A stretch of 64,000 bases of DNA from Rhodanobacteraceae bacterium ZG21-1 (lineage in GTDB: Bacteria > Pseudomonadota > Gammaproteobacteria > Xanthomonadales > Rhodanobacteraceae): NCBI GenBank assembly GCA_021390615.1, contig JAJEJU010000022.1, positions 124,001 through 188,000 of the forward strand. The letters are read 5' to 3'. A model generated the notes under the pieces. It was given only the letters and a program-made list of their open reading frames with translations. It made no database searches and was not told where the DNA came from. The position numbers and the translations under genes are program-made. Below are positions 1 to 64,000 of the stretch, piece by piece; position 1 is the stretch's first letter, and the number at the start of each line of letters is the position of its first letter.

Positions 1-1
1 C

Positions 2-601
2 GGCGGCCGCCGACCTTCCCTGCTGCCCCTGGTGATGGAAGCGCGCGACTGGACGCACGGCGTGCTGATGGGCGCCGCGATGGGCTCGGAAACCACCGCC
101 GCGGCCACTGGCGCAGTCGGAGTACTGCGTCGCGACTCGATGGCGATGAAGCCGTTCTGCGGCTATCACTACGGCGACTACTTCGCGCATTGGCTGTCCT
201 TCGACCGTCCCGGCGCGCAGTTGCCGAAGATCTTCCACGTCAACTGGTTCCGCAAAGGCCAGGACGGCAAGTTCCTGTGGCCGGGCTTCGGCGACAACCT
301 GCGCGTGCTGGAATGGATGATCGCTCGCGTCGAGGGACGCGCCGAAGGCATCGATACTCCGGTGGGTCGCTTGCCCGACGCTGGCGAACTGCGCCTCGAT
401 GGGCTCGACCTCCCGCGCGAGCGGCTGGCGTCCCTGCTCGCCGTGGATCACGCGGGCTGGCAGGCGGAGCTGACTGCGATCGACGAGTATCTGCGCGGTT
501 TCGGCCCGCGCCTGCCCGCCAAGCTGCGGCAGGAACAGCAGCGTGTAGCCCAGGCGCTGGAAGCGGCCGGCGACCCACAACCGGAAGCGCTGCGCGCCTG
601 A
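2..601 (+). CDS. pckG: Phosphoenolpyruvate carboxykinase (GTP), C-terminal part, 5' end outside window
   Basis: This is the last 199 or so codons of a GTP-dependent PEP carboxykinase, which interconverts oxaloacetate and PEP in gluconeogenesis in the cytosol. The open frame runs in from the left edge. The segment GGRRPS...EARDWTHGV, followed by MGSETTAAATGAVG and a KPFCGYHYGDYFAHW block, is typical of the GTP-using family rather than the ATP-using one. The C-terminal part, with FHVNWFRKGQDGKFLWPGFGDN, is also diagnostic. It ends at TGA 599-601, followed by a strong GC hairpin. The N-terminal substrate and P-loop region lies outside the window. The frame is intact here and nothing looks unusual. 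Confidence 0.95.
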   Translation, partial: GGRRPSLLPLVMEARDWTHGVLMGAAMGSETTAAATGAVGVLRRDSMAMKPFCGYHYGDYFAHWLSFDRPGAQLPKIFHVNWFRKGQDGKFLWPGFGDNLRVLEWMIARVEGRAEGIDTPVGRLPDAGELRLDGLDLPRERLASLLAVDHAGWQAELTAIDEYLRGFGPRLPAKLRQEQQRVAQALEAAGDPQPEALRA

Positions 602-636
602 GCGGCGCGGCAGCACACGCCGATTCCATGCCATAG

Positions 637-658
637 GGGCGGCCGTTCGCGGCCGCCC
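637..658 (+). terminator. GC hairpin with TTCG tetraloop after pckG
   Basis: Perfect 9-bp arms (GGGCGGCCG and CGGCCGCCC) enclose a TTCG tetraloop 36 bases after the pckG stop. There is no T-run after it, so it may be a weak terminator or a 3'-end stabilising structure. Confidence 0.5.
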
Positions 659-969
659 GGTGCAAATGCATGTTCGCGATCTCCTGATTGCTCGCGCCGG
701 GAACGATTTGCGTGCAGTCCAGGAAAGACCAAAGAAGGGGATGTCGGCCCACCATGGAAAACGGAGCCCGGATGCGCGCAAGCAGATCCGGCTCGAGGGA
801 TTGCGACCAAGTGGCTATCATGCAGCCGCACCCGGCTTGGCCTGACCGCGAGTCGGACCGGCACGATGCACGACCACCTGACAGCCATTCGAAATGACAA
901 CGCGAGGCAAGGAAAGATCGCGAACAGGCTCTAAACCCTTGCCAGGCTTGGTGCATCCAAGCTAGCAAG
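659..969. other. Non-coding stretch before the sigma-factor gene
   Basis: This stretch of about 310 bases between pckG and the ECF sigma gene has only short, weakly coding open frames on either strand. It presumably carries the promoter of the downstream operon, but I could not identify a convincing -35/-10 pair or an ECF-type GGAAC/GTC pair with correct spacing. Confidence 0.5.
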
Positions 970-1557
970 ATGATTACCGCTCGCCTCGCCATCGACCCAA
1001 GCATCATGCCGCCAGCGACTGCCGCACCCATCAACGACGTGGATGACGTGCGGGCGGCCGCCGGCGGCGATCGCCAGGCTTTTCAGCGGCTCTACCGCGC
1101 GCATGCCGAACGCATCTACGGCGCGCTGTATCGCCTGGCCGGCTTCGACCATGCGCGCGCCGAAGACCTGACCCAGGATGCCTTCGTGCGCGCCTGGCAG
1201 AAGCTGGGCGAGTTTCGCCACGAAAGCGCCTTCGGCACCTGGCTGTACCGTCTGGCGGTCAACGTGGCGTTGATGGACATCCGCGCACGCCGCTCGGATC
1301 CGGTGCGCACGATGGACGACGAGGACTTGCCCGAGCAGGCCGAGTCGCCGTTCTGCGCCGCCGAACGCGAGGAGCTCGAGCGCGCGATCGCGCGCCTGCC
1401 GCCGCGCGCCCGCGCCGTGCTGGTGCTGCACGATGTCGAAGGCTGGCGGCACGAGGACATCGGTACGGAACTGGACATGGCGGTAGGCACCTCGAAGGCG
1501 CAGCTGCATCGAGCGCGCGGCCTGCTGCGCAAGATTCTGGAGAATGGTCATGAATGA
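970..1557 (+). CDS. ECF RNA polymerase sigma factor
   Basis: A 195-residue sigma factor of the extracytoplasmic-function type, which directs RNA polymerase to a stress or envelope regulon. Region 2 is clear (FQRLYRAHAERIYGALYRLAG, then DLTQDAFVRAWQKL and TWLYRLAVNVALMD), as is region 4 (LPPRARAVLVLHDVEGW, then the helix-turn-helix around IGTELDMAVGTSKAQLHRAR). No extra C-terminal domain is present. Neither ATG 970 nor the in-frame ATG 1006 has a strong ribosome-binding site, so the true protein could be 12 residues shorter. It overlaps the next gene by 8 bases, indicating translational coupling to a probable anti-sigma factor. The specific regulon cannot be read from the sequence. Confidence 0.9.
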   Translation: MITARLAIDPSIMPPATAAPINDVDDVRAAAGGDRQAFQRLYRAHAERIYGALYRLAGFDHARAEDLTQDAFVRAWQKLGEFRHESAFGTWLYRLAVNVALMDIRARRSDPVRTMDDEDLPEQAESPFCAAEREELERAIARLPPRARAVLVLHDVEGWRHEDIGTELDMAVGTSKAQLHRARGLLRKILENGHE

Positions 1558-1999
1558 ATTCGAATGGCGCCGCCAAATGCGCGAACTGCGCAAGCCGGTC
1601 GCTCCGACCCGCGATCTGTGGGACTCGATCGAGGCGCGGCTGGAGCAGTCACCTGCCCAACCGGTCTCTTCCGCGAAAGCGGCCGGAAGCCAGCGCGTCC
1701 ATCGCCGCACCTGGCTGGCGGCAGCCAGCCTCGCCGCACTATTCCTGCTCGCCGGCGGCGTGGCCTGGCATCTGCAACAACAGCGGAACACGGCGGCCGA
1801 TGTCGCCATGGTCCCGACCACGACCTGGAAGCCCAGCGATCCCCGCCTCGCCGGCGCCGCGATCGAACTGAGCAGTGCGCAAATGGAACTTCGGCAGGCT
1901 TTGCAGCAAGCTCCCGGCTCGCCGGCGCTGCAGCGGCTGCTCAGCCGCACCGAGCAACAGCAGACTCAACTGCATCAACTGGAGCATCAGGCCGGTTGA
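1550..1999 (+). CDS. Probable membrane-anchored anti-sigma factor
   Basis: A 149-residue protein with a short cytoplasmic N-terminal part (residues 1-53), a single transmembrane helix at about 55-75 (TWLAAASLAALFLLAGGVAW), and a periplasmic Gln-rich tail containing a likely coiled coil. This architecture and the 8-base overlap with the sigma gene make an anti-sigma role likely, although there is no recognisable zinc (HxxxCxxC) anti-sigma motif. I chose ATG 1550 over ATG 1544 because GGAG at 1539-1542 lies 7 bases upstream of it. The downstream DUF4097 gene begins 17 bases later, so the three genes probably form one operon. The anti-sigma function is inferred from context. Confidence 0.75.
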   Translation: MNEFEWRRQMRELRKPVAPTRDLWDSIEARLEQSPAQPVSSAKAAGSQRVHRRTWLAAASLAALFLLAGGVAWHLQQQRNTAADVAMVPTTTWKPSDPRLAGAAIELSSAQMELRQALQQAPGSPALQRLLSRTEQQQTQLHQLEHQAG

Positions 2000-2016
2000 G
2001 GCCAAGGACACTACCG

Positions 2017-2919
2017 ATGAAAGCTGCCTACTATCTCCCGCTGCTGTTCGTACTGCCCGCCGCACAGGCATGGGCCGATACGCCGATCCAGCTCAGCCAT
2101 CCGGCCTCGCCGACCGTGCACGTCAGCGTCGGCAACATCTCGGGCGAGGTGAGCGTCACCGCCTGGGACCGCAACGAGGTGCAGGTGGAAGGGCGACTCG
2201 GCGACGGCGCCCAGCCGCTGGCATTCAGCGGCAGCGATGGCGATCTCACGCTGAAGGTTCAGCCGCAAGGCAAGTCCGGCTGGCTCAACTGGAGCAGCGA
2301 CAGCACCATGGGCTCCACCAGCCTGATGCTGCACGTGCCCAAGCGAGCCTCGCTGAACATCGAGGTGATCAGCGCACCGATCAGCGTCGACGGCATCGAC
2401 GGCGGCGAGCTGGTGATCAAGACGGTAAGCGGCAAGGCTCGCATCAACGCACGCACGCCCTCGCTCAAGGTGGACAGCATCAGCGGCAGCATCGAGCTGG
2501 CCGGCCATGCCGATCACGCGACGCTGCAGACGGTCAGCGGCGACATCCTCACGCCGTCGCTGGGCGGCAATGCGGATCTGCACACCACCTCGGGGCGCAT
2601 CCACATCGACGGCGGCCCCTGGCAGCATCTGGGCGTCGGCACCGTCTCGGGCGACGTCCAGGTCGGCGGGCCGCTGGCGCCGAACGGCAGCATCGGCATC
2701 GACAGCATGAGCGGCGACGTGCAGCTGCAGTTGCCCGCCGATATCTCCGCCGCGATCCACGGCAGCACCTTCAGCGGCGACCTGCGCAGCGACTTCGGTA
2801 CGCCCTCGAAGTCGGACTACGGTTCGGGCAGCAAGCTCGAGGTCACGGTCGGCGCAGGCAACGGCAAGGTCAGCGTCGAAACGTTCAGCGGCGACCTGCG
2901 CATCCGCAAGCAGAACTGA
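2017..2919 (+). CDS. Exported DUF4097-type repeat protein
   Basis: A 300-residue protein with a signal peptide (MKAAYYLPLLFVLPAAQAWA), so it is probably periplasmic or surface-attached. The rest is a series of about nine short units each carrying an SG motif (ISGEV, VSGKA, ISGSI, VSGDI, TSGRI, VSGDV, MSGDV, FSGDL, FSGDL). This is the pattern of DUF4097/adhesin-like beta-solenoid domains. DUF4097 proteins are often encoded next to ECF sigma/anti-sigma pairs, as here. The molecular function is unknown. Its location as third gene suggests it is an output or sensor of the sigma system. The start follows GAGGCCAAGG upstream and gives a complete signal peptide. Confidence 0.85.
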   Translation: MKAAYYLPLLFVLPAAQAWADTPIQLSHPASPTVHVSVGNISGEVSVTAWDRNEVQVEGRLGDGAQPLAFSGSDGDLTLKVQPQGKSGWLNWSSDSTMGSTSLMLHVPKRASLNIEVISAPISVDGIDGGELVIKTVSGKARINARTPSLKVDSISGSIELAGHADHATLQTVSGDILTPSLGGNADLHTTSGRIHIDGGPWQHLGVGTVSGDVQVGGPLAPNGSIGIDSMSGDVQLQLPADISAAIHGSTFSGDLRSDFGTPSKSDYGSGSKLEVTVGAGNGKVSVETFSGDLRIRKQN

Positions 2920-2995
2920 GCCGATGCGGCACGTCGACCTTCGACACGGCATGTAGGGCGACGCTCGCTCCACGCCGCGGCCAGGCCCAAACGAA

Positions 2996-3020
2996 AACGC
3001 CGTCGCTGAGCGACGGCGTT
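2996..3020 (-). terminator. Terminator between convergent genes
   Basis: A perfect 11-bp inverted repeat (AACGCCGTCGC, loop TGA, GCGACGGCGTT). On the minus strand the stem is followed by a T-rich stretch (TTTTCGTTT), so it most likely ends transcription of the minus-strand gene at 3050-3967 and may also stop the plus-strand operon. Confidence 0.7.
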
Positions 3021-3049
3021 CGAACTTCCGGATGCTGCCGTCTTTCCGG

Positions 3050-3967
3050 CTAGAGATCCTGGTGGTACTGCACGTAAGGCGTGCGCGACTGGTCCGGTTC
3101 AGGACCCACCGGCGTGTTGTTCGACGAGCCCGAAGACCACAGGTTCTGCGCGCCGATGCTCAACTGACCCTGCCACGGCAGGCGCCAAGTCACGCCCAGG
3201 TCGATGCTGCTCCAGCGCTGGGTGGCATTGACGCCCTGCACGCCCGCCTCCGGCTGCATCATGCGGCCGACGATGCTGCCGCTGACCGAACCCCGATCGA
3301 CGCCGAAGCTGATCGCCTTCTGGTCCAGCGTATTCAGCCCCAGCAGGTTGCCGGGCAGCAGATGGATGCGCCCAACGCTGGCGCCCAGATCGATGCCGCT
3401 CTTGCCGTCCAGCGCCACGCGACCGCGTGCGCTGACTTGCGAGCTGCTGTCGAAACCGGACAACCCGTTCACGCTGCCCGGCATCGCGCCCGGCAGGATG
3501 CGCGGCAGCGACGGCACGTTGTTCGGCACGCTGTCGGAAGCGACGCTCAAGCCCAGGCTGTAGCGGCCGCTGCTGTAGGTAGCGCCGACCTCGCTGCCGA
3601 TGATGCGCGCGGAGGAATCCGCCCAGGAACGCTGGCTCACGCCGGCGTGGGCCTGCAAGTGCGGACTGAGCCCGTACTGCAGTTCCGAGGACATCACCGT
3701 GCTGGCGTCCACCACCTGGAAGGACAGCGGCGCATTGTTGAGCATCAGGCTGGACGCTGGCTGCGCCTTGTCCGCCTTGAGGGCCAGCATGTGGCCGTCG
3801 GTGCCACGCCACAGAGGCACCACCACGCCAGGCTCGACCTCGGCCATCTGGTCCGGCTTCTGCAACAGCAGATATTGCGCCAGATCATGCGTATCGCCGC
3901 CCAGCGTCTGCCCTGCCGCAGCGAGCGGCATCAGCAGAATGGGCAGTGAAGCAAGCAAGCGACGCAT
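3050..3967 (-). CDS. Predicted outer-membrane beta-barrel-like protein, unknown function
   Basis: A 305-residue protein with a signal peptide (MRRLLASLPILLMPLAAAGQ). From about residue 80 on it shows alternating polar/hydrophobic strands with many Gly, Ser, Gln and aromatic residues, for example EVGATYSSGRYSLGLSVA, KSGIDLGASVGRIHLL and SIDLGVTWRLPWQGQLSIGAQN. This looks like an 8-10 strand outer-membrane barrel, though the C-terminus (QYHQDL) is not the usual terminal Phe. I do not recognise a named family. It is transcribed alone, with a good -10 hexamer about 70 bases upstream and a terminator downstream. The localisation is inference from strand periodicity. Confidence 0.7.
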   Translation of the reverse strand: MRRLLASLPILLMPLAAAGQTLGGDTHDLAQYLLLQKPDQMAEVEPGVVVPLWRGTDGHMLALKADKAQPASSLMLNNAPLSFQVVDASTVMSSELQYGLSPHLQAHAGVSQRSWADSSARIIGSEVGATYSSGRYSLGLSVASDSVPNNVPSLPRILPGAMPGSVNGLSGFDSSSQVSARGRVALDGKSGIDLGASVGRIHLLPGNLLGLNTLDQKAISFGVDRGSVSGSIVGRMMQPEAGVQGVNATQRWSSIDLGVTWRLPWQGQLSIGAQNLWSSGSSNNTPVGPEPDQSRTPYVQYHQDL

Positions 3968-4033
3968 GACGATCCGTAAGATGTCCTAGACAGGTAAGCG
4001 GCGAGTCCCCTTGTGGGATGACCCACGGCCGAA

Positions 4034-4039
4034 AGTATA
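4034..4039 (-). promoter_or_regulatory. Candidate -10 box for the outer-membrane protein gene
   Basis: On the minus strand this reads TATACT, about 67 bases before the ATG at 3967, in an AT-rich patch unusual for this genome. The -35 region is poor. The 3968-4241 intergenic region also serves the divergent GGDEF/EAL gene. Confidence 0.35.
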
Positions 4040-4241
4040 GCCCGTTTTACTTTTTACTAACACCCCTGAACGGGCGTTCCGTTAGGCGTTTCCGGCACGA
4101 TCGGTCATCCCCGTGAGCGTCTCTGAGCTACTGAGACCACACAGCGACAACCGAGTTCATCCGGCGACGGGCGACAAAGTGAAAATGAAAGGATATAAAG
4201 GAATTTCCATCACAACTTGACAGAGAATCGGCCCTTTACCG

Positions 4242-7139
4242 ATGAGTTCGTCGCCCATCAGTAATTCCCTGCGGCCGCTTCCGGTAGAGCTCGCGCTCGC
4301 AGGGCAACTCGGCGTCGTGGAACGGCTGTTCCACGCCGGGGACGCCGTGGCGGTGCAGCGCATTCTAGAGGAGGGCCTCACCGCGCTGGGGATCGGTGAG
4401 GCCCAGCGTCAGCAGTTGCTGCAGTCGCTGACCGGCACGGGATCGGCCGAGGCATCGGCGGAGATACGCAGCCGTACCGTGGCGACGATCCTGGCCGCCG
4501 ACCCGCAGCTGCCGGAGCCGGCGCGCGAACAGGCCGCCCGGCTGGACCGCTTTGCCGCCATACGCCTGCGCCAGCTGGCCGAAACCAGCCGCCTGTACGA
4601 AACGATTTCCCGCCAGGCCATGGCCGAACGCCTGCAGCGCGTGCTGTACGCCATTGCCGAACAGGCCAGCGCGGTGCAGCAATCACTGCCCGACATGATG
4701 CGCACCCTGCATGCCACCGTCAGCAGCCTGGTGTATGCGGAGAATTTCTTTGTCGCCCTGCTCGACGAGGGCAGCGGCCAGTTGCGTTTTCCCTATTACG
4801 TAGACTCGGTCGATCCCGAGCCGCCGTCGCCCGAGCAGGAGATCCCGCTGCGCGACATGCAATACAGCCTGACCTGGAACCTGCTGCGCGGCGACCAGCC
4901 GCTGATGGGTTCGATCAGCGAACTGGCGCAGTCGCTGGACGGGCATTTCCGACTGTACGGCCCGCGGTGCGAATACTGGCTGGGCGTCCCTCTGCTGCGC
5001 GACGGCCGCGCGGTGGGCGCCATCGTGATTCAAAGCTACCGCAGCGACACGCCTTATACCGAGCACGACCGCGAGCTGCTCGGCTACGTCGCCCAGCACG
5101 TGCAGACCGCGCTGGAGCGGCGCGAGGCCCACGACGAACTCGAGCGCCGCGTCGCCGACCGCACCGCCGCCCTGCAGGAAGCCAATCGCGTCCTGCGCCA
5201 GCAGGTGCTGCAGCGCCAGCATGGCGAACGGCTGCAGTCGGCGCTGTTCCGCATCGCCGAGCTGGCCAACACCTCGGACAGCCTGGAAAACTTCTACGCC
5301 GCCGTGCACAAGGTCATCGGCGGCCTGCTGTACGCGCGCAACCTTTACATCGCCCTGCTCGAGGACGACGGCAAGCGCATCAGCTTTCCGTATTCGGTCG
5401 ACGAAATCGACGACGAACGTCCCGCGCGCGAACATGGCCAGGGCATTACCGAATACGTGCTGCACCTGGGCAAGCCGCTGCTGGCCGATGCGCAGGAAAT
5501 CGATCGCCTGGGCGAGCTGGGTGAAATCCGCATCTCCGGCGCCCGCGCGCTGTGCTGGCTGGGCGTGCCGCTGATCTGGGGTGAATACGTGATGGGCGTG
5601 CTCGCGGTGCAGAGCTATTCGGCCGAGCACACCTACGGCACGCGCGACCAGGAGCTGCTGACCTTCGTCAGCTACCACATCGCCAATGCGCTGCAGCGCA
5701 AGCGCTCCAGCGAGTCGCTGAAGCTGGCCTACAACAACCTGGAACGGCGCGTCACCGAACGCACCCGCGCGCTGGCGCTGGCCAACCGCGACCTGCGCGA
5801 ACAGATCGCCGAGCGCGAACGGGTGGAGCGCCGGCTCAAGTACGAGACCCTGCACGATTCGCTGACCGGCCTGCCCAACCGCACCTTGCTGCTGCAGCGG
5901 CTCGAGCAGGCCCTGCAGCGGCACCGCGGCGAAGGCGTGCTGTTCGCGGTGCTGTTCATCGATCTGGATCGCTTCAAGGTAATCAACGATTCGGTCGGGC
6001 ACCTGATCGGCGACGACCTGCTGTTCCAGGTCGGCGGACGCATCCGTGCCTGCCTGAAAACCAGCGACGTGGTGGCGCGGCTGGGCGGCGACGAATTCGC
6101 CGTGCTGGTGGAAGGCATTCCCAGCGCTGACACCGCCACCATGATCGCCGAGCGCATCATCCACGAATTGCAGGCGCCGTTCCGGCTCGGTGCGAAGGAA
6201 ATCTTCACCTCCGCCTCGATCGGCATCGCCGTGCCGGCACCGCACTACCGCCATCCGGAAGAATTGCTGCGCGACGCCGACTCGGCGATGTACCGCGCCA
6301 AGGACGAAGGCCGCCACCGCACCGCCCTGTTCGACGACCGCCTGCGCCGTGAGGCGCTGTCCCTGCTCGAAATGGAAGGCGATCTGCGCCGCGCGCTGAA
6401 ACGCAACGAGTTCGTGCCCTTCTACCAGCCGATCGTGGCGCTGGAAGACGGCCGCATCGTCGGCTACGAGGCGCTGCTGCGCTGGCGCCATCCCGAACGC
6501 GGCCTGCTGCCGCCCGACGACTTCCTCGCCGTAGCGGAAGAAAACGGCTCCTCCGAAAATATCGACTGGCAGATTTTCGAGCAGGTATGCACGCAGGCGC
6601 CGGAACTGGCCGGCGAACACGGCTTTGTCAGCATCAACGTGTCAGGCCGGCACTTCCGTTCGCCCAACCTCGACACGCGCCTGCTCAGCCTGCTCGCCGA
6701 GCATCAGGTGCCAGCGCGCAGCGTGCGCATCGAGGTGACCGAGCGCGCCCTGCTGGAAAACCCCGTGCAGGTGAAGCGGATCCTGGACAACCTGCGCGAA
6801 CACGGCGTCAACGTGGCGCTGGACGACTTCGGCACCGGCTATTCCTCGCTGAGCTATCTGCACAAATATCCGATCGGCACGCTGAAGATCGACCGCTCCT
6901 TCATCACCGAGCTGATGCGCGAGGGCGAGGGATTCGACCAGAGCCACGCAGTGGTGCGCGCCATCCAGGTGCTGGCCGACTCGCTGCACATGCAGGTCAT
7001 CGCCGAAGGCATCGAACACGAGGACCAGCGCCAGGCCCTGCTGCGCATCGGCTGCCGCTACGGCCAGGGCTTCCTGTTCGCCCGGCCGGAGCCGGTCGAG
7101 GCCTGGCTGCCGGCAGGCACGTTCGCGCGCACGCGCTGA
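4242..7139 (+). CDS. GAF-GAF-GGDEF-EAL cyclic-di-GMP signalling protein
   Basis: A 965-residue cytosolic regulator with no membrane segment. A helical N-terminal region is followed by two GAF sensor domains (about 138-305 and 335-490). Each GAF is followed by a coiled-coil repeat containing ERRVADRTAAL or ERRVTERTRAL. Then come a GGDEF domain (about 534-705; G615-G-D-E-F619) and an EAL domain (about 710-955; E743-A-L745, INVS, D861-D-F-G-T-G, AEGIE, QGFLFARP). Both catalytic motifs are canonical, so it may make or degrade c-di-GMP, with the GAF inputs deciding which. The product-inhibition I-site, normally RxxD five residues before GGDEF, is KTSD here. The GAF ligand is unknown. No strong ribosome-binding site precedes ATG 4242. 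Confidence 0.93.
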   Translation: MSSSPISNSLRPLPVELALAGQLGVVERLFHAGDAVAVQRILEEGLTALGIGEAQRQQLLQSLTGTGSAEASAEIRSRTVATILAADPQLPEPAREQAARLDRFAAIRLRQLAETSRLYETISRQAMAERLQRVLYAIAEQASAVQQSLPDMMRTLHATVSSLVYAENFFVALLDEGSGQLRFPYYVDSVDPEPPSPEQEIPLRDMQYSLTWNLLRGDQPLMGSISELAQSLDGHFRLYGPRCEYWLGVPLLRDGRAVGAIVIQSYRSDTPYTEHDRELLGYVAQHVQTALERREAHDELERRVADRTAALQEANRVLRQQVLQRQHGERLQSALFRIAELANTSDSLENFYAAVHKVIGGLLYARNLYIALLEDDGKRISFPYSVDEIDDERPAREHGQGITEYVLHLGKPLLADAQEIDRLGELGEIRISGARALCWLGVPLIWGEYVMGVLAVQSYSAEHTYGTRDQELLTFVSYHIANALQRKRSSESLKLAYNNLERRVTERTRALALANRDLREQIAERERVERRLKYETLHDSLTGLPNRTLLLQRLEQALQRHRGEGVLFAVLFIDLDRFKVINDSVGHLIGDDLLFQVGGRIRACLKTSDVVARLGGDEFAVLVEGIPSADTATMIAERIIHELQAPFRLGAKEIFTSASIGIAVPAPHYRHPEELLRDADSAMYRAKDEGRHRTALFDDRLRREALSLLEMEGDLRRALKRNEFVPFYQPIVALEDGRIVGYEALLRWRHPERGLLPPDDFLAVAEENGSSENIDWQIFEQVCTQAPELAGEHGFVSINVSGRHFRSPNLDTRLLSLLAEHQVPARSVRIEVTERALLENPVQVKRILDNLREHGVNVALDDFGTGYSSLSYLHKYPIGTLKIDRSFITELMREGEGFDQSHAVVRAIQVLADSLHMQVIAEGIEHEDQRQALLRIGCRYGQGFLFARPEPVEAWLPAGTFARTR

Positions 7140-7151
7140 GCCGGCGAGCGC

Positions 7152-8051
7152 CTACTGCGCGGTGGTCGGACTCGCGGCGTTCGCGCTGTCGCTGAGCAGG
7201 TGCTCGGTATCGATGCGGTCGAACACGTAGCGCTGCGCACAGAATTCGCAGATCACCTCGACTTCGTCGTGATGCGCCGCGAGCGCCGCCTCGACCTCGA
7301 CGCGACCGAGCGAGCGCAGCATCGCCTCCACCCGCTCGCGGCTGCAGCTGCAGCCGAACGACAGCGGCCGCGGATCGAACAGGCGCACCGACTCTTCGTG
7401 GTAGAGCCGGTACAGCAGCTGCTCCGGCGCCAGCGCGAGCAATTCCTCGTGACCCAGCGTGTTGGTCAGATGCAGCACGCGCGACCAGCCGTCCTCGTCG
7501 CTCACCGCGTCGTATCCGCCCTCGTCGGGCAGCTTCTGCAGCATCAGGCCGACCGCATGCTCGCCGTCGGCCGCCAGCAGGATGCGCGCCGGCAACTGTT
7601 CGGACTGCGCGAAATAGCCTTCCAGCGCACCGGCCAGTTCGGGCTGGCTCAGCTCGACCAGGCCCTGGTAGCGCTGGCCGCGCTCGGCGTGGCCGATGGT
7701 GATCGCCATCACCGCGCCGGCCAGGGTCGACAGCGCCAAGGGCTGCGGCAACGGCGGCTGCCAACGCGCCAGGCCGCGCAGGCGTCCCTGGTCGGTGCAT
7801 TCGGCAAACAGCAGGCGCAGCGCATGCGGGCTTTTCAGCTCGATCGACAGCGCGCCGTCCAGCTTGATGTTGCCGGTCAGCAGGGCACTGGCGGCCAGCG
7901 CCTGCCCCAGCAGGTCGCGCAGTTCCGCCGGATAGTCGGCCCGACCAGCCACTTCGCGCCAGGCGGGACCCAGGCGCACCAGCACGCCGCGCACGCCGGC
8001 GCGTTCGAGCAGAAAGCGATGCAAAACATCTTCGACCAGCACGGTTTCCAA
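7152..8051 (-). CDS. hslO: Hsp33 redox-regulated chaperone
   Basis: A 299-residue Hsp33, a cytosolic holdase that prevents aggregation when oxidative stress releases its zinc and forms disulfides. The four zinc-ligand cysteines are present as C234-S-C236 and C268-E-F-C271. The N-terminal chaperone domain has the expected length. The start is probably TTG at 8051: GAGGTG lies 7 bases upstream, and no in-frame ATG occurs near it. The gene converges on the GGDEF/EAL gene, with 12 bases between stops, and is divergent from mtgA. Nothing in the coding sequence looks defective. Confidence 0.95.
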   Translation of the reverse strand: METVLVEDVLHRFLLERAGVRGVLVRLGPAWREVAGRADYPAELRDLLGQALAASALLTGNIKLDGALSIELKSPHALRLLFAECTDQGRLRGLARWQPPLPQPLALSTLAGAVMAITIGHAERGQRYQGLVELSQPELAGALEGYFAQSEQLPARILLAADGEHAVGLMLQKLPDEGGYDAVSDEDGWSRVLHLTNTLGHEELLALAPEQLLYRLYHEESVRLFDPRPLSFGCSCSRERVEAMLRSLGRVEVEAALAAHHDEVEVICEFCAQRYVFDRIDTEHLLSDSANAASPTTAQ

Positions 8052-8147
8052 GCGACTTCACCTCGTGTGCGACCAGCCTGCTCATATAAGGGCGACGATG
8101 TCGCGGCACAACCGTCCGTCGACGGCGGCCGCACCGCCCAGCTTCCG

Positions 8148-8153
8148 TATACT
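8148..8153 (+). promoter_or_regulatory. Candidate -10 box for mtgA
   Basis: TATACT lies 28 bases upstream of the chosen mtgA ATG (8182). No convincing -35 hexamer is visible. If real, it would exclude the longer mtgA start at 8065. Confidence 0.35.
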
Positions 8154-8181
8154 GGACCGGTTGTCCATCCTCGGCGTCGCC

Positions 8182-8943
8182 ATGTCAACGCTACCGCCCC
8201 GCCGCTCGCTCGTCCTTCGCCTGCTGCGCCTCGCCGCGATCCTGCTGCTGTCGTGGGTGGGGCTGAGCTGGCTGATGGTGCTGCTGCTGCGCTTCGTGCC
8301 GCCGTGGACCTCGGCCATGATGCTGGAACGCCGGGTCGGTACCTGGGTGCATGGCGAGCACGACTTTCAGCTGCGCCAGCGCTGGGTGCCCTGGTCCGAG
8401 GTATCGCCTTACGTGCCGCTGGCGATGGTGGCCGGCGAGGACCAGAAATTTCCTTTCCACCACGGCTTCGACCTCGATTCGATCCAGGCCGCCATCGACG
8501 CCGCGGACGACGGCAAGCGCCTGCGCGGCGCCAGCACGATCAGCCAGCAGACCGCCAAGAATCTGTTCCTGTGGAACGGGCGCAGCTTTGTGCGCAAGGG
8601 ACTGGAGGCCTACTTCACCGTGCTGATCGAATGGACCTGGCCGAAGCGACGCATCCTCGAGGTGTACATGAACATCGCCGAGCTGGGTGACGGCATCTAC
8701 GGCGTAGGCGCGGCCAGCGACAGCTTCTTCCACCTGCCGCCGGCCCGGCTCAGCGCGGCCCAGGCGGCGCGGCTCGCAGCGGTGCTGCCGAATCCGCGCC
8801 GCTTGCGCGTGGACCGACCGACCCCTTACGTGCTCGGCCGCGCCGAGTGGATCCAGCAGCAGATGAGCCAGCTCGGCGGCCCGGCCTACCTGGACAGCCG
8901 CACGCCGCCGCACGAACCGGCACGCGGGCCACGCCGTCGCTGA
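8182..8943 (+). CDS. mtgA: Monofunctional biosynthetic peptidoglycan transglycosylase
   Basis: A 253-residue GT51 enzyme that polymerises lipid II into glycan strands at the outer face of the inner membrane. It has one N-terminal membrane anchor (about residues 11-36) and the GT51 signatures AMVAGEDQKFPFHHGFD (catalytic Glu in the ED pair), RGASTISQQTAKNLFLW, RKGLEAYFTVLIEWTWPKRRILEVYMNIAELGDGIYG, and AARLAAVLPNP. There is no transpeptidase domain, which sets it apart from class A PBPs. An open frame extends upstream to 8065, but that part is not family-like and a possible -10 box lies within it, so I chose ATG 8182. The C-terminal tail is Pro/Arg-rich. Confidence 0.93.
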   Translation: MSTLPPRRSLVLRLLRLAAILLLSWVGLSWLMVLLLRFVPPWTSAMMLERRVGTWVHGEHDFQLRQRWVPWSEVSPYVPLAMVAGEDQKFPFHHGFDLDSIQAAIDAADDGKRLRGASTISQQTAKNLFLWNGRSFVRKGLEAYFTVLIEWTWPKRRILEVYMNIAELGDGIYGVGAASDSFFHLPPARLSAAQAARLAAVLPNPRRLRVDRPTPYVLGRAEWIQQQMSQLGGPAYLDSRTPPHEPARGPRRR

Positions 8944-9008
8944 ACACGGCATCGGGACGACGGCCGCGCCGCTTGCTAGCATGTCGCATTCTCTCGATGC
9001 GCCCACCC

Positions 9009-9977
9009 ATGTCACAGCTCACCGTCGTCGTACCCGCCTACAACGAAGCCGACGTCCTGGAGGCTTTCCATCGACGGCTCGCCGCCGTGCTCGACGGCCT
9101 GCCGATGAGCTGCGACGTGCTCTACGTCGACGACGGCAGCCGCGATGAGACCTGGGCGATCATCGAGCGTCTGGGCATGCAGGACCCGCGCACCGGCGCG
9201 ATCCGCCTGTCGCGCAATTTCGGCAAGGAAGCGGCGCTCACCGCCGGGCTGGACCAGGTCGTCGCGGACGCCGCCGTGGTGATCGACGCCGACCTGCAGG
9301 ACCCGCCGGAACTGATTCCCACCCTGGTCGCGCAATGGCAGGCCGGCTACGACGTGGTCTACGCCACGCGCACGGTGCGCGAAGGCGAGAGCGGCTTCAA
9401 GCGCTTCACCGCAGCGGCGTTCTACCGCAGCATGGAGCGCTTGTCCGACACCGCGATACCGCGCGACACCGGCGACTTCCGCCTGCTCTCGCGCCGCGCC
9501 CTGGACGCGCTGAAGCAGTTGCGCGAGCGCCAGCGCTTCATGAAAGGCCTGTTCAGCTGGATCGGCTACCGCCAGATCGCGGTGCGCTACCAGCGCGAAC
9601 CGCGCCTGGCCGGCAAAACCAAATGGAACTACTGGCGGCTCACCCAGCTGGCGATCGAAGGCATCACCTCGTTCTCCACCGCGCCGCTGCGGCTGGCGAC
9701 TTGGGTCGGCCTCGCCTCGGCCCTGCTGGCCTTCGTCTACGGCGCGTGGGTACTCGTCAAGGCGATGTTCTTCAACGACTCTTTCCGCGGCTATCCGACC
9801 CTGATGCTGACCATGCTGTTCCTCGGCGGCGTACAGCTGCTGGCGCTGGGCGTGATCGGCGAATACCTGGGCCGCAACTACGCCGAAAGCAAACATCGCC
9901 CGTTGTATTTCATCCAGGACCAGCGCGTGCCCAGGCAGGCCAGCCCGGCGAATTCACAACCAGGCCACACCGCCTGA
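9009..9977 (+). CDS. GT2 glycosyltransferase with two C-terminal membrane helices (DPM1/GtrB/ArnC type)
   Basis: A 322-residue family 2 glycosyltransferase. The catalytic domain (1-230) has VVPAYNEADVL, YVDDGSRDETW, SRNFGKEAALTAGL and VIDADLQDPPELI (the DxD-like metal site). It is followed by two transmembrane helices (about 236-260 and 270-300). This fold adds a sugar to undecaprenyl phosphate at the inner face of the inner membrane, as in GtrB or ArnC; the sugar is not readable. An in-frame ATG lies four codons upstream (8997), so the start is uncertain by four residues. No flippase or polymerase partner is adjacent. The CBS-domain gene follows 58 bases later. Confidence 0.9.
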   Translation: MSQLTVVVPAYNEADVLEAFHRRLAAVLDGLPMSCDVLYVDDGSRDETWAIIERLGMQDPRTGAIRLSRNFGKEAALTAGLDQVVADAAVVIDADLQDPPELIPTLVAQWQAGYDVVYATRTVREGESGFKRFTAAAFYRSMERLSDTAIPRDTGDFRLLSRRALDALKQLRERQRFMKGLFSWIGYRQIAVRYQREPRLAGKTKWNYWRLTQLAIEGITSFSTAPLRLATWVGLASALLAFVYGAWVLVKAMFFNDSFRGYPTLMLTMLFLGGVQLLALGVIGEYLGRNYAESKHRPLYFIQDQRVPRQASPANSQPGHTA

Positions 9978-10035
9978 ATGCGTCGGCGCTAGACTGGAGC
10001 CACGCGGCCCAGTCGCGGCCGATCGGGAGCCGAGC

Positions 10036-10464
10036 ATGCGCCAGGTCAAGCATCTTCTCGAAAGCAAGGGCGGCCAGTTCTACGCCATCGCACCGGAAGC
10101 ACCGGTGCTGGAAGCGATCAAGCACATGGCCGAACGGCGCGTGGGCGCCCTGCTGGTCATGCGCGGCGAGCGGCTGGTCGGCATCGTTTCCGAACGCGAC
10201 TACGCACGCAAGGTGATCTTGCAGGGCCGCTCTTCCGCGCAGACCCGGGTCGAGGAAATCATGAGCAGCCCGGCCCTGACCATCGGCCCCGACACCGACG
10301 TGTTCGACTGCATGCGCCTGTGCACCGACAGCCGCATCCGCCATCTGCCGGTGGTGGAAGGCGAGCAAGTGGTCGGAGTGATTTCGATCGGCGACCTGGT
10401 CAAGGCAGTGATCGACGCACAGGCCGAGCAGATCGACCAGCTGCAGCGCTATATCACCAGCTGA
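10036..10464 (+). CDS. CBS-pair domain protein
   Basis: A 142-residue protein consisting almost only of two CBS motifs (about 7-62 and 74-130, including VGALLVMRGERLVGIVSERDYARKV and IRHLPVVEGEQVVGVISIGDLVKAVI). CBS pairs bind adenosine nucleotides and usually act as regulatory modules. Stand-alone versions like this have no fixed target. GGGAG lies 8 bases before the ATG. The gene may be cotranscribed with the upstream GT2, but no functional link is evident. Confidence 0.88.
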   Translation: MRQVKHLLESKGGQFYAIAPEAPVLEAIKHMAERRVGALLVMRGERLVGIVSERDYARKVILQGRSSAQTRVEEIMSSPALTIGPDTDVFDCMRLCTDSRIRHLPVVEGEQVVGVISIGDLVKAVIDAQAEQIDQLQRYITS

Positions 10465-10497
10465 GCTGCGTCGACGCGGATCGACCCCGTGCGGCGC

Positions 10498-11895
10498 TCA
10501 AGTTTCGGGTGCGGGCGTTGATTCGGGCAGCAGATCGGGCGAATTGCCGGCCTTTCTGGCGAACCAGGCTGCCACGCCGGACATGACCACGCCGACCGAA
10601 GCCATGCCCACCGCGCTCACGCCCAGCTTGCCCAGTCCGCTGACGCCGCTGATGACGATCAGATCGCCCAGGCGCCAGATCGCCGTCTCGACGAAGTTCT
10701 TGCCCTTGTAGCGGGTTTCGCGAGGCACGCGGGTATACAGCGCATCGGTCGCCGGCTTGGTCATGCCGTAGGCAAAGCCTCGGCTCGCCCCCAGCATCAC
10801 CGCCAGCCAGGAAACCACGTAGCCGAACAGCTCGAACTGGCCCGCGCCGAAAGAGATCACGATCAGCAACAGAATCACGTTGACCAAGGCAGGCAGAAAC
10901 AGGCCCCAGGTCGCCCCGAAGCGGATCAGCAGCCAGCGGGTGAGAGTCAGCTGCAGCAACGCGCCGGTGATATTCACCGCCAGATCGATATCTGCATAAA
11001 ACGCGGTACGCGCCACGCTGCCGACAACATGCGCCTTGACGTAGTCAGCCACCAGGGCATAGACCAGGGTGCCGATGCCGTCGCCGAGCAGCATCAGGAT
11101 CGCCATGTAAAACAGGAAAGGTCGCAACCAGACCTCCCGGATGCCCGCCCACAGCGAGCCGCCGATAGCCTCGTCGCTGGCCGTACCGGTGCGCTGCTCG
11201 TGCTGCACCGACAGCTTCAGCAGCACGCCCAGCGCCGCGCCCAGCATCAGCGCCGACAACACCAGCAGCGGCGCCACGCCCAGGATGCTCACCAACAGCC
11301 TGGTCAAGGCAGGCCCGAAGACGGCGCCAGCCATGCCGCCCAGGGCGATCAACGGGAAGGCGCTGCGCGCCGACTCGCTGCTGAAGATATCGGCCATGAA
11401 GCTCCAGAACAGCGAGACCACAAACAGGTTGAACACGCTGACCCAGACGTAAAAGATCGTTCCAAGCAACTTTGTGCCAATACGGTCCTGGGCAAGGAAA
11501 GCCGGCACGAACACGCACAGGCACAGCATGAAAAAACCGTAGCTCCAACTGAGCAGGCGCTTGCGGGGAAAGCGCACAACCAGGATGCCGAATACCGGTG
11601 TCAGCAGCAGCATCACGATGAACGTCACACCGAAGAACAGCGGCAACGCGGAAGACCCCACCGCGCCGCTCAGCTGATCGCGCACCGGCCGCAGGATGTA
11701 GTACGAAGCCAATACGAAAAAGAAAGCCAGCGCGGCCAAGGCAATCGGGGCCATCGCCTGAACACCACCGGCCTTTTCGTCAGGTGCATGGGTCACGTCG
11801 CCCGAACCGCCGTCATGCGGTGATCCTGCATGAAGCGAGGCCTGTGGCGCCGATGCGGAATCGTCCGCCTGCCTCACCGTGTTGTCCGGGCTCAC
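10498..11895 (-). CDS. MFS / NTP-NDP exchange-like transporter
   Basis: A 465-residue inner-membrane carrier with about 12 predicted helices beginning at APIALAALAFFFVLASYYILRPVRDQL. The loop motif RPVRDQLSGAVG, together with YKGKNFVETAIWRLGDL near the C-terminus, is typical of the MFS subgroup annotated as NTP/NDP exchange transporter in proteobacteria; the real substrate is not known. I placed the start at GTG 11895 because AGGGGG lies 7 bases upstream. An in-frame ATG at 11931 would add 12 residues but has no ribosome-binding site. The polar N-terminus (about 50 residues) is low in complexity. The gene is divergent from the GMC oxidoreductase gene, 73 bases away. Confidence 0.8.
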   Translation of the reverse strand: MSPDNTVRQADDSASAPQASLHAGSPHDGGSGDVTHAPDEKAGGVQAMAPIALAALAFFFVLASYYILRPVRDQLSGAVGSSALPLFFGVTFIVMLLLTPVFGILVVRFPRKRLLSWSYGFFMLCLCVFVPAFLAQDRIGTKLLGTIFYVWVSVFNLFVVSLFWSFMADIFSSESARSAFPLIALGGMAGAVFGPALTRLLVSILGVAPLLVLSALMLGAALGVLLKLSVQHEQRTGTASDEAIGGSLWAGIREVWLRPFLFYMAILMLLGDGIGTLVYALVADYVKAHVVGSVARTAFYADIDLAVNITGALLQLTLTRWLLIRFGATWGLFLPALVNVILLLIVISFGAGQFELFGYVVSWLAVMLGASRGFAYGMTKPATDALYTRVPRETRYKGKNFVETAIWRLGDLIVISGVSGLGKLGVSAVGMASVGVVMSGVAAWFARKAGNSPDLLPESTPAPET

Positions 11896-11968
11896 CGAAA
11901 TACCCCCTGTGGGTCGCGGCAAGACTAGCATGCGATGATGACCGCCAAGGCATGCCGGAGGGAGTCGC

Positions 11969-13609
11969 TTGAGCTACGACTACATCATCATCGGCGCCGG
12001 CTCGGCCGGTTGCGTGCTGGCCAACCGGCTCAGCGCCGATCCCGCTCGTCGGGTCCTGCTGCTCGAGGCCGGCCCGAAGGACTGGAATCCGCTGATCCAC
12101 ATGCCGGCCGGCTTGGCCAAGCTGGTCGGCGATCAGCGCGGGCTGGCGCGCATTTACGGCAGCCATCGCATCAACTGGGGCTACCGCACCGAGCCGGAAG
12201 CGGCGCTAGCCAACCGGCGCCTGTGGTGGCCTCGCGGCAAGACCCTGGGCGGCTCGAGTTCGATCAACGCGATGTGCTACATCCGCGGCGTGCCTGCCGA
12301 CTATGACGCCTGGGTCGCAGCCACCGGGGACGAACGCTGGGGCTGGTCGCACATCTTGCCGTGGTTCCTGCACAGCGAGGACAACAGCCGCGGCGCCGGT
12401 CCGCTGCATGGCACCGGCGGCCCGCTGGGGGTAAGCGACCTGCGCCATCACAGCGAGTTGTCAGCCGCCTTCGTCGACGCCGGCGTGGTCGCGGGATATG
12501 CGCGCAACGACGATTTCAACGGTCCCATCCAGGACGGCTTCGGCCTCTACCAGGTCACCCAGCGCGACGGCGCACGCTGCTCCACTGCTGTCGGTTATCT
12601 GGACCCGGTGCGCCGGCGCGCCAATCTCGAACTGCGCACCCACGCCCTGGTCGAACGCATCCTGGTCGAGCAAGGCCGCGCGGTCGGGGTGCAATTGGCC
12701 GGCCAACGCATCGAGGCTGGCGAGATCCTGCTCGCCGCCGGCGCGATCAACACGCCGCAGCTGCTGATGCTCTCCGGCATCGGTCCAGCCGAACACCTGC
12801 GCGAGCACGGCATCGAGGTGTTGCTGGATCGGCCCGAAGTCGGCGCCAATCTGCAGGACCACCTGGACATCTGCACGCTGACCGGCACCGGCTATCCACA
12901 CACCTACGATCATCTCAACGATCTCGCGGTGGCCTTGCGCTACCTGCGCGGCCATCAAGGCCTGGGCAGTTCCAACGCGGCCGAGGCCGGTGGCTTCGTG
13001 CGCAGCCGCCACGCCACGGACGCGCGCTGCGACATCCAGTTCCACTTCATTCCCGCCCAGCTCGACGATCACGGCAGCCGCCCCCTGCCCGGCCGCGGCT
13101 ATACGCTGCACGCCTGCTACCTGCATCCGCGCAGCCGCGGTCGCCTGCGCCTGAAGTCCGCCGATCCGCGCCAGCCGATCGGCATCGAGGCGAACTACCT
13201 CAGCGATCCCGAAGGGCACGATCTGAAGATGATGATCGAGGCGGCGCGGCTGTCGCGCGAAATCCTGGCCCAGGCGCCGTTCGACCGCTATCGCGGCCAG
13301 GCCGTGCAGCCGCCGCAGCAGCCGCGCGACGAGCGCGAATACGAGTCCTTCATCCGCCAGCGCGCCGAGTCCATCTACCACCCGGTGGGCAGCTGCCGCA
13401 TGGGTCGCGACGACGGCGCGGCGGTCGACGGCGAGCTGCGTCTGCGCGGCGTGGCCGGGCTGCGCGTGGTCGATGCGTCGGTGATGCCGACGCTGCCCAG
13501 CGGCAACACCAATGCGCCCACCATCATGATCGCCGAGCGCGCCAGCGCATTGATCCTGGGCCATGAAAGCGGCGGCCCGGCCTCGCGCGCGGAAGCGCCG
13601 ACGAGCTAG
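11969..13609 (+). CDS. GMC-family FAD-dependent oxidoreductase (choline dehydrogenase-like)
   Basis: A 546-residue glucose-methanol-choline oxidoreductase. The FAD-binding Rossmann motif is at the N-terminus ([17 protein letters not shown], then VLLLEAG). GMC signature 1 ([18 protein letters not shown]) and signature 2 ([16 protein letters not shown]) follow, and the C-terminal catalytic region carries [10 protein letters not shown] and [12 protein letters not shown] (His and Asn of the active site). It oxidises an alcohol to an aldehyde or acid and passes electrons to an acceptor; similarity to BetA is general, so the substrate is open. There is no betB or betT nearby. The start is TTG 11969 with GGAGGGA 5-8 bases upstream. 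Confidence 0.9.
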
Positions 13610-13616
13610 CGCGGCG

Positions 13617-15530
13617 CTAGCCGGCGGCCGGCGCCAGCTTGGGCGCCGGGCAGTCCAGCCACGCGCAGACCGCATGCAGTAGCTCGGACTCCTCGGCGCT
13701 GACCACCCGGTCGGCCTGCACGGCGCATAGCAGACTCTGCACGACCAGTTCCTTCGCGGCCGGCGTGAGCGCGTTGAGCCGGTTCAAGGCCTGCTCGAAA
13801 GGAACCTGCCAGAAAGTGGGCAATGGCTTCCATGCGATGGGCTCGCCCAGCAGGGCCTGCTGCGTCGCCAGCAGCCAGGTGCGCCGCGCCTCTGCCTCAT
13901 CATGGCTGCCCCGGCTGGCCACCACGGCGACGACCAGGGCGAAGCTGTCGCGGCAGGCAAACAGCTTTTCCGTGCCGACAGCGGGCTTCACCGCACGCAG
14001 GCGCGCACGCAGCAGCAGGCAGGCGACGAATTGGCCGAAATCGCCCGGACTGCCCAGGCGAAACCACTCGTCCAAGGTATCCAGCAAGGTCTGTCGGCGC
14101 CCTTCCGGCAGTTGCGCCAGGGCGTGCACGGTCAGCTGGGTCAGCGGCAGGCGCAGGCTGGCGGGCAAGGCCCGGGCATCCGCGGAGACGGCCTCGACTC
14201 CACGCAGCATGTCGTCGCCGAAAGCCGAGGCCACCGCGCGACGGCGACGCTCCACCGCGACCGGGGAAAGCGGCGGCGCCAGCGCCAATGCCAGCGCGAT
14301 CGCCGACTCCGGCTGTCGCACGGCAGCCAGCAGCGCATCGGGAATGCGCTGGGGCCCAGGCGCCTCCTGGCGGATCGGGCTCAGGCTCGGGCCCTGCGCA
14401 CCCGCGCTCGAATCGTCCTGCTGCTCCGCGGTGTCCGGTGCATCGGCGCGCCAGTCGTGAATGTCGTCGCGATGGATATTCCGGCGCGCGGTCGACTCGT
14501 CGGCGGCATCGTCGTCGATGTGCTCAGCGGCCAGCTCGAACTGTTCGAGATCATGCTCGCTGAAACTTGGCTCGAGTTCGCGGATGCGCTTGATCAATGG
14601 CGGATGCGTGGCCATCAACGGATGCAGGCTCTCCGACGGATTGAACAGCATGTGGGCGATTTCGCGGCGATTGCCGACGCCGAGACGGGCGCCGTAGGTC
14701 GCGGTTTTTTTCAGCGCGCCGGCGAGGCCGACGGCCTGGCGGGTGAACTGCACCGCCGAGGCGTCGGCCAGCGATTCGCGCGAACGCGCCACCGCGGCCT
14801 GGATCAGCTGACCGAAGAAATAACCGATCGAGCCGATCGCCAGCAGGATCGGCCCGATGAACAAGGTGAAGCGGCTGCCGGAGTAGAAGCGATCGTCTTC
14901 GTCCGGATCCGGCGTCATCCACTCGCCGCAGACGGCCAACGCATGGATGCCGAACAGCAGCCCCATGATCCAGATGCTGAGGCGCATGTCGCCGTTGAGG
15001 ACATGGCTGAACTCGTGCGCCACCACGCCCTGCAGCTCGTCGCGATCGAGCCGCTCCAGGCATCCCTGGGTCACGCACAGCGCCGCGTCGCCATGCGCGA
15101 AGCCGGCGGCGAAGGCATTGATCGCCGATTCGCCCGGCAACACGTAGACCGCCGGCGCAGCGATGCCCGCAGCCAGCGCCATTTCCTCCACCACGTTGCG
15201 CAAGCGGCGCAGGCGCGGGTCCGCGGTGTCCTTGAGCACGCGCTGCGCTCCCACCGCCTCTGCCACTGCGCGCCCACCGGCGGACAGGCTGAACATGCGA
15301 TAGGCCGAGGCCAGCAGGATGCCGCCGAGCACGATCACCGTGGTCAGGACCAGCGGCCCGCGCATGCTGGCTTGCGTTTGGTCCGCTACGTGCATATGGC
15401 GATGCAGCTGCAGTACCAGCAGGGCCAGGACATCGACAGCCCCGACGATCGCCGCCAGCGCCAGCGCGAACAGCAGGATCAGCCGCCGCGTCAGGCCGCG
15501 CGCATGCTCTTCCCGGGAAAAAAAGTCCAT
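13617..15530 (-). CDS. M48 family zinc metalloprotease with long C-terminal extension
   Basis: A 637-residue membrane protease. Two N-terminal helices (about 15-45 and 60-80) precede the M48 peptidase domain with the zinc motif HEFSH (in ELQGVVAHEFSHVLNGD), two further hydrophobic stretches, and the third ligand region ESLADASAVQFTRQ. Residues about 320-637 form a C-terminal extension of unknown role, including an acidic linker. HtpX-like M48 proteases degrade misfolded membrane proteins. The partner lemA lies 51 bases upstream on the same strand, a pairing common in bacteria. The gene ends 7 bases from the convergent GMC oxidoreductase. Confidence 0.88.
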   Translation of the reverse strand: MDFFSREEHARGLTRRLILLFALALAAIVGAVDVLALLVLQLHRHMHVADQTQASMRGPLVLTTVIVLGGILLASAYRMFSLSAGGRAVAEAVGAQRVLKDTADPRLRRLRNVVEEMALAAGIAAPAVYVLPGESAINAFAAGFAHGDAALCVTQGCLERLDRDELQGVVAHEFSHVLNGDMRLSIWIMGLLFGIHALAVCGEWMTPDPDEDDRFYSGSRFTLFIGPILLAIGSIGYFFGQLIQAAVARSRESLADASAVQFTRQAVGLAGALKKTATYGARLGVGNRREIAHMLFNPSESLHPLMATHPPLIKRIRELEPSFSEHDLEQFELAAEHIDDDAADESTARRNIHRDDIHDWRADAPDTAEQQDDSSAGAQGPSLSPIRQEAPGPQRIPDALLAAVRQPESAIALALALAPPLSPVAVERRRRAVASAFGDDMLRGVEAVSADARALPASLRLPLTQLTVHALAQLPEGRRQTLLDTLDEWFRLGSPGDFGQFVACLLLRARLRAVKPAVGTEKLFACRDSFALVVAVVASRGSHDEAEARRTWLLATQQALLGEPIAWKPLPTFWQVPFEQALNRLNALTPAAKELVVQSLLCAVQADRVVSAEESELLHAVCAWLDCPAPKLAPAAG

Positions 15531-15581
15531 GTACGCTCCCGAGACGACTCGATGCCGGCTAGCAGGAATTCCTGGCCGGGA

Positions 15582-16169
15582 TCAGGCGAAAGACACCTTG
15601 GGCACTTCGCGCGCCGAGGCATCCTCGATCTTCAAGGGCTCGGCGGTGCGGAAGCCCGCATTGCCGGCGATCAGCGAGCCGGGGAAGACCTCGCAGCGAT
15701 TGTTGTAGACCAGCACGGCGTCGTTGTAGGCCTGCCTGGCGAAGGCCACGCGGTTCTCGGTGGAGGTCAGCGCCTCGAACAACTGGGCGGTGTTCTGGTC
15801 GGCCTTCAGCTCGGGATAGGACTCGCTGACCGCGAACAGCCTGCCCAGCGACTGGTTGAGCGCCTGCTCGGTATCCGCCAGTTGCTGCATCGCAGCGGCA
15901 TCGCCGGGCTTGGCCTTGGCATCGGCCAGTCCGCCCACCGCGGCATTGCGCGCCTGCATCACCGCTTCGAGCGTGCCGCGTTCGTGCGCCATATAGGCCT
16001 TCACGGTCTCGACCAGATTCGGAATGAGGTCGTGGCGACGGGTCAGCTGCACGTCGATTTGCGCGAACGCATTCTTGTAGCCGTTTCGCGCCGTCACCAG
16101 TCCGTTGTAGACCGAGACGAAGTACACGACAATCAACAGTAAGGCAATCAGAACAATGATCAGGCCCAC
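15582..16169 (-). CDS. lemA: LemA family protein
   Basis: A 195-residue LemA protein with an N-terminal membrane helix (residues 2-19) and the typical helical body: NGLVTARNGYKNAFAQIDVQLTRRHDLIPNLVETVKAYM, then NAAVGG...LGRLFAVSESYPELKAD and TENRVAFARQAYNDAVLVYN. The function is not firmly known. LemA proteins are usually encoded with HtpX-like M48 proteases, as here. The start is GTG 16169, preceded by GGAGAGGGG. The frame stays open for 91 codons upstream, but those do not resemble LemA and overlap the divergent hydrolase gene. Confidence 0.92.
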   Translation of the reverse strand: MGLIIVLIALLLIVVYFVSVYNGLVTARNGYKNAFAQIDVQLTRRHDLIPNLVETVKAYMAHERGTLEAVMQARNAAVGGLADAKAKPGDAAAMQQLADTEQALNQSLGRLFAVSESYPELKADQNTAQLFEALTSTENRVAFARQAYNDAVLVYNNRCEVFPGSLIAGNAGFRTAEPLKIEDASAREVPKVSFA

Positions 16170-16216
16170 GGTGTCCCCTCTCCACGCCGCCACGCCGATG
16201 ACCCAGCCAGAATAGC

Positions 16217-17845
16217 ATGACGAAACGCAAGATTTTATCGTGGGCCATCGGCCTGCTCTGCCTCTCCGCAGGCACCGCCTTCGCCACTCCGCCGGCGATC
16301 GGAAGCGCTCCCGCAGCAAGCGCCGACGCCCTGCCTTCCGCCGGTTTGCCGGCATCCGGCGCCACCGCGCCACCCTCGGCTGGCATAGCCTCCACAAGCT
16401 TGCGTGCGGCCGGCTTGCCCGCGACCGGCGTGCCTGCGACAAGCAGCGCCACGGCTCGTCAAGAGCTTCCCGCCGCGCGAGTGAAAGCTGCCCTCGCCGA
16501 CTACCAGCAATGGCTGCAGCTGCTGCAGGAGCGCAACGCCGTGGCCGGGCTCGCCACCGCCGTGGTGGTGGACGACCGCGTGGTCTTCGAGCAGACCCAG
16601 GGCTACGCCAACGCGGCCACGCACGAGCCGATCACGCCGGACACGGTGTTCCGGCTCGCCTCGCTGTCCAAGGCCTTCGCCACCGCGCTCACCTCGATCC
16701 TGGTCAAGGAAGGCAAGCTGAGCTGGGATACCCGGCTGGCCAGCGTCCTGCCCTACTTCAAGCTCAAGGATGCGGAGGCTTCCGAGCAGGCCACCATCGG
16801 CGACATCCTCGGGCAGCGGCTGGGCCTGCCGCACAACACCTACGACAACATGCTCGAGGGCAACATCCCCTATGAAGAGCTGGTGCGCAGGCTCGACGAG
16901 GTCGACATGATCTGCGGCGTCGGCCAGTGCTACGGCTACCAGAACGTGGCCTTCAGCCTGATCGGCGACGTGATCTACAGCAAGACCGGCGAGTTCTTCT
17001 ATTCGCTGGTGAACAAGCGCATCTTCGGCCCGCTGGGCATGCGCACGGCCAGCTACGGCCGCGATTCGCTGGAACTCAGCAAGAGCTGGGCCCGGCCGCA
17101 TCGCGGAGCCGCCGGCAACTGGGTGCCGTTCGAGCCGAACGAAGCCTATTACCGCGTCGCGCCGGCAGCAGGCGTCAACGCCAGCCTGCACGACATGGAG
17201 CAATGGCTGATTGCGCAGATGGGCGGCCGGCCCGACGTGCTCGACGCCCAGCAATTGGAAATGCTGCACGCTCCGGCCGTCGACACGCCGGTCGAGGTGC
17301 GCTCCACGCCCTGGCGGCGCGCGCGGCTCAGCGACGCGCACTACGCGCTCGGCTGGCGCGTGTTCGACTACGGCGACGAGACCCTGGTGTTCCACGCCGG
17401 CGCAGTGGAAGGCTATCGCACCATGATCGGCTTCTTCCCCAAATACCACGTGGGCGTGGTGACCTTGTGGAACTCGGCCGGGCCAACGCCTTCCGGCCTG
17501 ATGCCCATGGTGTTCGACGATCTGCTCGGCCTGCCGCACGAAGACTGGGCCGGCCTGGAAAGCGATGCTCCCGCCGTGGTGACCACCCGCGGGAAAGCCA
17601 AGGCCAAGTACGCCGCAGCGGATCGCCACGGCAAAGCCAAGGCTTCCGCGAAAGCGCGCGGCAAGGCCGCCGTGGCGAGCAGCAAGGCGACCGCGAAGAC
17701 CAAGTCGGCGAGCAAGGCGGTAGCCTCCAAGGCCAAGGGCAAGGCCAGCGTCGCCAGCGCGAAGGCCAGCCAGAAGACCGGCAAAAAGGGCACGACGCAC
17801 AAGAACGTGGCGACCAAGGCCAAGACGACGCAGGCAGCGGACTGA
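16217..17845 (+). CDS. Class C beta-lactamase-like serine hydrolase with Lys/Ala-rich C-terminal tail
   Basis: A 542-residue exported protein: signal peptide (1-23), an Ala/Pro/Ser-rich linker (24-80), a beta-lactamase/PBP4-type domain (about 85-450), and a Lys/Ala-rich tail (about 456-542). The catalytic motifs are intact: S149-L-S-K152, Y241-Q-N243 and H393-A-G395. Members act on D-Ala peptides, esters or beta-lactams, and the substrate cannot be read here. The tail (repeated KAKA, SKA, AKAS words) resembles histone H1-like C-termini and is very unusual for a periplasmic enzyme; it could bind anionic wall or LPS polymers. The gene is divergent from lemA and ends before a strong bidirectional terminator. 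Confidence 0.88.
   Translation: MTKRKILSWAIGLLCLSAGTAFATPPAIGSAPAASADALPSAGLPASGATAPPSAGIASTSLRAAGLPATGVPATSSATARQELPAARVKAALADYQQWLQLLQERNAVAGLATAVVVDDRVVFEQTQGYANAATHEPITPDTVFRLASLSKAFATALTSILVKEGKLSWDTRLASVLPYFKLKDAEASEQATIGDILGQRLGLPHNTYDNMLEGNIPYEELVRRLDEVDMICGVGQCYGYQNVAFSLIGDVIYSKTGEFFYSLVNKRIFGPLGMRTASYGRDSLELSKSWARPHRGAAGNWVPFEPNEAYYRVAPAAGVNASLHDMEQWLIAQMGGRPDVLDAQQLEMLHAPAVDTPVEVRSTPWRRARLSDAHYALGWRVFDYGDETLVFHAGAVEGYRTMIGFFPKYHVGVVTLWNSAGPTPSGLMPMVFDDLLGLPHEDWAGLESDAPAVVTTRGKAKAKYAAADRHGKAKASAKARGKAAVASSKATAKTKSASKAVASKAKGKASVASAKASQKTGKKGTTHKNVATKAKTTQAAD
17580..17842 (+). repeat. Degenerate repeat encoding the Lys/Ala-rich tail
   Basis: Repeats of GCCAAGGCC, AGCAAGGCG and similar triplet blocks encode a tail made largely of Lys, Ala, Ser and Thr. 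The repeat is imperfect at both DNA and protein level, so it appears to be maintained as coding sequence. Confidence 0.7.
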
Positions 17846-17915
17846 AGCGCTGACCCGCGACCGCGCGGGTATCATCGGCCGCACCGGCATCCAGGCATGA
17901 GCCATGAGATGCATT

Positions 17916-17946
17916 AAAAAAGGGCGCCTCGCGGCGCCCTTTTTTT
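17916..17946. terminator. Bidirectional rho-independent terminator
   Basis: A 7-bp stem (GGGCGCC/GGCGCCC) with a TCGC loop is flanked by six A on the left and seven T on the right, so it works for both convergent genes (the serine hydrolase and the TonB-like gene). Confidence 0.93.
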
Positions 17947-17966
17947 CACCGGGCGATCGCGCCCGG

Positions 17967-19001
17967 TTATTGCTGATTGACCTTGAACTCGACGCGGCGT
18001 TCCAGATCGGCCGCTACCGGCTGGCCGTCCTTCAGCGCGGGGTCGAACCGCCAGCGGTTCACCGCATCGATCGCGGCGCGGTCGAACACGTGGCGCGGCT
18101 GCGAATCGGCCACCTTGACGTTGGTGACGCTGCCGTCGGCGGTCACCGTGAAGGTGAGATCGACCCAGCCTTCCTGTCCAGCACGCAGCGCGTTGGCCGG
18201 ATAGCGTGGCACTGAATTCCTCACCAGCACGGCGCCGCGGCTCTGCGCTGCCGGAGCTTCGGGCGTAGCCGGCTTCGGCTGGACGGCCGTCGCCGCGGCG
18301 TGCTGCTGCTGGCTGGCCGCCAGTTCCCGCGCCGCCTGCGCCCGCTGCTGCTCCGCCGCCTGCGACTTCTGCTGCTCGGCGAGCTTGGCCGACGCTTCCT
18401 TGTCGGAGGCAGCCTTCTGCGCGGCCAGTTGCTGCTGCCGCTGCTGATCCGCCTGTTGCTGCTGCTCGCGGTCGACCACCTTGCGCTGCGCGTCGAGCTT
18501 GGAACGCAGAATGGTCAGGGTGTAGTTGGCCGGATCGGCCTTGGCGAGCAGGTCGATCTGCCGCTGCGCCTCGTCGAAATCACGCTGGTTGATTTCCTGC
18601 TCGGCCGAGCTGGCGGCAAACGGAAAGGTTTCGCGCAAGGCGTCCGCGGCAACCTGGTTGCCCGGCTGCTTCTCCAGCACCGTCAGGTAGAACTCGAAGG
18701 CGTTGTTGCCTGCCGGAGCCAACACGCGCTGCTCGTTCATCGCCTTGCGCGCCTCGGCCAGCAGCTGGTTGGTGCTCATGCCCTCGACGTTGACCGGCGC
18801 GGGCGCAGTGCGGCTGGTGGTGACCACCGGTGTGGACGGATGGCCGCCTGAATCGGCCTCCACCATCTCCTGGTGCGGCTTGATGATCAACAGCCAGGCG
18901 CCCACGGCAAACAGTGCAAAGACTGCAAGGATGGCAATAGTGATGGGCCGGATGGCCCCACGCGCATGCCGACGCGACTCACGCAAATATCGGGTATCCA
19001 T
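17967..19001 (-). CDS. TonB-like energy transducer protein
   Basis: A 344-residue protein. It has a short basic cytoplasmic N-terminus, one membrane helix (about 19-41: ITIAILAVFALFAVGAWLLII), a periplasmic region with TPR-like character (75-165), a Gln/Ala-rich coiled coil (about 170-245), and a C-terminal TonB domain (about 255-344) with the signature PRYPANALRAGQEGWVDLTFTVTADG and AIDAVNRWRFDPA. The TonB domain normally contacts outer-membrane transporters. No exbB/exbD is nearby, and the central region is Gln/Ala-rich rather than Pro-rich, so it may act as a TonB paralogue or an envelope-spanning linker. Start ATG 19001. Confidence 0.85.
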   Translation of the reverse strand: MDTRYLRESRRHARGAIRPITIAILAVFALFAVGAWLLIIKPHQEMVEADSGGHPSTPVVTTSRTAPAPVNVEGMSTNQLLAEARKAMNEQRVLAPAGNNAFEFYLTVLEKQPGNQVAADALRETFPFAASSAEQEINQRDFDEAQRQIDLLAKADPANYTLTILRSKLDAQRKVVDREQQQQADQQRQQQLAAQKAASDKEASAKLAEQQKSQAAEQQRAQAARELAASQQQHAAATAVQPKPATPEAPAAQSRGAVLVRNSVPRYPANALRAGQEGWVDLTFTVTADGSVTNVKVADSQPRHVFDRAAIDAVNRWRFDPALKDGQPVAADLERRVEFKVNQQ

Positions 19002-19306
19002 GGTCTCTCACTGACTTTCACCAGATACCCGCGCCTCCCCCCTGTGAATCCAGGAGCGGCGAAAGCCGATTCGCCGCAGCGCGGATGGGCAGAAGGTAAC
19101 CGCAATGGGGCACGACTTCAAATCGCCCGAACTTGCGCGGCGCGACGGCGGCAGGAGGAATCAACTGGTTTCAGCGGGGCGGGCGGAGAAATCCGGCCCC
19201 CGGAAACGAAGCGTCCCGGCAGTGCCGGGACGAACGTTTTGAAGCAACCTCCCCGCGCTGGGCACCGCAGGGAGGTAAAACAGCAATCGATCTTGTCGTT
19301 ATGTAA
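19002..19306. other. Intergenic region with hairpins after metJ
   Basis: No gene is seen. It contains an inverted repeat at 19212-19232 (CGTCCCGG and CCGGGACG around a 5-base loop) and a weaker pair at 19247-19253/19270-19276 (ACCTCCC/GGGAGGT). Either could end metJ transcription on the minus strand, but neither has a long T-run there. The right-hand part upstream of position 19001 must hold the promoter of the TonB-like gene. Confidence 0.5.
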
Positions 19307-19816
19307 TTACTTCTTCGACGCCTTGGTGGCCTTCACCACCTTGGCAGGAGCCGCCTTCTTCGCGGCGGCCTTCTTCACAGCGACCTTCTTCACGGCAGCC
19401 TTCTTCGCGGCGGCCGGCTTCTTGGCAGCGGCTTTCTTCGCCGCCGGCTTCTTGGCGGCAGCCTTCTTCGCTGCCGGCTTCTTGGCAACCGGCTTCTTCG
19501 CGGCGGCCTTCTTCACGGTGGTCTTCTTGGCAGCCTTCTTGGCGGCCGGTTTCTTGGCAGTGGATTTCTTGGCAGTGGCCATGGTTCGTCTCAGCTCCTC
19601 ATCAGTTGGCAGTGGTTGCCCAGTAAAAGCGTGCAGGAACGCCTCCACCAGCAAATCGCTGTTGGTGGCGTGCCGAAGATTGTTGACCTGTCGGGATGTG
19701 CGCAAATCGGAAAGAAGCCGAAGGACGTGCAGCGGAATCGAGACCGTGATCTTGCGTACTGATCCGGCCTTCTCACCGTGCTCGACATAAGGCTCTATGA
19801 ATTTCGATGCTGCCAT
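19307..19816 (-). CDS. metJ: MetJ methionine repressor fused to a histone H1-like Lys-rich tail
   Basis: A 169-residue protein. Residues 1-77 are clearly MetJ, the ribbon-helix-helix repressor of methionine genes that uses S-adenosylmethionine as corepressor. The DNA-contacting strand [11 protein letters not shown] is followed by [32 protein letters not shown], nearly identical to the enterobacterial protein. Enterobacterial MetJ continues about 28 residues as a C-terminal helix. Here, from about residue 80 to the end, there is instead a Lys/Ala/Pro repeat ([10 protein letters not shown]-type units) like histone H1 or AlgP tails, giving a strongly basic nonspecific DNA-binding module. I chose ATG 19816 (GGGGAACGGG upstream). 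An internal Met79 could start a free tail. The function as a Met repressor is from family knowledge; the role of the tail is inference. Confidence 0.88.
19310..19582 (-). repeat. Degenerate repeat encoding the H1-like tail of MetJ
   Basis: About 90 codons of imperfect repeats, with an approximate protein unit [10 protein letters not shown], built from GCC/GCG, AAG and CCG codons. Such repeats tend to vary in copy number between strains. The segment begins exactly at the in-frame ATG at 19582. Confidence 0.8.
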
Positions 19817-19971
19817 GGTACCCGTTCCCCGTAATCTAAAACGAAAGCTATTCCTGAAGATTTCAGCTGTCAATTGATTTTAGCTACGAAATCAATCCAC
19901 TGCACCAGGCCGAAAGCCCCCCGAAAAGCGCCCTGGAGCAGCCTTGCAGCGATGTCGGCAAAACCAATCAA

Positions 19972-19987
19972 AGCCATCTAGACGGCC
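19972..19987. promoter_or_regulatory. Candidate tandem met boxes upstream of metJ
   Basis: Two adjacent 8-mers, AGCCATCT and AGACGGCC, each match the met-box consensus AGACGTCT at six of eight positions, in direct tandem as MetJ requires. They lie about 155 bases upstream of the metJ ATG, so autoregulation is possible. A 12/16 match can arise by chance. Confidence 0.35.
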
Positions 19988-20000
19988 AAACGAAAATGAT

Positions 20001-20049
20001 CGAAAAATCCATGAGCGATAAAAAATCGCTTAATAAAAGGGATTTTTCG
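20001..20049. repeat. Nested inverted repeat in AT-rich intergenic DNA
   Basis: Outer perfect 10-bp arms (CGAAAAATCC at 20001-20010 and GGATTTTTCG at 20040-20049) enclose an inner 6-bp stem (AGCGAT/ATCGCT at 20014-20019 and 20025-20030) with an A5 loop. It is far more AT-rich than its surroundings and lies 13 bases from the candidate met boxes. Confidence 0.7.
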
Positions 20050-20403
20050 TAAATCACTGCTACAAACCTCATTCACTGCATGCCGCGCGGACGCAAACGG
20101 AAAAGCGTCACGGAAGGCTTCGGCAGCATGTCTGATCGATGAACGGGAACTGGCTTCGCCCCCGATTCCGCTCACCAAAAAATCGTCAGCCCCCGGTTCG
20201 CCGGCGGGCGCTGAAACCGTCTCCGCTCGCTCGCTGCTCCACCCGAAGCGACCGATTCGTCACGCCGACGCCGCTCGACTCGCATCCGATTCGGTGTCTC
20301 TAGTCGCGATCGCCGACCTGTTCGAAGACGAATTGCGCGTCGGCGTGGGCCGTCGTCATGGGACAAATCTGCGCACCATCACACACGCATGCCGCCGACA
20401 AAT

Positions 20404-20427
20404 CGACGGCCGCATGCGCGGCCGTCG
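20404..20427 (-). terminator. GC hairpin after gcvT-gcvH
   Basis: Perfect 10-bp arms (CGACGGCCGC and GCGGCCGTCG) with loop ATGC lie 24 bases past the gcvH stop on the minus strand, followed by only a short T-rich stretch (GATTTGTC). It is likely a weak terminator or 3'-end structure. Confidence 0.55.
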
Positions 20428-20450
20428 TGGGTGCCGCTTGTCGCTGCGGC

Positions 20451-20846
20451 TCAGTGATCTTCGTCCTCGATCAGCTCGGCGTAGGCATCGGCATCGAGCA
20501 GGCCGTCCAGCTCTTCGCGATGACTGGGGCGAACCACGTAGATCCAGCCTTCGCCCCAGGCGTCTTCGTTGATCGTTTCGGGCGCGTCGGCCAGGAGGTC
20601 GTTGACCGCCACGATCTCGCCGGATACCGGGGAATAGATGTCGGAGGCGGCCTTCACCGACTCGACCACCGCCACGCCGTGGCCAGCCTGGATGCTGGCG
20701 CCGACTTCAGGCAGCTCGACGTAGACCAGGTCGCCAAGCTGACTCTGGGCGTGGTCGGAAATGCCGACGCGCACCAGGCCATCGTCTTCGGCGCGGGCCC
20801 ATTCGTGGGATTTGAGGAATTTCAGATCGCCAGGGATTTCGCTCAT
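20451..20846 (-). CDS. gcvH: Glycine cleavage system H protein
   Basis: A 131-residue lipoyl carrier of the glycine cleavage complex, which shuttles the aminomethyl group from the P protein to GcvT. The lipoylation site is K65 in [21 protein letters not shown]. The N-terminal [10 protein letters not shown] and C-terminal GWIYVV are standard. It lies 101 bases after gcvT on the same strand, so the two are probably cotranscribed. gcvP is not in the window. Confidence 0.96.
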
Positions 20847-20947
20847 GGTCGCAGGTCCAGTCGTGGTTCGTTCAAAAAGCCCAAGGATGATTCTAGCCGC
20901 TTCGGGCAAAGCCCGGCACGTGCTGCATTCGACAGCTTGCGCGTCGC

Positions 20948-22048
20948 TCAGATGCCTTCGCAGGGCTGGCCGTCGCGCACGAACGGATATTTGACCAGGC
21001 GCACCGGCACTTCGCGGCCGCGGATGTCCACGCGCACGTCGCCGGGTTCGCCGGCCGGGATGCGCGCGAAGGCGATCGCCTTGCCGAGCGTGGGCGCGAA
21101 GCTGCCCGAGAGAATCTCGCCGGCGCCATTGCCGGCCAGCACAGTCTGACCGTGACGCAGCACACCCTTGTCGTCCAGCACCAGGCCGACCATCACGCGC
21201 TTGACGCCTTCGGCCTTCTGCCGCTCCAGCACCGAGCGGCCGATGAAGTCGCGGCCCTCGTCCAGTGCGATGGTCCAGCCGAGATTGGCCTCCCACGGCG
21301 ACACCGTCTCGTCCATGTCCTGGCCGTACAGATTCATGCCGGCCTCCAGCCGCAAGGTATCGCGCGCGCCCAGGCCAGCCGGCGCCACGCCGGCGTCGGC
21401 GAACGCCTGCCACAACGCCACCGCATGCTCCTCCGGCACTAGGATCTCGAAACCGTCTTCACCGGTGTAGCCGGTGCGCGCGATGAACAGCGGCATGCCG
21501 TGCGGCCCCTGCGCCGCCGCCGCGGCGAAGCGGCCCAGCTTGCCGATCCGCTCGCGGTCGACCTCGGCCAGCAGGCCAATCACCTTGCTGCGCGCGTTCG
21601 GCCCCTGCACCGCGACCATGGCGAACTCGGGACGCTCCTTCACTTCGACGCCGAAGGCGCGCGCCTGCTGCTCGATCCAGGCCAGGTCCTTGTCGCGGGT
21701 GGCGGCATTGACCACCAGCCGGAAGAATTCCTCGCCCAGGAAGTACACGATGAGGTCGTCGATCACGCCGCCCTGCTCGTTCAGCATGCAGGAGTACAGC
21801 GCCTTGCCGTGCGCCTTCAGCTTGTCGACGCTGTTGGCCAGCAGATGGCGCAGAAATTCCCGCGTGCGCGCGCCGTGCAGATCGACCACGGTCATGTGCG
21901 ACACGTCGAACATGCCAGCGTCGCGGCGCACCGCGTGATGCTCCTCGATCTGCGAGCCATAGCTGATCGGCATGTCCCAGCCGCCGAAGTCGACCATGCG
22001 CGCACCGAGCGCGCGATGGGTGGCATTGAGTACCGTCTTCTGTGTCAT
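20948..22048 (-). CDS. gcvT: Aminomethyltransferase (glycine cleavage T protein)
   Basis: A 366-residue GcvT. It transfers the methylene group from aminomethyl-lipoyl GcvH to tetrahydrofolate with release of ammonia. The conserved blocks include [86 protein letters not shown] and the C-terminal beta-barrel domain. The adjacent gcvH is downstream. The gene starts at ATG 22048, 80 bases after cysNC ends. No glycine riboswitch can be recognised in that short gap. Confidence 0.96.
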
Positions 22049-22086
22049 GGGGCAGGCCAAGGGGAAAAGGGGGCCTGCATTATCTC

Positions 22087-22101
22087 TGCCGCTTCGCGGC
22101 A
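22087..22101 (-). terminator. Short hairpin after cysNC
   Basis: 6-bp arms TGCCGC/GCGGCA with a TTC loop lie in the cysNC-gcvT gap. There is no T-run, so this may only be a weak end structure. Confidence 0.3.
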
Positions 22102-22128
22102 AGCCAAGCCGGCCGCGACCGAACGCGC

Positions 22129-24015
22129 TTATTCCATGCGCTGCAGCAGGCTGTCCACGATCAGCTGCGCTTGCGCGTCGGGCGGCATGTCCTGCGTGCG
22201 CAAGTGGAATTCCGGCGATTCCGGCGCCTCGTAGGCCGAGTCGATGCCGGTGAAGTTGCGGATCTGCCCGGCACGTGCGCGCGCGTACAGACCTTTGACG
22301 TCGCGCTGCTCGCATACCTCCAGCGGCGTGTCGACGAAGACCTCGGCGAATTCGCCGGCCTCGAACAAGTCGCGCGCCATGCGCCGCTCGCTGCGGAACG
22401 GGCTGATGAAGGCAACCAGCACGATCAGGCCGGCATCGGTCATCAGGCGCGCCGTCTCGGCGACGCGGCGGATGTTCTCCACGCGATCCTCGTCGGTGAA
22501 GCCGAGGTCGCGGTTCAGTCCGTGCCGGATGTTGTCGCCGTCCAGCAGATAGGTGTGGTAGCCGAGCGCATGCAGGCGGCGCTCGACCAGGTTGGCGAGG
22601 GTGGACTTGCCGGCCCCCGACAGCCCGGTGAACCACAGGCAGGCAGGCCGCTGGCCCTTGATCTGCGCGCGGGCCTGCTTGTCGATGTCGATGTGCTGCC
22701 AATGCACGTTGGTCGAGCGGCGCAGGGCGAAGTCGATGGTGCCGCAGGCGACCGTGGCGTTGCTTTGGCGATCGATCAGGATGAAGCCGCCGAGCGCCCG
22801 ATTGCGCGCATACGGCTCGAACGCGATCGGCTGATCCAGGCTCAGATTGCAGTACGCCACCTCGTTCAGCGCCAGGCGCGTCGCGGCCAGTTGCGCCTGG
22901 GTGTTGACGTCGACCTTGTACTTGATCGCGGTGACCTGGGCGGCGGCGCTGCGCGCGCCGATCTTCAGCCAGTAGGAACGATTCGGCAGCAGCGGCTGAT
23001 CGCCCATCCACAGCAGATGGCAGGCGAACTGGTCGGCGACCGGCGCCGGCTGCAGCGCCGAGGCGATCACGTCGCCGCGGCTGACGTCGATCTCGTCGGC
23101 CAGGGTCAGCACCACCGCCTGCCCTGCGTCGGCGCGCGGCAGATCGCCGTCGGCGCTGACGATGCGTGCCACCTGCGAGCGCCGGCCGGTGGGCAGGGCC
23201 AGCACCGCATCGCCGGGACGCACGCTGCCGGCCACGATGGTGCCGGCATAGCCGCGAAAACCCTGGTCGGGCCGATTGACCCATTGCACCGGCAGGCGCA
23301 GCCCTTCGCCCGAGGGCGGCGGCGCAAGCTCGACCGACTCCAGCCACTCCAGCACGGCCGGGCCGGCGTACCAGGGCATGCGCTGCGAGCGCGCGCTGAC
23401 ATTGTCGCCGTGCAGGGCCGACACCGGCACGCAGGCAACCTGCTCGATGCCCAGCTGCCCGGCCAGCTCGCGATAGGCCGAGGCGATCTGCTCGAAGCGC
23501 TCCTGCGCGAAATCCACCAGATCCATCTTGTTCACCGCCAGCAGCACCTGGCGGATGCCGAGCAGCGAACATATATATGTATGTCGCCGGGTCTGGGTCA
23601 GCAGGCCCTTGCGCGCATCCACCAGCACCACCGCCAGGTCGGCGGTCGAGGCGCCGGTGGCCATGTTGCGGGTGTACTGCTCGTGGCCCGGGCAGTCGGC
23701 CACGATGAAGCTGCGCCGGTCGGTGCCGAAAAAGCGGTAGGCCACGTCGATGGTGATGCCCTGCTCGATCTCGGCATCCAGGCCGTCCACCAGCAGGGCG
23801 AAATCCAGTTCGCCGCCCTGCGTGCCGTAGCGCTTGCTGTCGCGCGCCAGAGCGTCGAGCTGATCGTCGAACAGGCGCTTGGCGTCGTACAGCAGGCGGC
23901 CCAGCAAGGTGCTCTTGCCGTCGTCCACGCTGCCGCAGGTGATGAAGCGCAGCAGGCTCTTGCTCTCGTGGCGCTGCAGGTAGTCGCGCAGGGCCGTCGT
24001 CGCGTCGTCGGCCAT
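22129..24015 (-). CDS. cysNC: Bifunctional sulfate adenylyltransferase large subunit / APS kinase
   Basis: A 628-residue CysN-CysC fusion. The N-terminal GTPase part (about 1-430) has the P-loop [17 protein letters not shown] and NKMDLVDF of the EF-Tu-like family and, with CysD, drives ATP sulfurylase activity. The C-terminal APS kinase (about 435-628) has [24 protein letters not shown] and ENIRRVAE. Together they turn sulfate into PAPS, used for assimilation and as the sulfotransferase donor. The ATG overlaps the cysD stop by one base (TGATG), so translation is coupled. No reductase genes (cysHIJ) are nearby. Confidence 0.96.
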
Positions 24016-24959
24016 CAGAAGTAGCCCTCCTGCTTCTTGCGCTCCATCGAAGCCGACGGGTCGCGGTCGATCACCCGCCCCTGCCGTTCCGAATGGCGGG
24101 TCACCAGCATTTCCTGGATCACCGCCTCCAGCGTGTCGGCCTCGGACTCGATGGCGCCGGTCAGCGGATAGCAGCCCAGGGTGCGGAAGCGCACCTTCTT
24201 CATCAGCGGCTGCTCGCCCTCGCGCAGCGGCATGCGCTCGTCGTCGACCATGATCCAGCCGCCGTCGCGTTCGACCACCGGGCGCGGCTGGGCGAAATAC
24301 AGCGGCACCACCGGGATGCGCTCGCGCAGGATGTACAGCCAGACGTCCAGCTCGGTCCAGTTCGACAGCGGGAACACGCGCACGCTTTCGCCCGGCCGGA
24401 TGCGCGCGTTGTACACATTCCACAGCTCGGGCCGCTGGTTCTTGGGGTCCCAGCGATGCTGCGCGGTGCGGAAGGAGAAGATGCGTTCCTTGGCGCGCGA
24501 TTTCTCCTCGTCGCGCCGCGCGCCACCGATCGCCGCGTCGAAGCCGTGCTGATCCAGCGCCTGCTTCAGCGCCTGGGTCTTCATGACCTCGGTGTGCACG
24601 GTGGCGCCGTGGGTGAACGGATTGACGCCCTGCTGCAGGCCTTCCTGGTTGATGTGCACCAGCAGCTGCAGGCCTTCCTCGGCCGCGCGGCGATCGCGGA
24701 AGGCGATCATCTCGCGGAACTTCCAGGTGGTGTCCACGTGCAGCAGCGGCATCGGCGGCTTGGCCGGATAGAAGGCCTTGAGCATCAGGTGCAGCAGCAC
24801 CGAGGAATCCTTGCCCACCGAATACAGCATCACCGGATGGCGGAACTCGGCCGCCACTTCGCGCAGGATGTGGATGCTTTCGGCTTCCAGGCGATCCAGG
24901 TGCGTCAGTGCGCCCCGCATGGTCGACCCGGCATGGGCCTGCTGTGTCGATTGCACCAT
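24015..24959 (-). CDS. cysD: Sulfate adenylyltransferase small subunit
   Basis: A 314-residue ATP sulfurylase catalytic subunit of the PP-loop family, which forms APS from sulfate and ATP. The PP-loop is [15 protein letters not shown]. Other conserved parts are [47 protein letters not shown] and the C-terminal RKKQEGYF, which is the usual CysD end. A GTG immediately precedes the ATG at 24959; AGGAG fits the ATG better (8 bases). It is followed directly by cysNC in a cysDNC unit. Confidence 0.96.
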
Positions 24960-25142
24960 CACGCTCCTGGCGTCATGCGCCCGAGGCCTTGCCCGGACGG
25001 ATGCAGATGAGCGCCATCCAGCGACGGACGGCTAGCCGGCAAAACCGGGCCGCGCGCATTATCCCCGCCGTCGCCGATCGATCCAAGCCGCGCATGATTT
25101 CGCGAAACTTCGGCGCGACACCCATCACGATACCCGGCACGC

Positions 25143-26540
25143 TCAGCCCAGCACCGGATAGGCCGGCTCCGCATCCAGCGTCGCCGCGCAGATTTCAGCC
25201 AGCTCGAGCAGGCGCAGGTCCGAGCCGCGCGCACCGACCAGCTGCATGCCCACCGGCAGGCCGTCGGCCAGACGCCCCATCGGCAGGCTCACCGCCGGGC
25301 AGCCCGCCAGGCTGGCGAAGCTGGTGAGATCGGCCACCGAGTCGGGCTCCGGGCCATTCAGCGGGAAAGCGCCCTGCGGCGTGGTCGGCAACACCAGCAC
25401 GTCGACCTGGGCGAACAGCCGGCGCATCTTCAGGGTGGCCGCATCCAGCACGCGATCGGCCACCACATAATCCACCGCATGCTTGCCGGCGGCGTAGTCG
25501 AGCATCTTGCGGAATCGCGCCGAAACCTGCGGCGCGGGCCTGGCCAAGTCCTCGGCGAAAGTCGCCAGCATCTCCGACTCCATCAGCAGCAGGCCGGCGC
25601 GGCGCGTGCGCGCGAAATCCCAGTCGGAAAAATCCACCTGGCGGCGCTCGCACAGCACCGGGGCGAGCTTGCCCAGCGCAGCTTCGAACACCTCGATGAT
25701 TTCCGCCTGCACGCCCACCGCCGCGAGATCGGGCAGCAGGCCGGTGCGCAGCTTGCCGGGCTCCCAGTCGGGCGGCGAGAAGGCCACCCGGCGCCGTCGC
25801 GAACGCGCATCGTCGGCGTCGTAGCCGGCCAGCACCTGTAGCAGCACGGTGAGATCGTCCACGCTGCGCGCGAGCAGGCCCACCGCATCGAGTCGACGTG
25901 CGGCCGGCACCAGGCCGCGAGTGGAGATTTCGCCGTGGGTGGGCTTCAGCGCGTAGACGCCGCAATAGCTGGCAGGAATGCGGATCGAGCCCAGGATGTC
26001 CGCACCGACCGCAGCCACCGCCAGGCCCGCGGCCACTGCAGCGGCACCGCCGCCGGACGATCCGCCGGCGCTATGACCATGACGGAACGGATTGTGCACG
26101 GGGCCGTAGTGCGGATTGTCGGTCGATGCGCCCAGCGCGCCCTCGTCCATGGTCGTCTTGCCGAGCAGCATCGCACCGGATGCACGCAGCCGGGCCACCA
26201 CGTGCGCATCCTGCAGCGCCACTTCGTTGCGCCCCGGCAGGCCAGCGCGGGTCGGCCAGCCGGCCATGTCGAAGTTGTCTTCCACCGCGACAGGAATGCC
26301 GTCCAGCCGGCCGATCACGCCGTCGCGCCGGCGGCGCTCGGCGACGTCGGCCTGCTCCTGCAGCAGGCCGGGGCGCTGGTCGACATAAGCATTCAACACC
26401 GGATTGAGCCGCTCGATGGCCTCCTGATATGCCTCGGCCAGCGATTGCGGCTGCGTGCGCCCGATCGCCAGCCAGTGCAGCAACTGGCACAGCGAAGCGC
26501 GACGAAGGTCCACGGCGGTGATCGGAGGCAAGGCGCTCAT
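25143..26540 (-). CDS. Amidase-signature protein lacking the catalytic lysine
   Basis: A 465-residue member of the amidase-signature family. The Gly/Ser-rich core (HSAGGSSGGGAAAVAAG) and nucleophile region (S185 in GSIRIPAS, with cis-Ser about 161-162) are kept. The residue corresponding to the catalytic Lys in GxPxxxKDN is Glu87 (GIPVAVEDN; codon GAA at 26280-26282), and the usual GG before the nucleophile is LG. The spacing from E87 to S162 and S185 matches the family Lys-Ser-Ser spacing, so the loss is real in this reading. The protein may be inactive or altered. A ribosome-binding site GGGAG precedes the ATG. It is not GatA, because gatB/gatC are absent. Confidence 0.88.
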   Translation of the reverse strand: MSALPPITAVDLRRASLCQLLHWLAIGRTQPQSLAEAYQEAIERLNPVLNAYVDQRPGLLQEQADVAERRRRDGVIGRLDGIPVAVEDNFDMAGWPTRAGLPGRNEVALQDAHVVARLRASGAMLLGKTTMDEGALGASTDNPHYGPVHNPFRHGHSAGGSSGGGAAAVAAGLAVAAVGADILGSIRIPASYCGVYALKPTHGEISTRGLVPAARRLDAVGLLARSVDDLTVLLQVLAGYDADDARSRRRRVAFSPPDWEPGKLRTGLLPDLAAVGVQAEIIEVFEAALGKLAPVLCERRQVDFSDWDFARTRRAGLLLMESEMLATFAEDLARPAPQVSARFRKMLDYAAGKHAVDYVVADRVLDAATLKMRRLFAQVDVLVLPTTPQGAFPLNGPEPDSVADLTSFASLAGCPAVSLPMGRLADGLPVGMQLVGARGSDLRLLELAEICAATLDAEPAYPVLG

Positions 26541-26726
26541 GAGTGCTCCCAGAGGAATTCAAGCCGATTATCGCCGCGACAGGCTGAAGCGCATACAAGC
26601 ACGGCAGGCGCCCGGGCCGGGCGGGTTTGCCGCGCCACGCCGTAATCCCGGACAATGGGCGCCGGCCGCGCCGCTCACTGCGACGGACCGGCCCCACTCG
26701 CTGCCAGCCACCTGACGGAGCCCGCC

Positions 26727-28328
26727 ATGAGCGATCGCGAAACCATGGAATATGACGTCGTCGTGGTCGGCGCCGGACCCGCCGGCCTGTCGTTCGCGAT
26801 CCGCCTGAAGCAGCTCAAGCCCGAGGTCACGGTGTGCGTGATCGAGAAGGCCTCGACCATCGGCGCGCAGATCCTCTCCGGCGCGGTGATCGAGCCGCAG
26901 CCGCTGGACGCGCTGCTGCCGGGCTGGCGCGACAACCCGCCGCCAATCTGCGTGCCGGCCACCGAGGACGAGTTCTGGCTGCTCAGCAAGACCGGCGCGC
27001 GCAAGCTGCCGGTGCCGCCGGGCATGCACAATCACGGCAATTTCATCGTCTCGCTGGGCGCGCTGTGCGCGTGGCTGGCGCCGCAGGCCGAGGCGCTGGG
27101 CGTGGACGTGTTCCCCGGCTTCGCCGCCGCCGACAATGTCTTCAACGAAGACGGCTCGGTCGCCGGCGTGCGCATCGGCGACATGGGCGTGGCGAAGGAC
27201 GGCTCGCACAAGCCCGGCTATACCCAGGGCATCGACATCAAGGCCAAGGTCACCGTGCTCGCCGAGGGCGCGCGCGGCAGCCTCACCAAGCAGCTGATCA
27301 AGCGCTTCGAGCTGGACAAGGACAGCGACCCGCAGGGCTACTCGATCGGCATCAAGGAGCTGTGGCAGGTGCCCGCCGGGCGTGTGCAGCCGGGCAAGAT
27401 CTTCCACAGCTTCGGCTGGCCGGCCGACAGCCACACCTATGGCGGCGCCTTCCTTTATCACCTGGACAAAGACCGCATCGCGCTGGGCTACGTCAGCGGG
27501 CTGGACTACAGCGATCCCAACTACCAGCCGTGGGAGGCCTTCCAGCAATGGAAGAACCATCCGCTGGTGAAGTCCTTGCTGGAAGGCGGCAACATTCTTT
27601 CGGCCGGCGCACGCGCCATCGTCACCGGCGGCTACCAGTCGCTGCCCAGGCTCGAGATGCCCGGCGCCCTGCTGATCGGCGACACCGCCGGCCTGCTCAA
27701 CGTGCCGAAGATCAAGGGCACCCATCAGGCGATCAAGAGCGGCATGCTGGCCGCCGAACACCTCGCCGCGAACGCGCTGGACCCGGCGGGCTTCGACGCC
27801 AAGCTGCGCGGCTCCGAGGTGATGGCCGAACTGAAGAAGGTGCGCAACGTCAAGCCGGGCTTCAAGAAGGGGCTGTGGTTCGGCATGCTCAACGCCGCCT
27901 GGGAAACCGTGCTGGGCGGCGCCTCGCCGTGGACGCTGAAGAACAAGGCCGACTGGTCCTCGCTGCACAAGCTGGGCCAGCAGGAAGAGCCGAAGCGCGA
28001 CTACGTGCAGCGCGAGCTGCCTCCGCGCGACCGCCTGGCCGGGGTGTACTTCGCCGCCACCGAACACGACGAGGATCAGCCGATCCATCTGCAGGTGGCC
28101 GACACCTCGGTCTGCGTGAGCAAGTGCGCGCAGGAATACGGCAACCCCTGCACGCGCTTCTGTCCGGCCAACGTCTACGAGATCGTCGACGACGGCGCGG
28201 GCAAGCGCCTGCAGATCAATGCCGCCAACTGCGTGCACTGTAAAACCTGCGACATCAAGGATCCCTACCAGATCATCAACTGGGTCACGCCGGAAGGCGG
28301 TTCCGGGCCGAACTACCAGAACCTGTAA
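26727..28328 (+). CDS. Electron transfer flavoprotein-ubiquinone oxidoreductase
   Basis: A 533-residue ETF-QO, which takes electrons from ETF and reduces ubiquinone at the membrane. The N-terminal FAD site (YDVVVVGAGPAGLSFAIRLKQL) and ligand part (GAQILSGAVIEPQPLDALLPGW) are typical. The C-terminal 4Fe-4S cluster cysteines appear as KCAQEYGNPCTRFCPANVY with VHCKTC. GDTAGLLNVPKIKGTHQAIKSGMLAAEHLA is conserved. The enzyme's substrate ETF is encoded by etfB-etfA 2.2 kb downstream, separated by two minus-strand GT2 genes. The ATG at 26727 has CGGAG upstream. Confidence 0.95.
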   Translation: MSDRETMEYDVVVVGAGPAGLSFAIRLKQLKPEVTVCVIEKASTIGAQILSGAVIEPQPLDALLPGWRDNPPPICVPATEDEFWLLSKTGARKLPVPPGMHNHGNFIVSLGALCAWLAPQAEALGVDVFPGFAAADNVFNEDGSVAGVRIGDMGVAKDGSHKPGYTQGIDIKAKVTVLAEGARGSLTKQLIKRFELDKDSDPQGYSIGIKELWQVPAGRVQPGKIFHSFGWPADSHTYGGAFLYHLDKDRIALGYVSGLDYSDPNYQPWEAFQQWKNHPLVKSLLEGGNILSAGARAIVTGGYQSLPRLEMPGALLIGDTAGLLNVPKIKGTHQAIKSGMLAAEHLAANALDPAGFDAKLRGSEVMAELKKVRNVKPGFKKGLWFGMLNAAWETVLGGASPWTLKNKADWSSLHKLGQQEEPKRDYVQRELPPRDRLAGVYFAATEHDEDQPIHLQVADTSVCVSKCAQEYGNPCTRFCPANVYEIVDDGAGKRLQINAANCVHCKTCDIKDPYQIINWVTPEGGSGPNYQNL

Positions 28329-28403
28329 GCCGCAGCCCATCATCGCCGACGCAGCCCGCGCGCCGACGCGTGTGGACGCATCGGCTGTCGACGCAAATGG
28401 AAG

Positions 28404-29330
28404 CTAGGCCTTCGCCTGCAGCGGGCAAGGCCCGACCCGGCCGCGCACGCCGTCGAGCATGCCGCGCAGCATAAAGCGCAGATTGCGCGCGCGCGGCCCG
28501 ATCAGCACCGCGAACAGAAACAGCTTCACCAGCACCCGCGGCAGATCCTGCGCCACCCAGATCCGCGGCGTGTGCGGCATGCGATAGAGGCGCACGCGGT
28601 TGCGCATCATGTAGTAGAGCCGCACCGGCCCATGCACCACCACCTTGCCCAGCCCGAACGGCAGCGAACGCCGTGCGTCGCCCAGCCGGTGATGCATGGC
28701 GGCCGCGCACACGCCGTACAAGGCATAGCCGTGCGCGCGCACGCGGAAGCTCCATTCCAGATCGACGTTGTCGATGAACAGCCCGGCATCCATGGCGCCG
28801 ACGCGATCCAACACCTCCAGCGGAATCAGCGTGCCCGAACTGATCAGGAAATCGCAGGCCAGCGCCTGCCCCTCGTGCTCGCACCAGAGTTTGCGGTTGA
28901 GCGGAAATCCCACGCGCACGAACGGCGCATCGCGGTCTTCGCGCAGATCGTGAAAGCGCGGCCCCACCGCCGCGACCGGCTGCACGCCGCCTAGCCGCAG
29001 CAGGGCCGCAAGCAAGGTCGCCACCATGTCCTCGCCGGGCGTGCTGTCCTGATCCAGCAGCAGCACGTAGCGATGGCCGCGCCGGCGCGCCCAGTCGATG
29101 CCCTGATTCTGCGCGGCTGCCAGTCCCGCGTTGCCGCCCTGACGCAGCACCGCAGCGACGCCCGGCATGGCATCGCTGCAGCGGCCGGGCTCGTCCGCTC
29201 CGGTGTTGTCGACCACCACCACGGCCCCTACCTGCCCGGTCACGGCGTCCAGCAGGGTACGCAGCACCTCCGCGTCCGGGCGATAAGTCACCACAATCGC
29301 GCAGACGCCGTGGTCGTCGCGCTCAGTCAT
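28404..29330 (-). CDS. GT2 glycosyltransferase (rhamnosyltransferase-like)
   Basis: A 308-residue GT-A fold enzyme. It has CAIVVTYRPDAEVLRTLLDAV, VVVDNTGAD, GGNAGLAAAQNQGIDWA, LLLDQDSTP (DxD-type metal site) and FIDNVDLEWSFRVRAHGYALYGV, a set common in bacterial rhamnosyl- or related transferases of O-antigen synthesis. The C-terminus is amphipathic and rich in Arg. It overlaps the upstream GT2 gene by 8 bases, so the pair is translationally coupled. The donor sugar is not proven. Confidence 0.85.
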   Translation of the reverse strand: MTERDDHGVCAIVVTYRPDAEVLRTLLDAVTGQVGAVVVVDNTGADEPGRCSDAMPGVAAVLRQGGNAGLAAAQNQGIDWARRRGHRYVLLLDQDSTPGEDMVATLLAALLRLGGVQPVAAVGPRFHDLREDRDAPFVRVGFPLNRKLWCEHEGQALACDFLISSGTLIPLEVLDRVGAMDAGLFIDNVDLEWSFRVRAHGYALYGVCAAAMHHRLGDARRSLPFGLGKVVVHGPVRLYYMMRNRVRLYRMPHTPRIWVAQDLPRVLVKLFLFAVLIGPRARNLRFMLRGMLDGVRGRVGPCPLQAKA

Positions 29331-30309
29331 GGCGCAGCAGGTCGCGCAGCATGGAGCGGCGACCGGTTCCATAACGGTGATAGCTGCCATCGCGCGCTTC
29401 GCGCAGCACGCCCGGCAGACGGCGCCAACGCGGCTTGCGCCCCAGCGCGACGCGCGCGATGAAGTGCTCGCGCTTGTGCACCACCGCCGCAAGGCAGCCC
29501 GGCGCGACCCGCTCGCCCAGCTGCTTCAGATGGGCCTCGAGACAGCTCATCCGCGCCACTTCGGCCTGGAACTCTTCGCGCCGCGGACTGACCAGGTCGT
29601 CCCATTTGTCCCGCCAGCTGCGCTTGCGCATGCCGACCTGGTTGTTGGCGTGCTGCCGGTAATCGATCAGCGGCGCCTCGACCATGCCTACGCGCCCCAG
29701 GGTCGACAGCACGATGGCCAGCCACTCGTCGTGAATCCAGCCCGCGCCTACCGGCAAGGCCGCGTCGACGACCTCGCGGCGCAGCGCCGCGGTCGCCCCC
29801 GTGACCATGCTCCGCCGCAACAGCACCTCGAAGGCCCGGCCGTCGCGCACCAGCTGCTTTTCGGCCTCGCGCAGCGCCAGCGCATCGAACAGGGTGACGC
29901 CGCGCCACTGTCCCGCCGCATCGACCAGGCGCGCATCGCTGCACAGCAGGAGCAGCTGCGGTTCGGCGGCGAAGCGGGCCGCCATCGCGGCCAGCTTGTC
30001 CGCGCGCCAGATGTCGTCCTGGTCGCACAGGAACAGCACGTCGCCGCTGGCCTCGTGCAGCATCTGCGAGAAATTGCCGACGAAGCCCAGGTTCCGCTCG
30101 TGTCGGAACAGTCGCACTTCCACGCCCGCGGCGCGCGCGCGCGCCGCGAAAGCCAGCAGCAGCTCCCAACTGGCGTCGTGCGAGCCGTCGTCTCCGACCA
30201 CGATCTCGTCCGGCCGGCGCGTCTGCGCCAGCAGGCTGTCGAGCTGGTCGCCCAGATGGACTGCGCCGTTGTAGGTGCAGAGCACCACTGAAAGCCTCAA
30301 GCCGTCCAT
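29323..30309 (-). CDS. GT2 glycosyltransferase
   Basis: A 328-residue family 2 glycosyltransferase. The N-terminus LRLSVVLCTYNGAVHLGDQLDSLLAQ is followed by VGDDGSHD, ERNLGFVGNFSQML and LFLCDQDDIW (metal site), then WIHDEWLAIVL and IDYRQHANNQVG, typical of surface-glycan transferases. An open frame continues upstream to 30432, but ATG 30309 gives a normal family N-terminus. It is the first gene of a two-gene minus-strand unit lying between ETF-QO and etfB, a sign that glycan genes have been inserted among the ETF genes. Substrates are unknown. Confidence 0.85.
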   Translation of the reverse strand: MDGLRLSVVLCTYNGAVHLGDQLDSLLAQTRRPDEIVVGDDGSHDASWELLLAFAARARAAGVEVRLFRHERNLGFVGNFSQMLHEASGDVLFLCDQDDIWRADKLAAMAARFAAEPQLLLLCSDARLVDAAGQWRGVTLFDALALREAEKQLVRDGRAFEVLLRRSMVTGATAALRREVVDAALPVGAGWIHDEWLAIVLSTLGRVGMVEAPLIDYRQHANNQVGMRKRSWRDKWDDLVSPRREEFQAEVARMSCLEAHLKQLGERVAPGCLAAVVHKREHFIARVALGRKPRWRRLPGVLREARDGSYHRYGTGRRSMLRDLLRHD

Positions 30310-30499
30310 CCGCCGCGCGATTTTCGCCCGTCTCTGCCCATGCCGCATGATGCCTGAGCCCACCGGCGATGGGCAGGGGCCGTTTAAAACGCACGTCACG
30401 CGGGAGGCTCGAGAGACGCCGGACGGCCACACAGGCTAAACTTGCGGACGATCGTTTGTTTGCCCGCCGCAGCGGGCATGGCACCCAAGGAAATCGATG

Positions 30500-31246
30500 A
30501 TGAAGATTCTGGTCGGCTACAAGCGCGTGGTGGACTACAACGTCCGCATCCAGGTGAAGCCGGACGGCACCGGCGTGGTGACCGATGGCGTGAAGCTCTC
30601 GGCCAACCCCTTCGACGACATCGCGCTGGAAGAAGCGCTGCGCCTGCGCGAAAAAGGCCTGGCCGAAGAAGTCGTGGTGGTCGGCATCGGCCCGAGCGAC
30701 CTGACCGCCCACCTGCGCAACGGCCTGGCCATGGGCGCCAACCGCGCCATCCACGTGGTCACCGCCGACGCCGTGCAACCGCTGACCGCGGCGCGCACCC
30801 TGCTCAAGCTGGTCGAGAAGGAACAGCCGGGCCTGGTCATCCTCGGCAAGCAGGCCATCGACGACGACGCCAACCAGACCGGCCAGATGCTCGCCGCGCT
30901 GTGGGATCGCCCGCAGGCGACCTTCGCCAGCAAGGTGGAGATCGCCGACGGCAAGGCGACCGTGACCCGCGAGGTGGACGCCGGCCTCGAGGTGATCAGC
31001 GTCGACCTGCCGGCCGTGGTCACCAGCGACCTGCGCCTGAACGAGCCGCGCTTCATCAAGCTGCCGGACATCATGAAGGCCAAGTCCAAGCCGATCGACC
31101 TGATCGAGCTGGCCACGCTGGGCGTCGACTCCGGCGACCACCTCAAGACCACCCACTACGCCGCGCCCGCCAAGCGCAGCAAGGGCGTGATGGTGAAGGA
31201 TGCGGCCGAGCTGGTCGCGGCGCTGAAACAGAAGGGCCTGCTCTGA
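30500..31246 (+). CDS. etfB: Electron transfer flavoprotein beta subunit
   Basis: A 248-residue ETF beta chain. It starts MKILVGYKRVVDYNVRI and has the conserved NPFDDIALEEALRLREKG, VGIGP, GKQAIDDDANQTGQMLAALW, LKTTHYAAPAKRSKGV signature. It forms the FAD/AMP-binding heterodimer with EtfA, carrying electrons from acyl-CoA and related dehydrogenases to ETF-QO. AAGGAA at 30487-30492 fits ATG 30500 (7 bases) better than ATG 30497. It is followed 28 bases later by etfA. Confidence 0.96.
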   Translation: MKILVGYKRVVDYNVRIQVKPDGTGVVTDGVKLSANPFDDIALEEALRLREKGLAEEVVVVGIGPSDLTAHLRNGLAMGANRAIHVVTADAVQPLTAARTLLKLVEKEQPGLVILGKQAIDDDANQTGQMLAALWDRPQATFASKVEIADGKATVTREVDAGLEVISVDLPAVVTSDLRLNEPRFIKLPDIMKAKSKPIDLIELATLGVDSGDHLKTTHYAAPAKRSKGVMVKDAAELVAALKQKGLL

Positions 31247-31274
31247 GCAGCCGCCGGACGAGGAGACACTACCC

Positions 31275-32219
31275 ATGAGCAAGATTCTGGTCATCGCCGA
31301 ACACCTGGACGGCAAGCTCAACCCCTCGACGGCGCGCGCGGTGAGCGCCGCCGCCGCGGTGAAGCCCGAGGCCATCGACGTGCTGGTGCTCGCCGCACAA
31401 GCCGACGCCATCGCCGCCGAGGCCGCCAAGATCGAGGGCGTGAGCCGCGTGCTGACGGTCGCCCGCGCCGAGAACGCGCATCCGCTGGCCGCCGTGCTGG
31501 CGCCGCAGATCGCCAAGGCTGCCGCAGGCTACACCCACGTGTTTGGGCCCTCCACCACCTTCGGCAAGGACGTGATGCCGCGCGTGGCCGCACTGCTGGG
31601 CACTGCCCAGGTCAGCGACGTGATGAGCGTGGAAGGCTCGCACAGCTTCAAGCGCCCGATCTACGCCGGCAATGCCATCGTCACGGTCGAGGCCGAGCCC
31701 TCGCACGTGGTGGTCGCCACCATCCGCACCGCCTCCTGGCCCGCCGCGGCCAGCGGGAACGGCAACGCCTCAGTCGAAGCGCTGAGCGTGGACGCCGCCC
31801 TGCCCTCGCACACCCGCTTCGTCGAACTGCGCCAGGGCAAGAGCGACCGCCCTGACCTGCAAAGCGCCAGCAAGGTGGTGTCCGGCGGCCGCGGCGTCGG
31901 CTCGAAGGAAAACTTCGAGATCATCTACAAGCTGGCCGACAAGCTCGGCGCCGGCGTAGGCGCCTCGCGCGCTGCGGTCGACGCTGGCTACGTGCCGAGC
32001 GATCTGCAGGTCGGCCAGACCGGCAAGATCATTGCGCCGGAGCTGTACATGGCGATCGGCATCTCGGGCGCGATCCAGCACCTCACCGGCATCAAGGACG
32101 CCGGCACCATCGTCGCGATCAACAAGGATGGCGAAGCACCGATCTTCGAGGTGGCCGATATCGGCCTGGTGGGCGACCTGTTCAAGCTGCTGCCCGAGAT
32201 CGAGCAGGCGATCGGCTGA
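31275..32219 (+). CDS. etfA: Electron transfer flavoprotein alpha subunit
   Basis: A 314-residue ETF alpha chain with a complete C-terminal FAD-binding domain ([71 protein letters not shown]), matching the family at full length. AGGAG precedes the ATG. It marks the left boundary of the polysaccharide locus: in Xanthomonas the hypervariable lps locus lies between etfA and metB, and here the same two genes flank part A. Confidence 0.96.
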
Positions 32220-33439
32220 GACATGACCGGGGCAGCGTGCTGAAGCCTGTCCTGGCCATCTCCGAGAGGTGAGACAGGGCCTCCCCCCCGGTGGCCCAGT
32301 GCCGCGTGCGCGGAATTCAGCCAATCATAGCCCTCGCCTGCAGGCGGGACTGCGGCATGAAACGTCGCACACGCCGTTCCCTCAGCGATTGCTGCCGTCC
32401 ATCCATCTTGCTGCCGAGCTGCAGCTCCGCTGACCGACCGACGTCAAATGAAAAAGGCGTGGGCAAATACATCGGTGTTGCGATAGCCAGCCATAGGGCT
32501 CGCAACCACATTCTCGAGCCCGTCGCATCGGTGCGACGGGACCCGGGTCGAATGCATCCATGTCGTCGTCGACGGCCGCCCTGGCGCATGAGCCACGCCG
32601 ATGATTTAGCCATCCGTCCCGCTCAGATGAGCGGGCATCGCTCGCAACGTTCGACATGATGCGGTAGCTCATGCCGCAATAAGCCTGCGATGCAGTGCGA
32701 CATGACCTAAGCTCGATATATTGGCAATAGAACGACATGAGCTTGTCGGATTGGACTACCGGGTTTATCCATGGGCCGCCTACCGTCGAGCTTCGGCTCG
32801 CCATGCTCGCTAGCCGTCCAGGGGATCATCGCAACTGACGCCTTTGCCCGACGAATCGCCCTACGGCGCCTGCCAGACTGGGCGGCGGCAGCATGCCCGG
32901 CATGCCGGCTCTCCTTCCGGGGATATCGCTCGACCCGCTCACGGGCGGCAGGAAAAGTGTATTCGGACACAAAGTAGCGAAAGCCATGTGGCGGCAAATA
33001 TCCCCACGCCGGCAACAAGACAGTCGTGCGGCAATCCTCAGACTGAAACCCATGGCGCGTCGCATCGCGCCAAGCTTGTACGTTGAGGATTATGAAAGCC
33101 GGGAATAGAAAGAGCCGATTAGCTTGCTAAAACAAGCTAATTGGTCCCTGCTGCGTTAAGCCCCTTCAGACGTGCTTCACCAGCAACGTCCGAAACTCGT
33201 TAGGATGCGGGAAATCAGGGCTACCATCGCTGGCGCCCCACATGGGCCAGCCTCAGGGATTCCCGAGTCGGTCCGAAATGCAATTCGAAGCATTGAACCC
33301 CTGCTGAAAAGCCATCTTTGCGGCTGCGGCATATCGCGACCGGATGCACGCATGATTTTGCATAATATGTGCCAGATGGACGCCCATCCAGAATATTGCA
33401 CCATGCCGCCTTGCCTCATCGCACCAGGAAGCTTCCAAG
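32220..33439. other. Gene-poor 1.2-kb stretch at the left end of the glycan locus
   Basis: No frame here has convincing coding character. Short frames on both strands overlap, have mixed codon use, and match no family I recognise. GC content is visibly lower than in the flanking genes. It contains an inverted repeat at 33116-33143 and a possible -10 CATAAT at 33361-33366, about 75 bases before the GT2 start. It may be a decayed gene or insertion scar at the recombination edge of the locus, or simply a long regulatory region. Confidence 0.5.
33116..33143. repeat. Inverted repeat in the gene-poor region
   Basis: 9-bp perfect arms (ATTAGCTTG and CAAGCTAAT) around a CTAAAA loop, extendable by one wobble and one more pair. 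It is AT-rich, unlike the GC hairpins elsewhere, and could be a terminator, operator, or remnant of a mobile element end. Confidence 0.55.
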
Positions 33440-34378
33440 ATGCCTCAACCTACCGTTGCCGTACTCATCCCCTGCTACAACGAGGCTGTGGCCATTGCGC
33501 AAGTCGTCGCCGACTACAAAGAAGTCCTGCCTGAGGCTTCGATCTACGTCTACGACAATAACTCCACCGACAATACCGCAGGCATTGCCGCCGCCGCGGG
33601 AGCCATCGTCAGGAACGAACCGCAGCAAGGCAAGGGCGCAGTCGTACGCCGCATGTTTCGAGACATCGAAGCCGATTTCTACCTGATGGTGGACGGCGAT
33701 CACACTTACGATGCTTCGCTGGCGCCTCGGCTGCTGGAGCTGGCGATCGCGCAGCATCTCGACCTCGTCAACGGCATCCGCAAAGAAACCGAGCAGGCGG
33801 CCTATCGTGCAGGCCATCGCCTCGGCAATACCATGCTGACCGGCGCCGTCCGCAATATCTTCGGCGACCGCGTGCAAGACATGCTGTCCGGCTACAAGGT
33901 ATTTTCGCGGCGTTTCGTCAAATCCTTTCCGATCACCTCGATAGGCTTCGGCATTGAAACGGAGCTGACGGTCCACGCGCTGGAACTCGATATGCCCGTT
34001 GGCCACCTCGAAGGCCCCTATCGCGGGCGCATCGAAGGTTCCTCCAGCAAGCTCAATACCTATCGTGACGGCATCCGCATCCTCTGGCTGATCGTTCAAC
34101 TTTTCAAACACGAGCGCCCGACCGCCTTTTTCTCCCTTTTCGGCGTGTTACTCACGCTCGTCTCGCTGGCGCTCGGCGCGCCCTTGCTGAGCGAATACCT
34201 CCACACCGGCCTCGTCCCTCGCCTTCCCACCGGCGTGCTTGCCACGGGCATCATGCTGCTGGCCTTCCTGAGCTTCATGACCGGTCAAATCCTCGGCACC
34301 GTGACTCGCGGCAGGCGCGAAACCAAGATGCTGGCCTATCTGGCGTACCCTTCTTTCAATCGCCAGCAGTCACACTGA
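33440..34378 (+). CDS. GtrB-like GT2 glycosyltransferase
   Basis: A 312-residue GT2: VAVLIPCYNEAVAIAQVVADY, VYDNNSTDNT, QGKGAVVRRMF, YLMVDGDHTYDAS (metal site), VQDMLSGYKVFSRRFVKSFP, and two C-terminal helices (about 222-245 and 258-282). This is the polyprenyl-phosphate glycosyltransferase type (GtrB or DPM1), loading a sugar onto undecaprenyl phosphate for use on the periplasmic side. It lies 252 bases before a DUF2142 membrane protein, which may be the matching transferase. Base composition is lower in GC than in etfBA, suggesting transfer. Confidence 0.88.
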   Translation: MPQPTVAVLIPCYNEAVAIAQVVADYKEVLPEASIYVYDNNSTDNTAGIAAAAGAIVRNEPQQGKGAVVRRMFRDIEADFYLMVDGDHTYDASLAPRLLELAIAQHLDLVNGIRKETEQAAYRAGHRLGNTMLTGAVRNIFGDRVQDMLSGYKVFSRRFVKSFPITSIGFGIETELTVHALELDMPVGHLEGPYRGRIEGSSSKLNTYRDGIRILWLIVQLFKHERPTAFFSLFGVLLTLVSLALGAPLLSEYLHTGLVPRLPTGVLATGIMLLAFLSFMTGQILGTVTRGRRETKMLAYLAYPSFNRQQSH

Positions 34379-34630
34379 CGGCCTCGTTGCGGACTCGCCG
34401 TTTCCACAGTAGCTGGATCGTCGCATTTGATCGATTCACCTGGAAAGCCGAGCGCTTGATGCAAAGCCAATCCACCGATCGCCCTTATGGAATTTGTCGC
34501 CGCAGACCATGAATGACCGACAAGCATGTGAACGCTGCTGACGGATGATGACTCGGGGCATATAGGCATGCGGGACGCTACCGTCGCATGCATCCGAAGA
34601 ACGATCGCGATCAAACAAGACAAGACCTGC

Positions 34631-36436
34631 ATGAATACTAATACCGCCATTACGCTGCCTGCCGCGCCACGTCGCTGGCCTTTGTTTCTGCTTTGCTATC
34701 TGTTGATCGCCTACGTCTTCTCGGCCATCACCCCGCCATTTCAGGCGCCCGATGAGTTCAACCACGTTGAACGCGCCTATCTGCTCAGCCAGGGCTACAT
34801 CCTGCTGAAGTCGGTCAATGGCGCCCCCTCTGGCGGCGAAGTCGATCAGGGCCTGCTCGATTACATGGCGACGTTTCGCCCGATGGCGGCACACGCCGAC
34901 CGGAAGATATCCGCAAGCGAGCTGGCGGCAGCCAGCGAGATCCGGTGGTCCAATAGCAAGTCGCAGTTCGAGACGCCGGTCAACATGGCGTATTACTTTC
35001 CCTTGCTCTACCTGCCCTCGGCCATGGGCATGAAACTCGGCAGAGCCTTCGACCTGACAGTCGATCACTCCTATCGCCTGGCTCGATTGCTGACCCTGTG
35101 CACCTGCCTGGTCATTCTGTTCTTTGCGTTTCGCCTGTATCCGCCGCCGATTTTCGTCCTGGTGCTGCTTGCCCTGCCAATGAATCTCTTTCTGTTCTCG
35201 GCGGCGGTGCTGGATGGCATGGCTACGTCGGTTGCCGTGCTGGCCCTATCGGCCTTCATGCGCATCGTGGCCGACAAAGGCAAAGCCACTGACGGTGTCA
35301 TCCGCGTACTGATCGTCAGCATCGCCCTGGTCGCAGCAGCCCGCGCCAATCTGCTGCCGCTACTGCTGCTGCCTTTTGCGGCTTACTTGCTCGTGCGCAG
35401 GCGCAGCACGCTCGTATGGGCGGCAGTCTGCAGCCTGTTCGTGCTTGGCTGGACCTTTTGGACGGTCAAATTCACGGTCTTTCCGCCAGACCCGCGCAAT
35501 GTCGATCACCTGGCGCGCCTGTTTTCCTACGTGCTGCACCCCTGGACCTTTTTAGGGATCGTCTATGCGACGCTGACCGATCCCGGCATTTTCACCTACT
35601 ACGTCTATTCGTTTATCGGCACCCTCGGCTGGCTCGATGCACCGCTTCCCGCTGCTGCCTATCGCCTGTTCGAAGGATTGATCGCGTTGACCCTGCTCAG
35701 CTCGGTGTCCTGGCGCGCTCTTCGCATAGACTGGAAATGGCGCAGCATGGTCGCGCTATGCGTTCTCGCGTCGGTTCTGCTGACCTTCCTAGCCCTGTTG
35801 GTCGAATGGACGGTAGGTCCCGCCACCAGGGTGGACGGCGTGCAGGGGCGGTACTTCATCATTCCTGCGCTGATGCTGGCATATGCCTTGCTAAGCGAAG
35901 CTCAGCCGCTTGCCAGTTTCGGCGGTCTCGTGCGTACTGGCCTCGCCGCCCTGGTGCTGGCCGTTACGGTCCATTACAGCGTCCCGGTGCTTGTCGGCAG
36001 GTATTACGCCATGGCAGCGCAGCCCGAGGTTGCGGACCTTTCGCTTAAAGCCTCGCAGCCGCTCAGCAAAGATCGCCCCATTCAAATCCACTTTGCGCCC
36101 GCGCAAGCCGAGAACCCCGTCAATCTCAGCTCGATCAGCCTGCGTTTCGGCACTTACATGACGTCGCATCCGGGCAAGGCCGTGCTGCGGCTTTGGACGA
36201 CTAAACACGAGACCGCCACGCTGCCGATCAAGCTTTCCAGCCTGGTCGACAATGCCTACCAGACCTTCCCGTTGGACAACAAAGCCTATGTCGGCGGCGA
36301 GATCGTGGCGGAGGACGGCGAAGGCGTCAGTACATACGAAACCTACAATAGCCGCAGCGGCCTGATCACCGAGTGCATGGTGCTGGGCACGAGCGACAAG
36401 GGCTCCATTCTCACGCCGGGCTGCCCGCAGCCCTGA
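34631..36436 (+). CDS. DUF2142 multi-pass membrane protein (GT-C-like)
   Basis: A 601-residue integral membrane protein of the DUF2142 family. It has an N-terminal helix, a large periplasmic first loop starting PPFQAPDEFNHVERAYLLSQG, then about ten more helices to residue 470, and a C-terminal soluble part of about 130 residues that looks beta-rich. The acidic first loop is typical of GT-C glycosyltransferases, which take sugars from polyprenyl phosphate. With the GtrB-like enzyme upstream it could decorate the O-chain in the periplasm; this is inference. Start is uncertain: an in-frame ATG at 34568 adds 21 residues, but ATG 34631 gives a normal family N-terminus. Confidence 0.8.
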   Translation: MNTNTAITLPAAPRRWPLFLLCYLLIAYVFSAITPPFQAPDEFNHVERAYLLSQGYILLKSVNGAPSGGEVDQGLLDYMATFRPMAAHADRKISASELAAASEIRWSNSKSQFETPVNMAYYFPLLYLPSAMGMKLGRAFDLTVDHSYRLARLLTLCTCLVILFFAFRLYPPPIFVLVLLALPMNLFLFSAAVLDGMATSVAVLALSAFMRIVADKGKATDGVIRVLIVSIALVAAARANLLPLLLLPFAAYLLVRRRSTLVWAAVCSLFVLGWTFWTVKFTVFPPDPRNVDHLARLFSYVLHPWTFLGIVYATLTDPGIFTYYVYSFIGTLGWLDAPLPAAAYRLFEGLIALTLLSSVSWRALRIDWKWRSMVALCVLASVLLTFLALLVEWTVGPATRVDGVQGRYFIIPALMLAYALLSEAQPLASFGGLVRTGLAALVLAVTVHYSVPVLVGRYYAMAAQPEVADLSLKASQPLSKDRPIQIHFAPAQAENPVNLSSISLRFGTYMTSHPGKAVLRLWTTKHETATLPIKLSSLVDNAYQTFPLDNKAYVGGEIVAEDGEGVSTYETYNSRSGLITECMVLGTSDKGSILTPGCPQP

Positions 36437-36455
36437 GTAGATTGAATGAGCACCG

Positions 36456-36486
36456 ATGTCCTGCCCCGCCGTGCGGGGCTGGACAT
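36456..36486. terminator. Strong hairpin between convergent glycan genes
   Basis: ATGTCC/GGACAT outer arms and CCCCGC/GCGGGG inner arms are separated by a 2-base interior mismatch, with a CGT loop. It starts right at the stop of the minus-strand GT2 and 20 bases after the DUF2142 stop. There is no T-run, so it is presumably a rho-dependent or structural end. Confidence 0.55.
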
Positions 36487-38168
36487 CACTCTGATGACTC
36501 GATGCGCGGCGGGAAGCCCATGCGAAACGTCGCGCCGTTCGGCCCCAGCGCAAGATTGGGATTATAGAAGCGATCCCGATCGGGACCGGCGGATCGCGCC
36601 GAACGTTTGACGCTCGTTGCACGACGCAGCTTCTCGGCACGGATCAAGGTGGACGCTCCCACCAGCATGTTCCGTAGGCCAAGAGCACTCACGCGCTCGG
36701 ACAACACCACACCGCGCTGGATCCAATCCGCTTCGTCAGGCAATCCACCTGCTTCTATTAAAACCGCGCGCCTGGCCACCAGGCCTGCGCCTGGCAACAG
36801 TGACACCTGGCGAGTCAGCTGATTCAAGCCGAAGTAGCCCGGTCCCTGGCGTTTGCGTCCTGGCTTGGCCAAAACCGCCTCGACGGCACTTACCCGAACC
36901 AGCCCGGCTGCAATAACTCGCCCGTCTTTAGCGCACAGTCGGGCACCTGCCAGACCAACATCCGATATGGCCGCGAGCCGTGCGAGCCGAGTCAGCCAAT
37001 CCGGCGCATCGACTAGCGTTTGCGCGTCGAGCAGACAGACATACTCAGCGCTCGACTCGGCGATGGCCGCATTGGCCGCGGCCATCGCTTCTGGTCGCGA
37101 AGCTGCTGCGATGATGTCGACGTCGACATGGCGGATCGGCTGTTGCTCGCGGGCGATCACGATTAAGCGGAAATCGGGATATGCGGTCCGCTGCAGCAGC
37201 GCCTCCAGGCTCGCCTCAAGTCCGTGCGAATCGAAGGCATCGACCACGATCAAGATCGCAGGGGCCGTGGGCGGCAGTACGTCCTCGACCAGGATGCGAG
37301 GAGCTTCCGACAGCGGGGCATGCACGTGTGCATCCCGACCCAGTGCCAGAAGATGGGCTTTCACGGCAGCTACGCCCGCAGCAAGCGCATAAGGCTTGTT
37401 CACCAACCCCAGCGCCGTGCTCTGCTCTGCCTCTCGCCAGTGGTACAGCACGTGGGGAATATGCACGATGGCATCGCCAGCTACTTTGCGCGAGCACCTC
37501 AAGACCAGATCGTGATCCTGGCTGCCTTCGCTTCCCTCGCGAAATCCGCCCAACTCGCGGACCAAGGCCGCTTCATATATCCCGAAGTGGCAGAAAAAAT
37601 TCGTCTGCAGAATCAATTCGGGATCCCAGTCCGGCTTGAAGAACGGAGAATGACGCTGGCCTGATGCAGATATCTTGTCCTCGTCGCTGTAGAGCAGGCG
37701 GGTCTTTGGATGGAGATTGAGGTATTTGACTACCATCGCCAGCGCATGCGCGGGCAGTACGTCGTCGTGATCGAGCAGCGCGACGTAGTCGCCGGTCGCC
37801 AAAGCCAACGCGCTGTTACTGGCAGCGCTGATGTGACCATTGACTGGCCGCGAAATCAGCTTGATGCGCGCGTCGACACGCAAGTAGTCGCGAAGGATGG
37901 TGTCGACGTGCGGCGCGTCGGACGCGTCGTCCGCCAGGCACAGCTCCCAGTGGGGATAAATCTGCCGGCGCACCGACTCGATCATCTCTGTCAGGTATGC
38001 CGCCGGCGTGTTGAACACCGGCACCACCACGGATATCAGCGGCTGCTTCGCCAAGCTGCCGATCTCTCGTCCCAGCCGGGCCAAATCGGACTCCGTATGG
38101 ATTTCGTAAGACGAGATCCAGCGCTCGTAGCGCACCCTCTGCCACACCGCGCGAAGAAACCCGTGCAC
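36486..38168 (-). CDS. GT2 glycosyltransferase, two-domain
   Basis: A 560-residue protein. The N-terminal half (about 40-270) is a GT2 domain: PLISVVVPVFNTPAAYLTEMIESV, LADDASDAP, VNGHISAASNSALALATGDYVALLDHDDVLP (metal site), LYSDEDKI, GSQDHDLVLRCS and HIPHVLYHWRE. The second half (about 300-560) is a degenerate GT2-like domain (ILIVVDAFDSHGLEASLEALLQ, YVCLLDAQTLVDAPDWLTRLARL). This tandem layout is common in rhamnan or O-antigen synthesis. The start is probably GTG 38168, because an in-frame stop lies 13 codons upstream with no ATG between. It is the last gene of the minus-strand unit from metB or wzm. Confidence 0.85.
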   Translation of the reverse strand: MHGFLRAVWQRVRYERWISSYEIHTESDLARLGREIGSLAKQPLISVVVPVFNTPAAYLTEMIESVRRQIYPHWELCLADDASDAPHVDTILRDYLRVDARIKLISRPVNGHISAASNSALALATGDYVALLDHDDVLPAHALAMVVKYLNLHPKTRLLYSDEDKISASGQRHSPFFKPDWDPELILQTNFFCHFGIYEAALVRELGGFREGSEGSQDHDLVLRCSRKVAGDAIVHIPHVLYHWREAEQSTALGLVNKPYALAAGVAAVKAHLLALGRDAHVHAPLSEAPRILVEDVLPPTAPAILIVVDAFDSHGLEASLEALLQRTAYPDFRLIVIAREQQPIRHVDVDIIAAASRPEAMAAANAAIAESSAEYVCLLDAQTLVDAPDWLTRLARLAAISDVGLAGARLCAKDGRVIAAGLVRVSAVEAVLAKPGRKRQGPGYFGLNQLTRQVSLLPGAGLVARRAVLIEAGGLPDEADWIQRGVVLSERVSALGLRNMLVGASTLIRAEKLRRATSVKRSARSAGPDRDRFYNPNLALGPNGATFRMGFPPRIESSE

Positions 38169-38287
38169 GCCGTCAGGCCCTGGCCGCAGGCAGCTTGATC
38201 ACCGCCACCGGCCGGTCATGCTCTCCTTCGAAACCGGCCCGCGCGTCGGAGTAGATCGACGTCCGCGAGCATAGGCCAAAAATCCCT

Positions 38288-41200
38288 TCAAGCCGATTGA
38301 ATCGCATCATTGCCAGCCTCGCCGCAATCGGGTTCCTTCGCGACGATGTCTTTGAAATAGCCACAAATCTCAGTGGCCTGGGCGTCGAAGAGACGGATCA
38401 TTCCGGCATGAGGGTTGCGGTGCTCGGCCATACGAGAAGGCTCCAGCAACCGACCGATCGCCGCAGCCAACTGCGTCCCATCGTCGTTAAGCGGAATAAC
38501 GTCGCCATTCTCGCCGCTGACGATGTCCTCCACCACGCCGCCGGCATCCGTGGTGATGACCCAGACGTCGCGGATCAAGGCTTCTCGCACCGTCAAGCCA
38601 AAGCTTTCCTTGCTCTGTGTGGGGAAAAGAAGCACATCGATGCTTTCGAAGAACTCGTCGATCGTCTTCTGCGTGTAGGCCGGCACCACCTTCAGCGTGC
38701 CTGGGATCTGCCAGAGTTCTGGGTCGATCGAACGGCGCCCCAGATTCAACTCGTTGTCGACCACGTGCAGTTCATAATTGGCCAACTTGAGGCTGCGCAA
38801 TGCCTTGCGGATCAGCTGCGATCCCTTGAGCGGCCCCTCGCCGCCCACGAAACCCAGTCGGAGCTTCCGGCCGCTCAACGGAGCTCGCTTGATTTCCCGG
38901 CGAGGCGCCATGACTCCATTCTTGTTGACCACCAGCCGGGCCGGATCGAACCCGTTGTCCAGGTGAAGCTGCCGGGAAAATTCGCTGGGAGAAAACACCA
39001 TCGCCGCCGACTGCAGCGTCTCGTGGAGCAAATTCTGCCGGATTCGATTTGCCTTGCGGTCCGATATACAGGAGGCGCAGATATCGAGATCGACCTTGCG
39101 CTGATGGCAATAATGGCCACCGCTGTTCAACATGAACTGCCTTTCGCATATCCACCAGGCATCGTGCAAGGTCACGGTAAACGGAATCTTCTCCCTAACG
39201 CAGGCTTCAATGATGCGCACGCCGATGCCTTGCACGCTGTGCAGGTGGACAATATCTGGGCGGTAAGCGTGCAGCACTTCGGTAAATGGGATCACCGAAT
39301 GGGGGTTGTTGTACGCATAGGCGGGCGCGCCTTCGGGCGGCAGTCCCATCGCGAAGACATCGCCGCCGGCGTAGCTATATCGAATGACCTCATAGGGCGC
39401 GACCCGATCCGTGGGCAGCGTGGTGAACATGGCGTACTCAATATCGTCGCGCTGGTTGATGCACTTCATCACCTCTTCGGCCACGATCGTGGCACCGCCG
39501 TAACTCCTCGGCGCAAAGAAAATATTCACCCCGAGGACGCGCAGCTTCGGCGCCCGGCGATGCTCATAGGGCCGGAAAATGGGCTCGAGCTGCTCCTCAG
39601 CCATACGCGGCAGCGCGTAATGGGCCAGCGCATGCTCATACGCCTTCCTGGCCACCGACTCGCGCAATGCCGCATCGTCGATCAGGGTCAGCAGCGCTTC
39701 TTCCCACTCTTTCTCGTTGTCCGCCAGATAGCCATTCATACCGCTCTGGATGGCCTTGCGGAATGCCGCACGCGGCGAGCACACCGACGGCAAGTGCACG
39801 ATCGCGCCCTCGAGAAACTTGATATTGGACTTCGCATCGTTGAATGCGGTGTCCTCGAGCGGGGCAATGGTGATGTCGCACATCGCCAGATGACGCATAT
39901 AGGTCGCGTAATCGGTAGCCGGGAACCGCTCCACCTGCCCCATCACGCCCTGATACTCGGCCTCCGGCAAATTAAGCTCACCGATGACGATCAAGCGTGC
40001 GTTCGGCCGCGCCTCCAGTACGCGGCGAATGCCACTCGCTGCCACGCGAAAATCGGCATCGTGGGCCCGACTGCCCGATCCGTAGACGATCCGCACGATG
40101 CCATCCGCGAGCTTTTGTCGGTCCACGCCAGCAGCGACGCGCAGTGCTTCGCCATCCAGGGCATTCTCCAGCACCGACACATTCGTCACGCCAGCTTCGC
40201 GCATCGCATCGGCAAGGCCATCGGTAGATGCAATGCCGGCGCCGCATTCGATCAAAGCCGCCCGATAAAGCGGGATGCCGAACATAATGCCCCGGCGAGT
40301 CTCTTCGTCCAGGTGAGCAAGGTTCGTGTTGTCGCGATTCTTCTGGGCGTCGAAGATGATGTCGTCCACCTCCCAGAACGTCTGCACTCCCAGGGCTTTC
40401 GCTTCGCGGATAAGCTGCAGCTGGTCGGCAAAGCCGGGAACGCGGTAGAAGATCGCCACTGAGTGCGTCTGCAGCAGGCTTCGGGACTTGGCCAGGTCGG
40501 TCCAGCTCACCACCGTGCTGTCGATGCCGAGCATCTCCAGCATTTGCTGCTTCTGCACGACGCGATAGCGCCTGCATTGCGGCAGGCTCAATTCCGCGAT
40601 GAGCAGCACGCGCAAGCTCAAACGCTCCGTCGCCGGCAAAGCCGCCTGAATCGCCGGCAGCGCGATCGCCTGCTGGGCGCCGGCCGCATGAGGCATGTCC
40701 ACGGGCTGCACGACCGCATGCCGGCCAGATAGCTTGGCCACGATCCTCCTGGCGGTCTGTCGCACGCCGTATTGCTTCAGCGACGCAGCGGTCAGATGTG
40801 CCAGTGAATTGACCCGCCTCATCGTGCTGCGCGGCCTTCGCAGCATGGACACCGCCAGGCGAAGCGGCGCGGTGATGCGCCACGAGCTCGAACTGCGCAA
40901 TGCGCGCACTTCTTCGCTCAACTGCTGGCGGTTTTCCTGCAGGACGGCTATGTGCTCCTGGGCCGGCTTGACGCTGTCGACGGTCGCCTGCAACGCATCC
41001 ATCCGTGCCGTCATGTCGTAGAGCATGGTGGCGAGCGCAGCCGACTGGGCTCGAAGCGTGTTCTGCAACTGAGCTTCCGCGCCCTTCCACTGATCGGCTA
41101 GCTTGCTGCCCAGTTGCTCGACTTCGCCATGAACCGTGCCGGCAATCTCCGCAACCAACTTTTCATTCGACTCTTGCCGCTGCATCGAGAGCTCTTGCTC

Positions 41201-42124
41201 GAATGCTCCGGACAAGGCCTGCATTTCGCCTGCCCAGCGCATACGCTCCGAATCGAACCGCTCCTGCTCCGAATTCAATGCATCGAGGAATGCACGCCTG
41301 CTGCTCTCAAAAATATGGGCCGCGGTCTCGGCAGCATGCCATCCTTCCCCGGCCGATGCCTGCAGCAGGCCGTCGAAAAGCCGCTCGACCAGATTCTGTT
41401 TTCCGGCCTGGGAATCGAACACCACGTGATGATGTCGTTCGTCGCGTGAAAGGAACTCGTTCACCTGGCCACGCGCTTCTTCGATTTCCCTCGGCCACGC
41501 AAGCCCCAGCTCCACACCTACGCGCCGAGCCACGGCCTCCCAGTCCGTCATCAACTGATCGTAGGTAACGACCACACGGGAAAACCCCTGGCTGCCGAGC
41601 ACGCTATCGGCCGTATGCTCGAGCCAAGCGAGGCGGGACCGCGATACAGCGTGTTCGTTTCGCGATTTCAGCGACAGCGCGACTTCGTCGGGATGGCGCA
41701 CGGCGAGGACGCACTGCATCGACGCGCCGATCTGCTCGAAGATCTGCTTCCACAGCGGCAGCAGCCTGCAGATTCGCGGATCCTTGACCATCCACAGCCG
41801 CGACGCGGAAAACTCGCTGCGCAGCAGGTCTACCAGCTTCTCCCGGGCCACCGTCGCGGGCGAGGACTCGAGCCAGTCTTCGGGCAGCTCGCGCAAGTCC
41901 TCCCAGGTGCGTCCCAAAGCGTGCAGCATTTCATCATGAATGCCGAAGACGCGAGGGTCTTCCCAGAACCCCTTCTTGTTTGCCTCGTCTGCCCGCCAAA
42001 GCACCGAGCTCAAATCGGCACCGAGCAGATTCAACAGGCGGGTCAGCGCCGAAGTTCCGCTGCGGTGCATCCCAAGAATCAGGACACCCTTTGCCGGGAC
42101 GGTGTCATTCCTGCTACCGCTCAT
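38288..42124 (-). CDS. Sulfotransferase / coiled coil / two-domain glycosyltransferase fusion
   Basis: A 1278-residue protein. Residues 13-240 are a sulfotransferase-like domain with the PAPS 5'-phosphosulfate loop (GMHRSGTSALTRLL at 18-31), MVKDPRICRLLP and VRHPDEVALSLKSRN (3'-phosphate site). A coiled coil spans about 270-410, ending in SSSSWRITAPLR (411-422). Residues about 500-850 are a glycosyltransferase-like domain (LLIAELSLPQCRRYRVVQKQQML, FWEVDDIIFD, YGSGSRAHDADF). Residues about 860-1260 are a GT4 domain with E1173-x7-E1181. The ATG overlaps the wzt stop (ATGA). It probably sulfates and extends an exported glycan; the acceptor is unknown. Bases 38169-38287 separate it from the next gene. 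Confidence 0.85.
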   Translation of the reverse strand: MSGSRNDTVPAKGVLILGMHRSGTSALTRLLNLLGADLSSVLWRADEANKKGFWEDPRVFGIHDEMLHALGRTWEDLRELPEDWLESSPATVAREKLVDLLRSEFSASRLWMVKDPRICRLLPLWKQIFEQIGASMQCVLAVRHPDEVALSLKSRNEHAVSRSRLAWLEHTADSVLGSQGFSRVVVTYDQLMTDWEAVARRVGVELGLAWPREIEEARGQVNEFLSRDERHHHVVFDSQAGKQNLVERLFDGLLQASAGEGWHAAETAAHIFESSRRAFLDALNSEQERFDSERMRWAGEMQALSGAFEQELSMQRQESNEKLVAEIAGTVHGEVEQLGSKLADQWKGAEAQLQNTLRAQSAALATMLYDMTARMDALQATVDSVKPAQEHIAVLQENRQQLSEEVRALRSSSSWRITAPLRLAVSMLRRPRSTMRRVNSLAHLTAASLKQYGVRQTARRIVAKLSGRHAVVQPVDMPHAAGAQQAIALPAIQAALPATERLSLRVLLIAELSLPQCRRYRVVQKQQMLEMLGIDSTVVSWTDLAKSRSLLQTHSVAIFYRVPGFADQLQLIREAKALGVQTFWEVDDIIFDAQKNRDNTNLAHLDEETRRGIMFGIPLYRAALIECGAGIASTDGLADAMREAGVTNVSVLENALDGEALRVAAGVDRQKLADGIVRIVYGSGSRAHDADFRVAASGIRRVLEARPNARLIVIGELNLPEAEYQGVMGQVERFPATDYATYMRHLAMCDITIAPLEDTAFNDAKSNIKFLEGAIVHLPSVCSPRAAFRKAIQSGMNGYLADNEKEWEEALLTLIDDAALRESVARKAYEHALAHYALPRMAEEQLEPIFRPYEHRRAPKLRVLGVNIFFAPRSYGGATIVAEEVMKCINQRDDIEYAMFTTLPTDRVAPYEVIRYSYAGGDVFAMGLPPEGAPAYAYNNPHSVIPFTEVLHAYRPDIVHLHSVQGIGVRIIEACVREKIPFTVTLHDAWWICERQFMLNSGGHYCHQRKVDLDICASCISDRKANRIRQNLLHETLQSAAMVFSPSEFSRQLHLDNGFDPARLVVNKNGVMAPRREIKRAPLSGRKLRLGFVGGEGPLKGSQLIRKALRSLKLANYELHVVDNELNLGRRSIDPELWQIPGTLKVVPAYTQKTIDEFFESIDVLLFPTQSKESFGLTVREALIRDVWVITTDAGGVVEDIVSGENGDVIPLNDDGTQLAAAIGRLLEPSRMAEHRNPHAGMIRLFDAQATEICGYFKDIVAKEPDCGEAGNDAIQSA

Positions 42125-43473
42125 ACGCGTGCGTCATCCTGTTCCAGCAAGCTGAGCTTGGGCCGCATGCCGAAGTCAACCCAGCCGGTGGCCAATCGCC
42201 CTTCCTCGGGCATGACCCTGAACATCACGGCGTCGAGCAGTCGGTCCATATAAGTCTCGCCCTCCTCGCCGTGCGCGGAAACGCCTGCATTCATGAAGTA
42301 GATGCCTGGCATCAAGGCGGCCTTGAAACGGAAACGCGCTTCGATCTGCTGACCGGCCTCCACGACTACGTTGCTCGTTCCATGCGCCGCGGTGACGCCG
42401 CCGCCAAGCTCCAGACCGCTGATCGTCTTGATCATCATGCCCAAGCGGACCGCAAGCCCGGCTCGCTGGAAGCTGACCCGATAGACATAGACGTATTCCT
42501 CGCCGGACCGCAGGACATTGACCGTGCGGCCATCTACTGTCTCGATATGCGGATTTTCGATGGTTGCACCACGCTGTTCGTAGCGCACCGTGCTCTGCGG
42601 CTTGAGCCCGGGATCGAAATAGACTTCGTCGGTCGGCTGCGCATCGATCGCCGTGCCGGAAGCAGGCACCTCCTCCCGGGAGGAATCTCCACTGCGCAGC
42701 TGCCGCCTGATCTCGTCCTGCTTCTCGGCAGGAGCGTAGGCCAGTCGGTGATAGCGCGACAGCACGTATTTCGGTGAGCCTTGCAACAGCAGCTCGCCGT
42801 GATCCAGCAGCACCGCCCGGTCGCAGAGTTCCAGCACCGTCCCTGCGGAATGGGACACGAACAGCACGGTTGCGCCAGTGCTGCGGATCTCTTCGATGCG
42901 CGCGAAGCATTTGCGCTGAAATGCCTCGTCGCCTACGGACAAGGCCTCGTCGACGACCAGAATGTCGGGCGTGGTATTGATAGCCACGGCAAAAGCCAGG
43001 CGCACCGCCATACCGCTCGAATAGCTCTTGACCGGCTGCTCGATGAACTCGCCGATGTCGGCGAACGCCGCGATATCGTCGAAGCGAGCCGCGATTTGCT
43101 CGCGGCTCAGGCCGAGCACGGTGCCGTTCAGATAGACATTTTCGCGACCCGTGAAATCCGGGTTGAAGCCGGAGCCCAGCTCGAGCAGGGCCGCAATGCG
43201 GCCATGCACCTGCACGCTCCCTTTGGTCGGTGCCAAGGTGCCGCAAATCACCTGCAAAAGGGTCGACTTGCCGGAGCCGTTGCGGCCGACGATGGCCATC
43301 GTCTCGCCCTTGTGGATTTCCAGGTTGATGTCCCGCAAAGCCACGAACTCTCGATGCCAGCGGTGCCGCGACTCCGCCGACGCAAACATTTCCATCAGGC
43401 GATGATGCGGCTCGGCATACATGGAAAAGCTTTTCGACAGCCCCTCCACCTTGATAGCAATCTCAGAGGACAT
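42121..43473 (-). CDS. wzt: ABC transporter ATP-binding protein, O-polysaccharide export (first pair)
   Basis: A 450-residue Wzt-type ATPase. The nucleotide-binding domain (about 5-250) has Walker A GRNGSGKST, signature YSSGMAVRLAF, Walker B DILVVDEAL and the H-loop VSHSAG. The extra C-terminal domain (about 270-450) is the kind that, in ABC-dependent O-antigen systems, recognises the modified nonreducing end of the chain. It starts 11 bases inside the permease gene and overlaps the sulfotransferase-GT gene by ATGA, so export, chain sulfation and glycosylation look coupled. The C-terminal ligand is not known. Confidence 0.92.
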   Translation of the reverse strand: MSSEIAIKVEGLSKSFSMYAEPHHRLMEMFASAESRHRWHREFVALRDINLEIHKGETMAIVGRNGSGKSTLLQVICGTLAPTKGSVQVHGRIAALLELGSGFNPDFTGRENVYLNGTVLGLSREQIAARFDDIAAFADIGEFIEQPVKSYSSGMAVRLAFAVAINTTPDILVVDEALSVGDEAFQRKCFARIEEIRSTGATVLFVSHSAGTVLELCDRAVLLDHGELLLQGSPKYVLSRYHRLAYAPAEKQDEIRRQLRSGDSSREEVPASGTAIDAQPTDEVYFDPGLKPQSTVRYEQRGATIENPHIETVDGRTVNVLRSGEEYVYVYRVSFQRAGLAVRLGMMIKTISGLELGGGVTAAHGTSNVVVEAGQQIEARFRFKAALMPGIYFMNAGVSAHGEEGETYMDRLLDAVMFRVMPEEGRLATGWVDFGMRPKLSLLEQDDARV

Positions 43474-44290
43474 CAGCGAAGCCCTTCTTGGTCGCCATGA
43501 ACCACGCATACCCGGCGTACATCAGCACCAGGCTGCCGACGGTGTATTCCGCCAAGCCCACCCAATCCGGGTATTCGCCCCACAACGCGACGGCCCGCGC
43601 CTGATCGATCAGGAAAGTCATCGGGTTCAGGTGAAAAAGCATGCGTTTGGAATCTGACAAAGTATCCACCGGAATCATTGCTGACGACAGAAACAGCATC
43701 GTCATCGTAATCACGCCCATCATCTGATTGATGTCGCGCAGATAGACACCGAGCGCTGAAAATATCCAGCACACGCCCAGGCTCATGAAAATGAGCGGAA
43801 TGAACACCACCGGCAGCAGGACGATCATCCAGCTCACGTGCCCCTCAAGCAGCAGGCTCAGTACGATGAACACCAGAATGTTCATGCCGGCCTGGAACAA
43901 GCCCGACAACATGACCTGCCAGGAAAGAATTTCCAGGGGGAAAACCACTTTCTTGACGAAGCTCGGATGACCGGTAATGACCGTCGGTGCGCGAGCCAGG
44001 CATTCCGCAAAAAAACCGTGAACGATCAGGCCGACAAAAATAATCACCGAGAAGTGATGCTGGTAGCCATTTTTCTGCGGCCAGTTCGATTTGAGCAGCA
44101 CGCCGAAAGCAAGGCTATAGACGCAAAGCATGAGAAAGGGGCTTATCAGCGACCATAGCAGGCCAAAGCTCGCCCCTTTGTAACGGCTCTGCACATCGCG
44201 TTTGGCCAGCTCGGAAGTGAGCGAACCGTAGCGCCAAAGCGCAGAAAAAGGACCCATGACGCGATCCATCAAAGCCGTATCAATCAACAT
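43463..44290 (-). CDS. wzm: ABC transporter permease, O-polysaccharide export (first pair)
   Basis: A 275-residue Wzm-type permease with six predicted helices. Key parts are SELAKRDVQSRYKGASFGLLWSLISPFLMLCVYSLAFGVLL and ALGVYLRDINQMMGVITMTMLFLSSAMIPVDTL with LNPMTFLIDQARAVALWGEYPDW, characteristic of ABC-2 polysaccharide exporters. ATG 44290 is preceded by GAGG at 8 bases; a longer frame to 44320 lacks such a site. It forms the exporter with the adjacent wzt. It follows metB by 52 bases on the same strand, so it may be cotranscribed with it. Confidence 0.92.
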   Translation of the reverse strand: MLIDTALMDRVMGPFSALWRYGSLTSELAKRDVQSRYKGASFGLLWSLISPFLMLCVYSLAFGVLLKSNWPQKNGYQHHFSVIIFVGLIVHGFFAECLARAPTVITGHPSFVKKVVFPLEILSWQVMLSGLFQAGMNILVFIVLSLLLEGHVSWMIVLLPVVFIPLIFMSLGVCWIFSALGVYLRDINQMMGVITMTMLFLSSAMIPVDTLSDSKRMLFHLNPMTFLIDQARAVALWGEYPDWVGLAEYTVGSLVLMYAGYAWFMATKKGFADVL

Positions 44291-44342
44291 GAAAACCTCA
44301 TCACGATCCCAACTAGTCAATGCCGCCAGGCACGGCTCGAAA

Positions 44343-45557
44343 TCAACGCAGGGCGTCCTGCAATTCCTGCTGCAGGTCGGCGAGGTTTTCCACGCCCACC
44401 GACAGGCGGATCAGGCCATCGCTGATGCCCAGGCGCTTGCGCTGGGCCGCCGGCAGCGAGGCGTGCGTCATGATGGCGGGGTGCTCGATCAGGCTTTCCA
44501 CGCCACCCAGCGACTCTGCCAGCGCGAACAGCTCGCAGCGCTCCAGCACCTGCCTGGCGCGCTTCAGCCCGCCCTTCAGTTCGACGCTGATGATGCCGCC
44601 GAAGCCGTCCATCTGGCGCCTGGCCAACGCATGCTGGGGATGGCTCTTGAGGCCGGGATAGATGACCCGTTCGATCGCAGGATGGCTCTCCAGCCAGCGC
44701 GCCAGCGTCAATGCGCTTTCGCAGTGGGCCTTCATGCGCAGATGCAAGGTCTTGAGGCCGCGCATGGCCAGGAAGGCGTCGAAGGGACCGCCGACGGCAC
44801 CCACCGAGTTCTGCAGGAAGCCCATGCTCTCGGCCAACTCGTCGTTGCCGGCCACCACGATGCCGCCGACCATGTCCGAATGGCCGTTGAGGTACTTGGT
44901 CGCGGAGTGCAGCACCAGGTCGGCGCCGTATTCCAGCGGGCGCTGCAGCATGGGCGAGCAGAAGGTGTTGTCGACCACCAGCAGCAGCCCGTGCTTCTTG
45001 GCGAAGGCGGCGATCTTGGCCAGGTCGACCAGTTTGAGCATCGGATTGGTCGGCGTCTCCGCCCAGATCATCCGCGTGTTCGGCTTCAGGGCGGCCTTGA
45101 GCGCCGCGCCGTCGTTGAGATCGACGAAACTGAAGTCGAGGCCCGCTGAACGCCGGCGCACACGCTCGAACAGGCGGTAGGTGCCGCCGTACAGATCGTC
45201 CATGGCGATCACGTGGCTGCCCGAATCGAGCAGGTCCAGCACGGTGGCGGCAGCGGCCAGTCCCGAGCCGAAGGCGAATCCGGCCACGCCGCCTTCCAGA
45301 TCGGCCACGCAGCGCTCGTAGGCCATGCGGGTCGGGTTCTGCGTGCGCGAGTACTCGTAGCCTTTGTGCCGGCCAGGGCTTTGCTGCACGTAGGTGGAGG
45401 TGGCGTAGATCGGCGTCATGATGGCGCCGGTGGTGGGGTCGGGCGATTGCCCGGCATGGATGGCGCGGGTACCCAATCCGAGGCTGGGTCGCGTGGCTGG
45501 CTTTTTCACTGGCAGGGGGTCCGGGCTGCGTTGAGGGCGGTCGGGCAAGGGCGTCAT
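44343..45557 (-). CDS. metB: Cystathionine gamma-synthase/lyase family PLP enzyme
   Basis: A 404-residue PLP-dependent trans-sulfuration enzyme. It has the family body (TRAIHAGQSPDPTTGAIMTPIYATSTYVQ, YEYSRTQNPTRMAYE, ETPTNPMLKLVDL) and the PLP lysine in SATKYLNGHSDMVGG. By homology it makes cystathionine from O-succinyl-homoserine and cysteine or cleaves cystathionine; the sequence alone does not settle which. In Xanthomonas the lps locus is bordered by this gene, which here divides parts A and B. The first about 25 residues are a Pro-rich extension. AGGG lies 5 bases before the ATG. It is a possible MetJ target, though I see no clear met boxes upstream. Confidence 0.9.
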   Translation of the reverse strand: MTPLPDRPQRSPDPLPVKKPATRPSLGLGTRAIHAGQSPDPTTGAIMTPIYATSTYVQQSPGRHKGYEYSRTQNPTRMAYERCVADLEGGVAGFAFGSGLAAAATVLDLLDSGSHVIAMDDLYGGTYRLFERVRRRSAGLDFSFVDLNDGAALKAALKPNTRMIWAETPTNPMLKLVDLAKIAAFAKKHGLLLVVDNTFCSPMLQRPLEYGADLVLHSATKYLNGHSDMVGGIVVAGNDELAESMGFLQNSVGAVGGPFDAFLAMRGLKTLHLRMKAHCESALTLARWLESHPAIERVIYPGLKSHPQHALARRQMDGFGGIISVELKGGLKRARQVLERCELFALAESLGGVESLIEHPAIMTHASLPAAQRKRLGISDGLIRLSVGVENLADLQQELQDALR

Positions 45558-45743
45558 CTTACCCTAAGCCCCGCCAAGCCCATGTTTCCGCTCTGAATCG
45601 CCGTTCATCTCGGAACCGTTCCGCGGACCTCCGTCACGTAAAGCCTGGCCTTCGCATCGACCTGGTTTCGAATGCGGCCAGAGTGCGGCAACATGCTGGT
45701 TATTGCATGCCGGACGGCGATCGATGGCGGGACTGGAACTTTG

Positions 45744-47219
45744 ATGAAATTCCTTGTGCACGCTCAAGTCAGCGAAGCGAACATCGGGGAACAGCTGGGA
45801 GTGGCCGACTACAGCTATTTTTTCCTGCTCCGCGCGTTTTCGCAGGTGCTCGCCGAGCTGGGCGAGGTGGTCGCGCTGCAGGATCCGGCGCAGGCGGATG
45901 CGATTCATGCGCAATGCCAGGCGGCCGGCGAATCCTGCCTGCTGCTGTCCTTCGCGCCGCCGCACAAGACGCCGCTCGGCCTCGCCTGCCCGGTCGTGCC
46001 GGTCTTCGCCTGGGAATATCCCAACATTCCGGAACGCATCGAGGAGGCCTGCTGGCAGGACGATCCGCGCCACGACTGGCGCTATGTGTTCTCGCGGACG
46101 GGGCGGGCCATCACCCTCTCCAGGCACACCGTGGAGGCGGTCAGGCGCACGATGGGGCCGCACTTCCCGATCGCGGCAATTCCCTCTCCGCTGCACGCGG
46201 TTGCGGGGCACGAGCACCCGGAACTGGCCGGCCCGATCGCGGGAAGCACGGTGCTGCGAATCAAGGCCAGCGTGGCGGACAGCCGTCAGATGGGCCTGAA
46301 TGCCGATCATCTGATCAGCCTCGAGGAAGAGGACGGCACACCGTACCAGCCCGACGATGACGACAAGCTGCCGCGGCTGGATCATGCCGCTGCCTCGCCT
46401 GATCGGTATACACCAGCACCCGATACAGAGCTTCTCGAGCTTCTTCCCGGCGAATCGGAGCCTGTCATCTGCGGATGGGAAATTCCTCCGCCGATGCCCG
46501 TGGCCATACGGCTGCGCGGACCGGTCTATACCTCGGTGCTGACCCCTGCCGTCGGCCGCAAGAACTGGGATGACCTGATCACCGCCTTCTGCTGGACCTT
46601 CCGCGAGCGGGAGGATGCGACGCTGATCCTGAAGTTGACCGGCAGCGACCTCCCCTTCTCGCACCGGCAGCTGCTCATGCTGCTGACCAAGCTGTCGCCA
46701 ATGCGCTGCCGGGTGATAAGCATCTACGGATACATCTCCGATGCGGACTATGCGTCCCTGATCGATGTCACCACCTATGGCATCAATGCTTCGCTGTGCG
46801 AGGGTCTGTGCCTGCCGCTGGTCGAGTTTCTCAACAGCGGCATCCCTGCCATCGCGCCCGACCATACTGCCATGGCGGATTACATCGACGACACGCTGGC
46901 CTTCGTGGTGGAAAGCCATCCGGGAGCTCCCACCGTGTGGCCTCACGGAGACTATGAGATCAATCGCACCACCCGCTACCAGATCAGCTGGGCCTCGCTG
47001 GCCGAGGCGTTTGCGCAGAGCTATCGCCTCGCCCTGAATCATCCGCAGCGCTATCGCGAGATGTCGCGCCGGGCCAGTCAGGCCATGCAGGCCTATTGCG
47101 GCATGCCCGCAGTGAAGCAGATGCTGCAAGAGTTCTTTCAGGCCGGGCTGCCGCAGGAACACGCGCAACCACGGACAGCCCCTGAGGCCACCGTCGCGGC
47201 CATCCGGAGCCTGCCATGA
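45744..47219 (+). CDS. Glycosyltransferase, paralogue of the next gene
   Basis: A 491-residue protein with a two-Rossmann GT-B look. The N-terminal part has FLVHAQVSEANIGEQLGVADYSYFFLLRAFSQVLAELG and VPVFAWEYPNIP; the C-terminal part has YTSVLTPAVGRKNWDDLITAFCWTF and YGINASLCEGLCLPLVEFLNSGIPAIAPDHTAMADYID, where E-G-LCLPLVE resembles the GT4 E-x7-E nucleotide-sugar motif. Compared with its neighbour it carries an acidic insert around residues 205-245. It overlaps the next gene by ATGA. The donor is unknown. ATG 45744 is chosen because the longer frame to 45672 has no family-like extension. Confidence 0.82.
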   Translation: MKFLVHAQVSEANIGEQLGVADYSYFFLLRAFSQVLAELGEVVALQDPAQADAIHAQCQAAGESCLLLSFAPPHKTPLGLACPVVPVFAWEYPNIPERIEEACWQDDPRHDWRYVFSRTGRAITLSRHTVEAVRRTMGPHFPIAAIPSPLHAVAGHEHPELAGPIAGSTVLRIKASVADSRQMGLNADHLISLEEEDGTPYQPDDDDKLPRLDHAAASPDRYTPAPDTELLELLPGESEPVICGWEIPPPMPVAIRLRGPVYTSVLTPAVGRKNWDDLITAFCWTFREREDATLILKLTGSDLPFSHRQLLMLLTKLSPMRCRVISIYGYISDADYASLIDVTTYGINASLCEGLCLPLVEFLNSGIPAIAPDHTAMADYIDDTLAFVVESHPGAPTVWPHGDYEINRTTRYQISWASLAEAFAQSYRLALNHPQRYREMSRRASQAMQAYCGMPAVKQMLQEFFQAGLPQEHAQPRTAPEATVAAIRSLP

Positions 47220-48514
47220 TCTTGCTGATCCACACGCGTACCGAGACGCAGCAAATTCACCGGCAACTCGGACGACCCGAGTACAGCTACCGCTTTGTGG
47301 TGAACGAATTCCGCACGCTGCTCGACGAGCTCGGCGTGGTGATCGAAGTGAGGGATCCCGAAACCGAGGTCGACGCCATCTACGCGAGCTGTCAGCGACA
47401 CGGCGTGCCATGCCTCTTCCTGTGCTTCATGCCACCCAGCAAGACACCGATCGGCCTGACCTGCCCGACCGTCTGCGTATTCGCCTGGGAGTATGAAACG
47501 CTTCCAAACGAAGCCTTCGCCGGAAAGCCTCGCAACGACTGGCGTCGCGTGCTCACCCGGCTGGGCTCGGCGATCACCCATTCCAGTTTCACGGTGACCG
47601 CGGTCCGCGCCGCGCTCGGCGCCGACTTCGCCGTCATCAGCGCCCCGGCTCCGCTGTGGGATCGCATGCAAGCCTTGCGCGGCCCGCGAACCGCTCCGGT
47701 GGCGCTGCCGATTCTTCGCGGCGAGGTCATCGACAGCCGGCAGACCCGACTCGCCGACTATCGCCTGAGCCTGGTGCGCGCGGCCCGCCCCGAGGTGCTT
47801 CCGTTGCCGGCGAACCGCCACGAATACCAGGCGAACATCAGCCTGGACGGCGTGCTCTACACGGCCGTGCTCAATCCCTACGACGGGCGCAAGAACTGCA
47901 TTCTGATGATCCAGGCCTTCTGCGATGCACTGAAGGACAAGCCCGACGCCACGCTGCTGCTCAAGCTCACCCATCACGACCCGAGCGAGCTGATTCCCGA
48001 CATGCTGGAGGCCATCTACAAGATGGGCGATCTGGCCTGCCGCGTCCTGCTGCTGCATGCCTATCTGGAAGAAGCCGAATACCATGCCCTGCTGCGCGCC
48101 ACGACGTATGCCGTCAACACTTCGCATGGCGAAGGCCAGTGCCTGCCCTTGATGGAATACATGTCGGCCGGCAAACCGGCGATCGCGCCGCGCCATACAT
48201 CGATGCTGGACTACATCGACGAGCACTGCGCGTTCGTGGTGGACTCCAGTGTCGTAGTAGGCACGTGGCCGCAGGATCAGCGCCAGGCTTTCCGCACGCT
48301 GCGACAGCGCATCCACTACCACTCCTTGGTGATGGCCTACCGCCGCAGCTATCACGTGGCGCGCGAAGAGCCCGAAGTCTATGCCGCCATGTCCGAGGCG
48401 GCCGTCGAATCCCTGCGCCGCTACTGCTCGCGGGAAACCATAAAACCCAGACTGCAAGAACTGCTCGGTCAGGCGCTCGGCCAGCATGACGCGCGAGTAG
48501 CCGCACATGGCTGA
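47216..48514 (+). CDS. Glycosyltransferase, paralogue of the previous gene
   Basis: A 432-residue paralogue of the upstream GT. The two share the opening (ILLIHTRTETQQIHRQLGRPEYSYRFVVNEFRTLLDELG), CLFLCFMPPSKTPIGLTCPTVCVFAWEYETLP, YTAVLNPYDGRKNCILMIQAFCDAL and YAVNTSHGEGQCLPLMEYMSAGKPAIAPRHTSMLDYIDE, with the E-x7-E like motif EGQCLPLME. The acidic insert of the first copy is missing. The pair probably arose by tandem duplication and may add two different or successive sugars. It overlaps the preceding gene by 4 bases and the acyltransferase gene by 8 bases, so three genes are coupled. Confidence 0.82.
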   Translation: MILLIHTRTETQQIHRQLGRPEYSYRFVVNEFRTLLDELGVVIEVRDPETEVDAIYASCQRHGVPCLFLCFMPPSKTPIGLTCPTVCVFAWEYETLPNEAFAGKPRNDWRRVLTRLGSAITHSSFTVTAVRAALGADFAVISAPAPLWDRMQALRGPRTAPVALPILRGEVIDSRQTRLADYRLSLVRAARPEVLPLPANRHEYQANISLDGVLYTAVLNPYDGRKNCILMIQAFCDALKDKPDATLLLKLTHHDPSELIPDMLEAIYKMGDLACRVLLLHAYLEEAEYHALLRATTYAVNTSHGEGQCLPLMEYMSAGKPAIAPRHTSMLDYIDEHCAFVVDSSVVVGTWPQDQRQAFRTLRQRIHYHSLVMAYRRSYHVAREEPEVYAAMSEAAVESLRRYCSRETIKPRLQELLGQALGQHDARVAAHG

Positions 48515-49670
48515 CGCAGCCATCCACGGGCGCCGGAATGGCGACATCGAGTGCCTGCGTGCGCTCGCCGTCATTGGCGTGGCGTTCCATCATATGCAGG
48601 ACAACCTGTTCAACCCTGGCCTGCCCGCGCTGTATCAGCTGCGCCATTACCTGAATTTCTGGTACGGCGTCGACCTCTTCTTCGCGATTTCAGGTTTCGT
48701 CATCGCCCGCAGCCTGCTTCCGCAGATGGCCGGCGCAAGAGACAACCGCGCCAAGTTCACGGTCATCGCGGCATTCTGGATACGTCGATGCTGGCGACTG
48801 CTGCCATCGGCATGGTTATGGCTAGGCCTGATCCTGCTGCTCGTGGTCGGATTCAACCGCAGCGGCACCTTCGGTGGCTGGCATGCGAATCTCATGTCGA
48901 CCCTGGCCGGCTTGTTCGACGTGGCGAACTTCCGTTTCGCCGACGCGTTCTTCCGTTACGATTATGGCACCAGCTTCGTCTACTGGAGCCTGTCGCTGGA
49001 GGAACAGTTCTATCTGCTGCTGCCCTTGCTGGTCCTCTGTCTGCGGAAGCGTATCGGCCTTTTGATGGTGGCTGTGTTCATCGTGCAACTATGCCTCCTC
49101 CGCACGATATGGCTGAAGTCCGTGCGCACCGATGCGCTGGCACTCGGCGTGCTTTTGGCGATCGCCGCAACCAAGCCTCGCTATGCTTCGTTGAACCCGC
49201 GCATGCTGCTGCGCCTCGGCTGGCTGCGCGTAGCCCTGCCCTGCGCACTGCTGGTCTTGCTAGGCGTGCTGGCGTCCGGAGCCCTTGACCCCTGGCGGTT
49301 CCGCATCAGCGCCATCGCCCTGGTCAGCGCCGCTTTGGTCTGGCTTGCTTCCTACGACGAGGATTACCTGTTGCCGAACGGCGTCATCAAGCAACTGCTG
49401 GTATGGATCGGAGCCCGATCGTATGCCATCTACCTCATCCATGTGCCCGCTTATTTCGTGCTGTTTGAGATCAATTTCCGGCTTGGCCATGTCATGAGCC
49501 CGTGGCAGTTGGCACTGTTGGCACCGCCGCTGATTGCGGTGACGGCCGACTTGAATTACCGCTACGTCGAGCAACCGCTGCGTCGCCGTGGCAGGCTCAT
49601 CGCCGAGAACTTCGAGCGGCGCAGAGAAAATCTCCCTCCTGACGGCAGTCGGCAAGCCACTTCGAGCTGA
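48507..49670 (+). CDS. Acyltransferase 3 family membrane protein
   Basis: A 387-residue integral membrane protein of the acyltransferase-3 (OafA/YrhL) type with about ten helices. It starts with the conserved RNGDIECLRALAVIGVAFHHMQDN (catalytic His region), then WYGVDLFFAISGFVIARSL and SFVYWSLSLEEQFYLLLPLLVL, and ends in YVEQPLRRRGRLIAENF. Such enzymes O-acetylate polysaccharides using acetyl-CoA on the cytoplasmic side. It overlaps the upstream glycosyltransferase gene, so it likely acts on the same glycan. A C-terminal soluble SGNH domain, found in some OafA proteins, is absent. Confidence 0.9.
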   Translation: MADAAIHGRRNGDIECLRALAVIGVAFHHMQDNLFNPGLPALYQLRHYLNFWYGVDLFFAISGFVIARSLLPQMAGARDNRAKFTVIAAFWIRRCWRLLPSAWLWLGLILLLVVGFNRSGTFGGWHANLMSTLAGLFDVANFRFADAFFRYDYGTSFVYWSLSLEEQFYLLLPLLVLCLRKRIGLLMVAVFIVQLCLLRTIWLKSVRTDALALGVLLAIAATKPRYASLNPRMLLRLGWLRVALPCALLVLLGVLASGALDPWRFRISAIALVSAALVWLASYDEDYLLPNGVIKQLLVWIGARSYAIYLIHVPAYFVLFEINFRLGHVMSPWQLALLAPPLIAVTADLNYRYVEQPLRRRGRLIAENFERRRENLPPDGSRQATSS

Positions 49671-49724
49671 GCCGTCGACCGCCAGATGTACAGCCACTCG
49701 CCAGGTGGCGATCATGCGAACATA

Positions 49725-49744
49725 AGGCGCTCCCGAGAGCGCCT
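49725..49744 (+). terminator. Hairpin between acyltransferase and methyltransferase genes
   Basis: A perfect 8-bp stem (AGGCGCTC/GAGCGCCT) with loop CCGA, 54 bases after the acyltransferase stop and 18 bases before the methyltransferase ATG. It has no T-run, so partial termination or mRNA end protection is more likely than full termination. Confidence 0.45.
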
Positions 49745-49762
49745 GACGATCAGAGGCCAGAC

Positions 49763-50608
49763 ATGCCCATTTCCTCCGATAACGCCGACTCGTCGACCCC
49801 GAATCAGGGTGCCGACGCTTCGGAGTCCGCGCCACGCGTTTCCGATGCCGTGGAGAGAGGCGGCGACGCGTCCAATGTCGGCTTGCACGACGCCGTGCTC
49901 AGCGGCTGGTTCCTGAACGACAGCAGCGAAATCTTCCGTGGCATGTCCATCGGCAGCGACGATGTCGTGGTCGACGTCGGCTGCGGTGACGGCGGCAGCA
50001 TCCTGTTCTGCGCACGCAAGGGCGCGCGCGCCGTCGCCATCGACCTCGACCCCGGCACGCTGGCCAAGACCAAGGCCAAGCTGGATGACATCGAGCCGGG
50101 GCGGCACGAGGCGCACGTCGCTGACGCCAGCGAGCTGCCGCTGCCGGACGCCTTCGCCACGCGAATCATCTGCACCGAAGTGCTGGAGCACGTGGACGAC
50201 CCGCAGAAAGTGCTGGGCGAGCTGGTCCGCATCGGCCGGCCGGGGGCACGCTACCTGCTGAGCGTGCCAGACGCCCTGCAGGAAAACCTGCAGAAGCACG
50301 TAGCGCCGCCGCTGTACTTCGAGAAGCCCAATCACATCCGCATCATCGAGCGCGAGCAGTTCGCGCAATGGGTCGGCGACGCCGGCCTGATCATCGAACA
50401 GCAGAGCAGCTACGGCTTCTTCTGGTCGATCTGGTGGGCCCTGTTCTGGGCCTGCGACGTCGATCTGGAACATCCCGATCATCCGGCGCTGCAGCATTGG
50501 ACCGCGACCTGGAAGGCTATCCTCGACTCGCCCAAAGGCTTGTCCCTGAAACAAAACCTCGACCGGTTCATGCCCAAGAGCCAGGTCATCGTCGCGCGCA
50601 AGCCATGA
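49763..50608 (+). CDS. Class I SAM-dependent methyltransferase
   Basis: A 281-residue methyltransferase. The SAM site is VVVDVGCGDGGSILFCARKGARAVAIDLDPGTL, followed by ADASELPLPD and IICTEVLEHVDDPQKVLGELVRIGRPGA, giving a Methyltransf_11-type fold. The N-terminal 40 residues are polar and low in complexity. It lies directly before the second wzm (13 bases). In ABC-dependent O-antigen systems a terminal methyl is one of the caps read by Wzt, so a capping role is plausible but inferred. AGAGG is at 9 bases before the ATG. Confidence 0.88.
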   Translation: MPISSDNADSSTPNQGADASESAPRVSDAVERGGDASNVGLHDAVLSGWFLNDSSEIFRGMSIGSDDVVVDVGCGDGGSILFCARKGARAVAIDLDPGTLAKTKAKLDDIEPGRHEAHVADASELPLPDAFATRIICTEVLEHVDDPQKVLGELVRIGRPGARYLLSVPDALQENLQKHVAPPLYFEKPNHIRIIEREQFAQWVGDAGLIIEQQSSYGFFWSIWWALFWACDVDLEHPDHPALQHWTATWKAILDSPKGLSLKQNLDRFMPKSQVIVARKP

Positions 50609-50621
50609 CGACCGCACCCGC

Positions 50622-51419
50622 ATGAGCCTCGAGCTTTCACGCGCACTCTGGCGCTACCGCGGCTTCATCATGGGCAGCGTCAAGCGGGAATTCCAGGCCC
50701 GCTACCGCAACTCGCTGCTGGGCGCCGCCTGGACCGTGCTGCAGCCGCTCGCCATGATCACCGTCTACACGGTGGTCTTCTCCGAGCTGATGCGCGCGCG
50801 CCTGCCCGGTCTCGACACGCCCTTCGCCTACAGCATCTATCTTTGCGCCGGCCTGCTCACCTGGGGCTTGTTCGCGGAAATCCTGCAGCGCAGCCAGACC
50901 GTGTTTCTCGATCACGGCAACATGATCAAGAAGCTCAATTTCCCGCGTATCTGCCTGCCGGCCATCACGGTGCTCAACGCGCTGGTCAACTTCGCCATCA
51001 CCTTCTCGATCTTCCTGGTGTTCCTGCTGCTGGTCGGCAGTTTTCCAGGCTGGATCGTGCTGAGCGCGCTGCCGGTCTTGCTGATCCAGGTGGCGCTGGC
51101 CAGCGGGCTGGGCATCATCTCCGGCGTGCTGAACGTGTTTTTCCGCGACGTCGGCCAATTCGTCAACGTGCTGCTGCAATTCTGGTTCTGGCTCACCCCG
51201 ATCGTGTATGCCAGCGACACCATCCCGGCCGCTGCGCGCCCGCTCCTGCGCCTGAACCCGATGACCTGGATCGTGCAGGCCTACCAGCAGATTTTCGTCT
51301 ATCGCCGCATGCCCGACTGGCAGCACTTATGGCCGCTCGCGATCCTTGCCGTCATGCTGTGCATCATGGCCCTGATGCTGTTCCGCAGACGCGCCGGCGA
51401 AATCGTGGACGAGCTTTAG
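50622..51419 (+). CDS. wzm: ABC transporter permease, O-polysaccharide export (second pair)
   Basis: A 265-residue Wzm permease with six helices: YRGFIMGSVKREFQARYRNSLLGAAWTVLQPLAMITVYTVVFSELM, GNMIKKLNFPRICLPAITVLNALVNFAITFSIFLVFLLLV, FWLTPIVYASDTIP and LRLNPMTWIVQAYQQIFVYRRMPDW. It is clearly distinct from the first Wzm in the window, so the locus has two exporters. It is followed by wzt 13 bases later with GGAGATCC as ribosome-binding site. Confidence 0.93.
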   Translation: MSLELSRALWRYRGFIMGSVKREFQARYRNSLLGAAWTVLQPLAMITVYTVVFSELMRARLPGLDTPFAYSIYLCAGLLTWGLFAEILQRSQTVFLDHGNMIKKLNFPRICLPAITVLNALVNFAITFSIFLVFLLLVGSFPGWIVLSALPVLLIQVALASGLGIISGVLNVFFRDVGQFVNVLLQFWFWLTPIVYASDTIPAAARPLLRLNPMTWIVQAYQQIFVYRRMPDWQHLWPLAILAVMLCIMALMLFRRRAGEIVDEL

Positions 51420-51432
51420 CGGAGATCCGGGC

Positions 51433-52686
51433 ATGGGCGAGATTCGCGTTACGGGCCTCGGCAAGGCCTACAAGAAATACCCCAGCCAGTGGTCGCGCCT
51501 GGCCGAGTGGGTATTCCCGGTGGGCAAGCCGCGTCACCAGGACCACTGGGTTCTGCGCGACATCGATTTTCATCTGCAGGCCGGCGAAGCCGTCGGCATC
51601 GTCGGCAGCAACGGCGCCGGCAAGAGCACCCTGCTCAAGCTCATCACCGGCACCATTCGTCCGAGCTGCGGCAGCATCAACTGCGGCGGACGGGTCGCCG
51701 CGCTGCTCGAGCTGGGCATGGGCTTCCATCCCGATTTCACCGGCCGGCAAAATGCCGTGATGGGTGGCCAGCTGCTGGGTCTTTCCCTGGACGAGATCGA
51801 CCGGCTGCTGCCCGAGATCGAGGCCTTCGCCGAGATCGGCGAATACATCGACCAGCCGGTGCGCACCTATTCGAGCGGCATGCAGATGCGCCTGGCCTTC
51901 AGCGTCGCCACCGCGCAGCGGCCGGACATCCTGATCGTCGACGAAGCCTTGTCGGTCGGCGACTCGTATTTCCAGCACAAGAGCTTCGAGCGCATCCGCT
52001 CGTTCCGCCGGGAAGGCACCACCTTGCTGATCGTGTCGCACGATCGCTACGCGATCCAGACCATCTGCGACCGGGCCATCCTGCTCGAAGCCGGGCGCGT
52101 GCGCATGCAGGGGCTTCCTGTCGACGTGCTGGACTACTACAACGCCATGATGGCCGAACGCGATCACCAGACCATCAACCAGCACGTGCTGCCCGACGGA
52201 CGGGTCTCGACGGTGTCGGGCAGCGGCGAGGCCGCCATCACGCAGGTCACCCTGCTGGATCGGCACGGCATGCCGACCAGCTTCGCCGAAGTCGGCGATC
52301 CGCTATGCCTCGAGGTCGGCGTGCAGGTGCGCGCGCCGCTGCCGCGGCTGGTGCTGGGCTTCCTGCTCAAGGACCGCCTCGGTCAGGCGGTCTACGGCAT
52401 CAACACCCATCGGCTGAAGCAGCCCTTGAGCGAACTGCGGCCCGGCGACGAATTGCGCTACCGCTTCCGCTTTCCGGCCCGGCTGGGCAAGGGCAGCTAC
52501 TCGGTCACCCTGTCGCTCTCGCGCGAAGACTCGCACGTCGACAAGAACTACGAATGGCGGGACAACGCCCTGGTATTCCACGTGGTCAACACGCACCAGG
52601 AAGACTTCGTGGGCTGCAGCTGGCTCAACGCCGAAGTCGACATCGGGGTCAACGGCGCGGATAGCGTGGCCGTCGATCAGGCCTGA
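51433..52686 (+). CDS. wzt: ABC transporter ATP-binding protein, O-polysaccharide export (second pair)
   Basis: A 417-residue Wzt ATPase. The nucleotide-binding domain (about 3-240) has Walker A GSNGAGKST, signature YSSGMQMRLAF, Walker B DILIVDEAL and VSHDRYA. The C-terminal domain (about 250-417; ITQVTLLDRHGMPTSFAEVGDPLCLEVGV...) is the glycan-recognition type, differing markedly from that of the first Wzt. The last 10 bases overlap the 3' end of the convergent rmd gene. Confidence 0.93.
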   Translation: MGEIRVTGLGKAYKKYPSQWSRLAEWVFPVGKPRHQDHWVLRDIDFHLQAGEAVGIVGSNGAGKSTLLKLITGTIRPSCGSINCGGRVAALLELGMGFHPDFTGRQNAVMGGQLLGLSLDEIDRLLPEIEAFAEIGEYIDQPVRTYSSGMQMRLAFSVATAQRPDILIVDEALSVGDSYFQHKSFERIRSFRREGTTLLIVSHDRYAIQTICDRAILLEAGRVRMQGLPVDVLDYYNAMMAERDHQTINQHVLPDGRVSTVSGSGEAAITQVTLLDRHGMPTSFAEVGDPLCLEVGVQVRAPLPRLVLGFLLKDRLGQAVYGINTHRLKQPLSELRPGDELRYRFRFPARLGKGSYSVTLSLSREDSHVDKNYEWRDNALVFHVVNTHQEDFVGCSWLNAEVDIGVNGADSVAVDQA

Positions 52687-53576
52687 TACATCCAGCGCAG
52701 GGTGTCTTCCAGCGCATAGACCGGCGGCTCGCCGATGCGCCGCTGCAGCCGCGTCCCGTCGCCTTCGAGGCGGCGCACCTCGTTGCTGCGCACGAAGGCC
52801 GGATTCACCACGACCTCGATCGTGTAGCCGGCGATCCGCGCCATCGTGTCCAGGATGTCCCTCAGCGAATGGCTGCTGCCGCTGCAGAGATTGAACAGGT
52901 CGCCGCCGCCCTCGGTTTCCAGCAGCCGGCGATAGCTCCACGCCACGGCGCGCACGTCCATGAATTCGCGCCAGACATCGATGTTGCCCAGCTCGATGCG
53001 CCGCTCGCCGCGGCGGAAATGCTCGACGATCTTGGGCACCAGGAAGTGCTGATCCTGCCCGACACCGGTGTAGTTGAAGGGGCGGGTCAGCAGCAGCGGC
53101 AAGCGGTCAGACCAGGTCCGGGCCATGTACTCCATCGCCAGCTTGCTCACCGCATAGTCGCTGGCTGGCTGAAGCTTCGACGCCTCGTCGAGCGGCCGCT
53201 CGTCGGTCGCATTGCCGTAGACGTGTGCGCTGCTCGCCAGCACCACCCGCGCCGGCCGCTCCGGCAGCTCGGCCAGCGCCGACAACAGATGGCGCGTGCC
53301 GACGATATTGGTCCGGTACAGCGCTTCCGCATCGCCGTGGGCCGCGAAGGCGATGCCCGCCAGATGGATCACTGCCTGGGGCTGGATCTGCCGCACTGCC
53401 TCGCGCACGGCATCGGCATCCAGCAAGTCGATGCGGGAACCGTCGTCAGGCTGCTCGAGCGGAAACACCGCATGGCCGGCGGCCGCCAGTTCGGCGCCGA
53501 CATAGCGGCCGGTGAATCCGCCGAGGCCGGTGACCAGCACCCGCTGGCGAACTGCCTCAGAACGATGCGGGACCAT
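52677..53576 (-). CDS. rmd: GDP-4-keto-6-deoxy-D-mannose reductase
   Basis: A 299-residue short-chain epimerase-type reductase. The NAD(P) site is [23 protein letters not shown], catalytic Tyr/Lys in [15 protein letters not shown], and the substrate region is [23 protein letters not shown]. With the preceding gmd it makes GDP-D-rhamnose from GDP-mannose. It starts 20 bases inside gmd on the same strand, so the two are coupled. Alternative assignments (e.g. fucose synthase) are less likely because of length and the Rmd-type RPFNYTG. D-rhamnose is a common Xanthomonad O-chain sugar. Confidence 0.85.
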
Positions 53577-54594
53577 GCTCGATCCGCTGCAGATCGCGTT
53601 CCACCATGGTGCGGCAGAGCGTTTCCAGCGACGTGGTCGCGGCCCAGCCCAGCTCCTGCCTGGCCAGGCTGGCGTCGCCGATCAGCAAGTCGACCTCGGC
53701 CGGGCGGTGGAAACGCGGATTCAGCGTCACCCGCACTTTGCCGGTACGTGCATCCACGCCCTGCTCGGCATCTCCGGAGCCGCGCCATTCGATGTCGATG
53801 CCGGCCGCCGCGAAGGCCAAGGCGGTGAACGTGCGCACGGTTTCGGTGCGCTGGGTGGCCAGCACGTAAGTACCCGGCTGGTCTGCCTGCAGCATGCGCC
53901 ACATGCCGTCGACGTACTCCTTGGCATAGCCCCAATCGCGCTTGGCCTCCAGGTTGCCCAGCTCCAGCACGTCGAGTTTGCCGTGCCGGATGCGCGCCAC
54001 CGCATCGGTGATCTTGCGCGTCACGAATTCCTTGCCGCGCAGCGGCGATTCGTGATTGAACAGGATGCCGCTGGTGCCGAAGATGCCGTAGGACTCGCGG
54101 TAGTTGACCGTGATCCAGTGCGCGTAAAGCTTGGCGACCCCGTACGGACTGCGCGGGTAGAACGGCGTACTTTCCGACTGCGGAACCGTCTGCGCCTTGC
54201 CGAACATCTCGGACGTGGAGGCCTGATAGAAGCGGATGCTCTTGTCCACGCTGCGGATCGCTTCGAGCAGGTTCAGCGCGCCGACGGCGGTGATCTGGGC
54301 GGTGGTCGCCGGCTGATCGAAAGATACGCCGACGAAGCTTTGCGCCGCCAGATTGTAGACCTCGTTGACCGCGTGCTTCTCCAGCAGGCGCAGCGCGGCG
54401 CCCATGTCGGTCAAGTCGAACTCGACCAATGCGAGCCTCGGATGATCGGCGATGCCGAGCTCGTCCAGCCGCCAGAAATTGGTCGAGCTGGTGCGACGAT
54501 AGGCGCCCACGACCCGATAGCCCTGCTCCAGCAGAAGCTCGGCGAGGTAGGCACCATCTTGCCCGGTGATGCCGGTAATCAAGGCTGTCTTCAT
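53557..54594 (-). CDS. gmd: GDP-mannose 4,6-dehydratase
   Basis: A 345-residue GDP-mannose 4,6-dehydratase: [32 protein letters not shown] (NADP site), [27 protein letters not shown] with catalytic [10 protein letters not shown], and [24 protein letters not shown]. It converts GDP-mannose to GDP-4-keto-6-deoxy-mannose, the substrate of the Rmd encoded next. ATG 54594 with CAGGAG 8 bases upstream is preferred over the longer frame to 54627. GDP-mannose genes (xanB-like) are not in the window; they may lie to the right. Confidence 0.94.
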
Positions 54595-54676
54595 GCACGA
54601 CTCCTGCAACGTGAGTGGCGCAGGCATGTTACGGGCATGCCCGGGCCTGTCAATCGCGAAAGCGTGATGGTCGTGC

Positions 54677-57600
54677 TCACTCTCGCTCGGGTACGAATTC
54701 GGTCGGCTGCCAGGGGCGCAGCCAGTGATCGTGCGCCGGGTCGGACAGCATCGCCCGCAGCACCGCCGTGGTCGCCTGCCAGCTCAGCATGGCGTCGACA
54801 GCCGCCGGCGGCCCGACCTGGTCCGGCACGCGCTCTTCCTGCAGATGCTGCCGCAGCAGCGCGCTGAGCGAATCTACGCTGCCGCCGTCGAAATAGCGGG
54901 CAAAGCCCGAGGAAACTTCACGGAATACCGGAATGTCGCGGGCCAGCACCGGCAGACCGCGGCTGGCCGCCTCGACCAGGGGCAAACCGAAGCCCTCGCC
55001 TTCGGAGGCGGCGATCAAGGCGCGCACGGCGCCGTAGAGCTTCTCGAGATATTCATCGCTGGCTTGTTCCAGCCAGATCAGGCGAACGCCTGCCTGCGCA
55101 TGTCCGCGCATACGTGCAGCCAGCGCCTCGGACATCCAGCCCTGGCGCCCGACCACCAGCAGGCAGGCATCGACCTGCTCGGCCCACAGCCGCTCGAAGG
55201 CGTCGAGCACGAAGGCATGGCCTTTGCGCGGCTCGATGGTGCCGACCATGAGATACGCAGGCCGTTGGCGCAACGCGCCCAGCACGTCCTCGGCGTCGAC
55301 GGGCAAGCCTGCGCTCGGCCGGGTCGAAGCGGGATCGTGGCCCAGATAGAAATAACCCAGCGGCAAGCGCCGGCGTCGCTCGGGCGAGTGGCGCTCGAAC
55401 CAGTCGCGCACGTCGTCCGCCACCGATTTCGATATGCACAGCAGCCCATCCGCATGGCGCCCGATGCAGCGCAGCCAGGCCGCATGCATCGCCGCGATGC
55501 CCGGCGGGAACCACGTCGGATGGCGCACCGGCAACAAGTCGTAGACCACGAAGAACATGCGCACGCCGCGCGCACGCCAGGCATCGAGCAGGCCCTGGTT
55601 GGCCGGCAAGGCATCGGCCACCCAGTCCAGCCCGAGCAGCACGTCGCCGGCGCGAGGATGCACCTCGGCCTCGTCCAGCTCGAGCGGCGGCAACGCCAGC
55701 AATTGCAGGGCGTATGGCGTCGCATGGCGATACGCGCCGTTCACCAGCTTCACCGGCTCGATGCGCCACGGCTGCTGCTCCAGCCTGAGCAGTTCGAGCA
55801 GCACGCCCCGCACCACGCGTTCGATGCCCGTATGCAGCCCGCTGCGCTCGATCGCCGTCACGTCCACATAGATGCGCGGATGACCCAGTCGCGGCCGGTT
55901 GGCGGCAAACAGCCGCTTCGCTTCGGCAAGGCGATCGCGGTCCGGCACCGCGCCTGCCGCGCTCCATGCCATCTCGCGCAGCAGGCGCTGCTCCAAGGCC
56001 CGCGAGGATGCCAGCGACTGCTCGATGGCGTCGCGATAACGTCGTGCCGCATCGGCGGGATGATGTTCCCGCTCGATCCAGCGCGCAGCCGATTCGGCCA
56101 GTCCGGCGCGCGCGTCGGCATCCGACCACAGCCGACGCAAGGCCTCGACCAGCTCGGCGTCTTCGAAGCGGTCCGGCACGAGCAAGGCCACATCGCGCGG
56201 CAGCTCGGCGGCGGAGCCGTGCGCGTTGGCGATCAGCGGCAGCCCCTCGGCCAGCACGTCGAAGATGGCCGCGGAAGTCTCGCCGCGAGAATCCGTGCGC
56301 AACTGCACCGCCAGGTCGCTGGCCGCCAGATAGGCGACATAGGTATCCGCGCTGGCGAACCCTGTGATGCGAATGCGCGACCCACGCGGGTCCGCATCGA
56401 TCGTCGCACGCAGCGCCTGCCCGTACGCGCCGCCGTGATTTTCGCCGACGAAGCACAGGTGGCAGCGCGGATCGTCCGCCAGCGGCGAGGCCAACCAGGC
56501 CTCGAGCAGGCGCTGGTTCAACTTGGTCGGCGCGATCATGCCGAAGCTGCACACCAGAAAATCGGTGTCGCCGAAGCCGAGCGCACGGCGCGCGCGGCGT
56601 CGATCGCCCAAGGTTCTCGCCTTGGGAAACGGCACCGTGCTGAGCTTGTCCGCCGCCGCGCCGTACAGGCGGCGCGCCTGCGCGACCGCATAGTCGGAAT
56701 GCACGATCACCCCGCAGGCCGCCTCCAGCACGTCCAGATTCACCGGCCATGCGTCCAGGGTCGAGGCACGCCCGTGGCGCTGGTCGTGGATCAGCGCCGC
56801 GTAGCCGTGGCAGGCATACAGCAATTGCCGGAGTCCGTGCTCGTCGCCGACTTCCTGCATCATCCAGTGGCGCCCAGCCCCCAGCCACGAGTCGTGCAGC
56901 ATCACCACGCCGGGCCGTTCCTGCAGCATGCCGAACATGTGCGCGTGGTAGGGCGAATTGCCGAAGTGGTAGAGGATGCGCTCGCAGGCCGAGGCATGCT
57001 GGTTGAACCACTCCAGCGAGCGCACGGGAAAGTTGGCCTGCAGCCAGGGATCGATCACCTCGGGCTGGTCGACCACCAGGTCGATGTCGTAGTGCACCGA
57101 CAGATCGCGCAGCAGCCTGGCGCTGTAGTCCGCGATGCCCGAACGTACCGGCGGCAACGGCGACACATAGATCAGCCGGGGGCGCAGCGGCCGGACCAAG
57201 CCCGACTTGGCCGACACATGCCGCTCGATCGCGGCCAGCGCGCTGCGGGCGCTGCGCTGCCAGCTGAATTTGGCCGTCTGCACCGGTGCATGCACGCGCA
57301 GCCGCTGCAGCAAGTCCGGCTCGATCAGCACCTCATGCAGCTTGGCGGCAATCGAACTCGGACTGCGCGGATTGAACAGCGCATCCGGACAGCCGATCAC
57401 CTCCGGCAGACTGGAACTGTCCGAACCGATCACCGCGGCGCCGCAGGCCATCGCCTCCAGCGGCGGCAGGCCCAGCCCTTCATGCAGCGAAGGCGCAACG
57501 AACAAGCTGCAATGGCTGTAGAGCCCGGCCAGTTCCTCGTCGGACACGCTGCCGGTGAAAACCAGCTGCGCTGCTGCAAGACCGGAGCGGCGCGCATGCT

Positions 57601-58426
57601 TGAGCAGCGGATCCTGTCTGGCCGGATCGCAGCGTCCCGCCAGCACCAGCGGATGGCGTTCGCGCAGCGGCGCCGGCAGATCGGCATAGGCGGTAATCAG
57701 CGCATCGACATTTTTGTGCGCATCGTAGCCGCCGGCGTAGAGCACATAGCCATGCTTCAGGCGTTCATGGCCCGGCCGCTGCAGCCAGCTCGCTTCCTCC
57801 AGCGGCACATGCCGGAATACCGGGTCCGCGGCGCCGTGCACCACGGCGATGTCGTCCGCGCGAAACCCCAGATGCTCGATGGCTTCGCGCCGCGAGGACT
57901 CCGAGATCGCCAGCAGCAGGTCGCAGCGCTTGAGCAGGCCCAGCCTGCGGTAATACCAGGCGCGATAAGCCGGATCGTGCAGGTGCCGGTGCGGATGCAG
58001 CAGCGGAATCAGGTCGTAGAGGGTGGCCACCTGCTGTGCTGCGCCGACTTCGCCGCCACGGGCGATCACCGAATCGTCGCCCCAACCTTCGAACAGGCTG
58101 CTGTGCCAGACCAGGTCCGCCTTGCGGGCAGCCAGGAATTCCGCATAGGCCGCCTCGGCCAGCCGGGATCGCCACGGATCGCCACCGTGGCAGCCCGCGA
58201 TGCCGGACGGCAGCTCGCTCACGTAGATGCGCTCGCGCGGAATCAGGTCTGCGAAGTGTTCCGTCAGCGCCAGCACGGATTCCGCGTGCAAGCCGTTCAG
58301 AGCCAGGCAGAGCTCGTGCTGCGTGGCCGCCTCGGCAAAGGCGCGTGCCATCGACAAGGTATAGCGGCCGATGCCGCGATGACGGCTGTGCGACTGCGCC
58401 CCCTGCAGATCGAGCACGATCTTCAT
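54677..58426 (-). CDS. Triple-domain GT4 glycosyltransferase
   Basis: A 1249-residue protein with three GT-B (GT4) units. Unit 1 (about 1-400) has [14 protein letters not shown] and E316-GLGLPPL-E324. Unit 2 (about 420-790) has the GT4 shape ([42 protein letters not shown]) but a non-canonical donor region ([21 protein letters not shown]). Unit 3 (about 830-1249) has [39 protein letters not shown] and E1144-GFGLPLV-E1152. Such multi-domain GTs build the repeat unit in ABC-dependent O-polysaccharides. A much longer open frame (to 59311) exists but overlaps the coiled-coil gene, so ATG 58426 is chosen. Donor likely GDP-rhamnose or dTDP-rhamnose (inference). Confidence 0.88.
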
Positions 58427-58494
58427 CGGGCACGCTCCCGCAGGCGCAGCTTCGGCGCGAACGCGCGTAGACGTCCTCTCATCGACCGCCGCCG

Positions 58495-59022
58495 CTAGTC
58501 GCGCCGCGGCGGATAGAGCGCGAAGCGCAGCCTGGCGTGCAGCCGCGGCAGCGGTCGCAGGAGCTGGCGCGCCAGCCAGCGCATGCCAGGCACGCGAATC
58601 AGGCCGCGCAGCACGCGCTTGACGACGCCGCGCAGGCCGCCGGAGCGCGGCGACAAGGCCCTCAAGGGCCGGGTCACTCGCCACGATCGACTCTGCAGGA
58701 AGGAGGTCTCGATGTGATGCTGCTGCGCGACGGCCTGGTGCAGACCCCACTCCAGGTCGCGACAGCGACGCTGCAGCGCATGAATTTGCTGCAGGCGCGC
58801 ATCGCTGGCCAGCAGCAGTTCCTGATGCTCGCCCTGGAGCATGGCGAGACGATCCTTCATCACCGAATGATCGTGTTCGAGCTCGACCAGTCGCTTCAGC
58901 CGCTGCTCCGCCACGGCGCGCCAGTCGGGAGCCAGCGCCTGCCCCGGGCCGTTCGCGGCCGTCACGGCGACGCTTTCTCCTGGATGGCGCATGCCTTCGG
59001 TACCTCTTGTCGATTTGCTCAT
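58495..59022 (-). CDS. Small coiled-coil protein with SWRxTxPLR motif
   Basis: A 175-residue protein with a polar N-terminus, a coiled coil (about 40-110; VELEHDHSVMKDRLAMLQGEHQELLLA, QQIHALQRRCRDLEW), then SRSWRVTRPLRALSPRS (about 123-139), and a basic C-terminal region rich in Arg/Leu (LIRVPGMRWLARQLLRPLPRL). The same SWRxTxPLR motif after a coiled coil occurs in the sulfotransferase-GT protein of this locus, so this looks like the free version of that linker module. It lies between two GT genes on the same strand and may organise them at the membrane. Function unknown. ATG 59022 fits better than the longer frame. Confidence 0.7.
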   Translation of the reverse strand: MSKSTRGTEGMRHPGESVAVTAANGPGQALAPDWRAVAEQRLKRLVELEHDHSVMKDRLAMLQGEHQELLLASDARLQQIHALQRRCRDLEWGLHQAVAQQHHIETSFLQSRSWRVTRPLRALSPRSGGLRGVVKRVLRGLIRVPGMRWLARQLLRPLPRLHARLRFALYPPRRD

Positions 59023-59045
59023 CCACTTTCGCACAAGGGGCGACC

Positions 59046-60467
59046 TCATGCCGAACCCTGACGCACCTGCCAGCCGTGCGGGACCGGCGGCGACGCATCC
59101 GCCTGCCCACGCGAGATTTCCTGCACTCTGCGCCTGAGCGCGTCCATGCATGCGGCCGCGGAGAAATTCCGGGCCATGTCGCGCGCGGCCTGCGCTCCCA
59201 GCCGAGGCCCGATCGAACGGTCCTGGTACAGCTCCTGCATGAATTTCGCCGCGTGGACGTGGTCGGGATCGGCCCAGTGCTGACCTTCCGCGTGCGGATA
59301 CTCGCCTTCACCGACCGGTACCATGCGGTAGTCCACCAGACAGCTGTTGGCCTGCTCCATGAATTCCAGATTGCCCGAGTAAGCCGTGGCGATCACCGGC
59401 TTGCCCATGCACATCGCTTCGGCCATGCCCAGCCCGAAACCCTCGCTACGATGCAGCGACACATGCACGTCGGCGCAACGATGCAATGCCTGCAAGTCGC
59501 TGCGCTCGAGCATATCGTCGCGCACCACGATGCGCCTATCCGCGGCCGCCGCATTCAACAGATCCCACATCGCCGCGGCATAGCGTCCTGCGTTGCTGGT
59601 CTTGATCAGCAGCGTCGCAGCCTCGTCACCACGCGGGAAAGCGTGGCGGAAAGCGCGGATGGCCGCATGGGGGTTTTTCCTCGCTACGCCCGAGGCGAAG
59701 TCGAAGGTGCACAAGAAGACGTAGTCGTTCTCGGCCAGTCCGAAGTGCCGCCGCTGCAGGCCGCTGTCGTCGGCCAGCTGCAGCGGCAGCGGTACACGCG
59801 TGACCGGCTTGTCGCAGACACGCCGCACCGCGCGCTCGACGAACGCCGAGGACACCATGATTTCGTCGACATGCTCCAGCGCCGCGAGCCAGTTGTGCGG
59901 AAAAGCCTCCAGCTCCCAGAACCAGTAGCCGATCACATATTTCGCCGTACCACCACCCTCGATGCTGCGCAGGACGTCGTGCCAATGGTCCGGATTCACG
60001 AAAATCAGATCGCAGGGATAGGACGGGCGCCGCCCCAGATACGCGGCCAGGCTCTGGTCGTGCCGATCATGCGGAATCGCGATGTTGATATCGTTGAGCG
60101 ATACCGGCCATCCGGTGGACAGCATGGCCCTGGCATACAGACGCGCGCATTCACCCAGCCCCAGCCAGCGCGAAAAGTAGCCATACACGTTGACGCCTGG
60201 CGCAGCGGCGTCGCGGGAGGAGAAATCGATCGACGCAGCCCTTGCGGTGCTCTGCGCGCTGGGAGAAACGTTCCGCTGAGCCCATTCCGGCGTGCGCACG
60301 AAACGCAGCGAGGGCGGCAGAGGCCGCTCCAGCCGCCTGCCTACCCATTGCCGCAAAGGCCTGGGCACGCCACGGCGCAACCGGGCCAGCCTGGGGCTCA
60401 GCAGCCACTGGCGAAGTCGTTCGCGCCATAGCTGGAACACTGCGCTTCTCAAGCGTGACGGGGACAA
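59046..60467 (-). CDS. GT4 glycosyltransferase
   Basis: A 473-residue GT4. A basic N-terminal part is followed by GVNVYGYFSRWLGLGECARLYARAM, YVIGYWFWELEAFPHNW, and the C-terminal donor domain with VSLHRSEGFGLGMAEAMCMGKPVIATAYSGNLEF, including EGFGLGMAE (E-x7-E). Its start is TTG 60467 with GAGG at 8 bases, since no in-frame ATG lies nearby. The 222 bases between it and rmlB form a divergent promoter region. The sugar specificity is not shown; being next to rmlBACD and gmd/rmd suggests a rhamnosyl role (inference). Confidence 0.83.
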   Translation of the reverse strand: MSPSRLRSAVFQLWRERLRQWLLSPRLARLRRGVPRPLRQWVGRRLERPLPPSLRFVRTPEWAQRNVSPSAQSTARAASIDFSSRDAAAPGVNVYGYFSRWLGLGECARLYARAMLSTGWPVSLNDINIAIPHDRHDQSLAAYLGRRPSYPCDLIFVNPDHWHDVLRSIEGGGTAKYVIGYWFWELEAFPHNWLAALEHVDEIMVSSAFVERAVRRVCDKPVTRVPLPLQLADDSGLQRRHFGLAENDYVFLCTFDFASGVARKNPHAAIRAFRHAFPRGDEAATLLIKTSNAGRYAAAMWDLLNAAAADRRIVVRDDMLERSDLQALHRCADVHVSLHRSEGFGLGMAEAMCMGKPVIATAYSGNLEFMEQANSCLVDYRMVPVGEGEYPHAEGQHWADPDHVHAAKFMQELYQDRSIGPRLGAQAARDMARNFSAAACMDALRRRVQEISRGQADASPPVPHGWQVRQGSA

Positions 60468-60689
60468 ACCGACACCTCATCGTAACCGGCCCCGCATGGA
60501 TGCAAAGCAGAAGCACCACGGTGCGGAACCACGACGCGCCCTTCCGTTCCGGACGCCATATCTCCAAAACGCTGCGACACGCACATTCCCCCATGGTCAG
60601 CAGATGAATAGCGGGCATCCTGCCACCACTGCGCTATGTTGCTCGGTCCAGCTACATGACAGAATAACGGAATACTCAAGGAGTTATAC

Positions 60690-61739
60690 ATGAAGACACT
60701 GCTCGTCACAGGTGGTGCTGGCTTCATCGGCGCCAATTTCGTGCTGCAGGCCGTCAGCGATGGGCTTCGGGTGATCAATCTCGACAAGCTGACCTATGCG
60801 GGCAATCGGGACACGCTCGCCTCGCTGCACGATCGTGACGGACATGTCTTTGTGCAGGGTGACATCGGCGATCGCGCGCTGGTGGCCAAGCTGTTGAGCG
60901 AGCATCGACCGGACGCGATCGTGAATTTCGCCGCCGAATCCCACGTCGACCGCTCGATCGACGGTCCGGCGGAGTTCGTGCAGACCAACGTGGTCGGCAC
61001 CTTGGGCCTGCTGGAATGCGCGCGCGACTACTGGCGCAGCCTGGAAGGCGCGCCGCGGGAAAGCTTCCGTTTCCTGCACGTGTCCACCGACGAGGTCTAC
61101 GGTTCGCTCGGCGCCGAGGGCAAATTCACCGAAAGCACGCCGTACGCGCCGAATTCGCCGTACTCGGCCTCCAAGGCGGCATCGGATCATCTGGTACGTG
61201 CGTTCCATCACACCTACGGTCTGCCCACGCTGACCACCAACTGCTCCAACAATTACGGCCCGTATCAGTTCCCGGAAAAGCTGATCCCGCTGACCATCCA
61301 GAAGGCGCTGGCCGGCGAAGCGCTGCCGGTCTACGGCGACGGCCGCAATATCCGCGACTGGCTGTACGTGGGCGACCACTGCCAGGCGATCCGGCGGGTG
61401 CTGGAGGCTGGCCGGGTGGGCGAAACCTACAATGTCGGCGGCAATGCCGAACGGGAAAATATCGTGGTGGTGAAGAGCATCTGCGCCCTGCTCGACGCGC
61501 GCCGTCCTCTTGCCGACGGCCGCGCCCGCGAATCGCTGATCAGCTTCGTGCGCGATCGGCCCGGCCACGATCGCCGCTACGCGATCGACGCCGACAAGCT
61601 GAAGAACGAGCTGGGCTGGCAGCCCTCGCAGACCTTCGAGAGCGGCATCGCCGCGACCGTCGACTGGTATCTCGCGAACCAGGCCTGGACCGGGCGCGTG
61701 CTCGACGGCAGCTATCGCATGGAGCGGCTCGGCTCATGA
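60690..61739 (+). CDS. rmlB: dTDP-glucose 4,6-dehydratase
   Basis: A 349-residue RmlB. It has [52 protein letters not shown] and the catalytic [44 protein letters not shown]. It converts dTDP-glucose to dTDP-4-keto-6-deoxyglucose, step 2 of dTDP-L-rhamnose. The ATG has a strong AAGGAG 8 bases upstream, and it overlaps rmlA by ATGA, forming a compact rmlBACD unit with coupled translation. Confidence 0.97.
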
Positions 61740-62623
61740 GCTCGCACAAGGGCATCATCCTCGCCGGCGGCTCCGGTACGCGGCTTTATCCGATCACCCA
61801 GGCGGTGAGCAAGCAACTGCTGCCGGTCTACGACAAGCCGATGATCTACTATCCGCTGGCCACGCTGATGCTGGCCGGCATCCGCGAGATCCTGGTGATC
61901 AACACGCCACATGAGCAGGAGTTGTTCCAGCGGCTGCTCGGCGATGGCTCGCAGTGGGGCATCCGCATCAACTATGCGGTACAGCCCTCGCCCGACGGTC
62001 TGGCCCAGGCTTTCCTCATCGGCCGCGATTTCATCGGACAGGATCCGAGCTGCCTGATCCTCGGCGACAACATCTTCTACGGCGTGGGCCTGACCGAGCG
62101 CCTGAGCCGCGCCGCCGCGCGCGAACACGGCGCCAGCGTGTTCGGTTACTGGGTGCGCGATCCGGAGCGTTACGGCGTGGCCGAATTCGACCATGAGGGG
62201 CGCGTGATCGGACTGGAAGAGAAGCCGGCTCGTCCGAAATCCAACTACGCCGTCACCGGCCTGTACTTCTACGACAAACGGGTGTGCGACTACGCCGCCG
62301 AGCTGAAGCCGTCGGCGCGCGGCGAGCTGGAAATCACCGACCTCAACCGCTGCTATCTCGAAGACGGCAGCCTGCATCTCGAACAGCTCGGCCGCGGCTT
62401 CGCCTGGCTGGATACCGGCACCCACGACTCGCTGATGGAAGCCGGCAACTACATCCAGACCATCGAGAACCGGCAAGGCCTGAAGGTCTGCTGCCCCGAG
62501 GAAATCGCCTACCTGAAAGGCTGGATCGATGCCGAGCAGCTGCTGAAGCTGGCTGCGCCGCTGGCCAAGACCGGCTACGGCCAGTACCTGAATCACCTGA
62601 TCGAGCAAGGCTACGTGCAATGA
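61736..62623 (+). CDS. rmlA: Glucose-1-phosphate thymidylyltransferase
   Basis: A 295-residue RmlA, which makes dTDP-glucose from dTTP and glucose-1-phosphate, step 1 of dTDP-L-rhamnose. It has the nucleotidyltransferase signature [37 protein letters not shown], then [26 protein letters not shown] and [20 protein letters not shown] overlap with rmlB (61736-61739) and with rmlC downstream. Typical length and nothing odd. Confidence 0.97.
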
Positions 62624-63177
62624 AGATCGTCGAAACCAGCCTGCCCGGCGCCGTGGTGCTCGAACCACAGGTGTTCGGCGACGCGCGGGGCTTCTTCTAC
62701 GAAAGCTACAACAAGGCCAAGTATGCGGCGGCCGGCATTCACGCCGAGTTCGTGCAGTCCAACGTATCGCGCTCGGCGCAAGGCGTGCTGCGCGGCCTGC
62801 ACTACCAGTGGCCGAACCCGCAGGGCAAACTGGTCAGCGTGCTGGAAGGCGAAGTCTACGACGTCGCGGTGGACGTACGCCGCGGCTCGCCGACCTTCGG
62901 CCGCTGGGCCGGGGTGATGCTCTCCGCGGAGAATCATCGTCACTTCTGGATACCGGAAGGCTATGCGCACGGCTTCTGCGTGCTTTCCGAATTCGCCACC
63001 TTCAGCTACCAGTGCACCGCCCTGTACGACGCCAAGGCCGACGCGGGCATCCGCTGGAACGACGCCGACATCGGCGTCGACTGGCCGATCAGCGCGCCCC
63101 TGCTGTCCGACAAGGACGCCAAGGCGCCGCTGCTGAAAGACGTCGCCGCCGACCGCCTGCCCATCTTCGCGGCATGA
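62620..63177 (+). CDS. rmlC: dTDP-4-dehydrorhamnose 3,5-epimerase
   Basis: A 185-residue RmlC cupin. It has the family pattern [38 protein letters not shown] (catalytic His region), [31 protein letters not shown] and [15 protein letters not shown]. It epimerises the keto-sugar from RmlB for RmlD. It overlaps both neighbours by 4 bases. Confidence 0.97.
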
Positions 63178-64000
63178 AGATTCTGCTGCTCGGCGCCAAC
63201 GGCCAGGTCGGACACAGCTTCCTGAAACACGGTGGCCTGGCGGAGCGCGGCGAACTGGTCGCCGCCAGCCGCGATGGACGGCTCAACGACGGCGGCACCG
63301 GCGCGATCGCCGACTTGGCGGCGCCGGACACCCTGCTCGCCCTGCTGGAGCGCGAACGCCCCCGGCTGATCGTGAATGCCGCCGCCTACACCGCCGTCGA
63401 TCGCGCCGAGCAGGAAGAGGCGCTGGCGACCCAGGTCAACAGCGCCTCGGTAGGCCTGCTCGGCCGCTGGGCCGCGCAGCACGACGCGCTACTGGTGCAC
63501 TACTCGACCGACTACGTGTTCGACGGCACTCGCACCACCCCTTATCCGGTCGATGCGGCCACCGCGCCGGTGAGCGCGTACGGTCGCAGCAAGCTGGCAG
63601 GCGAGCAGGCTCTGCGCGAAAGCGGCGCCGCGTACCTCAACTTCCGCACTGCCTGGGTATACGCCCCGCACGGGCACAACTTCATGCGCACCATGCTGCG
63701 GCTGGGCGCCGAACGCGAGGAGCTGCGCGTGGTCGCCGACCAGCACGGTGCGCCGACCAGCGCCGGCCTGATCGTCCGCGCCACGCTCGCCGCGGTGGAT
63801 CGCTGGCTGCAGGCCGATGCGGCCGAGCGCCAGGCGCTGGTCGGCACGCATCATCTCGTCGCCAGCGAGGCCACCACCTGGCACGGCTTTGCCGTAGCCA
63901 TCTTCGAGCGTGCCGCCGAACGCGGGTTGCTGGCGCGCAAGCCGCGCGTGATCCCCATCAGCACCGCCGAATTCCCCACGCCGGCGCGCCGCCCGGCCTG
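63174..64000 (+). CDS. rmlD: dTDP-4-dehydrorhamnose reductase, 3' end outside window
   Basis: The first 275 codons of RmlD, the NADPH-dependent reductase giving dTDP-L-rhamnose. It has [54 protein letters not shown], the catalytic YGRSKLAGEQAL and RTAWVYAPHGHNF. The reading frame is intact to the window edge; about 20 more residues are expected. It overlaps rmlC by 4 bases. Confidence 0.95.
   Translation, partial: MKILLLGANGQVGHSFLKHGGLAERGELVAASRDGRLNDGGTGAIADLAAPDTLLALLERERPRLIVNAAAYTAVDRAEQEEALATQVNSASVGLLGRWAAQHDALLVHYSTDYVFDGTRTTPYPVDAATAPVSAYGRSKLAGEQALRESGAAYLNFRTAWVYAPHGHNFMRTMLRLGAEREELRVVADQHGAPTSAGLIVRATLAAVDRWLQADAAERQALVGTHHLVASEATTWHGFAVAIFERAAERGLLARKPRVIPISTAEFPTPARRPA

Follow-up and report, generated by a model that had tools for sequence, protein, structure and literature searches.

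Why does an enzyme that leaves the cytoplasm end in a long Lys/Ala-rich tail of H1-like composition? The question is raised by a gene in a 64,000-nucleotide stretch of the genome of Rhodanobacteraceae bacterium ZG21-1 (hereafter the window), which encodes an exported serine hydrolase of 542 amino acids (16217..17845, + strand, stop codon included). The product starts with a Sec-type signal peptide (residues 1 to 23, MTKRKILSWAIGLLCLSAGTAFA; 16217..16285, +), made up of a basic n-region and a hydrophobic stretch and placed by eye as cleaved after AFA. We judged this export signal by visual inspection together with a home-made score, which was reached in 118 of the 125 rows with ATG starts. All 130 family orthologue rows have a hydrophobic stretch at the signal-peptide position, in agreement with an earlier note that had read the hydrolase as exported and had named a cytosolic location as evidence to the contrary. 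The mature protein is predicted to be periplasmic, surface bound, or secreted, and we infer one of the first two. Three parts follow the signal peptide: a near-neutral linker rich in Ala, Pro, and Ser (residues 24 to 85; 16286..16471, +; net charge 0 over 59 residues), a Beta-lactamase/S12-type catalytic domain (residues 101 to 426; 16517..17494, +), and, after W444-A445, a C-terminal arm of 97 residues with a net charge of +20 (residues 446 to 542; 17552..17842, +).

By its sequence, the enzyme belongs to the PF00144/S12 superfamily of penicillin-recognising serine hydrolases (MEROPS S12-like). PF00144 matched residues 101 to 426 with an E value of 1.1e-57 (196.1 bits against a cut-off of 27) and was the only Pfam match of the protein at E ≤ 0.001. 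The SxxK, YxN, and HxG motifs, described as intact in the earlier note, are indeed present and kept across 50 orthologues from the order. The nucleophile motif S149-L-S-K152 (16661..16672, +) appears as S.SK in 50/50 orthologues, Y241-Q-N243 (16937..16945, +) as YQN in 50/50, and H393-A-G395 (17393..17401, +) as HAG in 48 and HGG in the remaining 2. Just before YxN lies a C233-x4-C238 pair (16913..16930, +), with both cysteines found in 50/50 orthologues; this pair is a possible disulfide, which would fit export of the hydrolase.

A structure model built from 38 aligned sequences gave pLDDT values mostly above 85 in the catalytic core and below 50 in the linker (residues 26 to 71) and the tail (residues 455 to 460 and 465 to 542). 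Residues 87 to 441 of the model adopt the penicillin-recognising fold, with Z scores of 31 to 37 against PDB entries; Foldseek was also run. The best match in both sequence and fold was the PBP homologue of Pyrococcus abyssi (PDB 2qmi, which we take to be Pab87; E = 1.8e-22), with a Z score of 37.4 over 339 residues, an rmsd of 2.8, and 24% identity. That match is confined to the catalytic domain (model residues 89 to 446) and leaves the polycationic arm unmatched. The core also resembled the IS11 esterase (Z = 35.2), the FmtA-like protein Flp (PDB 4gdn; Z = 34.0 over 324 residues, at just 21% identity), ClbP (Z of about 32 to 33), and the AmpC and EstB enzymes (Z of about 31). Sharing this fold does not by itself point to a substrate.

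Several more specific assignments were considered and rejected. The class C beta-lactamase model (NCBIfam NF033085) scored 72.4 bits against a curated cut-off of 415. The third motif of class C beta-lactamases is KTG, instead of which the orthologues of the hydrolase have the HAG or HGG noted above. The D-aminopeptidase model (NF009622) scored 76.4 bits against a curated cut-off of 443. ClbP, the D-Asn peptidase of colibactin maturation (PDB 7mdc and 3o3v), has the same fold and motif order (phmmer E = 2.1e-22). C-terminal helices anchor ClbP in the membrane, whereas in our model no helix follows residue 436 and the C end is a polar, disordered polycation, which speaks against a ClbP-like membrane-anchored peptidase.

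The unusual part of the protein is best described by its composition. The last 87 residues (456 to 542, starting at 17582) contain 26 Ala, 21 Lys, 10 Thr, 9 Ser, 6 Gly, 3 Arg, 2 Asp, and no Glu, for a net charge of +22. These counts bear out the claim of an H1-like Lys/Ala tail on an intact hydrolase. The further description of the tail as Lys/Ala/Ser-rich repeats was right about the bias and wrong about the repeats: Tandem Repeats Finder reported two short arrays in the tail, a 6-bp unit in 3.5 copies and a 12-bp unit in 2 copies, and no others. In the Pfam search (E ≤ 0.001), the tail gave no match to the HC2 profile (PF07382). At 97 residues, the arm is the longest C-terminal arm tabulated in the family set, the next being 73 residues. 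A frameshift, which according to the earlier note would undo its reading, or a misread end was likewise rejected, given that the tail is in frame (third-codon-position G+C of the arm, 0.88) and the basic ends of relatives are in frame too. The tail is thus the extreme of a family trait, neither the product of a frameshift nor a peculiarity of one genome.

To describe that trait, we compared the hydrolase across related genomes. It had a match at E ≤ 1e-60 in 53 of 61 genomes (own, family, and order) and, in a sample of 137 family genomes, an orthologue at E ≤ 1e-100 in 132. The source genome is the sole representative of its genus code in the genome set. Named relatives comprised 76 loci from Dyella, Rhodanobacter, Luteibacter, Frateuria, Fulvimonas, and unnamed bins; removal of a truncated locus (L132) and one with 39% identity (L133) left 74, and in 71 of these the net charge of the C-terminal arm (median length, 28.5 residues) is +3 or higher. 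Arm sequences differ greatly, being Lys/Ala in Luteibacter, for instance, and Arg/His in Rhodanobacter. In the family set, from which one sequence with a motif outside the pattern used (L204) and one with fewer than 40 residues before the domain had been dropped, the basic arm can also lie at the other end of the protein. Among 130 rows, it was found at the C terminus only in 88, in the N-terminal linker only in 26, at both ends in 4, and at neither in 12. Removing one row with a wrongly set start (L169) from the "both" class lowered that class to 3, so that 117 of the 129 orthologues tabulated have a basic arm at one end at least. N-type linkers resemble H1 tails as well: the linker of L193 has a net charge of +16 over 72 residues, and its C end a charge of −4.

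The 12 family rows that lack a net +3 arm by Lys and Arg mostly have His-rich C ends, and 11 of them reach +3 when His is counted as charged. Such His-rich arms, in place of Lys/Arg ones, were seen in L028, L240, L242, L245, L247, L252, and L253, mostly of genus code g18; L247 shares its His-rich arm with a named relative, Dyella acidiphila (L120). These arms might be charged only at acid pH. Among 14 order orthologues from outside the family, a C-terminal arm reached net +3 in 6 and an N-terminal arm in none. Of six paralogues of the hydrolase in its own genome, the four with ends read all have neutral ends. Relatives of the hydrolase were also found in 368 plasmid records, all below 60% identity and none covering 80% of the query.

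A widespread basic arm could nonetheless reflect neutral drift, in which G+C-rich DNA fills unconstrained ends with Arg and Ala and slippage at AAG/GCC yields a Lys/Ala tail of no function. We regard this as rather unlikely, although part of the evidence is in its favor. When the DNA of the window arm was shuffled 1,000 times, the mean net charge was already +12.1 and the observed +20 was reached in 82 shuffles, within the null; across the set, per-protein charge lay beyond the DNA-composition null at the 5% level in 3 of 36 rows. Because shuffled G+C-rich arm DNA is already positive, charge arguments from single proteins call for caution. Drift would also accommodate the free variation in arm length and sequence. 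It does less well with lysine, seldom encoded by DNA of this composition: the 97-residue arm of the window protein contains 21 Lys, compared with a mean of 4.3 over the 1,000 shuffles. The scarcity of tandem structure in the tail likewise tells against slippage.

As a control for base composition, we took each protein's second disordered end, the G+C content of which is similar to that of the basic end. The C end was the more basic in 94/94 proteins of 20 genera and the N end in 25 of 26 proteins of four genera (g5, g15, g17, and g26); for these four N-type genera, the "basic end" was assigned after the data had been seen. In genus g9, the C end was the more basic in 8 of 9 proteins, and the linkers are Lys-rich too; its 9 rows were left out of the own-DNA shuffle comparison. 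In that comparison of 120 rows, charge exceeded the shuffle mean at the basic end in 105 and at the other end in 3. Lysine was in excess (P ≤ 0.05) at the basic end in 73 of 120 rows and at the other end in 7, and genus means agreed with the contrast between ends in 24/24 genera. Since the other end is not basic at similar G+C content, drift in G+C-rich DNA alone is insufficient to account for the arm. On the tree, the four states of the trait are strongly clustered and require 12 changes. Five independent contrasts fall on supported branches, too few for a significance test of compensation between the ends, and this small number is a further point that drift can claim. Taken together, the end switch suggests selection for charge, short of proof, because it comprises few evolutionary events.

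A different origin for the tail, recombination within the genome, was implied by the earlier note, which had pointed to a second Lys/Ala-tailed protein nearby. That protein is present about 1.5 kb away: it is the MetJ repressor (19307..19873, − strand; Pfam MetJ at residues 24 to 104), with an AKK/KPA-type H1-like tail of about 90 residues that resembles HC2 at a level below the HC2 cut-off. Proximity is what commends the MetJ gene, or another Lys/Ala-tailed gene, as donor of the hydrolase tail. However, the MetJ tail was present in 72 of the 73 relatives with MetJ found (the exception, L103, is a read ending early), and those relatives have hydrolases with short Lys/Arg arms. In addition, the likeness between the DNA of the two tails was equaled in 56 of 200 codon shuffles. 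Both distribution and DNA similarity thus speak against a tail derived from MetJ, the chance of recombination as its source appears very slight, and the suggestion that such tails spread within this genome does not hold. The family-wide occurrence of the MetJ tail indicates that it is old; it places an H1-like tail on a DNA-binding repressor throughout the family.

Lys/Ala tails elsewhere in the genome were surveyed in a sample of 371,535 bases that includes the window. The hydrolase is one of 3 genes among 234 with a Lys/Ala-rich C-terminal 50 residues, a count that is low for low-complexity genes in view of the home-made gene caller having missed MetJ. By a crude signal-peptide rule, 30 proteins in this sample pass, and 4 of these, the hydrolase included, carry a net charge of at least +3 over their final 25 residues, consistent with the statement that exported proteins rarely carry such tails. 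A whole-genome search with the hydrolase tail gave weak matches at three further places (E = 0.14 to 1.6), and a search with the MetJ tail found one (E = 5.2e-4). Other Lys/Ala-rich proteins were noted in their own right: one of 279 residues, H1-like over its first ~190 residues (L158:1315-2154; G000:C17, near 742,600-742,950), an EcsC-like protein with a Lys/Ala C-terminal tail (L144:12218-13048; Pfam E = 2.4e-5, below cut-off), and one further tailed protein in the genome sample without a Pfam match.

The order hydrolase (+), TonB-like gene (−), metJ (−) is found in 73 of the 76 named loci. Between the convergent hydrolase and TonB genes, an A-run, a GGGCGCC/GGCGCCC hairpin, and a T-run were read directly from the DNA (17916..17946) and look like a terminator for both strands. 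A promoter and terminator pattern scan listed nothing, this hairpin included, possibly as a result of pairing between the A and T runs. Upstream of the hydrolase lie divergent LemA and M48 peptidase genes (13617-16214, −); these are beside the hydrolase in 34 of the 76 named loci and absent from the same stretch elsewhere.

How might the arm serve the enzyme? We propose that the exported S12-type hydrolase is kept on an anionic polymer of the envelope by its arm, a disordered polycationic tether, and we judge the case for this reading evenly balanced. In its favor are the near-universal orthologue with complete motifs, the basic arm in 117 of 129 family rows, the contrast between ends, the predicted disorder, and the neutral ends of the paralogues; against it are the per-protein charges that seldom exceed the DNA null, the clustering on the tree, the assignment of the basic end after the fact in the N-type genera, the low share of basic arms (6 of 14) outside the family, and the 12 family rows without a net +3 arm. 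Ser149, activated by Lys152 and Tyr241, would be acylated by a peptide or ester of the envelope, probably bearing a D-amino acid, to give an acyl-enzyme. The arm would act as a flexible electrostatic tether to that polymer, for which the phosphates of LPS core or lipid A and the carboxylates of peptidoglycan are candidates. If charge and flexibility alone matter, the sequence of the arm, its length, and the end that bears it would be free to change; in the species of the window, the arm may have grown to about 95 residues by codon-biased expansion of Lys and Ala. More tentatively, and with rather more doubt than belief, the arm may be a sequence-free localization signal throughout the family, its charge kept while it moves between ends to dock the hydrolase, with arm length tuning dwell time. 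If such a charge-only signal is real, the His-rich arms of relatives would be a pH-switched version of it.

Two other functions for the arm were weighed. In one, the arm is a releasable cationic peptide with an antimicrobial or matrix role, the enzyme serving as its carrier. An arm that is polycationic, disordered, and exported has the right general properties, but we saw no conserved cleavage site, switching between ends ill suits a precursor peptide, and the hydrophobicity of the arm is low, unlike that of most membrane-active peptides; we consider this explanation highly improbable. In the other, the arm binds nucleic acid, either extracellular DNA in biofilms or incoming DNA in the periplasm. 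Outside the cytoplasm, LPS and peptidoglycan far exceed DNA, and it is there that the protein is exported; moreover, the hydrolase lacks the HC2 match mentioned above, and in many genera the arms are short and Arg/His-rich. DNA binding accordingly seems improbable, if less so than peptide release, despite a composition that resembles H1-type tails and two precedents in the excerpts of the literature that we draw on: DNA binding is reported for the KPAA domain of AlgP, which is like histone H1 in composition (PMC9239181), and nucleoid association for the surface protein HBHA, whose C-terminal domain is Lys-rich (PMC10665949).

Known systems offer partial parallels to the tether that we favor. 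HBHA of Mycobacterium tuberculosis is a surface protein whose C-terminal domain of Lys-rich repeats binds heparan sulfate, according to an excerpt of PMC3293801; like the window protein, it has a Lys-rich C-terminal domain, and its partner is an anionic polymer. It differs in having no enzyme domain and, from an excerpt of PMC6032435, no typical signal peptide, so that the resemblance is one of working principle, and we claim no kinship. AlgP/PhaF-type and Hc2-type proteins have Lys/Ala-rich disordered C-terminal domains like the arm of the window protein (for AlgP, the excerpt cited above), but work in the cytoplasm, on DNA or on granules, whereas the hydrolase is exported. On the enzymatic side, excerpts of PMC12505958 and PMC10241514 describe FmtA and DltE, of related fold, as enzymes whose targets are D-Ala esters on anionic glycopolymers. 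The parallel with these teichoic acid D-Ala esterases is limited by their substrates being Gram-positive. Among titles and abstract openings of the open-licence literature, we recognised no enzyme, exported or periplasmic, that carries a Lys-rich tail.

In Gram-negative envelopes, enzymes are known to be positioned through lipid anchors, transmembrane helices, binding domains, or association into complexes. If a core enzyme of a whole family retains a disordered cationic arm that varies in sequence, length, and end, docking by charge alone in the periplasm would become directly testable, and natural variants are at hand for comparison, with arms of 10 to 97 residues that are N or C terminal and rich in Lys or His. 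More generally, DNA binding need not follow from an H1-like composition when the protein is exported.
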